From positions 1 to 39,245 of the forward strand of contig JAGQMS010000007.1 in assembly GCA_020428535.1 (NCBI GenBank): a DNA stretch of 39,245 bases, given 5' to 3'. Origin of the DNA: Candidatus Saccharimonadota bacterium (GTDB lineage Bacteria; Patescibacteriota; Saccharimonadia; Saccharimonadales; JAGQMS01). The notes beneath the pieces are model-generated. The model was not told the origin of the DNA and searched no databases. It saw only the letters and a list, made by a program, of their open reading frames with translations. This document shows positions 1 to 39,245 of this stretch, in pieces; position 1 is the stretch's first letter; the number at the start of each line of letters is the position of its first letter. The position numbers and the translations under genes are program-made.

Positions 1-680
1 TAATCGAAAAATACGACCGATATAAGTCAAAAAATATTAAGCTAAACATGCACAGTAGCGATACTTACGGACAATTAATTAGCATCGAGAAGTTGTCGCT
101 TGGCTATGATGGTGTCCCGCTCTTTGAAAATCTTAACTTTTCACTCAGACCTGGTGAAAAGTTACAAATAGTCGGGAGAAATGGAAGTGGGAAAACAACA
201 CTCGTAAAAGCAATCGAACAGACTATTAGCGGTCAGATGCCGAATACGTTAATTGGCAAAGGCACTATTACCGCACATCATCAGATAAAATTAAGTGTAT
301 ATCACCAAGAGATTCCTGACCTTTTCTTGAGCATGTCACTTTACGAAGTAATTTCAAATATACTCATTAACTCAAAAATTCCCGCAAACGATAAAACTAT
401 TAAAAATACTATGGCGGGTTATCTGTTTGATCCAGATACAGATTCAAATATTTTAGTGTCTCAGCTAAGCGGAGGCCAAAAGGCACGTATTCAGTTAATT
501 AGAATGCTTATACGGAAACCTGATTTGCTGATACTTGATGAACCTACGAATCACTTAGACTTACCGAGTATTGAGGAGTTAGAAAACTCTCTCTCAAAAT
601 TTAATGGTTCCGTGATTTACATTAGTCATGATTCCTACTTTAGTCGGTCCTTGGGTGGGTCTAGGATATTGCTGTCTTAG
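1..680 (+). CDS. ABC-F family ATPase, C-terminal half (5' end outside window)
   Basis: This is the second nucleotide-binding domain of an ABC-F protein, a soluble twin-ATPase family that acts on the ribosome. The frame is open to the window edge: upstream of the ATG at 48 it reads IEKYDRYKSKNIKLN, a charged stretch like the linker between the two ABC domains, so the ATG is internal and the gene is cut by the window. Visible motifs are Walker A GRNGSGKTT (about nt 174-200), signature LSGGQ (465-479), Walker B LLILDEP followed by TNHLDL, and the switch histidine in ISHDSYF. No membrane segments are seen. The subfamily (EttA-like, Uup-like or antibiotic resistance) cannot be set without the N-terminal half. 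It converges on the minus-strand permease with zero bases between the two stop codons. Confidence 0.85.
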   Translation, partial: IEKYDRYKSKNIKLNMHSSDTYGQLISIEKLSLGYDGVPLFENLNFSLRPGEKLQIVGRNGSGKTTLVKAIEQTISGQMPNTLIGKGTITAHHQIKLSVYHQEIPDLFLSMSLYEVISNILINSKIPANDKTIKNTMAGYLFDPDTDSNILVSQLSGGQKARIQLIRMLIRKPDLLILDEPTNHLDLPSIEELENSLSKFNGSVIYISHDSYFSRSLGGSRILLS

Positions 681-2063
681 CTACTCAGTTCTGAGTGCTT
701 CAATTGGGTCAAGTTTAGCAGCTTTCATCGCCGGCATTAGCCCCGCTAACATTGCTACAAGCATCAGTGCTAGTATGATCAATAGCATCTGAATGGGTTG
801 GTTTACCAAAAGTTCATTTCCTTTGTCTAAAGAAAGCGTTCTCGACAATATTGGGTTAATTATTAATGACGCCACAAATCCTGATAGCGTACCTATCGCG
901 CCACCAATTACACCAATCCATGCAGCCTCGATAATGAATAGGCGTCTAATATCCTTCCTTCTCATCCCAAGAGATTTCATCAGACCAATTTCTCTAGTTC
1001 TCTCTAACACACTAATATATTGGGTGTTAACAATCCCAAAGATTGATGCTATTAAGGTTATTAACGAGAATACACTCACCCCAACAGTTAGATACTTAAC
1101 TATATTTAGTAAGAAGGCCTGGGTATCTTCTACGCTCTGAACGTTGTACCCCATTTCAGAAAGTTTAGATTGCACTGTGTCGCGGTTTGATTTTTGATCA
1201 CCATTTTTTACTTTTACGAATGCGATAATATATTTTTGATAATTGGCCGTACCGAACGTAGAATATTCATTCATTTCTTTGGCTTGTGCATAGCCGACTA
1301 GAAGTGGTTTGGTACCGATGCTGATTTCGGTGGCAGCCTTCTTAGTCACAGCAACAATTGTAAGTTTATACTGCTTAGATTCGATACCTTTTGATGCCAA
1401 TGCCGAAGTAGCGGCTACAACATCCCCACCGCTAGCCTGCAGAGCATCTTGCAATTCAGTGGCCGATGGAATGCTGGCGGAATTCTTACGGTATACAACA
1501 ATAATACTTTTTCCTACAGCATCTTCTGCGCTAGTAAAGCCTAAAGCATCGAGATAGTCATTAGGAAGTACAACTTGACCATTTTCGAGTTCTCCATCAG
1601 GGATAGACCCGTATTCTACCACTGGTTTCTGGGCAGAATTATAACTTTCAATCGACACATCGAATTTCTTTGAACTATCGTCACGAGTGACGTACAGTGG
1701 ATTTAGCTGATATGCCTCCTTCACTCTTTGGACGCCATCAACAGCAGAAATTGCTTCGATATCTGTTGGCGATAAAGTCTTAAGTTTATTCACGCCTTCG
1801 CCTATAGTTGTGCTGTCATATTCCTTCGGGCCTTTTGTCTGGTCTTTCCCAAAGATTTGAAAATCTTTAGCGACTAATAATTCTGTAGGGTCAAAATTTG
1901 AACTTACGAGCTGATTTGCATAATTCGTGATGCCGTTGCTTGCAGCCAAAGTGATCGTGAGGCTAAAACCACCTACGGCTATTGCCAATGACGTTAATAA
2001 AGTCCTTAGCTTAGCACTCTGTAAACTCCTCGAAGCTCTGCGAATTAGGTCATAATAGCGCAT
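681..2063 (-). CDS. MacB/FtsX-type ABC transporter permease
   Basis: This 460-aa inner-membrane subunit belongs to a MacB-like ABC exporter. Its topology is the family's: one membrane segment at about residues 20-41, a large extracytoplasmic domain (about 45-315), then three C-terminal segments (about 322-345, 374-402 and 425-448). The cytoplasmic coupling stretch LERTREIGLMKSLGMRRKDI and the C-terminal P..AAKLDPIEALR signature are typical of FtsX/MacB permeases. The start codon overlaps the stop of the upstream ATPase gene by one base (TAATG), and an AGGAGG Shine-Dalgarno lies inside the end of the ATPase gene, so the two are translationally coupled. The substrate is unknown. MacB-like pairs without an adaptor are common in Gram-positive-type cells and may export peptides or help lipoprotein or envelope maintenance. 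Confidence 0.9.
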   Translation of the reverse strand: MRYYDLIRRASRSLQSAKLRTLLTSLAIAVGGFSLTITLAASNGITNYANQLVSSNFDPTELLVAKDFQIFGKDQTKGPKEYDSTTIGEGVNKLKTLSPTDIEAISAVDGVQRVKEAYQLNPLYVTRDDSSKKFDVSIESYNSAQKPVVEYGSIPDGELENGQVVLPNDYLDALGFTSAEDAVGKSIIVVYRKNSASIPSATELQDALQASGGDVVAATSALASKGIESKQYKLTIVAVTKKAATEISIGTKPLLVGYAQAKEMNEYSTFGTANYQKYIIAFVKVKNGDQKSNRDTVQSKLSEMGYNVQSVEDTQAFLLNIVKYLTVGVSVFSLITLIASIFGIVNTQYISVLERTREIGLMKSLGMRRKDIRRLFIIEAAWIGVIGGAIGTLSGFVASLIINPILSRTLSLDKGNELLVNQPIQMLLIILALMLVAMLAGLMPAMKAAKLDPIEALRTE

Positions 2064-2809
2064 TACATAATCCTCCTAGGGCTACGCTTAGGCGCCAAAC
2101 CCTTCCTAGAAGTCACCACTTGGGTTCCGGTCCTTGGCTTAGTTATTGCCTTTATACGTCCGTCGGCTATCTCAATCCTAACTTGGCATTTTTGAGCAAG
2201 CTCTCGATCATGAGTCACGATGACCAAAGTACTACCTAGGTTTTTATTAAGGCTGAATAGTAAATTCATAACCTTATCACCTGTCTGCGAATCCAGATTG
2301 CCAGTGGGTTCGTCAGCAAATATTAGCTTTGGTTTGTGAACTATTGCTCTAGCAATTGCTAGCCGTTGTTTCTGACCACCAGAAAGATCACGTGCGCGAT
2401 TTTTTTGTTTATCTAGCAGTTCGACGCTTTCTAGGGCTTCTAGGACCATGGCTTTACGTCGCCTCATACCTACTTTGCCAATTTCAAGTGGAAGCATTAC
2501 ATTTTGATATACGGTCTGGTTGGGCTCTATAAAGAAAGATTGAAAAATGAAACCCATTTCTTTGGCTCGGAACTTCTCTGAGTCTTTTCTTTTCATTTGC
2601 TGGATATCTTTACCATGAAAAAGTATCTTTCCGTTATCAGCACTATCAAGACCGCTCATGATGTGCATGAGCGTTGACTTTCCAGAACCGCTCTTGCCAA
2701 TAATCGCCACCGTCATGCCTTCAGACACATCAAAAGACACATTATCGAGCGCCTTAAAGCGATTTTCCTTTTTGCCATATGTTTTGCTTATACTTTTTAC
2801 TTCTAGCAC
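2063..2809 (-). CDS. MacB/LolD-type ABC transporter ATP-binding protein
   Basis: This 248-aa ATPase partners the permease directly downstream. Walker A GKSGSGKST is at residues 38-46, the signature LSGGQKQRLAIARAI lies mid-protein, and Walker B LIFADEP is followed by TGNLD, the form typical of the LolD/MacB/FtsE branch. The switch histidine is in VTHDRE. The last 30 or so residues form a basic tail (KPRTGTQVVTSRKGLAPKRS) beyond the usual ATPase end. The start is GTG at 2809, chosen because GGAG sits six bases upstream. A promoter (TTGTAC-N18-TATACT) and a perfect 12-bp palindrome lie just upstream, so this two-gene unit may be controlled by a repressor. Confidence 0.92.
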   Translation of the reverse strand: MLEVKSISKTYGKKENRFKALDNVSFDVSEGMTVAIIGKSGSGKSTLMHIMSGLDSADNGKILFHGKDIQQMKRKDSEKFRAKEMGFIFQSFFIEPNQTVYQNVMLPLEIGKVGMRRRKAMVLEALESVELLDKQKNRARDLSGGQKQRLAIARAIVHKPKLIFADEPTGNLDSQTGDKVMNLLFSLNKNLGSTLVIVTHDRELAQKCQVRIEIADGRIKAITKPRTGTQVVTSRKGLAPKRSPRRIM

Positions 2810-2829
2810 TGTTCGCTCCGATTACAATA

Positions 2830-2859
2830 AGTATACTTCTAAGCCGACCAGTTGTACAA
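2830..2859 (-). promoter_or_regulatory. Promoter of the MacB-like ABC operon with overlapping palindrome
   Basis: On the minus strand a -35 TTGTAC (2854-2859) and a -10 TATACT (2830-2835) are separated by 18 nt. The -35 lies inside the perfect palindrome AGTTGTACAACT (2850-2861), a possible operator. The rest of the 2810-2936 gap holds only a small ATGC-GAAA-GCAT hairpin at 2867-2878. Confidence 0.55.
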
Positions 2860-2936
2860 CTTAATTATGCGAAAGCATTTTAGAGATTAAGCTTAAGTCA
2901 ATCTGAACAGGAAAAATATAAGATCGTGTGTTTTAC

Positions 2937-3608
2937 CTAGATAACACGACCATCACGGACTTCGAGTATCACGCCACTTTCGGCAGGGAGTTGGTCAATT
3001 GCCAAATCAAAACATACCTTTGCTACACTTTCAGGTGACTGAGCTTGACTAACTTGTTCGGGGTAGAATTTCTTGTAGCTTTCTGTTGCAGTGTCGGCAG
3101 GTGAAACTCCGATTACTTTGACGTTACCTGTTTCATCTTCCGACAATCCTTTCAAGAATACTTCTAAAGATTTCTTGCTTGTAAAATATGGTAACCAGTT
3201 CGCACCACCGTCTTGAAATGTTCCAGATATGAATATCATTTTGGAGTTTTGGTTCATGAATGGTATAAGTCTGGCGCTAAGAATCATCGCGCTAGTCACT
3301 CCTACATTCATGGTATTGATTATTTGTTTAGTAGAAAACTCATGAAACTTTTTTCCCGCAAGGACACCACTCTCATCGTGCCAAACACCAGCAATATGAA
3401 TAAATGCATCAATCGGTTTGCACTCTTCACCGATTCGGGTTGCCAGAGGCTCGACTGACTCAAGCATCGAAAGGTCAGCTTCGTAACCTTCTTGTTCTAG
3501 CGGTATGTGCCTAGAAACCCCAATAACACGCCATCCATTTTGTACAAAATAATCTCGAACTGCCTGACCGATACCAGAGCTTAGGCCAGTTATTACCACT
3601 GTTCCCAT
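2937..3608 (-). CDS. Short-chain dehydrogenase/reductase (SDR) family protein
   Basis: This 223-aa cytosolic NAD(P)-dependent oxidoreductase has a classical SDR fold. The nucleotide-binding motif TGLSSGIG is at residues 7-14. The position usually holding NNAG reads HIAG (in FIHIAGVWH). A serine in FISGT and the YFTSK (YxxxK) pair near residue 140 supply the catalytic Ser-Tyr-Lys. Length is slightly short for the family (about 250). It begins 3 nt after the stop of the DUF4190-type gene, with a G-rich Shine-Dalgarno (GGGGG) 8 nt before ATG, so the two form an operon. The substrate cannot be read from sequence. A related assignment such as a sepiapterin-reductase-like enzyme is possible but unsupported. 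Confidence 0.85.
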   Translation of the reverse strand: MGTVVITGLSSGIGQAVRDYFVQNGWRVIGVSRHIPLEQEGYEADLSMLESVEPLATRIGEECKPIDAFIHIAGVWHDESGVLAGKKFHEFSTKQIINTMNVGVTSAMILSARLIPFMNQNSKMIFISGTFQDGGANWLPYFTSKKSLEVFLKGLSEDETGNVKVIGVSPADTATESYKKFYPEQVSQAQSPESVAKVCFDLAIDQLPAESGVILEVRDGRVI

Positions 3609-3611
3609 GAT

Positions 3612-3971
3612 TTATACCCCCGTATTTACATTATTCGCAGAAAGTATCGCAGCGCCAATCACTATTAACCAAAATATACCAATAAAGAAACCAATGATAT
3701 TAAGAACTAACCCCGCAATAGCAGTACCCTGCCCTGATTCCCCATTTTTAGATAGTTGCCTCAAAGCAATAATTGAGGTTATCAAGCCTGGGATTGAGAC
3801 AAGAGTGAAGAAAATACTGATTATTCCAAGAATTAAGCTAACAGAGGCAAAGTTGTTTGCTGGTTTTATTGGTGAAGTAGAGGAGCCAGTGTCTAATGCT
3901 GCTGAGGGAAGTGGTGCTCTAGCACTCTCTGCCTTTGCATTGTTACTTTCATTGTTCACTACTTTAGTCAT
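3612..3971 (-). CDS. DUF4190-type small membrane protein
   Basis: This 119-aa protein has a polar Ala/Ser/Pro-rich N-terminal 40 residues, then two hydrophobic segments (about 44-70 and 84-112) joined by the short loop RQLSKNGESGQGTAIAG. The pattern (A..SLILGIIS...P..GLI.SIIAL, then G..IAGLVLNIIG) is that of DUF4190 domains. Function is unknown. The gene has a good Shine-Dalgarno (AAGGGG, 7 nt before ATG) and its own promoter, and it heads a two-gene unit with the SDR gene. The opposite strand is also open through this stretch, but the conserved transmembrane pattern lies on the minus strand. Confidence 0.8.
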   Translation of the reverse strand: MTKVVNNESNNAKAESARAPLPSAALDTGSSTSPIKPANNFASVSLILGIISIFFTLVSIPGLITSIIALRQLSKNGESGQGTAIAGLVLNIIGFFIGIFWLIVIGAAILSANNVNTGV

Positions 3972-3994
3972 TTGATATCCCCTTATATGAATTA

Positions 3995-4023
3995 ATAGTA
4001 AATGCTTTTTAATTGTTTAGCAA
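3995..4023 (-). promoter_or_regulatory. Promoter of the DUF4190-SDR operon
   Basis: On the minus strand, -35 TTGCTA (4018-4023) and -10 TACTAT (3995-4000) are separated by exactly 17 nt, about 24 nt before the start codon. The leader carries the AAGGGG ribosome-binding site. Confidence 0.55.
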
Positions 4024-4026
4024 CGC

Positions 4027-5553
4027 CTACTCTTTCTTAAGCTCCCAGTCCCCAAGCAACTTATCCAGCCTAGCCTTGATCGACCCTTCATGCCGGCCAA
4101 AATCTTTACTTAGCTCTGCAATACTGCGGCCTTCTGTTGCTTTTCTTATAAGCCTCATATCATCCAAATCTTTCCAGGGGGTATAAGCATTGGGGTGAGT
4201 TTCACGCATTTTTGCAAGCTTTGCTTCCCAGGCCACCTTGCTTTTCTGTTTTTTCTTAGGTTTTCTTTTAGCTAACTTAGCCCATTCCCCCTCAAGATGT
4301 GCTAATCTTTCTGCGTCTTGAGCTGATTTATTCCTTAATCTGGTATCTATTTCTTTTGCTTCTGGGTGCATTTGTAGGGATATCTTATTCAACCCACCTA
4401 AGGTCAGAGTTTTTAACGATCGCACCCTACTTAGAGCTACATAGCCCATACCTGGCACAAAAGCTTTTGACAAATCAACATGTGCAGCATCAAGCGTCAT
4501 ACCTTGGCTCTTATGAACAGTTATCGCCCAGGCCAGTCGCAAAGGAATCTGGCTAATACTGGCAATCTTTTTTTCACCGTCTCGAAGCTCCCAGGTTTCG
4601 GGTTTGGCAGTCACAGTTCGACCATCGTGAGTCTTGACGATGGGATAATTTGTTAACTGTTCGTACCCCACAACCGTCCCAAGTGTGCCATTGACATACT
4701 TTTTGTCTGGTGAGTTCTTAACGAACATAATAAACGCCCCCATTTTTAACGTTAACAATTCTGGCGCGAGACAGCTTTTTTTCAGAGTTTCTTGCCCACT
4801 TGCTCGCCCCGTCCCCACCATTTCATATTCATGCTGTTCTCCTTCAATTCCAGATAATTTCTGCGCATTAATATTGTCGACATCGACGTTTCTTGTGTAA
4901 AGTTCCGTAACCACTTCATCAAAAGGTGTACGAAAGATTTTGCGTTCCAGGAGAGCTTCAGCATGACGACGACGGAGGTCGTTACGGCGAAGTGCAGTGA
5001 GTATTTCGAGCAATTGATCATCTTCTTGACGATGTTGCTCTTCGAGATAGCATATGACTGGGTTTAAATTTTCCCATGCCTCACTATTAATGATAAACCT
5101 ACCCTGCCTACCATCATCACGATTAATCGGTGGAAGCTGGTAGAAATCACCACATAATATGACTTGCAAACCACCAAAGGGGGACGAATCACCGCGCACA
5201 TCCCGACATACTTGTTCCACCATATCAAGACGGTAATCGTGTAGCATCGAAACTTCATCAATTACAAGAATATCTGCCGACTCTATTTGTTCGCGTCGTG
5301 TCTTGCTCATTTCCGCAACCATTCGTTTATTCAGCTCATCTTGGATCCCGATTCCAGCCCAGGAATGTATTGTATTCCCGCCCAGATGCGTAGCTGCGAG
5401 ACCAGTGCTTGCGGTCACTGCCACATGTTTACCATCACTTCTTGCCCATTTTACAAATTCATTCAATACAAACGTCTTGCCTGACCCAGCCGGGCCTGTT
5501 AAAAATACGGAATTGCCATCAGCCATAATTCCTAACGCATGCGTTTGTTTCAT
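4027..5553 (-). CDS. PIF1-like ATP-dependent DNA helicase with C-terminal HTH-like tail
   Basis: This 508-aa superfamily 1B helicase is expected to unwind DNA 5'-3' in repair, recombination or replication. Walker A GPAGSGKT is at residues 20-27, Walker B VIDEVSM has the acidic pair at 99-100, and motif III GDFYQLPPI follows. C-terminal motifs WAITVHKSQGMTLD and GYVALSRVRS are typical of PIF1/RecD-type helicases. After about residue 420 comes a Lys-rich stretch (KRKPKKKQKSK), then a predicted helical segment (WKDLDDMRLIRKATEGRS, then IAELSKDFGRHEGSIKARL) that reads like a helix-turn-helix DNA-binding element. That tail is not part of the core PIF1 fold. No clear Shine-Dalgarno is near the ATG (AAGG lies about 14 nt upstream). 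Neighbours do not suggest a specific pathway. Confidence 0.9.
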   Translation of the reverse strand: MKQTHALGIMADGNSVFLTGPAGSGKTFVLNEFVKWARSDGKHVAVTASTGLAATHLGGNTIHSWAGIGIQDELNKRMVAEMSKTRREQIESADILVIDEVSMLHDYRLDMVEQVCRDVRGDSSPFGGLQVILCGDFYQLPPINRDDGRQGRFIINSEAWENLNPVICYLEEQHRQEDDQLLEILTALRRNDLRRRHAEALLERKIFRTPFDEVVTELYTRNVDVDNINAQKLSGIEGEQHEYEMVGTGRASGQETLKKSCLAPELLTLKMGAFIMFVKNSPDKKYVNGTLGTVVGYEQLTNYPIVKTHDGRTVTAKPETWELRDGEKKIASISQIPLRLAWAITVHKSQGMTLDAAHVDLSKAFVPGMGYVALSRVRSLKTLTLGGLNKISLQMHPEAKEIDTRLRNKSAQDAERLAHLEGEWAKLAKRKPKKKQKSKVAWEAKLAKMRETHPNAYTPWKDLDDMRLIRKATEGRSIAELSKDFGRHEGSIKARLDKLLGDWELKKE

Positions 5554-5605
5554 ATCAACAAGCTTACCTTAAATATGTGACGTTAGTCTGCCGTAGAAAA
5601 TACAG

Positions 5606-6238
5606 CTATTTTACGCCAAAATATTGACCATAGTAGTACCAAAAATGTGTAATTATGAGTCCTGCCGCGATTAGAATAATAATAATCCATATACCGATGA
5701 TATTTTTCCTTTTAATAGAAGCAATTGGCATTTTTTGGAATCTATTTGGTAAGAGTTTTTGATCATAGACCCAAGCATATAATGCGGTAGTAATCGTGAG
5801 TCCACTTATCCATACCGTACTACAAAATATACATAGCGCTTGGATGACGTAGACTGATTGATAGAAGAGCCATGCTACTCCTAGCATAAATGCAGCCATA
5901 CAAGCCAAGAAAAGTCGCCAGAACCATCTCTTATACTTAGCACCAGCTAACATACTAACTCCAACTGCGATGATAGGAGCAAATATGGCTATTCCCATAA
6001 GATCATTCGGTATGCTAGCGACAAGGGTTGATTGATTGCTATCGATAACTTTGCCACATGAATACACTGGGTTAAGATCACAAACAAGTTTATTCTCAGG
6101 ATGCTGTAATAAACCAACTTTCTCGATGTTAATCATCATTGAGGCGCCCACAGCAAGTAACCCGAATACTATAAGTATTATCGGGAATGATCTTTCAATC
6201 CTGAGCCATTTCTTGAGAATTGCAAAATTATTATTCAT
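5606..6238 (-). CDS. Vitamin K epoxide reductase (VKOR) family membrane protein
   Basis: This 210-aa polytopic membrane protein is a bacterial VKOR homologue. The family passes electrons from newly folded secreted proteins to quinone and so drives disulfide formation outside the membrane. About four to five hydrophobic segments are visible. The active-site CxxC is C136-I-F-C139 at a membrane boundary, and the shuttle cysteines C53 and C61 (CDLNPVYSC) lie in the first extracytoplasmic loop. NDLMGI follows, as in other family members. No thioredoxin-like domain is fused and no DsbA-like partner is in this window. A -10 TATACT ends 7 nt before the ATG, so the mRNA may be leaderless. Cysteine pairs in the giant kelch protein are plausible substrates; that link is inference. 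Confidence 0.9.
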   Translation of the reverse strand: MNNNFAILKKWLRIERSFPIILIVFGLLAVGASMMINIEKVGLLQHPENKLVCDLNPVYSCGKVIDSNQSTLVASIPNDLMGIAIFAPIIAVGVSMLAGAKYKRWFWRLFLACMAAFMLGVAWLFYQSVYVIQALCIFCSTVWISGLTITTALYAWVYDQKLLPNRFQKMPIASIKRKNIIGIWIIIILIAAGLIITHFWYYYGQYFGVK

Positions 6239-6245
6239 GATGAAA

Positions 6246-6275
6246 AGTATACACTAATTAAACTGTGCCTGTTGA
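6246..6275 (-). promoter_or_regulatory. Probable promoter of the VKOR gene (leaderless type)
   Basis: A -10 TATACT (6246-6251, minus strand) ends 7 nt before the ATG. A weak -35 TCAACA (6270-6275) lies 18 nt further upstream. Transcription would begin at or next to the start codon. Confidence 0.45.
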
Positions 6276-6683
6276 GCCAAAGCCGCCTGAGCCTCTAGAA
6301 CTAACGTCATCGAATTCTTTGACCAACACCAGCTTTGGGTTTTCGACCTTGTGAATTAATATTTGACTAAACTTTTGCCCCTTTTCAAATATATAGTCCG
6401 TCGTATTCAAATTTTGCATTACGACTACTATCTCACCCTGATACCCGGCATCAACTACACCTGCTAAAGTGGAGATTCCTGCGGAGGCGATACTAGATTT
6501 ATCCTTAATGATGCCTACGTATCCACTCGGTATGTTCATGGCTATGCCTGTTCTGACTTTAGATATTTCACCGGGTCTTAGAACACATTTATCTAAAGTA
6601 AATAAATCCATTCCTGCATCATTTTCGTGTGCATATTTTGGCTCCTTGGCAGATTTGTCCAGTTTGCGAAATTCTAAGATCAT
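6258..6683 (-). CDS. dut: dUTP diphosphatase (dUTPase)
   Basis: This trimeric-type dUTPase hydrolyses dUTP to dUMP and pyrophosphate, keeping uracil out of DNA and supplying dUMP. At 141 aa it has normal length. All five family motifs are present: DAGMDL (22-27), KDKSSIASAG, GVVDAGYQGEIVVVMQN with the catalytic Asp, KGQKFSQILI, and the C-terminal Gly-rich lid RGSGGFGSTG. The start overlaps the lysS stop (ATGA, 4 nt), so it is translationally coupled to lysS and shares its mRNA. Nothing is unusual. Confidence 0.96.
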   Translation of the reverse strand: MILEFRKLDKSAKEPKYAHENDAGMDLFTLDKCVLRPGEISKVRTGIAMNIPSGYVGIIKDKSSIASAGISTLAGVVDAGYQGEIVVVMQNLNTTDYIFEKGQKFSQILIHKVENPKLVLVKEFDDVSSRGSGGFGSTGTV

Positions 6684-8194
6684 AATTTTATATCAGGGTA
6701 GATGGTCTTTGTCGTGTCATCGATCTCATGTCGCAATTGTGGGAATGGTACACCCTCTCTTGCCGAGACACCTTCAAACACCCAGAAAACCCTCTCAGAG
6801 AATCCGAGGCCGCAGGTTGGCGGCATTCCGTACTCAAGCATTTCAACGTAATCAATATCGAGCATCTGTGCTTCTTCATCACCACCGTCTCTCATATTTT
6901 GTTGTTCGACAAAACGGTTTAACTGATCTATAGGGTCATTGAGCTCACTCCATCCATTACACAACTCACTGCCGGCAATTACTGCCTGGAACCTCTGAAC
7001 ATAATCTGGGCTATCATCGCTTGACTTGCTAAGCGGAGAGATGAAGGTCGGCGTATTGATTAGCCATACAGGCCCTGCTACGCTTGAGCGGACTTTTTTC
7101 CATAATTTATCGATCCCACGAGCTTTGTTCTCAGCCTTCTCTACCTCAAGGTTGTTTTCTCGCAATACCTTTTTTACATCTTCAATACCGCATTTAAATA
7201 CGTCTAGACCATAATGATCCTGAATTACTTTGGCGTAGTCCCATTTCTCCCAATTTCCGCCCATATCAACTTGATGACCCCGAACATTGAACTTCAAAGT
7301 CCCAAAAGTTTTTTCCAACACAAACTTAAACATCTCTTCCATCATAGACATGCCGTCTTCCCAGTTGGCAAAAGCCCAGTACCACTCCATGGCAATATGC
7401 TCAGGAAGATGTTCTTCAGAATAATTTTCATTTCTGAATCTTGGACCGATGTCGTACACCTTCTCATATCCCCCACCAATTAGCCTCTTTAATGGAAGTT
7501 CATGGCTGATCCTGAGATAAAAATCTTGATCTAGAGAATCCATATGCGTAACAAACGGATTAGCATCTGCGCCACCCGTAGTGTGCTCTAGAACTGGGAT
7601 ATTAACCTCTAGAAAACCCTTTTGATTCAAAAATTCACGAGTTGCAGACCAGAATTTACTACGACGAATAAACCTTTGTCTAACATCTTCATTAACATTC
7701 ATATCAACATAGCGACGCCTTAGTCTCTGCTCTTTATCCGAGAAACCCTCAGTAGCATTTGGCATCGGTCGGAGAGACTTAGTTAGTAGCTTCACCTTAT
7801 TGATTTCGAGAGACATTTCACCGGTTTGAGTTTTTATCACATTTCCCGTTGCCTCAATAAAGTCACCACTGTCCAGTAAACCGATTTCTGCAGGCATTGA
7901 TAGTTCGCTATTTTCACGGTTGACTGAAGTTTCAGTGCCATCATCTTTCATAAAAAGCTGGAGTGTGTCGCCATCGTCCTTGATGACAATAAACGCTAGC
8001 TTCCCAAACTTTCTAATCGCCTGAATCCTGCCAACTGTAGTAACTTCCTTGCCTTCAAGGCTACCAAACTCAGCTTTGATCGAGTTTATACCATGAGTAC
8101 GTTTTGCTTTTGCAGGAAATGGGTTAACACCCAAAGATCGTATTTCTTCGAGTTTTCTCAGTCGTTCATCTCTAAAATCTTTCAAAGTTGCCAT
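6680..8194 (-). CDS. lysS: Lysine--tRNA ligase, class II
   Basis: This 504-aa class II lysyl-tRNA synthetase charges tRNA-Lys in the cytosol. It has an N-terminal OB-fold anticodon-binding domain (about residues 55-145), motif 1 around FLEVNIPVLEHTTGGADANPF, motif 2 FRNENYSEEH, and motif 3 near the C-terminus as GLGFSERVFW, which keeps the essential Gly and Arg but differs from the common GIGIDRL form. The tail (REGVPFPQLRHE, then about a dozen residues) is also unlike the usual LFPLMRP end. It ends with TGA overlapping the dut ATG. A promoter whose -10 lies 7 nt before ATG suggests a leaderless transcript. Confidence 0.93.
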   Translation of the reverse strand: MATLKDFRDERLRKLEEIRSLGVNPFPAKAKRTHGINSIKAEFGSLEGKEVTTVGRIQAIRKFGKLAFIVIKDDGDTLQLFMKDDGTETSVNRENSELSMPAEIGLLDSGDFIEATGNVIKTQTGEMSLEINKVKLLTKSLRPMPNATEGFSDKEQRLRRRYVDMNVNEDVRQRFIRRSKFWSATREFLNQKGFLEVNIPVLEHTTGGADANPFVTHMDSLDQDFYLRISHELPLKRLIGGGYEKVYDIGPRFRNENYSEEHLPEHIAMEWYWAFANWEDGMSMMEEMFKFVLEKTFGTLKFNVRGHQVDMGGNWEKWDYAKVIQDHYGLDVFKCGIEDVKKVLRENNLEVEKAENKARGIDKLWKKVRSSVAGPVWLINTPTFISPLSKSSDDSPDYVQRFQAVIAGSELCNGWSELNDPIDQLNRFVEQQNMRDGGDEEAQMLDIDYVEMLEYGMPPTCGLGFSERVFWVFEGVSAREGVPFPQLRHEIDDTTKTIYPDIKL

Positions 8195-8201
8195 AGGTAT
8201 A

Positions 8202-8230
8202 AGATTACAGTGTTTACACTTGTGGGTAAA
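8202..8230 (-). promoter_or_regulatory. Promoter of lysS-dut
   Basis: Minus strand: -35 TTTACC (8225-8230), 17-nt spacer, -10 TAATCT (8202-8207). Only 7 nt separate the -10 from the ATG and no Shine-Dalgarno is seen. An AGTG-TTTA-CACT inverted repeat lies in the spacer. Confidence 0.5.
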
Positions 8231-8248
8231 GAGGATGAGTGGTAATAG

Positions 8249-8575
8249 TTATTTACTGCGTGGCTTGATATTCATTGCAAGCAGTACATATATGGGCAGT
8301 GTAGTGAAAACAAATCCTACAATAAATATAAACAAGAAAAGTGGCAAAGTTGATAAAAAATCTGAAAAACTACCATCGAGACCTGTACCCCGACCTTCGT
8401 TTTCAATCACAAAAATTATAAATCCATAAATCAATGCATAAATTAACGGCAATGATAGCGCTAGTTTAAGCCCAGTAGACTTAGTAGATCTGAATATGGA
8501 AAAATGCAAAATACATGTAATCAATGCGACCGAAAAATATCCGATTAGAAGAATTAATAATTTGTTTAATAACAT
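8249..8575 (-). CDS. Small polytopic membrane protein of unknown function
   Basis: This 108-aa protein has about three hydrophobic segments (about 4-26, 38-58 and 75-100). A short polar loop, ENEGRGTGLDGSFSDF, lies between the second and third. No family is recognised. A strong Shine-Dalgarno (AGGGGG, 6 nt before ATG) supports the start. It follows csaA by 17 nt on the same strand and is probably the last gene of the greA-csaA unit. The opposite strand is also open here, but the ribosome-binding site and hydrophobic pattern favour this strand. Confidence 0.65.
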   Translation of the reverse strand: MLLNKLLILLIGYFSVALITCILHFSIFRSTKSTGLKLALSLPLIYALIYGFIIFVIENEGRGTGLDGSFSDFLSTLPLFLFIFIVGFVFTTLPIYVLLAMNIKPRSK

Positions 8576-8592
8576 GCCGTTCCCCCTACTTG

Positions 8593-8925
8593 CTAATATA
8601 ATATAGATCCGACTTCGCTATTCTCCCCTGGGTCAGCAAGTATTACATGACCAGCCGTGTCTTCAGTGCCAAGGGTCAGAACTTGGCTTTTGAACGGCCC
8701 GATTTGTTTTTCAGGAAAATTGACAACCGCCAATACTTTTCTACCTTTGAGGTCGTTTAGAGAATAATTCTCCGTTATCTGTGCACTGGAACTTTTTATT
8801 CCGATAGCATTACCAAAATCAATCTTGAGTTTGTACGCTGGTTTCTTTGCTTCAGGAAAATCTTCAGCATCTACAATTACACCAACACGAATTTCAATTT
8901 TTTGGAAATCTGCATACTCAATCAT
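8593..8925 (-). CDS. csaA: CsaA-like tRNA-binding domain protein
   Basis: This 110-aa single-domain OB-fold protein is of the tRNA-binding (EMAP/Trbp111) type and matches the CsaA group, which has been proposed as an export-related chaperone. It begins with DFQKIEIRVGVIVDAEDFPEAKKPAYKLKIDFG and has the typical conserved segments SSAQIT and GRKVLAVVNFPEKQIGPFKSQVLTLG. The protein is close to full family length. The ATG lies 3 nt after the greA stop with no obvious Shine-Dalgarno, so translation probably depends on re-initiation after greA. Its real role (tRNA binding or chaperone) is unsettled in the family. Confidence 0.88.
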   Translation of the reverse strand: MIEYADFQKIEIRVGVIVDAEDFPEAKKPAYKLKIDFGNAIGIKSSSAQITENYSLNDLKGRKVLAVVNFPEKQIGPFKSQVLTLGTEDTAGHVILADPGENSEVGSILY

Positions 8926-8928
8926 GAG

Positions 8929-9393
8929 TTATGAGATAGATACTACTTTGTACACTGTTGTTTCTGCTGGTGTCACGATCTCGACCTCTTCACCCATCTT
9001 CTTTCCTAAAAGTGCCTTACCGATCGGTGACTCGTCCGATATCTTCCCGTTTAGGGGGTCTGCTTCAACGGTACCAACTAAAATGAATGTCTTTTCTTTG
9101 CCAGAAGCGCTTTTGAGGCTAACCTTTGAGCCGTGAGCAACTTTATCACTTGATTTTGGCTTTTTAATTATGGAGACGTTCTTAAGAATATGCTCAATCT
9201 CTGAGACCCTTGTTTCTGCTCTTTCTTGAGTCTGTTTTGCAGCTTGATATTCTGCATTTTCTGTTAGGTCACCCTGCTCTCTTGCCACTCTAATAGATTC
9301 TGCAACTTCAGCACGCTGATCAATCAAAGATTTTAATTCGCTCTTTAACTCGTCTACGCCTTCTTGTGTCAAATGAAATTGTTTCTTTACCAT
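8929..9393 (-). CDS. greA: Transcription elongation factor GreA
   Basis: GreA binds RNA polymerase's secondary channel and stimulates cleavage of backtracked transcripts. At 154 aa it is full length. An N-terminal coiled-coil hairpin (about 1-75) carries the acidic tip EQGDLTENAEYQAAK, where the Asp and Glu coordinate the catalytic metal. The C-terminal FKBP-like domain (about 80-154) includes the conserved ISDESPIGKALLGKKMGEEV. A GGGAG Shine-Dalgarno 7 nt before ATG and a strong promoter inside the 3' end of proS allow expression apart from proS. csaA and a small membrane protein follow closely. Confidence 0.97.
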   Translation of the reverse strand: MVKKQFHLTQEGVDELKSELKSLIDQRAEVAESIRVAREQGDLTENAEYQAAKQTQERAETRVSEIEHILKNVSIIKKPKSSDKVAHGSKVSLKSASGKEKTFILVGTVEADPLNGKISDESPIGKALLGKKMGEEVEIVTPAETTVYKVVSIS

Positions 9394-9442
9394 TTAATGT
9401 CTCCCTCTAGTGAAATCCCCATCCTGAAAAAATACTCTGGCG

Positions 9443-9470
9443 ATTATACACCCTTTTTTTACTTTGCCAA
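9443..9470 (-). promoter_or_regulatory. Strong promoter of greA
   Basis: Minus strand: -35 TTGGCA (9465-9470), 16-nt spacer, perfect -10 TATAAT (9443-9448). The -35 lies inside the last codons of proS. The leader to greA is about 45 nt and carries a GGGAG ribosome-binding site. Confidence 0.65.
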
Positions 9471-10709
9471 TAATTTTTTTAGTTCATCTAAATTAAGTTG
9501 CAAAACCTCACCCGTTTTTCGTACTTTGACCTCATATGCCTCAGAATCGATAGTTTTCTTACTAACAACAACACGGTATGGCATTCCCATCAGATCTGCA
9601 TCAGCAAATTTTTCACCCGCTGAGACATCTCTATCGTCCCAAATAACTGAAAATCCAGCTGAGATTAAATTGTTATAAATTTTATTAGCTTCGGCGATCA
9701 CTGCATCGTCATTGCCGAGTGAAGTTATATGAAGTTGATAAGGAGCAATCTCGGTAGGCCAGACTATCCCCTGGTCGTCTCCCATATGCTCTACTATCAC
9801 ACCCATCACACGAGCAGGCCCTATGCCATAAGACCCCATGACGACGAACTGTTGCTCACCATTTTCATCTGTATACACAAAGTCATAAGGCTCACTTTTT
9901 GAAGTTCCAAAACTAAATATGTTCCCTACTTCGGCAGTTTTTGCTTTACGAAGTTTATCTTTTTGGACACCAAGGTTTTTAAGTACATCGTCCCGCATTA
10001 CTTCTTCGTTGATAGCAATATGTTTTTCATCATCAATATAGACAACATCTTCACCCGCTTCACATATCGTTTGAAATTCGTGACTAAATTCTGCAAATGC
10101 ACCTCCTGAAGCAACTGTAAAATAAGTGCTCTCGCCGATTCCTAGACGTTCAAAAATACGAAGATATGCAGCTGTGACTTTATCGTAGAATTCTTTATGC
10201 TCTGCCTCAGTTCGTGCGAATGAGTACATGTCTTTCATAATAAATTCACGTGTCCGCATTATCCCACTTTTAGCGCGCGTTTCGTTGCGCAATTTATTTT
10301 GAAATTGATAAGCTGCTTTAGGCAGGTCCTTATAACTGTCGATGTGTTGACGGAAAGTGTCTACCATCTGCTCTTCATGCGACCATGCCAGACCTGCTTC
10401 TGTGCCGTTCTTATATGTAGTCTTAAACCAAACATCTACAATCTCATCATCCCAACGATTTGTACGCTCCCAAACCTCTTTACGCTGAAGAGTCGACATG
10501 ACGACTTCTTGGCCGCCGATTGCATCCATTTCGTCTCTAATTATTTGGATAATATTATTTAGTACTTTCCGACCAAGTGGCAACCAAACATATACTCCGG
10601 CAGCATCTTTATGAACATAGCCCGCCCTTATTAAAAGTTGAGCATTCTTGGCGGTTTCGTCCGCTGGTGCTTCTTTTCTTGTCTTGGTTATTAGTTGTGA
10701 TACGCGCAT
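9459..10709 (-). CDS. proS: Proline--tRNA ligase, short form without editing insertion
   Basis: This 416-aa class II synthetase charges tRNA-Pro. It shows GGQEVVMSTLQRKEVWERTNRW near motif 1, motif 2 around FRNETRAKSGIMRTREFIMKDMYSF (read as FQNKLRNETRA), and motif 3 MGSYGIGPARVMGVIVEH, followed by an anticodon-binding domain (HITSLGNDDAVIAEANKIYNNL onward). The usual bacterial enzyme is about 570 aa and carries an editing (INS) domain of about 180 aa between motifs 2 and 3; here that interval is only about 130 residues and INS is absent, as in alphaproteobacterial and mitochondrial forms. Shine-Dalgarno GGAG lies 7 nt before ATG. It sits after rseP and a CPBP protease gene, a position it also holds in Bacillus (after the rseP homologue). 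Confidence 0.94.
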   Translation of the reverse strand: MRVSQLITKTRKEAPADETAKNAQLLIRAGYVHKDAAGVYVWLPLGRKVLNNIIQIIRDEMDAIGGQEVVMSTLQRKEVWERTNRWDDEIVDVWFKTTYKNGTEAGLAWSHEEQMVDTFRQHIDSYKDLPKAAYQFQNKLRNETRAKSGIMRTREFIMKDMYSFARTEAEHKEFYDKVTAAYLRIFERLGIGESTYFTVASGGAFAEFSHEFQTICEAGEDVVYIDDEKHIAINEEVMRDDVLKNLGVQKDKLRKAKTAEVGNIFSFGTSKSEPYDFVYTDENGEQQFVVMGSYGIGPARVMGVIVEHMGDDQGIVWPTEIAPYQLHITSLGNDDAVIAEANKIYNNLISAGFSVIWDDRDVSAGEKFADADLMGMPYRVVVSKKTIDSEAYEVKVRKTGEVLQLNLDELKKLLAK

Positions 10710-10756
10710 TTTTTACTCCGAAAGTTATGTAATATTAAAAATTAGAGAATAATCAT

Positions 10757-10779
10757 ATATTCGGCCAAAGCCGGAATAT
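10757..10779 (-). promoter_or_regulatory. Hairpin in the CPBP-proS intergenic gap
   Basis: An inverted repeat pairs ATATTC-GGC with GCC-GAATAT around a 4-nt loop with one bulged base. It lies in the 124-nt gap between the CPBP gene and proS, about 50 nt upstream of proS. No U-run follows on the minus strand, so it may be a processing or regulatory hairpin rather than a terminator. Nothing else clear is seen in the gap. Confidence 0.4.
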
Positions 10780-10833
10780 TGATCGGGGTAAATGATGTGC
10801 GTCTCATTAAACTCATGCTCCTAGTAGTCTACA

Positions 10834-11562
10834 TTACCCTATTCTAAAAATAAACAGCACTAAAAATGCTAGGCTGTTCTTCAAGAAATGCATCGTGATA
10901 GTCGCCCACAGGCTAGGTCTCAATTGCAAAACATAAATCATCACCATCGAAAGAGTGAAAGTATCAATAGCCACGTTCCATTGTCCGTGTAGCGCCCCAA
11001 AGATCACAGAGACAATGAGTGCTGATGTGAGTACACTTATTTTGTTTTTGATCAGTTTATTGTAGAGATACCCTCTGAATAGTAGCTCTTCGCTTATTGG
11101 CGGTACCACGGCAAGAGCAAAGAATATAATTGGTAAAAGATTAGACGAAGCATTTTGCAAGCCGATATTCTGTGCTTGATCAGCGTTGAATGAAGGAAAT
11201 ACCAATACTATAAGTGCAAGAAGTATACGAACAATAATGAAGTAGGCACCAAAACCAAGAAAACCGTACCCTATATCTTTCAGTTTTGGTCTTCCGAGTT
11301 TGAGCTCGGATAATTTAGTTTTGGTTAATTTCAAAATTACAGCTAGCGCTAACAATATAGCCGTACCACCTACGATATATGCGGAAGTCAGAACTCCAGG
11401 TCTGCTTAAGAGTTCTTGCTCCGAATCTACACTGAATCCTTTTAGGAGAATAGATACGCTAATTTGCCCAAAAATATAAATGAGACCAACAATTATAATC
11501 TCCGAAATCACTCTAAAATTTCGATGTTCTTTCAATTTAGATAATTTTTTCAAAACAAGCAC
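10834..11562 (-). CDS. CPBP family intramembrane glutamic protease (Abi/CAAX-type)
   Basis: This 242-aa polytopic membrane protein has the three motifs of the CPBP (Rce1-like) protease family: EELLFRG (E158, E159, R163), FGALHGQ (H192) and HFLKN (H225, N229). Six or more hydrophobic segments are visible, and an N-terminal basic stretch (KKLSKLKEHRNFR) precedes the first. In bacteria the family includes bacteriocin-immunity proteins and prenyl-type peptide processors; the substrate here is unknown. The start is GTG at 11562 with GGAG 9 nt upstream, overlapping the rseP stop by one base (TAGTG), so it is coupled to rseP. It occupies the place between rseP and proS where other bacteria have no such gene. 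Confidence 0.88.
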   Translation of the reverse strand: MLVLKKLSKLKEHRNFRVISEIIIVGLIYIFGQISVSILLKGFSVDSEQELLSRPGVLTSAYIVGGTAILLALAVILKLTKTKLSELKLGRPKLKDIGYGFLGFGAYFIIVRILLALIVLVFPSFNADQAQNIGLQNASSNLLPIIFFALAVVPPISEELLFRGYLYNKLIKNKISVLTSALIVSVIFGALHGQWNVAIDTFTLSMVMIYVLQLRPSLWATITMHFLKNSLAFLVLFIFRIG

Positions 11563-12710
11563 TAAAAGAATCTCCGCACGTCTACTACCGTTATCAAAAC
11601 AAATAATAGCAGTAGTGCAATATAGCCTGTTCCATGGATGAATTCTTCTGTTTTTGGCTTCAGTTCTCTTTTAAATATCCTAAATATTGCCATGACGGTC
11701 AACTTCCCACCATCTAATGCGGGTATTGGGAGAGTATTCATAATCGCCAAGGTTAGCGATAATAATGCTACAATCAGCAAAATATAATTAACGCCCAAAC
11801 TAGCGCCGTCCCGCAGGACAACAAAAATACCGACTGGCCCGGAGACATTTTGACTTGCCTCTGACCCATGCCCCTTGAATAGGCTTGTAATTGTTGAGCC
11901 TAAGGCAGAGTAAGTTAATTTAGAAAATTGGCCAATCAAACCTACGCCAACTATCGGTGCAGACCAGGTTGAGCGTTGTACCGTATAGTCGTATGGAATC
12001 ACACCCATATAGCCTTTTGGATTATCTGTTTTGGTACTTGCTTCAACCTCTTCTGCGGTTCTTAACTCTACCTGTGAAACACCTCGGTTTGTGTATATGT
12101 ACTGCGTAGTGCCGGCATTTGCTTGGGCAGTGACATGCAGATCTTGCGCATCAGAAATTATTTCGCGATCCGTAAATATATCCAGACAATTCTGGCAATC
12201 GGTAATATACTCTATTCTGTCGCCTGGTTTAATACCTGCTTTATCTGCGGGCCCGTTTGGCTCCACATAGCCTACCAAAACCTTATTGCTCACGACCCTG
12301 GTGTCAGAACTAATTGTAAACTGCTCTGTTCCTCCGGGCAGCGGCAATTTAGGTATCCCTATAAATGCTAGGATTGTAAACATAACCCACGCGGTTATTA
12401 AGTTCATAAGTACACCGGCTAAAATAATCTTGGTTTTTGACCAAAATGAAGCTGATCCAAATTCTTGCTTTCCTTTATCGCCGTCATGCTCGCCCTTTAA
12501 TTTCACAAATCCACCTAAAGGTAGAGCGTTAAGAGTAAATTTTGTCCCTTGTTTATCAGTCTTAATAATCATCAATCTTGGAGGTAGCCCCAAGCCAAAC
12601 TCCTCAACTTGAACACCATTTCGTCTGGCGACAATAAAATGACCAAATTCGTGGACTATTACTAGGCCCACAAACAAACCCAACCCTAAAATTAGCAAAA
12701 GTATTTCCAT
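11562..12710 (-). CDS. rseP: Site-2 intramembrane metalloprotease (RseP/RasP family)
   Basis: This 382-aa M50 protease cleaves membrane-embedded substrates such as anti-sigma factors and signal-peptide remnants. Zinc motif HEFGH is at residues 20-24 in the first membrane segment, and the third ligand lies in LPIPALDGGKL near the C-terminus. Between them a PDZ domain (about 145-235) contains GPADKAGIKPGDRI. It also has a CxxC (C172, C175 in TDCQNCLD) on the extracytoplasmic side, which is not a feature of well-known RseP proteins. One PDZ domain rather than two fits the Gram-positive RasP type. It lies between uppS and a coupled CPBP protease gene. Confidence 0.93.
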   Translation of the reverse strand: MEILLLILGLGLFVGLVIVHEFGHFIVARRNGVQVEEFGLGLPPRLMIIKTDKQGTKFTLNALPLGGFVKLKGEHDGDKGKQEFGSASFWSKTKIILAGVLMNLITAWVMFTILAFIGIPKLPLPGGTEQFTISSDTRVVSNKVLVGYVEPNGPADKAGIKPGDRIEYITDCQNCLDIFTDREIISDAQDLHVTAQANAGTTQYIYTNRGVSQVELRTAEEVEASTKTDNPKGYMGVIPYDYTVQRSTWSAPIVGVGLIGQFSKLTYSALGSTITSLFKGHGSEASQNVSGPVGIFVVLRDGASLGVNYILLIVALLSLTLAIMNTLPIPALDGGKLTVMAIFRIFKRELKPKTEEFIHGTGYIALLLLFVLITVVDVRRFF

Positions 12711-12729
12711 CTCGTACTAGTTTACAACA

Positions 12730-13434
12730 TCACTTTCCAAAACGTCGTTGCCGGGAGTTATACTCTGCAATATATTCATCGACTTTCTCAGCATCTACAT
12801 CAGGCCAATATGTTTGATCAAAAATAAATTCAGCGTAATCGCTTCTTGGTAGCATAAAACCACTAAGTCTATGTTCACCCGAGGATCTTACGATGAGATC
12901 GCAAGATGGAATTTCTGGGTGATAAACATACTTCAGAAGATCTTTTACAGAAAGATTATCTGGGCTGACACCGTCTTGATGAATCTTTTTATACATATCT
13001 AATATTTCTTGATGACCACCATAATTGAAACATAACGCAAGAGTTCCATTTTTATTATTCAAGGTCTTTTCTTCGGCTTTATTAATGGCGTCAATAACTT
13101 TGTTACTGAGCCTTTCTCTTGTGCCGAGTACTACTATTCTAATCCCCTTTTCGTGAAATTTTTTTAGATATTTTGTTAAAACTTTTGTTACCAACCCCAT
13201 CAAAAAACTAACTTCTTCTTGCGTTCTCGACCAATTCTCGGTTGAGAATGTATATGCAGACATGAACTTAACGCCTCGATCAAAACAAGCATCGGCAACT
13301 CTTTCTAGAGCCGAGACACCTTCTTCATGACCTTTGAAAGCTGGGAGCCCTCTTTCTTTTGCCCATCGCCGATTCCCATCCATAATAAAACCAATGTGTT
13401 TTGGTATTTTTAATGGTTCATTTAATGCTGTCAT
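12730..13434 (-). CDS. uppS: Undecaprenyl diphosphate synthase (isoprenyl transferase)
   Basis: This 234-aa cis-prenyltransferase makes the C55 lipid carrier for cell-wall and surface polysaccharide assembly. The catalytic Asp is D19 in HIGFIMDGNRRWA, followed by conserved FSTENWSR, CFNYGGHQEI and a C-terminal block SSGEHRLSGFMLPRSDYAEF, then YWPDVD. The C-terminal block diverges from the usual RTGGEQRLSNFLLWQ but keeps the Glu and Arg needed for substrate binding. An extended -10 (TGTTAAAAT) ends 12 nt before ATG with no Shine-Dalgarno. It lies between frr and rseP; the usual cdsA and dxr genes of this neighbourhood are absent. Confidence 0.95.
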   Translation of the reverse strand: MTALNEPLKIPKHIGFIMDGNRRWAKERGLPAFKGHEEGVSALERVADACFDRGVKFMSAYTFSTENWSRTQEEVSFLMGLVTKVLTKYLKKFHEKGIRIVVLGTRERLSNKVIDAINKAEEKTLNNKNGTLALCFNYGGHQEILDMYKKIHQDGVSPDNLSVKDLLKYVYHPEIPSCDLIVRSSGEHRLSGFMLPRSDYAEFIFDQTYWPDVDAEKVDEYIAEYNSRQRRFGK

Positions 13435-13446
13435 AGGATTAGGGTT

Positions 13447-13455
13447 ATTTTAACA
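13447..13455 (-). promoter_or_regulatory. Extended -10 promoter of uppS
   Basis: TGT-TAAAAT on the minus strand forms an extended -10 element (TGn before the hexamer). It ends 12 nt before the uppS ATG, so the transcript would have a leader of only a few bases. No convincing -35 is present. Confidence 0.45.
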
Positions 13456-13473
13456 GATAATTTGACCTATCCG

Positions 13474-14037
13474 TTAAACGGTCATTATCTCAGCCTCTTT
13501 GGATTTGGCAGTCGCCTCAACACTAGACTTTACTCGGTTCATCTCATCATCAACCTGTTTTTCGGCCCGTTGTTGCTCATCTTCTCCAATTTCTTTATCG
13601 GATTTTAGCTTTTTTAGCTTGTCCATAGCATCGTGGCGTGCTTGACGCATTGTGACAAAACATTCTTCCTTTTTCTCACCTAGTTGTTTTACAACTTGTT
13701 GACGTCTTTCCGTAGTAAGTGGCGGAACTGGTATCCTAACTACCCTACCGTCGTCTGTTGGGTTAAAGCCTAATGCTTGATCATTCCTAATTGCGTCAGA
13801 TATAGCCTGTAAATTGTTTGGGTCAAATGGTGAAACCTGTATCAACTGGGCTTCGGGTGTGGTGACAGTAGCTAAATGTGCTAAAGGAGTAGGTACCCCA
13901 TATGCGCTGATCTTGATGTCCTCAATCATGGATGGATGAGCACGACCCGTCCTTAGCTTTTTGCATTCGTCTCGGAAGTGCACTTCAGCTTTCTCGAACT
14001 CTTTCTTAGCATTTTCAAAAATTGATTGCGGAGTCAT
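13474..14037 (-). CDS. frr: Ribosome recycling factor
   Basis: RRF splits post-termination ribosomes together with EF-G. At 187 aa it is full length. Recognisable segments are LRTGRAHPSMIEDI near the N-terminus, GVPTPLAHLATVTTPEAQLIQVSPFDPNNL, and the long C-terminal helices (GEKKEECFVTMRQARHDAMDKLKK). AAGGA lies 5 nt before the ATG. The gene follows tsf by about 80 nt that hold a hairpin and its own extended -10 promoter; pyrH, which usually sits between tsf and frr, is missing. Confidence 0.97.
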   Translation of the reverse strand: MTPQSIFENAKKEFEKAEVHFRDECKKLRTGRAHPSMIEDIKISAYGVPTPLAHLATVTTPEAQLIQVSPFDPNNLQAISDAIRNDQALGFNPTDDGRVVRIPVPPLTTERRQQVVKQLGEKKEECFVTMRQARHDAMDKLKKLKSDKEIGEDEQQRAEKQVDDEMNRVKSSVEATAKSKEAEIMTV

Positions 14038-14061
14038 ATGGATCCTTATTTATGCAATACA

Positions 14062-14070
14062 ATTATAACA
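14062..14070 (-). promoter_or_regulatory. Extended -10 promoter of frr
   Basis: TGT-TATAAT on the minus strand is a consensus extended -10. It lies immediately after the hairpin at 14073-14096 and about 24 nt before the frr ATG, leaving room for the AAGGA ribosome-binding site. Confidence 0.55.
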
Positions 14071-14072
14071 AA

Positions 14073-14096
14073 GAACCCATCTGTTTTGATGGGTTC
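14073..14096 (-). terminator. Perfect 9-bp hairpin between tsf and frr (possible weak terminator)
   Basis: GAACCCATC and GATGGGTTC pair perfectly around a 6-nt loop. On the minus strand the stem is followed by TTTGTTAT, a broken U-run, so termination after tsf may be partial. The frr promoter's -10 starts 3 nt past the stem. Confidence 0.5.
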
Positions 14097-14119
14097 CAAG
14101 TAAATGTTTGACAAAACGC

Positions 14120-14719
14120 CTAGTTAACTTCGCCAAGCTGCAAACGGCTGAACCGTCGGACAACGATGTTCTCTCCTAAAACTGCGATTCCTTCTTTAAC
14201 AAATTCCCCTACCGTTTGATCAGGATTTTTGATGAAGGGCTGATCAAGCAAGCAACGTTCAGCAAAGTATTTCTTAAGCATCCCCTCAACAATCATTTCT
14301 GCTTTGTCGGCAGGCTTTCCTTCTGCGACAACTTTTTCCTTAAATTCTTTAGCCATTTTTTCACGGTCTTCAGCAGGGATATCATCAGTTGAAACATATT
14401 CCGGTGCCGATGCCGCGACATGCAAGCAAAGATCTTTCACTATATCTGTGAATTTTTCATTTCTAGCGACAAAGTCTGTTTCACAGTTAACTTCGACCAG
14501 TACCCCGATACGATTATCGTGTACATAGCTTCCGATCACTCCACTACGAGCTTCTCTCTCGCCTCTTTTTTCGGCCTTAGTCATGCCTTTTTTTCGCATC
14601 GCTTCAAGCGCTTCGTCGAAATCTCCCTTGGCATCAACCAAAGCTTGTTTCGCGTCAGTTATCCCAACACCAGTTAACTCTCGAAGTCTTTTTATCAATT
14701 CAATACTAATCTCAGCCAT
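14120..14719 (-). CDS. tsf: Elongation factor Ts
   Basis: EF-Ts reloads EF-Tu with GTP by displacing GDP. The N-terminal UBA-like domain (IKRLRELTGVGITDAKQALVDAKGD) and the catalytic TDFVARN segment are clear. Total length is about 199 aa, much shorter than the 280-290 aa of E. coli, with most of the second core subdomain reduced. The start was set at ATG 14719 because AAGGGAG sits 5 nt before it; a GTG six bases upstream overlaps that ribosome-binding site. It follows rpsB by 33 nt and is probably co-transcribed with it. Confidence 0.96.
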   Translation of the reverse strand: MAEISIELIKRLRELTGVGITDAKQALVDAKGDFDEALEAMRKKGMTKAEKRGEREARSGVIGSYVHDNRIGVLVEVNCETDFVARNEKFTDIVKDLCLHVAASAPEYVSTDDIPAEDREKMAKEFKEKVVAEGKPADKAEMIVEGMLKKYFAERCLLDQPFIKNPDQTVGEFVKEGIAVLGENIVVRRFSRLQLGEVN

Positions 14720-14752
14720 AGCCACTCCCTTATACTTATTATTTATTGTTAA

Positions 14753-15472
14753 CTATTTTTCTGTTGAAGTTGTCGTTTTTTGCTTTGTTTTGCCTGCCTC
14801 TACTGCTGAAACTATGTAATCACAGGCAAGCTGAATAGCTTTTACAGCATCATCATTGCAAGGTATAGGATATTCAACGAGCGTTGGATTTGTATTAGTA
14901 TCTGCAAGCGCCACTACAGGAATCCCTAATTTATTTGCTTCGCTAATCGCGTTTTCATCTTCGTTCATATCAACCACAAAAACGACTGAAGGTCGGGCGT
15001 TCATTTCTTTTATGCCGCCGAATTTCTTATTCATAAGATCGATTTCTTCTTGGAACCTCTGAACCTCAAGCTTGTTATATCTATTGGCAAGTTCGCCTGA
15101 AGCCATTTTGGCTTCAAGATCCTTGAGGTGTTTAATTCTGCCGGAGATGGTGTTCTTATTTGTGAGCATCCCGCCAAGCCAGCGTTCGGTAACATAGGGC
15201 ATACCAACCTTTTCGGCAGCAGCCTTAACTATATCTTTTGCTTGGCGTTTAGTGCTGACGAACAATACTTGGCCGCCTTTTGAAACCGCTGTTTCTACGG
15301 CACTCATAGCCCTTTCAAAGCCTTCAACGGTAAAGTTGAGATCAATGATGTGGTTGTCACCTCGTTTGCTGTGAATGTAGCCAGCCATTTTTGGGTGCCA
15401 TCTACTAGTTTTGTGTCCAAAATGAGCACCAGCCTCTAGCAACTGCTTAATATCTACTGCTTGTGCAGCCAT
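14753..15472 (-). CDS. rpsB: 30S ribosomal protein S2
   Basis: S2 is a late-assembling protein on the back of the small subunit. At 239 aa it is full length. Typical segments include LLEAGAHFGHKTSRWHPKM, FVSTKRQAKDIV, ERWLGGMLTN and the C-terminal VALADTNTNPTLVEYPIPCNDDAVKAI. AAGGAG lies 5 nt before the ATG. The gene has a strong promoter (TTGACT-N17-TAGAAT) and a roughly 100-nt leader folding into a two-part stem, consistent with S2 feedback control of rpsB-tsf as known in other bacteria. Confidence 0.98.
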   Translation of the reverse strand: MAAQAVDIKQLLEAGAHFGHKTSRWHPKMAGYIHSKRGDNHIIDLNFTVEGFERAMSAVETAVSKGGQVLFVSTKRQAKDIVKAAAEKVGMPYVTERWLGGMLTNKNTISGRIKHLKDLEAKMASGELANRYNKLEVQRFQEEIDLMNKKFGGIKEMNARPSVVFVVDMNEDENAISEANKLGIPVVALADTNTNPTLVEYPIPCNDDAVKAIQLACDYIVSAVEAGKTKQKTTTSTEK

Positions 15473-15494
15473 AAATACTCCTTGTCTTTACTTC

Positions 15495-15555
15495 GTTTTG
15501 GACGCCCCTTGACCGCGTACATCGCGGCTATCAAGGAGAGGAATAATTCCAAAAC
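15495..15555 (-). ncRNA. Candidate S2 (rpsB) mRNA leader with two nested stems
   Basis: In the rpsB leader an outer 8-bp stem pairs GTTTTGGA (15495-15502 plus-strand reading) with TCCAAAAC (15548-15555). It encloses an inner stem: CCTTGA (15507-15512) with TCAAGG (15531-15536), and CCGCG (15513-15517) with CGCGG (15523-15527), around a 5-nt loop and with a 3-nt bulge. All pairings are exact. S2 represses its own operon through leader RNA in other bacteria; whether this structure binds S2 is inference. Confidence 0.6.
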
Positions 15556-15577
15556 TGCTTCTTTGATAGTAAGGTAT

Positions 15578-15606
15578 ATTCTATATTTTTTCTTTGATAA
15601 AGTCAA
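15578..15606 (-). promoter_or_regulatory. Strong promoter of rpsB-tsf
   Basis: Minus strand: -35 TTGACT (15601-15606), 17-nt spacer, -10 TAGAAT (15578-15583). It overlaps the end of the carboxypeptidase gene. Transcription would start near 15571, about 100 nt upstream of rpsB. Confidence 0.65.
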
Positions 15607-16825
15607 TGGCGTGAACTAGTCTCCACCAGAGATTCGGTTTGGGGATATCTTCGCCTAGGACTATGTCGTAAGATTTCCCGGAAATTTCTATTGTTCCTAC
15701 TTTGTCGCCTTTCAGACCTTTTCGTATCGGCTCAATTTTCATATCCCCCGAGATGCCCTGCCCCTTCCAGCGGTTCACAACTACGTCTTCATTTGTCGAA
15801 GCTTCGGTAGCCTGACCCCAAGGTGAATTAAATTGAGTAATAGCTTGGGTAGCTGAGTAAATTTTCACGTTTTGATAACCTGACTCTAGGTCTTTGAATA
15901 GATTAGTAACAACCCTATTTGCTTCATCCCTACTAGGTTGCCCGAAAACAATAGCATAAATCTTTATCTTTTGGTCATAATCCACAATCTCTTTGCCAGC
16001 GACAAGACAAAACCCTGCTTCATTTGTATTCCCAGTCTTGAAGCCTATAACAGATGGGTCTGAAAGAAGTTTATTAGTGTTAGCCACACTCTGTCCATCC
16101 AAAAATGTGAACGATTGCTGCTTGACAATAGTAGATAGGGTTGGTGAGTCTGTAATTAATTTTGCAACTTTCAGCATGTCCTCTGCTGATGTTTTGGTAT
16201 CTACACTCAGCCCGCTAGCATCGCTAATTTTTGTACTCCTTAGACCTATTTGAGCAATGTATTCATTTGCAATTTTGAGATAATTATCCGTCGTTCCAAA
16301 CGCCCACTTCGCGAGCTTATTTGCAATGTTATTAGCAGAATCTACTAACATGGCGTCTAGAGCTTGCCTATAGGTTATGTGCCCACCGTCAGGTACATAA
16401 AGTGCTGAACCATCGACTGCCAAAATATCATTGTAGTCACGTACATCGTCGGCATTAAAATATATATCTTCCCCGTTTGAATCTGGGGGCAGTGGAAACT
16501 GATTCAACACAACCAGTGCAGTGATTAACTTTATAGTGCTCGCACTTGGCACCGAAACACTCCCATTTATAGAGGCTAGATATGAGTCATTCAAGCTATC
16601 ACCTATAGTCGCTGAACCTGATGAGGGCCATTGAATGGCAACTTTCTCATGTTCGACGCCAATGTCTCTTTGTTCAGGCGTATATACGGGCTGAACGAGA
16701 AAAGCCATAGTAATATAGGCGACAACAATTATTAAGATGGGGATGAATCTAATAAATTTCTTTTTGAATTTTCGTTTTTGTCTTTCCCGTTGCTTCATAT
16801 AAACATTCGGGTGTATGACTCTCAT
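15581..16825 (-). CDS. D-alanyl-D-alanine carboxypeptidase (peptidase S11, PBP5-like)
   Basis: This 414-aa membrane-anchored serine peptidase trims the terminal D-Ala from peptidoglycan stem peptides. A basic N-terminus (KQRERQKRKFKKKFIRF) precedes one membrane segment (about 28-46), and the catalytic domain faces outward. The active-site SxxK is S-T-I-K near residue 96, followed by the SAN triad (VDSANNIANKL) and KTG (IGFKTGNTNEAG). A C-terminal segment of about 90 residues follows the enzyme core. The start was set at ATG 16825; an in-frame TTG 36 bases upstream has no ribosome-binding site, while AAAGGA lies 12 nt before the ATG. It diverges from rpmE, sharing a gap of about 136 nt. Confidence 0.92.
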   Translation of the reverse strand: MRVIHPNVYMKQRERQKRKFKKKFIRFIPILIIVVAYITMAFLVQPVYTPEQRDIGVEHEKVAIQWPSSGSATIGDSLNDSYLASINGSVSVPSASTIKLITALVVLNQFPLPPDSNGEDIYFNADDVRDYNDILAVDGSALYVPDGGHITYRQALDAMLVDSANNIANKLAKWAFGTTDNYLKIANEYIAQIGLRSTKISDASGLSVDTKTSAEDMLKVAKLITDSPTLSTIVKQQSFTFLDGQSVANTNKLLSDPSVIGFKTGNTNEAGFCLVAGKEIVDYDQKIKIYAIVFGQPSRDEANRVVTNLFKDLESGYQNVKIYSATQAITQFNSPWGQATEASTNEDVVVNRWKGQGISGDMKIEPIRKGLKGDKVGTIEISGKSYDIVLGEDIPKPNLWWRLVHAIDFIKEKI

Positions 16826-16865
16826 ATGAATAGCGTATCCTTTGTCATCAATCTGCGTCAAGCTA

Positions 16866-16894
16866 TTTACAAATAACTACCTCTGTTGTAAAAT
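16866..16894 (+). promoter_or_regulatory. Promoter of rpmE
   Basis: -35 TTTACA (16866-16871), 17-nt spacer, -10 TAAAAT (16889-16894). Transcription would begin near 16901, giving a leader of about 60 nt that holds the candidate L31 leader hairpin. Confidence 0.55.
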
Positions 16895-16913
16895 CTATCA
16901 ATACACTATTTAA

Positions 16914-16950
16914 GCCGACTGCAATAAAGATAGTTGCTAACCGGCAGGAG
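16914..16950 (+). ncRNA. Candidate L31 (rpmE) leader hairpin touching the ribosome-binding site
   Basis: GCCG (16914-16917) pairs with CGGC (16942-16945), and inside it GCAA (16921-16924) pairs with TTGC (16934-16937), leaving internal loops ACT and TAAC and a 9-nt apical loop. The 3' arm directly abuts the AGGAG Shine-Dalgarno (16946-16950). L31 leader RNAs are known in several bacterial phyla; membership here is inference. Confidence 0.5.
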
Positions 16951-16961
16951 ATACTCACTAG

Positions 16962-17318
16962 ATGAAGAAAGAAATACACCCACAAGACTATAGATTTGTA
17001 GTCTTTGAAGACTTAAATAATGGTTTTAAGATATTAACCCGCTCAACCGCAAAAGCCGAAGAAACCACTAAATGGGAAGATGGAAATGAATACCCATTGA
17101 TTAAAGTACATATTTCATCAAGCTCCCACCCCTTCTTTACTGGTCAGGAAAAGCTTGTTGATATCGAAGGTCGTGTTGATAAGTTCAAGGCTCGTAGAGA
17201 AGCTGCTGAAAAAGCAAAGGCTGAGGCGCTTGCTCGAGCAAAATCTGGCTCAAAGAAAACTTCTAGCAAGCAAAACGAAACCCAGAAAATGGGCCGCCTA
17301 GTCTCAAATAAGAAATAG
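16962..17318 (+). CDS. rpmE: 50S ribosomal protein L31 (type B) with charged C-terminal extension
   Basis: Residues 1-72 match L31: [21 protein letters not shown], then the conserved [16 protein letters not shown] and VDKF. It lacks the CxxC zinc ligands, so it is the cysteine-free (type B, RpmE2-like) form. The protein is 118 aa against the usual 80-90. The extra C-terminal 45 or so residues are Lys/Ala-rich and likely helical then disordered ([20 protein letters not shown], then Ser/Lys-rich). It is followed by a good intrinsic terminator and then prfA-prmC, a common arrangement. Confidence 0.93.
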
Positions 17319-17333
17319 CTAGAGCTACACTTC

Positions 17334-17377
17334 CCACGTCTTTTGAAGTTCTCATCAAAAAGACGTGGTTTTTGTTT
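17334..17377 (+). terminator. Intrinsic terminator after rpmE
   Basis: CCACGTCTTTT (17334-17344) pairs with AAAAGACGTGG (17358-17368) as an 11-bp stem, followed by TTTTTGTTT. It separates rpmE from prfA. Confidence 0.85.
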
Positions 17378-17403
17378 ATACTAGTAGTTAAGAGGGATAA
17401 GAA

Positions 17404-18456
17404 ATGAATAAGGAAGAACAGCTTCGGAGCGAATTAGAAGAAATCACCAAGCGGACCAGCGATCCTTCTATTTTTAGTTCACCAGAATACCCCAAACTTG
17501 CTAAACGCCAGGCTTTCTTAGAAAACGTACTTTCTACATATGACGAACTTAAGCGGATCACCGCAAACCTAAAGGAAGCAGAAGAACTTGCAGGTGGCGG
17601 TGGCGAAATGGCCGATCTTGCTAAATCAGAAATTGAGGATCTCACACCTAAAATTGAAGACTTAAATTCTAAGCTTGAAGAGCTTTTGCTGCCAAGAGAC
17701 CCTCGGGATGATCGAGATTGTATTATCGAAATCCGAGCAGGTGCAGGTGGCGATGAAGCTTCGCTTTTTGCTTCAGAACTTTACCGAATGTATTCTCGAT
17801 ACGCTGAAACTCATAATTTCAAAATCGATTTAATTAGCACCAGTGACTCAGAAGCCGGTGGCTTTAAGGAAATAATCTTCAAAGTTGTTGGCCCAGAGGC
17901 TTACGGAACTTATAAGTTAGAAGCCGGGGTGCATCGTGTGCAAAGAGTCCCCGTGACAGAAAGCCAAGGTAGAATTCACACCTCTACGGTGACCGTGGCA
18001 GTTTTACCAGAAGCGGAAGAAACCGATCTCATAATCAACCCTAGCGACCTGCGTGTCGATGTATACCGTTCCGGAGGCAACGGGGGTCAATCAGTCAATA
18101 CGACAGACTCTGCCGTCCGGATAACTCACATTCCAACGGGCACGGTTGTTGCCATCCAGGATGAGAAATCGCAGATCAAAAACAAAGAAAAGGCCATGGG
18201 CGTATTGCGGTCGCGTCTGTTGCAGGCCAAGATAGATGAAGAAAATGCCAAACTTTCAGCCGAGCGCCGCGCGCTAATAGGTTCAGGGGATAGAAGTGAA
18301 AAAATCCGCACCTACAATTTCCCCCAAGACCGCATCACAGATCACCGTATCGGCTACAGCCGTTCAAATATACCCGGAGCACTAGCTGGAGATATAGAAG
18401 ACCTGATTGACGAGCTTAAAAAAGCGGAGGTCAATCTTCTCCGCTCCGAGAGCTAA
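17404..18456 (+). CDS. prfA: Peptide chain release factor 1
   Basis: RF1 reads UAA and UAG and triggers peptide release. At 350 aa it is full length. It has [18 protein letters not shown], the stop-codon-reading tripeptide P183-V-T185 (PxT type, so RF1 not RF2), and the catalytic GGQ at 227-229 in [42 protein letters not shown] follows. The GGQ glutamine is the substrate of PrmC, whose gene follows by 13 nt. Several genes here end in TAG or TAA, and TGA is also used, so an RF2 gene is expected elsewhere. Confidence 0.98.
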
Positions 18457-18469
18457 TATAGCTGAACTT

Positions 18470-19360
18470 ATGGAACTCAATCTTGGATCATATTTGAAAC
18501 AAGCATCGAAAGCTTTGAAGCACATAGGCCTACCTACTCCAGAATTGGATATTCAGATACTTGTTTCAAGCGTGCTAAAAAAAGAACGAAGTTGGATAAT
18601 TGCAAACCCTGACTTCACCCTCAGCCTAGATCAGATAAAAGAGGTTAATAAATTCCTTTCGAGACGGCTGAACCATGAACCTGTTGCTTATATTTTAGGC
18701 AAAAGTGAATTTTATGGGCGTGAGCTTGCTGTTACTCCTGACACTTTGCAGCCTAGACCAGAGTCTGAAACGATGATAGAACTTCTACTTGAAACAGAAG
18801 GTAGAAGACAGAAGATAGAAGATGGAAGAAGTCTGGTTATTGATGTGGGTACCGGGAGTGGTTGTTTGGCTATAACGGCAGCTTTGGAATTACAGAAACT
18901 CGATGCTAGCAAATCACAACCAGAGACTCGAGATTACTTTGCTATTGATATCTCTCCTGCAGCTCTCAAAGTTGCCCGAAACAATGCGAGAAACTACGGT
19001 GTGAAAATTGCATTTCACCGAGGTAGTCTTCTTGAGCCCATTAGAACACAACTCACGACCAATAACTCACAACTTATCATCCTTGCCAACCTCCCATATG
19101 TTCCGAATGCACACACCATCAACGAAGCTGCTCGCCACGAACCCGACATAGCAATCTTTGGTGGAGAAGATGGATTAGATCTTTACCGTGAGCTTTTTAC
19201 CCAACTCGATAATCACAACTCAAAATCTACAACTGTTTACACTGAGAGCCTGCCTCCACAACATCACTCACTTAAAATATTAGCCCAAAAACATGGATTC
19301 AAGCTAGTTGAAGAACGTGATTTTATACAGGTGTTCTGTAGATCTACTGAGCAGGAGTAG
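18470..19360 (+). CDS. prmC: Release-factor glutamine N5-methyltransferase
   Basis: PrmC (HemK) methylates the GGQ glutamine of RF1/RF2 using S-adenosylmethionine. From the ATG at 18470 it is 296 aa, near the family's usual 280. An N-terminal helical domain is followed by RPESETMIE, the SAM-binding VIDVGTGSGCLAI, and the catalytic motif as NLPYV rather than the common NPPYV; NLPY-type motifs occur in related methyltransferases. The frame stays open 63 bases upstream to a TTG inside prfA, but the family start fits MELNLGSYLKQAS. No strong Shine-Dalgarno is seen, so coupling to prfA is likely. The 3' end overlaps the HtrA gene by 17 nt, tail to tail. Confidence 0.94.
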   Translation: MELNLGSYLKQASKALKHIGLPTPELDIQILVSSVLKKERSWIIANPDFTLSLDQIKEVNKFLSRRLNHEPVAYILGKSEFYGRELAVTPDTLQPRPESETMIELLLETEGRRQKIEDGRSLVIDVGTGSGCLAITAALELQKLDASKSQPETRDYFAIDISPAALKVARNNARNYGVKIAFHRGSLLEPIRTQLTTNNSQLIILANLPYVPNAHTINEAARHEPDIAIFGGEDGLDLYRELFTQLDNHNSKSTTVYTESLPPQHHSLKILAQKHGFKLVEERDFIQVFCRSTEQE

Positions 19361-20516
19361 TGCCAAGAGTAACAGATATTTTTATCTCTTTTCCGTCGCG
19401 CATTACGGTCAGGGTGATTGTGTCCCCAACCTGATACTTCCCTAGCACCGAAACAACATCGTTTTTATCATCAATTTGCTGGTCATCAATTTTAGTGATG
19501 ATGTCTTTCTCTTTAAGGCCTGCTTTTTCTGCAGGACTACCAGAGATAACACTGCTCTGCCCATCTTGAGATGGAGGTAAATAGGCACCAGACTTTACCG
19601 GTAAGTTATATACATAGGCAAATCGATCGTCTATTTGTCGATACCTAACTCCTAGATATGGTCTCTCGATAATTCCTTTTTGGAGAACACTTGATATTTG
19701 ACTCTTGATGTCGTTTATCGGGATCGAGAATCCTAAACTCTGGCCTGTCGAGCTACTGGTTATAGCAGTGTTAATGCCGATAACTTCCCCGCTGAGATCG
19801 ACTAGCGGACCTCCGGAATTACCTTCGTTAATAGCAGCGTCTGTTTGTATCAAGTTTGTGAGGTCTTCGCTTCCGCCATTATCCCCAGCCGTGATGCTCC
19901 TGCCGTAGCCAGAGATAATGCCACTTGTGACGGTGTTTTGAAATTGCCCTAGAGCATTCCCAATTGCAAGCACTTTTTGCCCAACTTGGATCTGTGAAGA
20001 GTCGCCAAAGCGAGCTGGTTTTAGAGTCTTCCCCTTAGTATCGCTAATTTTAATGAAAGCAACGTCGTTTCTTGGGTCTCGGGCAAGAACACTTGCGTCC
20101 AAAACAGTACCGTCAGCTAGTGTCACAGTTACACTCGAAGTTCCAGCTGGGACGACGTGTTTATTAGTCACTATCACCGAATCACTAACTATCACACCAG
20201 TTCCAGCAGCTTGTTGCTGTATATTATTTGTGTAGCCAAAGAAGTTTGTTGTTTGGGTTACGCCTGTCACGTCAATCGATACAACACTTTCACCGACATC
20301 TTTAGCAATTGATGAAAAAACTTCTTCCTCGGTACTGACAATCTGTTGTTTTGTCTCATTTGAGGCATTCATCAATGAATTCACGGGTTGCGTTGATTTT
20401 ACTGCAGCGTAACCACCAAAGAACCCTGCGGCTATTGAGAAGATCAGCAGTATTAAGGTTTTTGAATTTTTTAGAGTTGCATTCTTTATTGAAGTATTGA
20501 ATTTAGATATTTTCAT
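19344..20516 (-). CDS. HtrA/DegP-like serine protease with PDZ domain
   Basis: This 390-aa membrane-anchored protease degrades or refolds damaged envelope proteins. One membrane segment (about 20-38) precedes a linker, then the trypsin-like domain with catalytic triad H120 (VTNKHVV), D151 (DPRNDVAFIKI) and S234 (EGNSGGPL). A single C-terminal PDZ domain (about 290-385) has GSPAEKAGLKEKDIITKID. The layout matches Gram-positive HtrA/DegS-like proteins. A -10 TATACT ends 8 nt before ATG with no Shine-Dalgarno, suggesting a leaderless mRNA. Confidence 0.95.
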   Translation of the reverse strand: MKISKFNTSIKNATLKNSKTLILLIFSIAAGFFGGYAAVKSTQPVNSLMNASNETKQQIVSTEEEVFSSIAKDVGESVVSIDVTGVTQTTNFFGYTNNIQQQAAGTGVIVSDSVIVTNKHVVPAGTSSVTVTLADGTVLDASVLARDPRNDVAFIKISDTKGKTLKPARFGDSSQIQVGQKVLAIGNALGQFQNTVTSGIISGYGRSITAGDNGGSEDLTNLIQTDAAINEGNSGGPLVDLSGEVIGINTAITSSSTGQSLGFSIPINDIKSQISSVLQKGIIERPYLGVRYRQIDDRFAYVYNLPVKSGAYLPPSQDGQSSVISGSPAEKAGLKEKDIITKIDDQQIDDKNDVVSVLGKYQVGDTITLTVMRDGKEIKISVTLGTTPAQ

Positions 20517-20524
20517 ATGGCTTT

Positions 20525-20530
20525 AGTATA
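20525..20530 (-). promoter_or_regulatory. -10 element of the HtrA gene (leaderless type)
   Basis: TATACT on the minus strand ends 8 nt before the ATG. The upstream sequence is T-rich with no convincing -35. Confidence 0.4.
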
Positions 20531-20570
20531 AACATTAAAAACTGAAAAAAATCTTAAAATCCCCAATCAC

Positions 20571-21326
20571 CTAGTAAATTTGTGCCTGCCAGTTTGATTG
20601 CAACAGTATGATTACAATTACAACCACACAAAAAATGATTAGTTGATTACGAAGCCCTTGCCTTAACCCCCGAGTTTTGTGGAGATAGTAGCCAATTCCC
20701 AAAGCATAGCCTATCAATGAAAGTACAAGGGCTATCTGAGGTATGATTCCGGCGTAAATAATATTCCAATGCCCCAATATCAGGGCCATTTCTGCTCCAA
20801 ATAGTCCCCAAACATGAGATAGGCTCCTGTTGGCATCGTCTTCAAAACTATTGAGGAAGTGTCGCGCCGAACTAAAACAAATTAGCCACGCTGCAGATAC
20901 TAGGAAAACTTGGTTTAGCTGACTATGCGATCCAAATAGCTCCACGAGCCCTAGCCCCTGAGCTATAATTGCCTGAAGTCCTATCATGAATACAGACGAT
21001 CTTGGCTTGATAGCTATCAACCAAAAGGCATAAACTGCACCCCAAATAAGCATGTACCGTATCCTCGGGAAGTCATTCATGAACCCCACAATAGATAAGC
21101 CTACGATAATGTCTACCAAGTTTGCTCTTATGTTTGCCAACCAATATCGGGGTCTGACGGCCATCATCCGCCACTTGCTTAGCAAGACCGTCAGAACTGC
21201 AATCCAGCTAAAACCCCTCCACACCATGCCGATAACCAGTACGGGTAGCAATATCAAGTACATCGTATGAAGTACTGTTGCAATCCTAGAAGTAGGATTA
21301 ATTACTGGTATTTTGACTATTTGCAT
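20571..21326 (-). CDS. Polytopic membrane protein of unknown function, overlapping the LCP gene
   Basis: This 251-aa protein has about seven hydrophobic segments spread across its length, with short charged loops such as KWRMMAVRPRYW and the polar FEDDANRSLSHVWG in the middle. I do not recognise a family. The start was set at ATG 21326 because AGGT lies 5 nt upstream; a GTG six bases further upstream is also in frame. The start lies inside the end of the LCP gene (29-nt overlap), so translation is probably coupled. Co-expression with an LCP enzyme suggests a role near cell-wall polymer assembly, which is inference. Confidence 0.75.
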   Translation of the reverse strand: MQIVKIPVINPTSRIATVLHTMYLILLPVLVIGMVWRGFSWIAVLTVLLSKWRMMAVRPRYWLANIRANLVDIIVGLSIVGFMNDFPRIRYMLIWGAVYAFWLIAIKPRSSVFMIGLQAIIAQGLGLVELFGSHSQLNQVFLVSAAWLICFSSARHFLNSFEDDANRSLSHVWGLFGAEMALILGHWNIIYAGIIPQIALVLSLIGYALGIGYYLHKTRGLRQGLRNQLIIFCVVVIVIILLQSNWQAQIY

Positions 21327-22884
21327 CTGCACCTAATACTACGACAAAATCAGCCTGCGCTACAATTCCTTCTGGTATTGGATCAGTAGAAACTGTTGCA
21401 CCAAGTCGTTTTTCTAGATAGTTTTTAGTAAATTTCTTAGCTCCATTGGTATTGTCAAAGATCAGTGTTTTTTGATAATCGGAAGTCGGTGCGCTATCTA
21501 TAATTGTGACGTTATAGCCGTATGATTTTAGCTCATTCGCTTTTTGCGTAGCTAGATTGTCAACTCCTGATCCATTTAGCACTGCAATGGAAGCATTTTC
21601 GGACTTCAAGAAAGGATCGCGGAGCGCATTTCTAACAAAGCTTTGTATATCACTAAAATCTGTTAGCCCTGCCCTCGGCTGAACAATTGACTGGCCGTTA
21701 ACATTTCCTGTTGTTACAAGGGGGTTGGTCTCATCCGTGAGACCGATAGTAGCAATGGACGAACTGGGAATATCTTTAGTTATTTCGTACATCCGCATAA
21801 TCTCCCCAAGAGTGGCATTAACTGAAACATTATTTCCGAGTGCGTCTATCAGCTTGGATACTGTATTAGGGTTAGAAAAGGTTCCTATAGTGAGAATTTT
21901 TTCTTTAATAGCAATCAGCACTAGTCTCTGCCTCTTACCTCTGTCAAAATCACTAGTACTATGCCTTGATTGAGCATAAAGTAGCGCATGTCGACCATCG
22001 AAGTGTTGCAAACCTGCCTTGGCAATCAACGGGTTATTGTCATTATCGGCCATAATGAAGGTGTCGTAGAGATCCTCCTCGACATTAACGTCTACTCCTC
22101 CAATTGCGTCTACACCTTCACGAAAAGCTTCAAAATTCACAAGAGCATGGTAATGAATGGGGATGCCGAGGTACTGTTGGATAGTCTCCTCTAAGGTAGC
22201 AAACCCAGCTTCTTGAGCGTCGGCTTCATTCTTGCCATCATCTAGAGCACTTTGCATGCCCGAGACATAAGCTGCATTTATCTTCATAGACCAGTATCCT
22301 GGTACCGATACCCATAGGTCACGCGGAATTGAGAGAAGCGCAATGTCCTTAGCAACAGGGTCAATACTAGCTACAACAATACTGTCTGTTAAGTCCGCCC
22401 CCGGATGGTCACCCCCACTGTTACCAAGAAGTAAGATATTGATACGTCCATCTCCTTCACCTTTAAGTTTTTCAGGAGCAATATCTGTGCTATAGAGAGT
22501 CGATGAACTACCCCCGCCCTTAAATATTTTCTTTGAAGCTATCCAACCCTTTACAAATAGATAGCCACCAGTTAAAACCCCGAGCACTAGTAGAGTTGCA
22601 AATAGCATTCCGCCAATTTTTAAAACCTTCCTAATGCGGCGCTTTCTCTCTTTCTGAGGTTGCTCAGGTTTATCTATTTTTGTTTCTGTGGCATTTGGTA
22701 CTTCAAAAACGCTTTCTAAATTTGCTTTTTGTTGCGGTGAATCACCGGAGTCAGAAAAATCCGAGAGGTTCCTTTGACCAATACCTCTTACAGGTTGCCC
22801 AATTAATGGGTTATTCGGCCTAAAACCATCAATTGAGCGGTTTTTTGGCACTCGCCCACCATGTTCTTTCTTAATCAAACTCAT
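21298..22884 (-). CDS. LytR-CpsA-Psr (LCP) family protein with C-terminal LytR_C domain
   Basis: LCP enzymes attach undecaprenyl-linked glycopolymers to peptidoglycan. The 528-aa protein has a cytoplasmic N-terminal region of about 85 residues ending in a basic patch (KERKRRIRKVLK), one membrane segment (88-112), and an external LCP domain (about 148-325) with ILLLGNSGG, ADLTDSIVVASID, LLSIPRDLWV (R188, D189) and YAQSRHSTSDFDRGKRQR. A C-terminal LytR_C domain (about 418-515, IAVLNGSGV, then NELKSYGYNVTII) follows, and it ends with an Asn/Ser-rich tail. No Shine-Dalgarno is seen. It is the first gene of a pair with a polytopic membrane protein. Confidence 0.93.
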   Translation of the reverse strand: MSLIKKEHGGRVPKNRSIDGFRPNNPLIGQPVRGIGQRNLSDFSDSGDSPQQKANLESVFEVPNATETKIDKPEQPQKERKRRIRKVLKIGGMLFATLLVLGVLTGGYLFVKGWIASKKIFKGGGSSSTLYSTDIAPEKLKGEGDGRINILLLGNSGGDHPGADLTDSIVVASIDPVAKDIALLSIPRDLWVSVPGYWSMKINAAYVSGMQSALDDGKNEADAQEAGFATLEETIQQYLGIPIHYHALVNFEAFREGVDAIGGVDVNVEEDLYDTFIMADNDNNPLIAKAGLQHFDGRHALLYAQSRHSTSDFDRGKRQRLVLIAIKEKILTIGTFSNPNTVSKLIDALGNNVSVNATLGEIMRMYEITKDIPSSSIATIGLTDETNPLVTTGNVNGQSIVQPRAGLTDFSDIQSFVRNALRDPFLKSENASIAVLNGSGVDNLATQKANELKSYGYNVTIIDSAPTSDYQKTLIFDNTNGAKKFTKNYLEKRLGATVSTDPIPEGIVAQADFVVVLGADANSQNTSN

Positions 22885-22938
22885 TATCTATATAAACACT
22901 TTTTAGTTAAAAATTATTTCTTAAAAGGTATGAATAAT

Positions 22939-22947
22939 ATTATAGCA
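22939..22947 (-). promoter_or_regulatory. Extended -10 promoter of the LCP gene
   Basis: TGC-TATAAT on the minus strand is a consensus extended -10, 54 nt before the LCP start. A divergent extended -10 for the signal peptidase gene lies 25 nt away. Confidence 0.55.
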
Positions 22948-22971
22948 AATAGCTTATTGTTAAACGCTACC

Positions 22972-22980
22972 TGATACAAT
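22972..22980 (+). promoter_or_regulatory. Extended -10 promoter of lepB (leaderless type)
   Basis: TGA-TACAAT ends 8 nt before the ATG at 22989. No Shine-Dalgarno exists in the 8-nt interval, so the transcript probably starts at or beside the AUG. Confidence 0.5.
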
Positions 22981-22988
22981 AAATTAAT

Positions 22989-23624
22989 ATGAATAGTCCC
23001 GAAAACAATCTATCTGAAAATCAAGATATATCTAAAAACGTTGAATCGCCTAATCCGGGGAAACCGTTTTTTAGAGAATTTCTATCTACAGCATTACTAT
23101 TCGCCGGTGCTCTCACAACGGCAATACTTCTAAATATGTTTGTATTTCAGTCATATCAAGTTGATGGCGAAAGTATGGAGCCTACACTTCAAAATAACGA
23201 TAGATTGATTATCTATAAGTTAGATAAAACCGTCGCTAACCTCGAGAAGAAGTCATATATGCCAAAACGGGGTGATGTAATAGTGTTTCATAAACCAAAT
23301 GGAACCAGCGATCAGCTTATTAAAAGAGTAGTCGGGCTCCCTGGTGATCATGTGATCGTTAAAAATGACAAAATCACTGTCTATAACAGCGAAAACCCAA
23401 ATGGCTTCAACCCTGACAAAGCACCATACGGATACGATCTTGAACCCACTTCCGGAAACGTCGATGTCTATGTGGGAAACGACGAAGTGTTCGTATGCGG
23501 CGACAATAGAATCCCAGGAGCGTCTCTAGATTCTAGATCCCTACTTGGTAACGTTCCAACAAAATTGATAGTTGGCAAGTTAGTGCTTAGATATCTGCCC
23601 TTCGGGAATTACAAAGTATTCTAG
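22989..23624 (+). CDS. lepB: Signal peptidase I
   Basis: This 211-aa membrane-bound serine-lysine protease removes Sec signal peptides. After a polar N-terminus of about 30 residues comes one membrane segment (about 32-53), then the catalytic Ser62 in VDGESMEPTL, Lys112 in LIKRVVGLPGD, and the conserved GDNRIPGASLDSR. The single membrane anchor is the Gram-positive type. It is the only plus-strand gene between the LCP gene and parB, and it ends 5 nt from the parB stop, tail to tail. The secreted 1337-aa protein in this window has a signal peptide with an AQA cleavage site it could process. Confidence 0.95.
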   Translation: MNSPENNLSENQDISKNVESPNPGKPFFREFLSTALLFAGALTTAILLNMFVFQSYQVDGESMEPTLQNNDRLIIYKLDKTVANLEKKSYMPKRGDVIVFHKPNGTSDQLIKRVVGLPGDHVIVKNDKITVYNSENPNGFNPDKAPYGYDLEPTSGNVDVYVGNDEVFVCGDNRIPGASLDSRSLLGNVPTKLIVGKLVLRYLPFGNYKVF

Positions 23625-23629
23625 ATTAC

Positions 23630-24496
23630 TTAAGTTAAGCTTTTAAGAAGTTTTTCGAGGTCATTGTCGTCTTGAAAGCTGATGTTTAATGTACCGCCCT
23701 TGGCAGTTCTTTTAATGCGGACCATTCTATTTAATTTCTTAGCTAAAATTTTTGACTGAGGGGTTTCCTGCATAGTTTTATTAACTGCCTTTTCACTTTG
23801 ATCTGGATTTTTTTTGTAAGAATTGACAAAAATCTCCGCCTGCCTAACATTCCAATGCTTATTTAATATGTTCGCAAAAAGTACTTCCTGAGCCTCGGGG
23901 TCGTTATTGAGCGACAATAAACTCCTAGCGTGTCCTTCTGTAATTTGACTTTGACGAAGAGCTTCTTGATACTTTTCGGGAAGTTGCATTAAGCGTGATA
24001 GATTAACCACTGTTGATTCGGCCTTCCCAAGTCTTTTAGCGATTTGTTGATAGCTCTGCCCAAACTCGTCATAAAGCCTTTTTATGCCAGCCGCTTGTTC
24101 AAGTGGGCTTAAGTCTTCACGTTGTATATTTTCTACCAGTGCAATCTCTAGCTGTTCAAGTTCATTTGCCGTACGAACTACAGCAGGCACTTTCGTTAAA
24201 CCTGCTATTTTTGCAGCACGATACCGGCGCTCACCCGCAACAATCACATAGCTGTCTAGGCCGATCTCCACGAGAACAAGTGGCTGGAGTATTCCATGTT
24301 GCTTTATTGAATAAGAAAGTTGTTCAATTTTTTCATTATCAAATAGGGTTCTTGGTTGATTTGACTTCGGTGAGATGAATTCTATAAATATTTCGCGTAC
24401 GCCTGCTCTATCGGTTTTTAGGACTTCATCGCGATCTAAATTTGTCGGGAAAAGTGCATCCAATCCTTTGCCAAGTCCAGTCAACTTCTTTGCCAT
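23630..24496 (-). CDS. parB: Chromosome-partitioning protein ParB
   Basis: ParB binds parS sites and, as a CTP-dependent clamp, spreads on DNA near the origin. The 288-aa protein starts with KLTGLGKGLDALF, then the ParB/Srx domain with GERRYRAAK (CTP-binding box), ENIQREDLSPLEQA, the helix-turn-helix QSYQQIAKRLGKAESTVVNLSRLMQLP, and a C-terminal dimerisation region (MVRIKRTAKGGTLNISFQ). GGAG 7 nt before ATG and only 2 nt after the parA stop indicate an operon. No canonical parS was found in the window. Confidence 0.96.
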   Translation of the reverse strand: MAKKLTGLGKGLDALFPTNLDRDEVLKTDRAGVREIFIEFISPKSNQPRTLFDNEKIEQLSYSIKQHGILQPLVLVEIGLDSYVIVAGERRYRAAKIAGLTKVPAVVRTANELEQLEIALVENIQREDLSPLEQAAGIKRLYDEFGQSYQQIAKRLGKAESTVVNLSRLMQLPEKYQEALRQSQITEGHARSLLSLNNDPEAQEVLFANILNKHWNVRQAEIFVNSYKKNPDQSEKAVNKTMQETPQSKILAKKLNRMVRIKRTAKGGTLNISFQDDNDLEKLLKSLT

Positions 24497-24498
24497 AA

Positions 24499-25254
24499 CT
24501 ATTCTCCTGCCCTATCTATTACTTCTTTTGCCAATAGCTTGTAGCTCCTTGCGCCCTTTGACCATTTATCATATTCGCTCACCGGCAGTCCATGGCTTGG
24601 TGCCTCAGCCAGCCGTATATTCCTGGGGATCACCGTTTTGAATAAAAGATCCCCAAAATGTTTCTTCAATTCTTCTTGAACTTGTTTGGACAATGATGTT
24701 CGTTGATCATACATAGTCATTACTACTCCTAGTATTGATAAAGTTGGATTAGCGTTTGCCTGAATCTTCTGAACTATTTGTAGTAATTGGCTTATGCCTT
24801 CTAGGGCATAGTACTCAGTTTGAATCGGAATAAGAACTTGTTGCGCCGCACAAAGTGCATTGATGGTAAGTAGTCCAAGTGAAGGTGGGCAGTCGATCAG
24901 GATGTAGTCAGCAAGAACCCCATGCAACACTTCACGCAGTAAATTTTCGCGACCGTGTATATTTGTCATCTCCACTTCGGCGCCTGCAAGATTTGCGTTT
25001 GCAGGAATTAAAGAGATATTCTTTTGGTTGGTTAATGTCAGAACATCTTGAGCAGACTTCTTTTTTAGAAGCGCATCGTAAAGAGTGAACTGCATCGCCA
25101 TCTTGTCTATGCCAAAACCGCTTGTGGCATTACCCTGTGGGTCAGCGTCCACAACAACTACCCTTTTGCCAGATTTAGCTAGATACGAAGCTAGGTTGAT
25201 GACGGTCGTGGTCTTACCCACACCACCCTTTTGATTGAGCACTGCAATAACCAC
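24499..25254 (-). CDS. parA: Chromosome-partitioning ATPase ParA (Soj)
   Basis: This 251-aa deviant Walker A ATPase moves ParB-parS complexes over the nucleoid. The deviant Walker A KGGVGKTT is at residues 9-16, with DADPQGNATSGFG, the switch region IDCPPSLGLLTINAL and QTEYYALEGISQL. The start is GTG with GAGGG 9 nt upstream. It has no N-terminal DNA-binding extension, so it is the chromosomal (Soj) type. parB follows directly. A promoter TTGTGT-N17-TAATCT lies 30 nt before the start. Confidence 0.97.
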   Translation of the reverse strand: MVIAVLNQKGGVGKTTTVINLASYLAKSGKRVVVVDADPQGNATSGFGIDKMAMQFTLYDALLKKKSAQDVLTLTNQKNISLIPANANLAGAEVEMTNIHGRENLLREVLHGVLADYILIDCPPSLGLLTINALCAAQQVLIPIQTEYYALEGISQLLQIVQKIQANANPTLSILGVVMTMYDQRTSLSKQVQEELKKHFGDLLFKTVIPRNIRLAEAPSHGLPVSEYDKWSKGARSYKLLAKEVIDRAGE

Positions 25255-25283
25255 TTTTTATTTCCCTCTTGAATCTTAATAAC

Positions 25284-25312
25284 AGATTACACCTGAAAGC
25301 TAACAAACACAA
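25284..25312 (-). promoter_or_regulatory. Promoter of parA-parB
   Basis: Minus strand: -35 TTGTGT (25307-25312), 17-nt spacer, -10 TAATCT (25284-25289), 29 nt before the GTG start. It lies in the 81-nt gap after the 1337-aa surface-protein gene; no terminator for that gene is clear. Confidence 0.5.
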
Positions 25313-25335
25313 GAGGTTTCATATCATGTAGCTAT

Positions 25336-28300
25336 CTAGTTAGAGTTGTGCGCTTCCTCAAGTGTAACCCTGAATCGATTGATTGTTACGCCTGTACCGC
25401 TATTTGTGTTTGAATCAGAACATACTGTGTAATATACGACGCTGGTAGTAGCTGGCTCATCTAGGAAGATAACTGTGCTCGAGGCCGTTTCGGGGTTGTT
25501 GGTTGTGAAAGTGCTAACTCTTGCACCTACAACTGTGCCTGAACCACATGTTGGTACTGAGCCGATTCCTCTTTCTACCCGAACCTGTACTGATCTGTCT
25601 GCAGTTGTAGTTGACGACACCTCCATAACTACACTTCCGGTAATAGCTTTAGTAGAAGATGAAGGAGTGATGTTCGGGTACGAATTATTGTTTTCTACTG
25701 CCGTATCCCAGTAATTAGTTGTATTGTTTGTGCTAACAACCGCATCCGAAGTACTGTCAATGAAGCTTCTTACTTGTCGTGTGCCGATGCAGTCAACCCA
25801 TGCACTACTCTCATAACATCTAAACTTTCCAAGGGTTGAATTATAATACATTGCTCCGTTATATCCGGTTGGGTCCGTGCCAGCATTTGATGAATCTAGT
25901 ACAAACACAATTCCTGTACTATCCGTCGTTGAGGAGCCGACTTGGACAATATTGCCACTGGTATCGACATTAAAGACCGGATTGCTACTTCCATCTTGAA
26001 TACTTAATGCGCTAGTTGATGTTGACATAATTGTTAACGCACCGCCGTTTGAAACTGTAAACACTCCTGTGCCACTTCTTTCGAGAGCTAATAAGTTTCC
26101 GCTAGCGCCAGTCTTATTTATATATATGGAGTTATTTGTAGATGAATCTACTTGTGCTGAACCTGGGCCGATTAATAAGAAACCACAACTTATGCTCTGT
26201 GATAGACATAGCGTCCCATCACCATCTGGTAGATAGATTGTTCTGTTGGTAGTTGCCGCACCAGCTACTACAGTTATGCTGTTTCCGTTGCTACTATTAT
26301 TAAATACGATCTGGCCGTTAGCACTTGACGCCGTGCCAATAACTAAGTGCCCACTGGCGTCAAATCCAGCCATAGCAACTCCAGAACTATTTTGTACTTC
26401 GAACAAATTAGCAATTTGTGTTGATGTACCTTGGATAATCAAACTCTTATTATTATCTCCCCCTGAATAAATTGATACTTCTGCGGCAGCATCCGTAGTT
26501 GATGCCGTATTTACAGTAACAAGGTTTGTGGCAGTTGCAGTTCCAACTGCAACCCAGTGATTTAGAGAATCAATTACAAATGTATTACTATCAAAATTCA
26601 AACTATTGTTTAGTGTCACACTACTACTATTTATAGTGAATGGATCCGAAGATGCATTTCCAACTGTAATTCCACCATTTGCTAATATTTCGCCACTGAA
26701 TGTTGCTTGGTTACTAGTTGTCAGCGATAGCGCTGTTGAACCACCGGTTATTAGATATAGATCATAGGAATCAGTTGTTCCCAGTACACCATTCGCCCCA
26801 AAAGCGTTACCGTTTTGATCAAAAGATGTACCCGATCCGCCTCCAGTCGGTGTAGTTGTGAGTTCAGCAATTGTCCATGAGCTACCAGCGACTGCATATT
26901 GAGCACCGGAAGAACCAGCCTGTGAACAGAGAACTTCATAATACTCATTTGCTGAGGTGGTTTGCACATATACTGATGAGCTATTAGTTGTATAGGCATC
27001 TGTTGTATTTCTAGCATACGAATAAGAACCGCTTGGCGAATTATAGGTGGTGCCATTCATCCTAACCTGACAGAAAGTAGTATTTCTACTTGCCGATTGA
27101 TTTGCGCCACTAATGTTATAACTAATCTTATACCAACCAGCAGCATCGAGATATACCCTTGTGTTGTTGGTTACATTATCATGCGTAAAGCCACTATCCT
27201 TCTTCGTTTCTGAATCCCAAGGTACAGCCGTAGGTGTTGCCGTGTTTAGATCTGTGCCACCTGTTGCGTCATAAGCTTGAATCAATAGTATTGAAAGTGG
27301 GCCACCGCTACCAGCTCCACCGCTTGTTAATGAGACCCACTGAATTCCATCATAACCTTCAAAGTCAGTGCCCGACCAGCGAATTGCACCTGCGGTTGTG
27401 CTGGTTGAATTGCCCAAAATGGCTCCGGAGCTAAAAGTCGTCAGACCTGTAAATGTTTGCCCACCATTTAATAATGCTACATTGCTAGAAAGATTGCTGT
27501 CGCTAATGGTTCCTGTAATTGCCGTCCCGTCAATATTAGTCAGGCCCGAACCATTACCGTTAAAACCAGTTGCCGTAATTGCACCCTCAACACTCAAATT
27601 CGCTACATAACCTCCGTCACTATTAACTAATGATAGTGTGGTATCACCGGTAGCATCAATAAGGTCTACACCCGTTGTGCCTGCGCCAGTCCGTTTTAAT
27701 GTCGATCCGATCAGATTAATTGTGCCGCTTGCCGAATTAAGAGTTAAGTCACCCGTCCCACCACTCTGAACAGTGATCGCTCCACTCCCGGAGATTGTAC
27801 TCGCGCCACTTATAGCTCCTACATTTGTTATGCCACCACTGCTATTGTTAAAACCACCGTTGTTAATCAGGCCACCTGCTGATATCGTAACTCCGTTGTT
27901 CACTGTTAGTGAATGCGATAACGTAAAGTCGCCTGCCGAACTGAAAGATGCGGCAGTAACACCATTTGTGATGATTGTGAGTCCGTTTGCATCGGTTGTA
28001 CCAAGTATAGCCGTTCCACCAAATGCGTTACCGCCGTTTTGGAAATATGATGATGCGCCACCAGAAGAATATTCTACTGTCCAATAAACTGTGAAGTCGT
28101 TTGTACCAGCTGGTGTCAATCCTGAAGTATCAAATGCAATTCCGATTGTATCGCCGGCTAAGAATGTGACCGTGCCACTATCGATGTTCTCTGCTTTCTG
28201 ACGGTTATTAGTTGAGTTCATAGTACAGGCGCCAGCCCCCACAGAAACACCGTTAACGCGCCACCTCAAATTCAACGTACCACCAGTTATATTTGCATTA

Positions 28301-29349
28301 TTCTTGATCAAACATGCCCTGAAACTACCGTCCGAAGGTGCAGTAAACCCGGTTACGCCACGTGTGTTTGAAACTGCAGTTGCGCTAGTGAAAATAAGTG
28401 TTTCTACCGCTAATCCTGTCGTAGTACCAGCAACGTTTGCAACACCAGCAGTATAGGTGCTCGTAAATGCATTTACGGTGTTACCCCCACCCGAGGTTAG
28501 AGAAGCCCAACCCGTACCATTGTAAACTTCCAGATCAGTACCGCTCCAACGTATGGTCCCAGCCGTGGTAGATGAGCTATTGCCAACAGTAACCCCTGAG
28601 CCGAATACGGCAGAACCCGTTTTATCAAGCGTCAAAACACTTATGCCATTACCTTTGAGATCAAGAATCTGTCCTGTTCCTGTTTGATTGATGCTAAGGG
28701 CGGCAGTAGTGCTATTGGCTGTCTGTGTTGAAGTTGGGCTAATTTGCGCCAGGTTATCCGCATTAAAGCTCGAAGTACCTGCGGCGTTCAGCAATAGCGA
28801 GGTTTTGAATGAAAATGGCACACCGCTAAGCTTCATTCTGCCAGTAGTAGAATTGACCATCTCGGTGTCCCAAGAGGGTGTTCCGGTACCACCAACGCGC
28901 ATGGTTATGTAGAGATCCTGGCTCCATGGAATGCTTGCACCAAACGGAGTTATCGAACCAAGATTAACTGAGATATAGCCATTGACGACTCTGACAGTGT
29001 TAGCGCCAGTTCTTGTCTCTACCCACCAACAATCATCAGTAGAAGAATTTAAGGAACAAACACCCTGGGCACTAGCTCCTGCAGCAGTAGTGTCATAGAT
29101 TTTGAATTCGACGTTATAGTCACCGTCTGGTACTAACGCTCCGGTGCTTTGTAAAATTCGAGCTTGGAAGTTGATCGTCGAGTTTGTGGCTGCCTGAGCT
29201 GAGCCAGTCGAGATGAATAACATCGTCAAGGTGGCTAGTAGAGTAAAGATTGCGCCGGATATCAATGTCGCACAATAACGCAAGAAATGCCCTCTTCCCT
29301 CAGATTCGGGGCATGACCATGCCTTTGCGATGTATCGCCTAAATATCAC
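25336..29349 (-). CDS. Giant secreted surface protein with duplicated modules (1337 aa)
   Basis: An unusually long signal peptide (residues 1-53: a 26-residue polar start, then a hydrophobic core ending SAQA, with cleavage likely after A53) directs export. The mature protein starts TNSTINFQARILQSTGALVPDGDYNVEFKIYDT, an N-terminal beta domain of a type seen in CPR surface proteins. The rest is Ser/Thr/Gly/Asn-rich, almost free of Lys, and beta-strand rich. A module containing IRWSGTDLEVYNGTGWASLTSGG and NGGNAFG..ILGTTD occurs twice about 1.2 kb apart. Near the C-terminus MYYNSTLGKFRCYESSAWVDC is followed by a final jelly-roll-like domain of about 150 aa. No sortase motif or C-terminal anchor is seen. 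The start is GTG with no ribosome-binding site; an in-frame TAA lies 6 codons upstream. Likely an adhesin or surface-layer component. Confidence 0.85.
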   Translation of the reverse strand: MIFRRYIAKAWSCPESEGRGHFLRYCATLISGAIFTLLATLTMLFISTGSAQAATNSTINFQARILQSTGALVPDGDYNVEFKIYDTTAAGASAQGVCSLNSSTDDCWWVETRTGANTVRVVNGYISVNLGSITPFGASIPWSQDLYITMRVGGTGTPSWDTEMVNSTTGRMKLSGVPFSFKTSLLLNAAGTSSFNADNLAQISPTSTQTANSTTAALSINQTGTGQILDLKGNGISVLTLDKTGSAVFGSGVTVGNSSSTTAGTIRWSGTDLEVYNGTGWASLTSGGGNTVNAFTSTYTAGVANVAGTTTGLAVETLIFTSATAVSNTRGVTGFTAPSDGSFRACLIKNNANITGGTLNLRWRVNGVSVGAGACTMNSTNNRQKAENIDSGTVTFLAGDTIGIAFDTSGLTPAGTNDFTVYWTVEYSSGGASSYFQNGGNAFGGTAILGTTDANGLTIITNGVTAASFSSAGDFTLSHSLTVNNGVTISAGGLINNGGFNNSSGGITNVGAISGASTISGSGAITVQSGGTGDLTLNSASGTINLIGSTLKRTGAGTTGVDLIDATGDTTLSLVNSDGGYVANLSVEGAITATGFNGNGSGLTNIDGTAITGTISDSNLSSNVALLNGGQTFTGLTTFSSGAILGNSTSTTAGAIRWSGTDFEGYDGIQWVSLTSGGAGSGGPLSILLIQAYDATGGTDLNTATPTAVPWDSETKKDSGFTHDNVTNNTRVYLDAAGWYKISYNISGANQSASRNTTFCQVRMNGTTYNSPSGSYSYARNTTDAYTTNSSSVYVQTTSANEYYEVLCSQAGSSGAQYAVAGSSWTIAELTTTPTGGGSGTSFDQNGNAFGANGVLGTTDSYDLYLITGGSTALSLTTSNQATFSGEILANGGITVGNASSDPFTINSSSVTLNNSLNFDSNTFVIDSLNHWVAVGTATATNLVTVNTASTTDAAAEVSIYSGGDNNKSLIIQGTSTQIANLFEVQNSSGVAMAGFDASGHLVIGTASSANGQIVFNNSSNGNSITVVAGAATTNRTIYLPDGDGTLCLSQSISCGFLLIGPGSAQVDSSTNNSIYINKTGASGNLLALERSGTGVFTVSNGGALTIMSTSTSALSIQDGSSNPVFNVDTSGNIVQVGSSTTDSTGIVFVLDSSNAGTDPTGYNGAMYYNSTLGKFRCYESSAWVDCIGTRQVRSFIDSTSDAVVSTNNTTNYWDTAVENNNSYPNITPSSSTKAITGSVVMEVSSTTTADRSVQVRVERGIGSVPTCGSGTVVGARVSTFTTNNPETASSTVIFLDEPATTSVVYYTVCSDSNTNSGTGVTINRFRVTLEEAHNSN
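26758..27417 (-). repeat. Duplicated module, copy 2, in the 1337-aa protein
   Basis: It encodes GNSTSTTAGAIRWSGTDF, then YDGIQWVSLTSGG, and further on DQNGNAFGANGVLGTTD. The same order of motifs occurs in copy 1. The copies are diverged at DNA level, so this is an old duplication. Confidence 0.65.
27980..28587 (-). repeat. Duplicated module, copy 1, in the 1337-aa protein
   Basis: It encodes GNSSSTTAGTIRWSGTDL, then YNGTGWASLTSGG, and further on QNGGNAFGGTAILGTTD. The matching glycine codons of the two copies are 1170 nt apart (28584 and 27414). Confidence 0.65.
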
Positions 29350-29558
29350 TTTTTTTGTTTTGGTTTTTTATTGCTTAGAGAGGTTTAAATCTCCCTGAGA
29401 CATTTTTGTTTTGATCTACGTTTTTGTTTTATCCAGCATCAGATTGGTGCTGTGATTTGATAGATCTGTTAATCAGATTACCACACATCATGGTTACGTT
29501 TCCACTGTTTTACCCCTGAAGTTTTCCACATAACAAAATATAACTAAGTAGCAGTCAA
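29350..29558 (-). promoter_or_regulatory. Promoter and long structured leader of the 1337-aa surface gene
   Basis: Minus strand: -35 TTGACT (29553-29558), 17-nt spacer, -10 TGTTAT (29530-29535), giving a leader of about 174 nt. Two small hairpins occur in it: ATCTG/CAGAT (29464-29478) and CAGCA/TGCTG (29434-29452), both containing ATCAGATT. The 3' part is A-rich on the transcript and lacks a Shine-Dalgarno. This fills most of the 226-nt gap 29350-29575, the longest stretch without a protein gene in the window. Confidence 0.45.
29368..29403 (-). other. Possible 11-residue leader peptide ORF
   Basis: ATG to TAA encodes MSQGDLNLSKQ, in the same frame as the 1337-aa gene and ending 18 nt before its GTG start. 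No Shine-Dalgarno precedes it. It could be a leader peptide, a readthrough extension or chance. Confidence 0.25.
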
Positions 29559-29575
29559 GTACTAGTAATTTAGTG

Positions 29576-30313
29576 CTACCTTAGGTTTAGGATATACCCC
29601 GTCAATAGATTCGTATCTACTGCCCGGTCTGCCTTGATGAAAATTAATAGATCAGATTTTATGAACAGTAGGGTTTGTACTCCAGATTTTTCGTTGACAC
29701 CTGCAAAGATCTTTTGTTGATCAATTTGTGTTAGAAGTTTGAGATAATTGCTGTCAGCAAATTTTTGGAGGTTATTATCCTGATCCACTTTAAAATAATC
29801 TGGCAGACTTTGCTCAGTAACCTCTATTGCGGTTTCACCAATTTTACTTTTAAAAGTATATAGCGCATCACCTGAGGGGGCCTTCCTTTCAACACCGCTA
29901 GATTGCTCTACACCGCTTGGAGTAATCACCTTGAAAGACGGTTCGACAGAAGTTGACCCCTTCTGTCTATCGCTAGTGCTATAATCTGTACTAACACCAG
30001 CTACCTGGTTAATGTCTTTACTTACGTTATTATTGGTAAGATGCCCAACTTGCCAATAAATAAATCCAGTGTTTAGGGCTACTGCACCTACGATTATCAT
30101 TTTAACTGATGTTGGGGTCCTTGAAATACCATTCAGAATGGCTTGTCGATTCTTTTTTGCTTTTTCTGATAGTCTTTTCCGCCAAACAGGCTCACTTGGG
30201 AGCCTTTCAAAGAGTGTCTGATTATCAAAGAGTTCAGCCATCTTTGACTCTAGATCTCCATCCGAGTCCCTCGTAGCATGAGATCCCCTTCTACCCCAAT
30301 TCTTCAAATCCAT
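29576..30313 (-). CDS. Single-pass membrane protein of unknown function, downstream of the kelch gene
   Basis: From the ATG at 30313 this is 245 aa (a GTG 18 bases upstream is also in frame). Residues 1-69 are charged and cytoplasmic (with WRKRLSEKAKKNRQAIL just before the membrane), a hydrophobic segment spans about 70-90, and about 150 residues lie outside. The outer part has a Ser/Val-rich linker (SSGVERKAPSGD), then a compact C-terminal domain, YTFKSKIGETAIEVTEQSLPDYF onward, ending with two hydrophobic strands (LLFIKSDLLIFIKAD). I do not recognise a family. It follows the giant kelch gene by 48 nt on the same strand and may be its partner. A TATACT box ends 6 nt before ATG, within an inverted repeat. 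Confidence 0.7.
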   Translation of the reverse strand: MDLKNWGRRGSHATRDSDGDLESKMAELFDNQTLFERLPSEPVWRKRLSEKAKKNRQAILNGISRTPTSVKMIIVGAVALNTGFIYWQVGHLTNNNVSKDINQVAGVSTDYSTSDRQKGSTSVEPSFKVITPSGVEQSSGVERKAPSGDALYTFKSKIGETAIEVTEQSLPDYFKVDQDNNLQKFADSNYLKLLTQIDQQKIFAGVNEKSGVQTLLFIKSDLLIFIKADRAVDTNLLTGYILNLR

Positions 30314-30316
30314 AAT

Positions 30317-30349
30317 GATAGTATAACTCACATAAATAAAGATACTATC
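30317..30349 (-). repeat. Inverted repeat at the start of the small membrane-protein gene
   Basis: GATAGTAT (30317-30324) and ATACTATC (30342-30349) are exact inverted copies around a 17-nt spacer. It lies in the 48-nt gap between the kelch gene and the 245-aa gene. One arm overlaps a TATACT box. It could be an operator or an mRNA hairpin; no U-run follows. Confidence 0.6.
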
Positions 30350-30361
30350 TGCCGGGGTCTG

Positions 30362-33300
30362 CTACGGTAGAGGACAGTCGGTATCTACGGTCTGTCTGCA
30401 GGGTGTATCCAGCGGCTGAAGCTCTCCACCAGTAAACGTTTTGCCATGGCGCAATCGTTTACTGGGGTCGGAAGTGAAGAATAGTGATAGGTCCGATATC
30501 GTTGGCCCACGATTCACGTCTTCAGGGTAGCCATAGGTTTGAGAAGCGTCAATCGAAATTGAGAAATAGTAGTATCTGGCACAGTTAATGTTACCGCCAG
30601 AGGAGTTTTTCGGAGTATAGACATTAACATCGCCTAAGTACGTGTCGCCGAAGTTAGTTTCTTGGCCCCATGTTGTCATGGTAGCCATAGTAGAAGAAGT
30701 ACCACAATCTTCATTTGGGTTCACAAGTGTGTCGAGATCATGCATCGAACTATACTTTACTTGCCATCGTGCGCCGATAGAGTTATCGATACCATTCATT
30801 AACCAGGATGTTGGAAATACATCTGTGTCGGTATCTATCATTCGAGAGTATTTGGCCACTTGTGGTTGAGATTTTAGAGTTGAATAGTACATTCGATCAC
30901 CTGAGGAAACGAAACTACTACATCCTCCAGCGACAAGGAACATCCTACCGCTATTGTATACGACCGCCGCGCCATAACGATCACCGCTGTACCGCACATT
31001 GGTTTCGTACCATTCGCCCACACCGGTAGGGTTATTGCCATCGGAAATGATAGTGTTCGCACTAATCGGGGCAATTAGCACATTAGGCTTGCAGGTAGTT
31101 GAGGCGGTTCGGCCACCGACAAGGTATATATATCCATTGGCAGCAAAGCCGTCAGCATCCTTAATTGGATCTGTTAGGCTAGTTGAATATGTCCAGCTCC
31201 CCGCCGAGCCGTCTTGGATTGTGTAAATAGTGCCCGCCGTCACCGTTTTACTAGCACTTACTGTCATGGAGGTACCACTCGCAACGGATGATATTGTTGC
31301 ACGTGAGCCATCGGGATATTGCACAACACTACCGACTTGGCTCGAAGTCCAAGAGGTACCAGAGCCAGTAACTGTAGTTCCTGATTGAGATATGGTGCCC
31401 GTTTTGTACCCAATAGTTGCAAATTGCGTGTCAGAAAGATAGTTTGTGCCATCATAGCCGCCAAGTATATAAAGGTTATTTGCATATGCCACGAGCGTAT
31501 GACCAGCTCTTGCAACATTAAAGGCCGTGGTTGACTGCCAGTTGGAGGCTATATCACCACCACTTGACAGCTTTGGGCTAACGTAGACAGTGGTTTGTGC
31601 AGTGCCGCTAGCATTGAAGCCTCCAGTGACATATATCCTGTTCTCCCATACTGCTGCACCGAACTGAGTTCTCGCTTGAGCACCACTCCCGGTGTCGCCA
31701 ACACCTTTTGTTGCCCCGCTCCCTGCCCAGGTCGGGTTGCCACTAGATAATGAAGAGGTGTAATAAACAGTGCTCACCGCGGTCGTAGATGCCGCACCTG
31801 TCTGGCCACCAACATAGTAAAGGGTGCCGCCAGCATTGAGAAGCTTCCCCCACGCTCGCGCTGCCGGGAGAGCTCCACCAGAGGACCAGCTACCAACAGT
31901 TCCATACGCGTCGATGGCCGCATAATATGTGTTGGTTGATAAAGTAGTACAAGCCATATCCGTGCATCCGCCGGCATAATAAATATAGCCATTCATCACA
32001 GTCGCACTTCCACCTACCCGATCAACACCCAAGGTATTACCCGCCGTAGCATTATTTACGGCACCACTTTCGTTGTTATATATTTGGAAAGTTTGAATGT
32101 TGTCCGTAGGTCCAGTAGGATTGACGCAGCTTGTCGGGGCATTTCCACTAATACACCCACCAATCACATAGGCATAGGAGTTTGATATAGCCAAAGACAA
32201 GCCCCACCGCTGCTGGATACTAACTGAGGACACTACGAAGTCAGCGATACTTCCATTAGTAACGTCAATCTTGGCAAATTCGATGTCGGCAAGAACACCT
32301 CCACCGCCAGAACTACCATCATAACCACCGACAATATATAGATATCCATTATACCCATACGCCGCTCCACGACGACGACCATAAAAAGTTAGACTCGTAG
32401 ACTCGTAGAACGTCGTACCGCTAACAGCCGTGACATTATTGCTATTATCAAACTTCGCGTAGCGAGTTGTTTTTAGGTCGCTCAATCCTGGAGCGAGTCC
32501 ACCTATAAGATATATATAGTTGGCATACACTGCTCCCGCCATGGCACCAAGACCAGTCCCAGAGGCAGAGTTCCCAGCTCCGTCAGTAGCTGTTCCGATT
32601 AATGTCTGACCCGATGTACTGCAACTTGAGCTGACAACAACATTTGAGGTGTCAATATTACATTTATAAACATTCTGAGTCATGCTAGTGCAGCTTACGG
32701 TGGTGTTTGAGGTACATCCACCAAAAATATACAGATTCCCAGGGTATGTTCCTGCCGAAGCTGGGTTAGCCCTGGTGTAAGCGAATGCATAAGATACGTT
32801 TGTGGCGCCGATTGTGCCCAAAGTTTTGCTTGACCATGAGCTTATAGTCCCATCAGCCGCCGGAGTTGTGTAATAGACGCTGTTTACGCTTGGCCAACCT
32901 CCAACAAGGTAAATCGTACCGTTGAATGTGGCAGTACCAGAAGAAGCCATATTAGTCGGCAAATTTGTTGAATTAACACAATAAGATGCAGAGTATGATC
33001 CGCTACAAGCAGCCGGCTTTGTCAATGAGCCGTCACTACCTATTGATGTATAAATTATTCCATTCGAAGCGGAACCGCAGTTTGCCACCGTGCAACCTCC
33101 CATGATGTAGAGAAACCCATTCTGGAGCACTGTATTATTGAGAATATTCCCCACCGTCGCTACTCCGGGGAGATCACAACCATATGGAGAACCGCCACTA
33201 CACGGCGCAGTTCCACTTGGCACAGAAGAAGCTACGGTACTGGCTTCCCCCTCAACATTAATTACTCCATAATCAACGTCCAGAACCGTGTCAGTACAAG

Positions 33301-36300
33301 CACCCGAAGAAGAGTCTTGGCTACGACACCCTCCTAGCCTATAAAGTCCGCCCTGCCAGGCAATGAATGTATGGGCGAATCGATCATTTGTCAGCCCCAA
33401 AATGGTATTGAATTCGGAGATACTTCCGTCAGCATTAATGCTTGCAAGCTGCACATCAGTGGCAATTGAAGTGCAATAGCCGGAAGCATTGACTGCCGTG
33501 CAACCACCATTTACATACATATAGCCACCAAAGATCGTGCTAAACACCCCACCTCCGGTCAACCTACCAGATGTTAATAAACTTGAGGTTGCCTTCCATG
33601 GATTCATTGTTCCGTCACTATTAAGCTTTGAATAATCAACTGTCGCTACCGGTGTACCGCTAAATGTCGCATCGCCACCTATGACATATAAAGTATCGTT
33701 GTATATGTGTGCGGTTAGGCCGTAACGGTTGCCACTCGCCGTAGTGCTAAGACCATATGTCCCAGTTGTGGTCCAAGTGGTCAGAGTACCCATCGGGTTT
33801 ATATTAGCCATTTGGACAGTATTAGAACTCAAAACGGTTGTGCTGGCTGATAATCCACCTAAAATATACATTTTGTTGTTGTAGGCAACCGCCCCAAAAT
33901 AACTACGAGCTGTGCTCAGTGCTGTGTCGCTATACCAATATCCAGGAGTCCCTCCTGTCGGGTGCCAAAGTTGAGGCTCGCCGTTCGCGCCAATTTTTGC
34001 AATATAGACACTTGTTTGGGGCGTACCACTACTATTGGAGCCGCCGATAGCATAAAGAAATCCGTTGTAGGCAACCAATGAAAGACCAGTTAGAGCAACC
34101 GGAAGATCGTAGGCAGTATTATTGCACCAACCGCTGCATGCTCCCGTACCTGGGTTTGGGCTATCTATAGCATTAGTCGTGGTGTTGAACTGCGCCCAAT
34201 AAACTTTGTTTGTAATTGAGCCAGGCGTAGTGTATGAGATAACGACTATTCCATTGTCGCCTGCTGTTGCGTTGCCAAATGTTGTCGCCCCCGTCCCTCC
34301 ATCACCCAAGCCACTACGATCACTATCTCCACTATTTCCTGGGGTAACTCCAGTCCCGGAAGTATTTACGTCAGTTCCAGCCACTAAACCGGTAGGGTTA
34401 ATGTATGAACTACCGCCACCGCCACCGCCACCGCTTCGATTGTTTGTTGAGGTAGAGGCACCGCCACCGCCACCATAGTAGCCGCCGCCACCACCACCAC
34501 CAGCAGCACAAGTAGAAGTGAATGTGCCACCCGAACCACCGCCACCGGTTCCACCAGCACCGCCTGTTCCGGCAACGCTAGTTGCGCAAGCAGCAGTCGT
34601 ACCGCCGTTACCACCAGCTTGGCTAGCACCGGTAGCACCACCACCAGTACCAGTACCCCCAGTACCTCCGGCCGATTGAGTACCGCCTAAACCCGGTCCA
34701 CCCGTGCTACCCGCTGTTCCTTGCTCACCTGTTGTGCCACCGCCAGCACCACCGTGGCCTTCCGTGCCTGAAGTGTTCCCTCTTCGCCCACCGCCACCGC
34801 CACCGCCAGCTGCTTCAACTAAATATGTACTACTACGCTGAACAGAAGATGCGCCTCCTCCGTTGCCACCTCTACTATTAGCGGTTGCCTTTGCACCAGC
34901 TGTTCCCACTTTTACGGTCAAACTCTCACCCGGCGTAACGGAGATAACCGCTTTTGCATAGCCACCGCCGCCTCCATCACCACCAACTCCCGTGCTTCCA
35001 CTACCCGAGCCACCACCACCGCCAGCTCCCCATGCTTTGATCGTCAAGGATGTTATGCCTGTAGGCACTGTGTAGGTGTTCGATCCGGCCGTATTGTATG
35101 TAGTTGTAGTAGTAGTTCCCGAGCCAACTCCACCGACTGAATAAATATATCCCCCCGCCACTGCTGTCCCCTGGCCCCATACAGCCGAACTAAGGTTAGA
35201 AGTACTAGACCATGCGTCAATTCTAGCCCCAGTAGTTTGACTTTTCTGTATGAGATCATTAGATACATCAAAATCAGTATTAGTCTCGTTGTTGCCACGC
35301 ATCAACTTCCTTGCAGATTCAATATAGATAGTCGGGTCAATGCTAAGGGGATAGTTAGCGCTTTTTAGTCCACTAACATTAAGGGTCAAAACTGTCCCAT
35401 TCAGCGTGAACCACGCTTTTACGTTCTTTGAGACCGCTGTTTTCTTTAGCTCAACCACATATGGTGCCGGAATTCTAAACAGAAACTCTGTTTTCTTACC
35501 CTGTTGTCTAGCTTTCTCTAAAAGTTGAGCATCTGCATCTGATGCGGTCGTGACATTACCAAGTAGTGCATTTTCGACGCCATAGATTCCTATTGAACCA
35601 TCGGCTTCCAAACGAGGCTCGGTTCCAGATTGCAGATTCATTGCATAAGACATCTCCAGGTTATCGCGACCAGGTTTCTCGTACATAATTATGTCTTCTT
35701 TTATGGAACTAGCCCCCAAAGAATACACTTTGACAGCATTGACCCCAACTAGAGGATAAACAACTCTGTTAGTATCTTTCATTGGTTCACCAAGATTGAA
35801 TTTTGGTGTCAGCGTGATATCCACTTTGCTTACAGGATCGGTCACCGTGACCGAATTGTTTTTTCTCGAACTAGCAAAATATGCCGAGAATTTCGGAACA
35901 TAGTTGTCACCAGACACATCGCTACCTACTTGATAGTCCTTATTGTACTGAAAGCCCCCAGACTGGCTATCGCTTGTAACCAAAGAGTCATAGAGTTTGA
36001 TCGGCGAAGGTATCAGGTTACCGAACTTAGTTATATTGTATTCTGCCACCCTAATGTGCTCTTGATATATCGGATAGAAAATACTGAATATAATCACCAG
36101 TATCATCACTATTGAGATCAGCCGGCTGAGTAATTTGTGCTTCTTCCAGAATGAAATCACCACAAGACGCAACATTTTCAAATTCATTAGAATAAGATCA
36201 GTTGTACCGTTTTCATGCAGGAATTTCTTTTCACTGACAGATAGTTTTGGTAGGGAACATATATTCAAGCGTTTGATACGCCGAAATAGGCCAGAAATTT

Positions 36301-36319
36301 TGTTAGTTTTAACCCTCAT
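30362..36319 (-). CDS. Giant membrane-anchored kelch-repeat surface protein (1985 aa)
   Basis: Residues 1-65 are basic and cytoplasmic, a single membrane segment spans 66-83, and about 1900 residues lie outside. A beta domain (about 90-340, ending YPLSIDPTIYIES) leads into kelch repeats: I count 18 cores of the form hhYhhGG (YIYSVGG, FLYAIGG, MYILGG ... RMFLVAGG), enough for about three six-bladed propellers. A glycine-rich domain of about 290 residues (about 403-695) is inserted after the first core, and a short domain (GTISQSGTTVTGSGTSWTSS onward, about 1638-1700) interrupts a later blade. Many blades carry GGC...C cysteine pairs. The C-terminus has a compact domain ending RLRHGKTFTGGELQPLDTP, then CRQTVDTDCPLP. 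It is the first gene of a pair with a small membrane protein. Likely adhesion or recognition; no enzyme motif is seen. Confidence 0.9.
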   Translation of the reverse strand: MRVKTNKISGLFRRIKRLNICSLPKLSVSEKKFLHENGTTDLILMNLKMLRLVVISFWKKHKLLSRLISIVMILVIIFSIFYPIYQEHIRVAEYNITKFGNLIPSPIKLYDSLVTSDSQSGGFQYNKDYQVGSDVSGDNYVPKFSAYFASSRKNNSVTVTDPVSKVDITLTPKFNLGEPMKDTNRVVYPLVGVNAVKVYSLGASSIKEDIIMYEKPGRDNLEMSYAMNLQSGTEPRLEADGSIGIYGVENALLGNVTTASDADAQLLEKARQQGKKTEFLFRIPAPYVVELKKTAVSKNVKAWFTLNGTVLTLNVSGLKSANYPLSIDPTIYIESARKLMRGNNETNTDFDVSNDLIQKSQTTGARIDAWSSTSNLSSAVWGQGTAVAGGYIYSVGGVGSGTTTTTTYNTAGSNTYTVPTGITSLTIKAWGAGGGGGSGSGSTGVGGDGGGGGYAKAVISVTPGESLTVKVGTAGAKATANSRGGNGGGASSVQRSSTYLVEAAGGGGGGGRRGNTSGTEGHGGAGGGTTGEQGTAGSTGGPGLGGTQSAGGTGGTGTGGGATGASQAGGNGGTTAACATSVAGTGGAGGTGGGGSGGTFTSTCAAGGGGGGGYYGGGGGASTSTNNRSGGGGGGGSSYINPTGLVAGTDVNTSGTGVTPGNSGDSDRSGLGDGGTGATTFGNATAGDNGIVVISYTTPGSITNKVYWAQFNTTTNAIDSPNPGTGACSGWCNNTAYDLPVALTGLSLVAYNGFLYAIGGSNSSGTPQTSVYIAKIGANGEPQLWHPTGGTPGYWYSDTALSTARSYFGAVAYNNKMYILGGLSASTTVLSSNTVQMANINPMGTLTTWTTTGTYGLSTTASGNRYGLTAHIYNDTLYVIGGDATFSGTPVATVDYSKLNSDGTMNPWKATSSLLTSGRLTGGGVFSTIFGGYMYVNGGCTAVNASGYCTSIATDVQLASINADGSISEFNTILGLTNDRFAHTFIAWQGGLYRLGGCRSQDSSSGACTDTVLDVDYGVINVEGEASTVASSVPSGTAPCSGGSPYGCDLPGVATVGNILNNTVLQNGFLYIMGGCTVANCGSASNGIIYTSIGSDGSLTKPAACSGSYSASYCVNSTNLPTNMASSGTATFNGTIYLVGGWPSVNSVYYTTPAADGTISSWSSKTLGTIGATNVSYAFAYTRANPASAGTYPGNLYIFGGCTSNTTVSCTSMTQNVYKCNIDTSNVVVSSSCSTSGQTLIGTATDGAGNSASGTGLGAMAGAVYANYIYLIGGLAPGLSDLKTTRYAKFDNSNNVTAVSGTTFYESTSLTFYGRRRGAAYGYNGYLYIVGGYDGSSGGGGVLADIEFAKIDVTNGSIADFVVSSVSIQQRWGLSLAISNSYAYVIGGCISGNAPTSCVNPTGPTDNIQTFQIYNNESGAVNNATAGNTLGVDRVGGSATVMNGYIYYAGGCTDMACTTLSTNTYYAAIDAYGTVGSWSSGGALPAARAWGKLLNAGGTLYYVGGQTGAASTTAVSTVYYTSSLSSGNPTWAGSGATKGVGDTGSGAQARTQFGAAVWENRIYVTGGFNASGTAQTTVYVSPKLSSGGDIASNWQSTTAFNVARAGHTLVAYANNLYILGGYDGTNYLSDTQFATIGYKTGTISQSGTTVTGSGTSWTSSQVGSVVQYPDGSRATISSVASGTSMTVSASKTVTAGTIYTIQDGSAGSWTYSTSLTDPIKDADGFAANGYIYLVGGRTASTTCKPNVLIAPISANTIISDGNNPTGVGEWYETNVRYSGDRYGAAVVYNSGRMFLVAGGCSSFVSSGDRMYYSTLKSQPQVAKYSRMIDTDTDVFPTSWLMNGIDNSIGARWQVKYSSMHDLDTLVNPNEDCGTSSTMATMTTWGQETNFGDTYLGDVNVYTPKNSSGGNINCARYYYFSISIDASQTYGYPEDVNRGPTISDLSLFFTSDPSKRLRHGKTFTGGELQPLDTPCRQTVDTDCPLP
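31220..31410 (-). other. Small beta domain inserted in a late kelch blade
   Basis: It encodes GTISQSGTTVTGSGTSWTSS, then VGSVVQYPDGSRATISSVAS and GTSMTVSASKTVTAGTIYTI. This pattern resembles small domains in phage tail and surface proteins. It separates the core YILGGYDGT from the next blade (GYIYLVGG). Confidence 0.55.
34210..35110 (-). repeat. Glycine-rich low-complexity domain nested in the kelch protein
   Basis: It starts NTYTVPTGITSLTIKAWGAGG, continues with runs of Gly mixed with Ser, Ala and Thr, and ends DNGIVVISYTTPG. This is the layout of glycine-rich fibre domains. The DNA is locally GC-rich with GGN repeats on the coding strand. Kelch sequence resumes directly after it (KVYWAQFNTTTN). 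Confidence 0.75.
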
Positions 36320-36331
36320 TCTTTGTAGATA

Positions 36332-36340
36332 ATTATACCA
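36332..36340 (-). promoter_or_regulatory. Extended -10 promoter of the giant kelch gene
   Basis: TGG-TATAAT on the minus strand is a consensus extended -10 ending 12 nt before the ATG. No -35 or Shine-Dalgarno is clear. The rest of the 70-nt gap (36320-36389) shows nothing else. Confidence 0.5.
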
Positions 36341-36389
36341 ATTACATAACCATTTTCATCTATTGGTTTTATGGATTTGGGGATACAAA

Positions 36390-39245
36390 CTATCTACCGG
36401 TTGTAGTAAAGCTTAATGTTGATACATAGGCGTTAGCATTACTATTGGCTTTGAGGTTTATCTTGAAGATTATAAAGTTGCTTGCTGAGCTACTGCTGAA
36501 ACTACAGCCGGTGGCTTCATTACCATTAATTCCATATGAGTACCACGTGTTTGCCGAACCGCCGCCTCCTGTAATCACATTTGTCTCACCAGTACCACAC
36601 TGCGTGACAGCGCTTCCTGTACTCTTATACATCTCGTAAGTTACTGAAGCGTTAGTTGTGCTGTCAACCCTACCAACCAGCTGGACGGTATCATCACTCG
36701 AGAATCCGTTAAATGTTGCGGGCAACTGATAAGTTACATAAATCGAGTATGTTTGCGAAGTTGCTTGTGGGCTAGTCCATCGGTAGAAGTTCTTTGCCTG
36801 ACCAGTTGAACAGAGAGTTGAGTTTACGGATAGAGCAGTGTCATTTGAACAGAAGTCGGCGGTCATTGTACCAACACCTGAGCCATTGAGAACTGCTCCG
36901 GCATACTCTGGGTTCAGGTTCACAATATTGTCTGGTGCAGCACCACAGGCACCCCAACCGTCAGCCTCATAACATTGGATACGTCCTGTTACGGTGTCGT
37001 AATACATCGAGCCAAGATAGGCATCGTTGTTGTCTGCAATTGGTGCGCCTGCAGAACGATCTAGGGTGAACAAGGTCGTAGGACCACCCTTATTACCACC
37101 ACCTATCTGTACGTTTGAAGCAGTGTTCGTATTTAGAGTGATTGAAAGAGCATCCACATAGAAAGTTCTTGCTGTAGCGGTTGGTTGATAGATAACCAGA
37201 TCAGGGTCACTAATGCCCGAACTTGGGGTGGTAATAATGCAGGTGATCTTGGTCCATGTTGATGTTGAAACGGTCTGGGTATTGTAGTCATAGCAGAGTT
37301 GAGCAGATACTGGCGTGCTATTTCCGCCCGCTGGCAAGAATCCTACTGTGATGTTAGTGAAGCTATTTGAACTCTTTGCGTAGAAAGTTACAAGATATTG
37401 GGTGCTAACTTGAGGTGTGATCGCCATGTTATTTCGCAAACCTTCGTTAACATGGGCCGTGGTGACATCAGAGACCGCGCCGCTCGTGTCATAAATTGTT
37501 GAAGTGTCACGGGTGAGAGTGGTAGTCCCAGCTCCGCCATCAGCGTCAAACTGTGTCCAGTTTGTACCTAAAGCTGAATCAACGCTGCCATCAGCCGCAT
37601 GATTAACGTCTGCACCCACTGTTACACTGAAGTTATCGATATAGAATGTTCGTGATGTGCCGTCTGTCTGACGGATAAATATCGAATTGCTTGAGGTGAT
37701 GCCTGAACTTGGAGCAGTGAACGTACAGTCAATTCTTGACCATACAGTCGTCGTCACAGTTTGAGCCGTATTACATGTTGTAGTTGCCGTATTAGTACCG
37801 TCTTTTGAGAATATAGTCTCAAGTGTTGCAAAGTTTGTCGTGCCCTTTACTGTATAAGATACATGGTAATCAAGATTTGCCGTTAGGGTTGTAGTTAGTA
37901 CGTTCTCAGCACCATGCCCTGCCCCTGCAGTTACCACTGAAACAGATCCCTGTCCAGTCGCTACATAAGCAGCTGTTGTGTTTCTTGTGACGGTACCTCC
38001 TGCGAATGCCCCAGTCCACATAGTGAAAGTTGTGTTTTCTGCTCCACCGTTATCAGCATATTCGGTAGCGTTATTATTTACTGTAAATAAGTTCGAACCA
38101 ATTGAAGTCTGAACTTCGAGCAAACCACCGACGATTGGAGACACATCATTGTTTCGAATTGTCAGACCATCGGCTGCACCACCAGGAGCATTAAGTACTA
38201 ACTCGGCACCTCCTGCACTTGTAGCAGTATTGTTGTAGGCAGCTTGAAGGTCGGTTGAGCTAGAAGCACCAGCAGCAGTCCAATCTGCACCGTTCCATAC
38301 CATTGTGGCAGTAGTGTTTGGCTTCAAGGTAACTGTGTTACCAGAACCACCGCCGTTGACAGACAAGGTCATGTCATATGCTCCGGTATTTGTTACATAT
38401 ATCACACGGCCAGTTGTGGTAGTCGTTGGGTCGGTCAATGTAGCTGTGTAGCCTGCGGCATTGCTACTTATTAGGATTGTGCCATAGGTATCGATATTCG
38501 CTTGAGTAATATTTGCATTGCCAGTGAAGGCCTGAACTGTTGCGGCACTGAATGCTGCAGTATTTACGACCACCAGACCTTGAACACCAGTTCCTACACC
38601 AGTACCGCCACTAATAACAACGTTTCCACCATTTGCATTTCCGGTGCCCGCTGCGTTGCCACCTTGCAGAGTTAATACACCGCCCGCAAACGCACCAGCA
38701 CCTGCGCCTGCCGTACCTGCCGAAATAGTTAGGTTAGCACCTATAGCATTTGAGGTTGTGGTAGCAACACTGATTGTTCTTGCAGTAGTACTTCCATTTC
38801 CCAATGTTACCGCTCCCCCATCAGCAATAGTGAATACAGCTGATCCATTGTCGTTGGCAACGAAGATGTTGCCGGTAGAAGTATTATTGTCTACTATTAG
38901 TCCTATTTGTGAGCCACCTGCTTGAGACTTAACTTCTAGTCTTGCGCCAGGGGATGCGGTACCTACACCAAGGTTACCTGTACTAAGTGTTGTGCCTGTT
39001 CCGTTAATAGTTGTCCCATACAGTATATTTCCAATATTCAACTGGTAATCACCTGTTGCCGATACGGCATCAATCTCGTTACCGATAAGGATGTTGTAAC
39101 TACCTGTGGTTAAGTTATCTCCTGCTTTGTAGCCTAAGAAAAGGTTTTCTGCTCCTGTTGTAGTAGAGCCAGCTTCAAAGCCAAGGGCAGTATTGTAGTT
39201 GCCAGTACTGTTTATTAATGCTGAGCCACCAACTGCAGTGTTCTG
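36390..39245 (-). CDS. Large surface adhesin, C-terminal part (5' end outside window)
   Basis: The frame is open to the right edge, so at least 951 residues are visible and the true start is outside. An in-frame TTG at 39041 is not a real start. The edge sequence reads QNTAVGGSALINSTGNYNTA, then LGFEAGSTTTGAENLFLGYK and AGDNLTTGSYNILIGN: 14-residue-type repeats like YadA-head or tail-fibre stalks. A VGTASPGARLEVK segment typical of tail-fibre or endosialidase-type proteins follows, then beta-rich repeats. Next come two tandem jelly-roll domains (nt 37620-38055 and 37130-37605) of carbohydrate-binding type, a MYYDTVTGRIQCYEADGWGAC module shared with the 1337-aa protein, and a final beta domain. 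No anchor is visible at the C-terminus. Confidence 0.85.
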   Translation of the reverse strand, partial: QNTAVGGSALINSTGNYNTALGFEAGSTTTGAENLFLGYKAGDNLTTGSYNILIGNEIDAVSATGDYQLNIGNILYGTTINGTGTTLSTGNLGVGTASPGARLEVKSQAGGSQIGLIVDNNTSTGNIFVANDNGSAVFTIADGGAVTLGNGSTTARTISVATTTSNAIGANLTISAGTAGAGAGAFAGGVLTLQGGNAAGTGNANGGNVVISGGTGVGTGVQGLVVVNTAAFSAATVQAFTGNANITQANIDTYGTILISSNAAGYTATLTDPTTTTTGRVIYVTNTGAYDMTLSVNGGGSGNTVTLKPNTTATMVWNGADWTAAGASSSTDLQAAYNNTATSAGGAELVLNAPGGAADGLTIRNNDVSPIVGGLLEVQTSIGSNLFTVNNNATEYADNGGAENTTFTMWTGAFAGGTVTRNTTAAYVATGQGSVSVVTAGAGHGAENVLTTTLTANLDYHVSYTVKGTTNFATLETIFSKDGTNTATTTCNTAQTVTTTVWSRIDCTFTAPSSGITSSNSIFIRQTDGTSRTFYIDNFSVTVGADVNHAADGSVDSALGTNWTQFDADGGAGTTTLTRDTSTIYDTSGAVSDVTTAHVNEGLRNNMAITPQVSTQYLVTFYAKSSNSFTNITVGFLPAGGNSTPVSAQLCYDYNTQTVSTSTWTKITCIITTPSSGISDPDLVIYQPTATARTFYVDALSITLNTNTASNVQIGGGNKGGPTTLFTLDRSAGAPIADNNDAYLGSMYYDTVTGRIQCYEADGWGACGAAPDNIVNLNPEYAGAVLNGSGVGTMTADFCSNDTALSVNSTLCSTGQAKNFYRWTSPQATSQTYSIYVTYQLPATFNGFSSDDTVQLVGRVDSTTNASVTYEMYKSTGSAVTQCGTGETNVITGGGGSANTWYSYGINGNEATGCSFSSSSASNFIIFKINLKANSNANAYVSTLSFTTTGR
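37130..37605 (-). other. Jelly-roll domain 2 (carbohydrate-binding-like) in the adhesin
   Basis: It runs from DSALGTNWTQFDADGGAG to ARTFYVDALSIT. The pattern of a W near the start, YLVTFYAKS mid-domain, W-T-K-I-T-C and a terminal FYVDALS is that of CBM4/9-like folds. It is homologous to the domain just before it. Confidence 0.6.
37620..38055 (-). other. Jelly-roll domain 1 (carbohydrate-binding-like) in the adhesin
   Basis: It runs from NGGAENTTFTMWTGAF to SRTFYIDNFSV, with YHVSYTVKG and WSRIDCTFTAPSSGI between. It matches domain 2 segment by segment, including the TxPSSGI and TFYxDxxS landmarks. Confidence 0.6.

Follow-up and report, generated by a model that had tools for sequence, protein, structure and literature searches.

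The window, i.e., the whole 39,245-nt stretch of DNA that was analyzed, carries on its minus strand a gene for an N-terminally anchored, predicted tri-propeller kelch protein of 1985 aa (30362..36319), which was recognized by its open reading frame, Pfam matches, core count and hydropathy. The coordinates 30362–36319 had been claimed in an earlier note on this DNA and were borne out; the strand, which that note did not give, is minus, with the ATG at 36319 and the stop at 30362. The frame contains no internal stop, and the plus-strand reading of the same interval is stop-rich. Because the N-terminal length differs among the kelch orthologs and a TATAAT lies ~13 nt 5′ of the annotated ATG (window ~36331–36340, minus strand), the start codon is uncertain, and either it or the start of the transcript may not be where it is annotated. 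The source genome comprises 783 kb in 42 contigs and is 87% complete, and the source organism is a tiny, probably parasitic Saccharibacterium.

The kelch gene has the gene of a fibre-like surface protein, FIB883, as its upstream partner, of which the C-terminal part is present, cut by the contig end (36390..39245, minus strand), and that of a 251-aa membrane-anchored protein as its downstream partner (29576..30331, minus strand). In ~22 related loci, too, a fibre-like gene sits immediately 5′ of the kelch gene on the same strand, and relatives of the small protein lie 3′ of the kelch gene in ~11 loci, giving a conserved order of fibre-like, kelch and small membrane protein genes. The fibre-like relatives encode 950–2770 aa and carry CBM_4_9, Beta_helix or Peptidase_S74 domains. 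ParA/ParB genes occur nearby in the window and in several relatives; adjoining them in the window is a gene for a 1337-aa secreted fibre-like protein (25336–29349, minus strand), a relative of which (L042:18036–23363) has a Peptidase_S74 self-cleaving chaperone domain. At another locus (L035:101–4553), four secreted proteins are encoded 5′ of the fibre gene, one of them weakly WxL-interacting-protein-like, and genes of similar size precede the fibre gene in several relatives. Two tandem fibre–kelch pairs were observed in one genome (L079/L080 of G032), with a Laminin_G_3 insert in the second kelch copy.

Eighteen hhYhhGG cores, exactly the number read in the earlier note, were located at residues 391, 754, 816, 876, 933, 991, 1069, 1135, 1195, 1268, 1326, 1382, 1445, 1499, 1561, 1615, 1730 and 1792, while residue shuffles (n = 2000, glycine-rich stretch removed) averaged 0.46 cores and never exceeded 4. 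As the core pattern is tuned to the kelch family itself, the independent test was the Pfam search, in which Kelch_1 (6.1e-22, 77.2 bits vs. a cut-off of 20.1), Kelch_6 (2.5e-14, 53.1 bits vs. 25.3) and Kelch_KLHDC2_KLHL20_DRC7 (1.5e-18) all matched above their cut-offs; an NCBIfam profile search of the protein returned no matches. Judged from these profiles and the uninterrupted frame, this is a kelch beta-propeller protein encoded as a single chain. Enzymes occur among bacterial kelch propellers, so that the protein might instead be a surface enzyme, such as a NanM- or galactose-oxidase-type sugar epimerase or oxidase, or a carbohydrate-degrading protein. However, no enzyme family gave a meaningful score in the Pfam and NCBIfam family-level searches at E ≤ 0.1, in agreement with the previous claim that an enzyme motif is absent, and only a slim chance is left to this explanation.

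The arrangement of the 18 blades was evaluated with two AlphaFold models, one of residues 786–1985 (18-sequence alignment, pLDDT 65.7, pTM 0.44) and the other of residues 330–1529 (17-sequence alignment, pLDDT 69.5, pTM 0.48); both alignments were shallow and the overall confidence moderate. Leaving aside a very long flagellar chain that aligned at 36–38 Å, the best PDB matches of the models were six-bladed kelch domains (e.g., Keap1, KLHL12 and the designed SAKe6), the best superpositions having target-normalized TM-scores of 0.7–0.79 at 2.9–3.6 Å; superpositions spanning blades of more than one ring fitted poorly. These scores from moderate-confidence models support closed rings. Low-confidence linkers were shared by both models at residues ~1018–1047, after blade 6, and ~1414–1433, after blade 12, and further low-confidence stretches fell in inserts and loops. 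Based on the breaks after blades 6 and 12, the models favour 6 + 6 + 6 as the best partition, in which the three six-bladed propellers suggested previously would be the likely arrangement. Propeller 1 would comprise blades 1–6 (residues ~366–1022, cores 391–991; 33254..35224, minus strand) with a glycine-rich module within it, propeller 2 blades 7–12 (residues ~1050–1412, cores 1069–1382; 32084..33172, minus strand), the part of highest confidence in the models, and propeller 3 blades 13–18 (residues ~1434–1811, cores 1445–1792; 30887..32020, minus strand), covered by the model of residues 786–1985. The spacing from blade 6 to blade 7 is the longest in the chain, inserts excepted. A different split of the 18 blades, e.g., two seven-bladed propellers plus a remainder, could be argued from the blade-to-blade similarity, which peaks only weakly at an offset of 6 (35 vs. 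~31) and higher at 13; given the positions of the model breaks and the good fit onto six-bladed domains, it is considered improbable.

Close relatives (E ≤ 1e-30) were found in 57 of the 393 sampled genomes of the order, representing 38 of 156 genera, whereas a phylum-wide sample contained relatives only in the order and in one other member of the class. The gene is thus present in related genomes, and the expectation in the earlier note that such proteins are unusual in small-genome bacteria was not borne out, as they are common within the order and a second 18-blade copy exists in the same genome (G000, contig C7, L005:1990–7527). That copy is without a fibre gene directly upstream and has a different blade-1 module. 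The 11 distinct full-length copies first aligned all keep 18 blades in register (the alignment has 12 rows, of which L010 and L042 are the same protein). Divergent members with 28–45% identity showed 15–18 blades in the profile search, GG motifs marking most of the blades that it missed, and a blade number fixed over such a distance argues that it matters structurally. The relatives with GTDB names are Candidatus Saccharibacteria, apparently mostly environmental. A 10,914-aa frame in G158 (L088/L089) was rejected as a giant relative, being an artefact of a long masked N run over a relative, and a viral origin was likewise dismissed after a close-relative scan of viral contigs gave no relative.

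Hydropathy placed a single membrane helix, positive side first, at residues ~63–81 (36077..36133, minus strand), and an N-terminal membrane helix was found in all full-length orthologs. The net charge amounts to +12 on the N-terminal side of the helix and to 0 over the first 30 residues beyond it, which fits the previously claimed anchor with an inside-facing N-terminus and is consistent with a cytoplasm-facing N-terminus and an exported protein body. Neither an LPxTG signal nor a C-terminal helix is present in the 1985-aa protein, which lacks these hallmarks of a sortase-anchored adhesin, although sortases are encoded in the genome. The helix is followed by a putative extracellular domain of ~245 residues (residues ~86–330; 35330..36064, minus strand) that is conserved across orthologs, with DUF7948 as its best match (E 0.002, 3/11 members). 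At the other end lies a C-terminal beta domain (30404..30886, minus strand), for which the AlphaFold prediction was unreliable and profile search returned no known family, and which ortholog conservation marks as the most conserved part of the protein; its end motif, RLxHG(K/R)TFTGGxxQPxDTP, is near-invariant. Comparison of the N- and C-terminal domains with solved structures gave no match with a convincing E-value, and a TcdB_toxin_midN match in the terminal-domain search (E 0.038, 2/11 members) was treated as noise. Along the ortholog alignment, the mean entropy declines steadily from 2.0 at the anchor to 0.66 in the C-terminal domain, and this fall in variability suggests a constant partner at the C-terminal end.

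Two inserts that were absent from the earlier description interrupt the propellers. A glycine-rich module of ~300 aa lies in blade 1 between strands 2 and 3 (residues ~404–698; 34226..35110, minus strand) and is partly well folded in the AlphaFold model; it resembles Gly_rich_2 (PF21722, E 1.1e-4), its score of 22.8 bits falling just under the 24.3-bit cut-off for membership, and that cut-off was passed at the same site in L035 (35.4 bits) and L049 (30.2 bits). Most orthologs have a glycine-rich module at the blade-1 site; the paralog L005 and L042 carry another kind of beta domain there, and in L091 and L093 the site is empty. The other insert, a ~65-aa beta-rich module in blade 16 between strands 3 and 4 (residues ~1636–1702; 31214..31414, minus strand), is missing from most orthologs, and a module resembling it is placed between blades 7 and 8 in L096. 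Further, L047 and L049 have a second glycine-rich module, placed in blade 15, L080 has a lectin-like domain past blade 12 (Laminin_G_3, 4e-22), and L081 has an insert of ~430 aa at blade 14.

Twenty cysteines of the propeller region were present in 12/12 aligned rows as close pairs, spaced by ≤13 residues except for 1743/1800; an extra pair, 1452/1457, was found in 10/12 rows, and the C-terminal domain adds another. The conservation of these ~11 pairs suggests that they form disulfides. A VKOR-family disulfide-forming membrane protein (PF07884, 3e-30) is encoded in the window at 5606–6238 on the minus strand. The most variable positions were +8 to +16 after each core, i.e., the loop between strands 2 and 3, and −16/−13 before it, around the start of strand 1, and the turns on the opposite propeller face were conserved. 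This pattern is consistent with the variable loops being a candidate ligand-binding face, but structural constraint by itself may account for the conservation of the opposite-face turns.

Taken together, we lean towards reading the protein as a Saccharibacteria-specific, outward-facing tri-propeller scaffold or adhesin with exchangeable binding modules and a C-terminal domain that docks to a partner. The N-terminus would remain in the cytoplasmic membrane and the remainder be exported, where the small beta domain, the three closed six-bladed propellers and the C-terminal beta domain would form a rod held by the putative disulfides. The propellers would serve as a rigid binding scaffold, from which the variable loops and the exchangeable modules (glycine-rich, lectin-like and others) would touch their ligands, for which glycans or proteins on neighbouring or host cells are the likeliest candidates, and the invariant C-terminal domain would dock to a conserved partner, perhaps the upstream fibre-like protein. 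Host recognition, for which the earlier note proposed such a protein as a strong candidate, is a plausible but putative role; attachment to other cells would suit the way Saccharibacteria live. The rise in conservation toward the C-terminus is unlike a simple fast-evolving receptor-binding tip, although the loops and modules do vary; and as ~85% of the sampled genomes of the order are without a close relative, it is not a general attachment device. The same rise also bears on the alternative that the protein is mainly a structure of the cell's own envelope, a scaffold that builds a coat or appendage with the fibre-like and small membrane proteins and has no direct host contact. Conservation that is strongest in the C-terminal domain and tail motif is what a fixed partner would lead one to expect, and the conserved order with fibre-like genes, joined in relatives by a WxL-interacting-protein-like gene, points in the same direction. 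However, exchangeable lectin-like and glycine-rich loop modules suggest changing ligands, and the patchy presence of the gene also speaks against it, so that we regard the envelope structure as rather unlikely.

The outward-facing scaffold or adhesin could be part of something larger: a so far undescribed cell-contact apparatus of environmental Saccharibacteria, in which the tri-propeller scaffold with its swappable ligand modules, the fibre-like protein and the small membrane protein would recognize host bacteria, and module exchange would set the host range. We put this forward tentatively, as a possibility with considerable doubt attached. Little is known of the means by which Saccharibacteria, like other Patescibacteria, select their host cells and stay attached to them (PMC12206443), and a lineage-specific predicted tri-propeller, apparently rich in disulfides, whose blade number is fixed while its modules are exchanged, is a concrete candidate for host attachment. 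The two copies in one genome and the conserved gene order point to partners worth testing, and even if the protein does not bind hosts, it would show a reduced genome building a large modular surface scaffold.

Kelch propellers and glycine-rich and lectin-like domains are already known. In the open-access literature searched, which is incomplete, kelch combined with Saccharibacteria, Patescibacteria or the candidate phyla radiation returned only unrelated papers, kelch repeat adhesins returned none, and no description was found of a conserved saccharibacterial tri-propeller of 18 blades that exchanges its loop modules and keeps its gene neighbourhood. Another reading would make the protein a type IV pilus tip adhesin, like PilX2 or PilY1. 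PilX2, a propeller-bearing pilin, is required for the function of the host-tethering pilus in the cultivated Saccharibacterium Nanosynbacter lyticus TM7x; a saccharibacterial surface propeller has already been proposed as an adhesin, as has that of PilY1 in bacteria (PMC12206443), and pilus-type ATPases are encoded in the genome studied here. But PilX2, which by the searches made here is no relative of the kelch protein, carries a single seven-bladed RCC1 propeller on a pilus, whereas the window protein matched kelch families only and its neighbours are fibre-like proteins and ParA/ParB, with no pilus gene recognized in the window; a pilus tip adhesin of this type therefore has just a small chance of being the right explanation.

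Like the bacterial fibrillar adhesins (PMC8286594), the outward-facing scaffold proposed here is a long multidomain surface protein with a possible stalk and adhesive modules, but it is anchored N-terminally and lacks an LPXTG-type C-terminal anchor; kelch, propellers and Patescibacteria go unmentioned in that paper's main text (PMC8286594). In a viral library, the best fold matches were kelch proteins from large phages, among them PhiPA3 F8SJJ2, yet these are different proteins. Compared with free-standing Gly_rich_2 (PF21722), the glycine-rich module here is inserted in a propeller loop. Keap1, KLHL12, KLHL17 and the designed SAKe6 share the motif, the Pfam families and the fold with the window protein; in contrast to the Keap1-type kelch domains with their BTB/ubiquitin-ligase context, it would combine three such domains in tandem in one bacterial membrane-anchored chain, which also has inserted modules and cysteines paired as if for disulfides.
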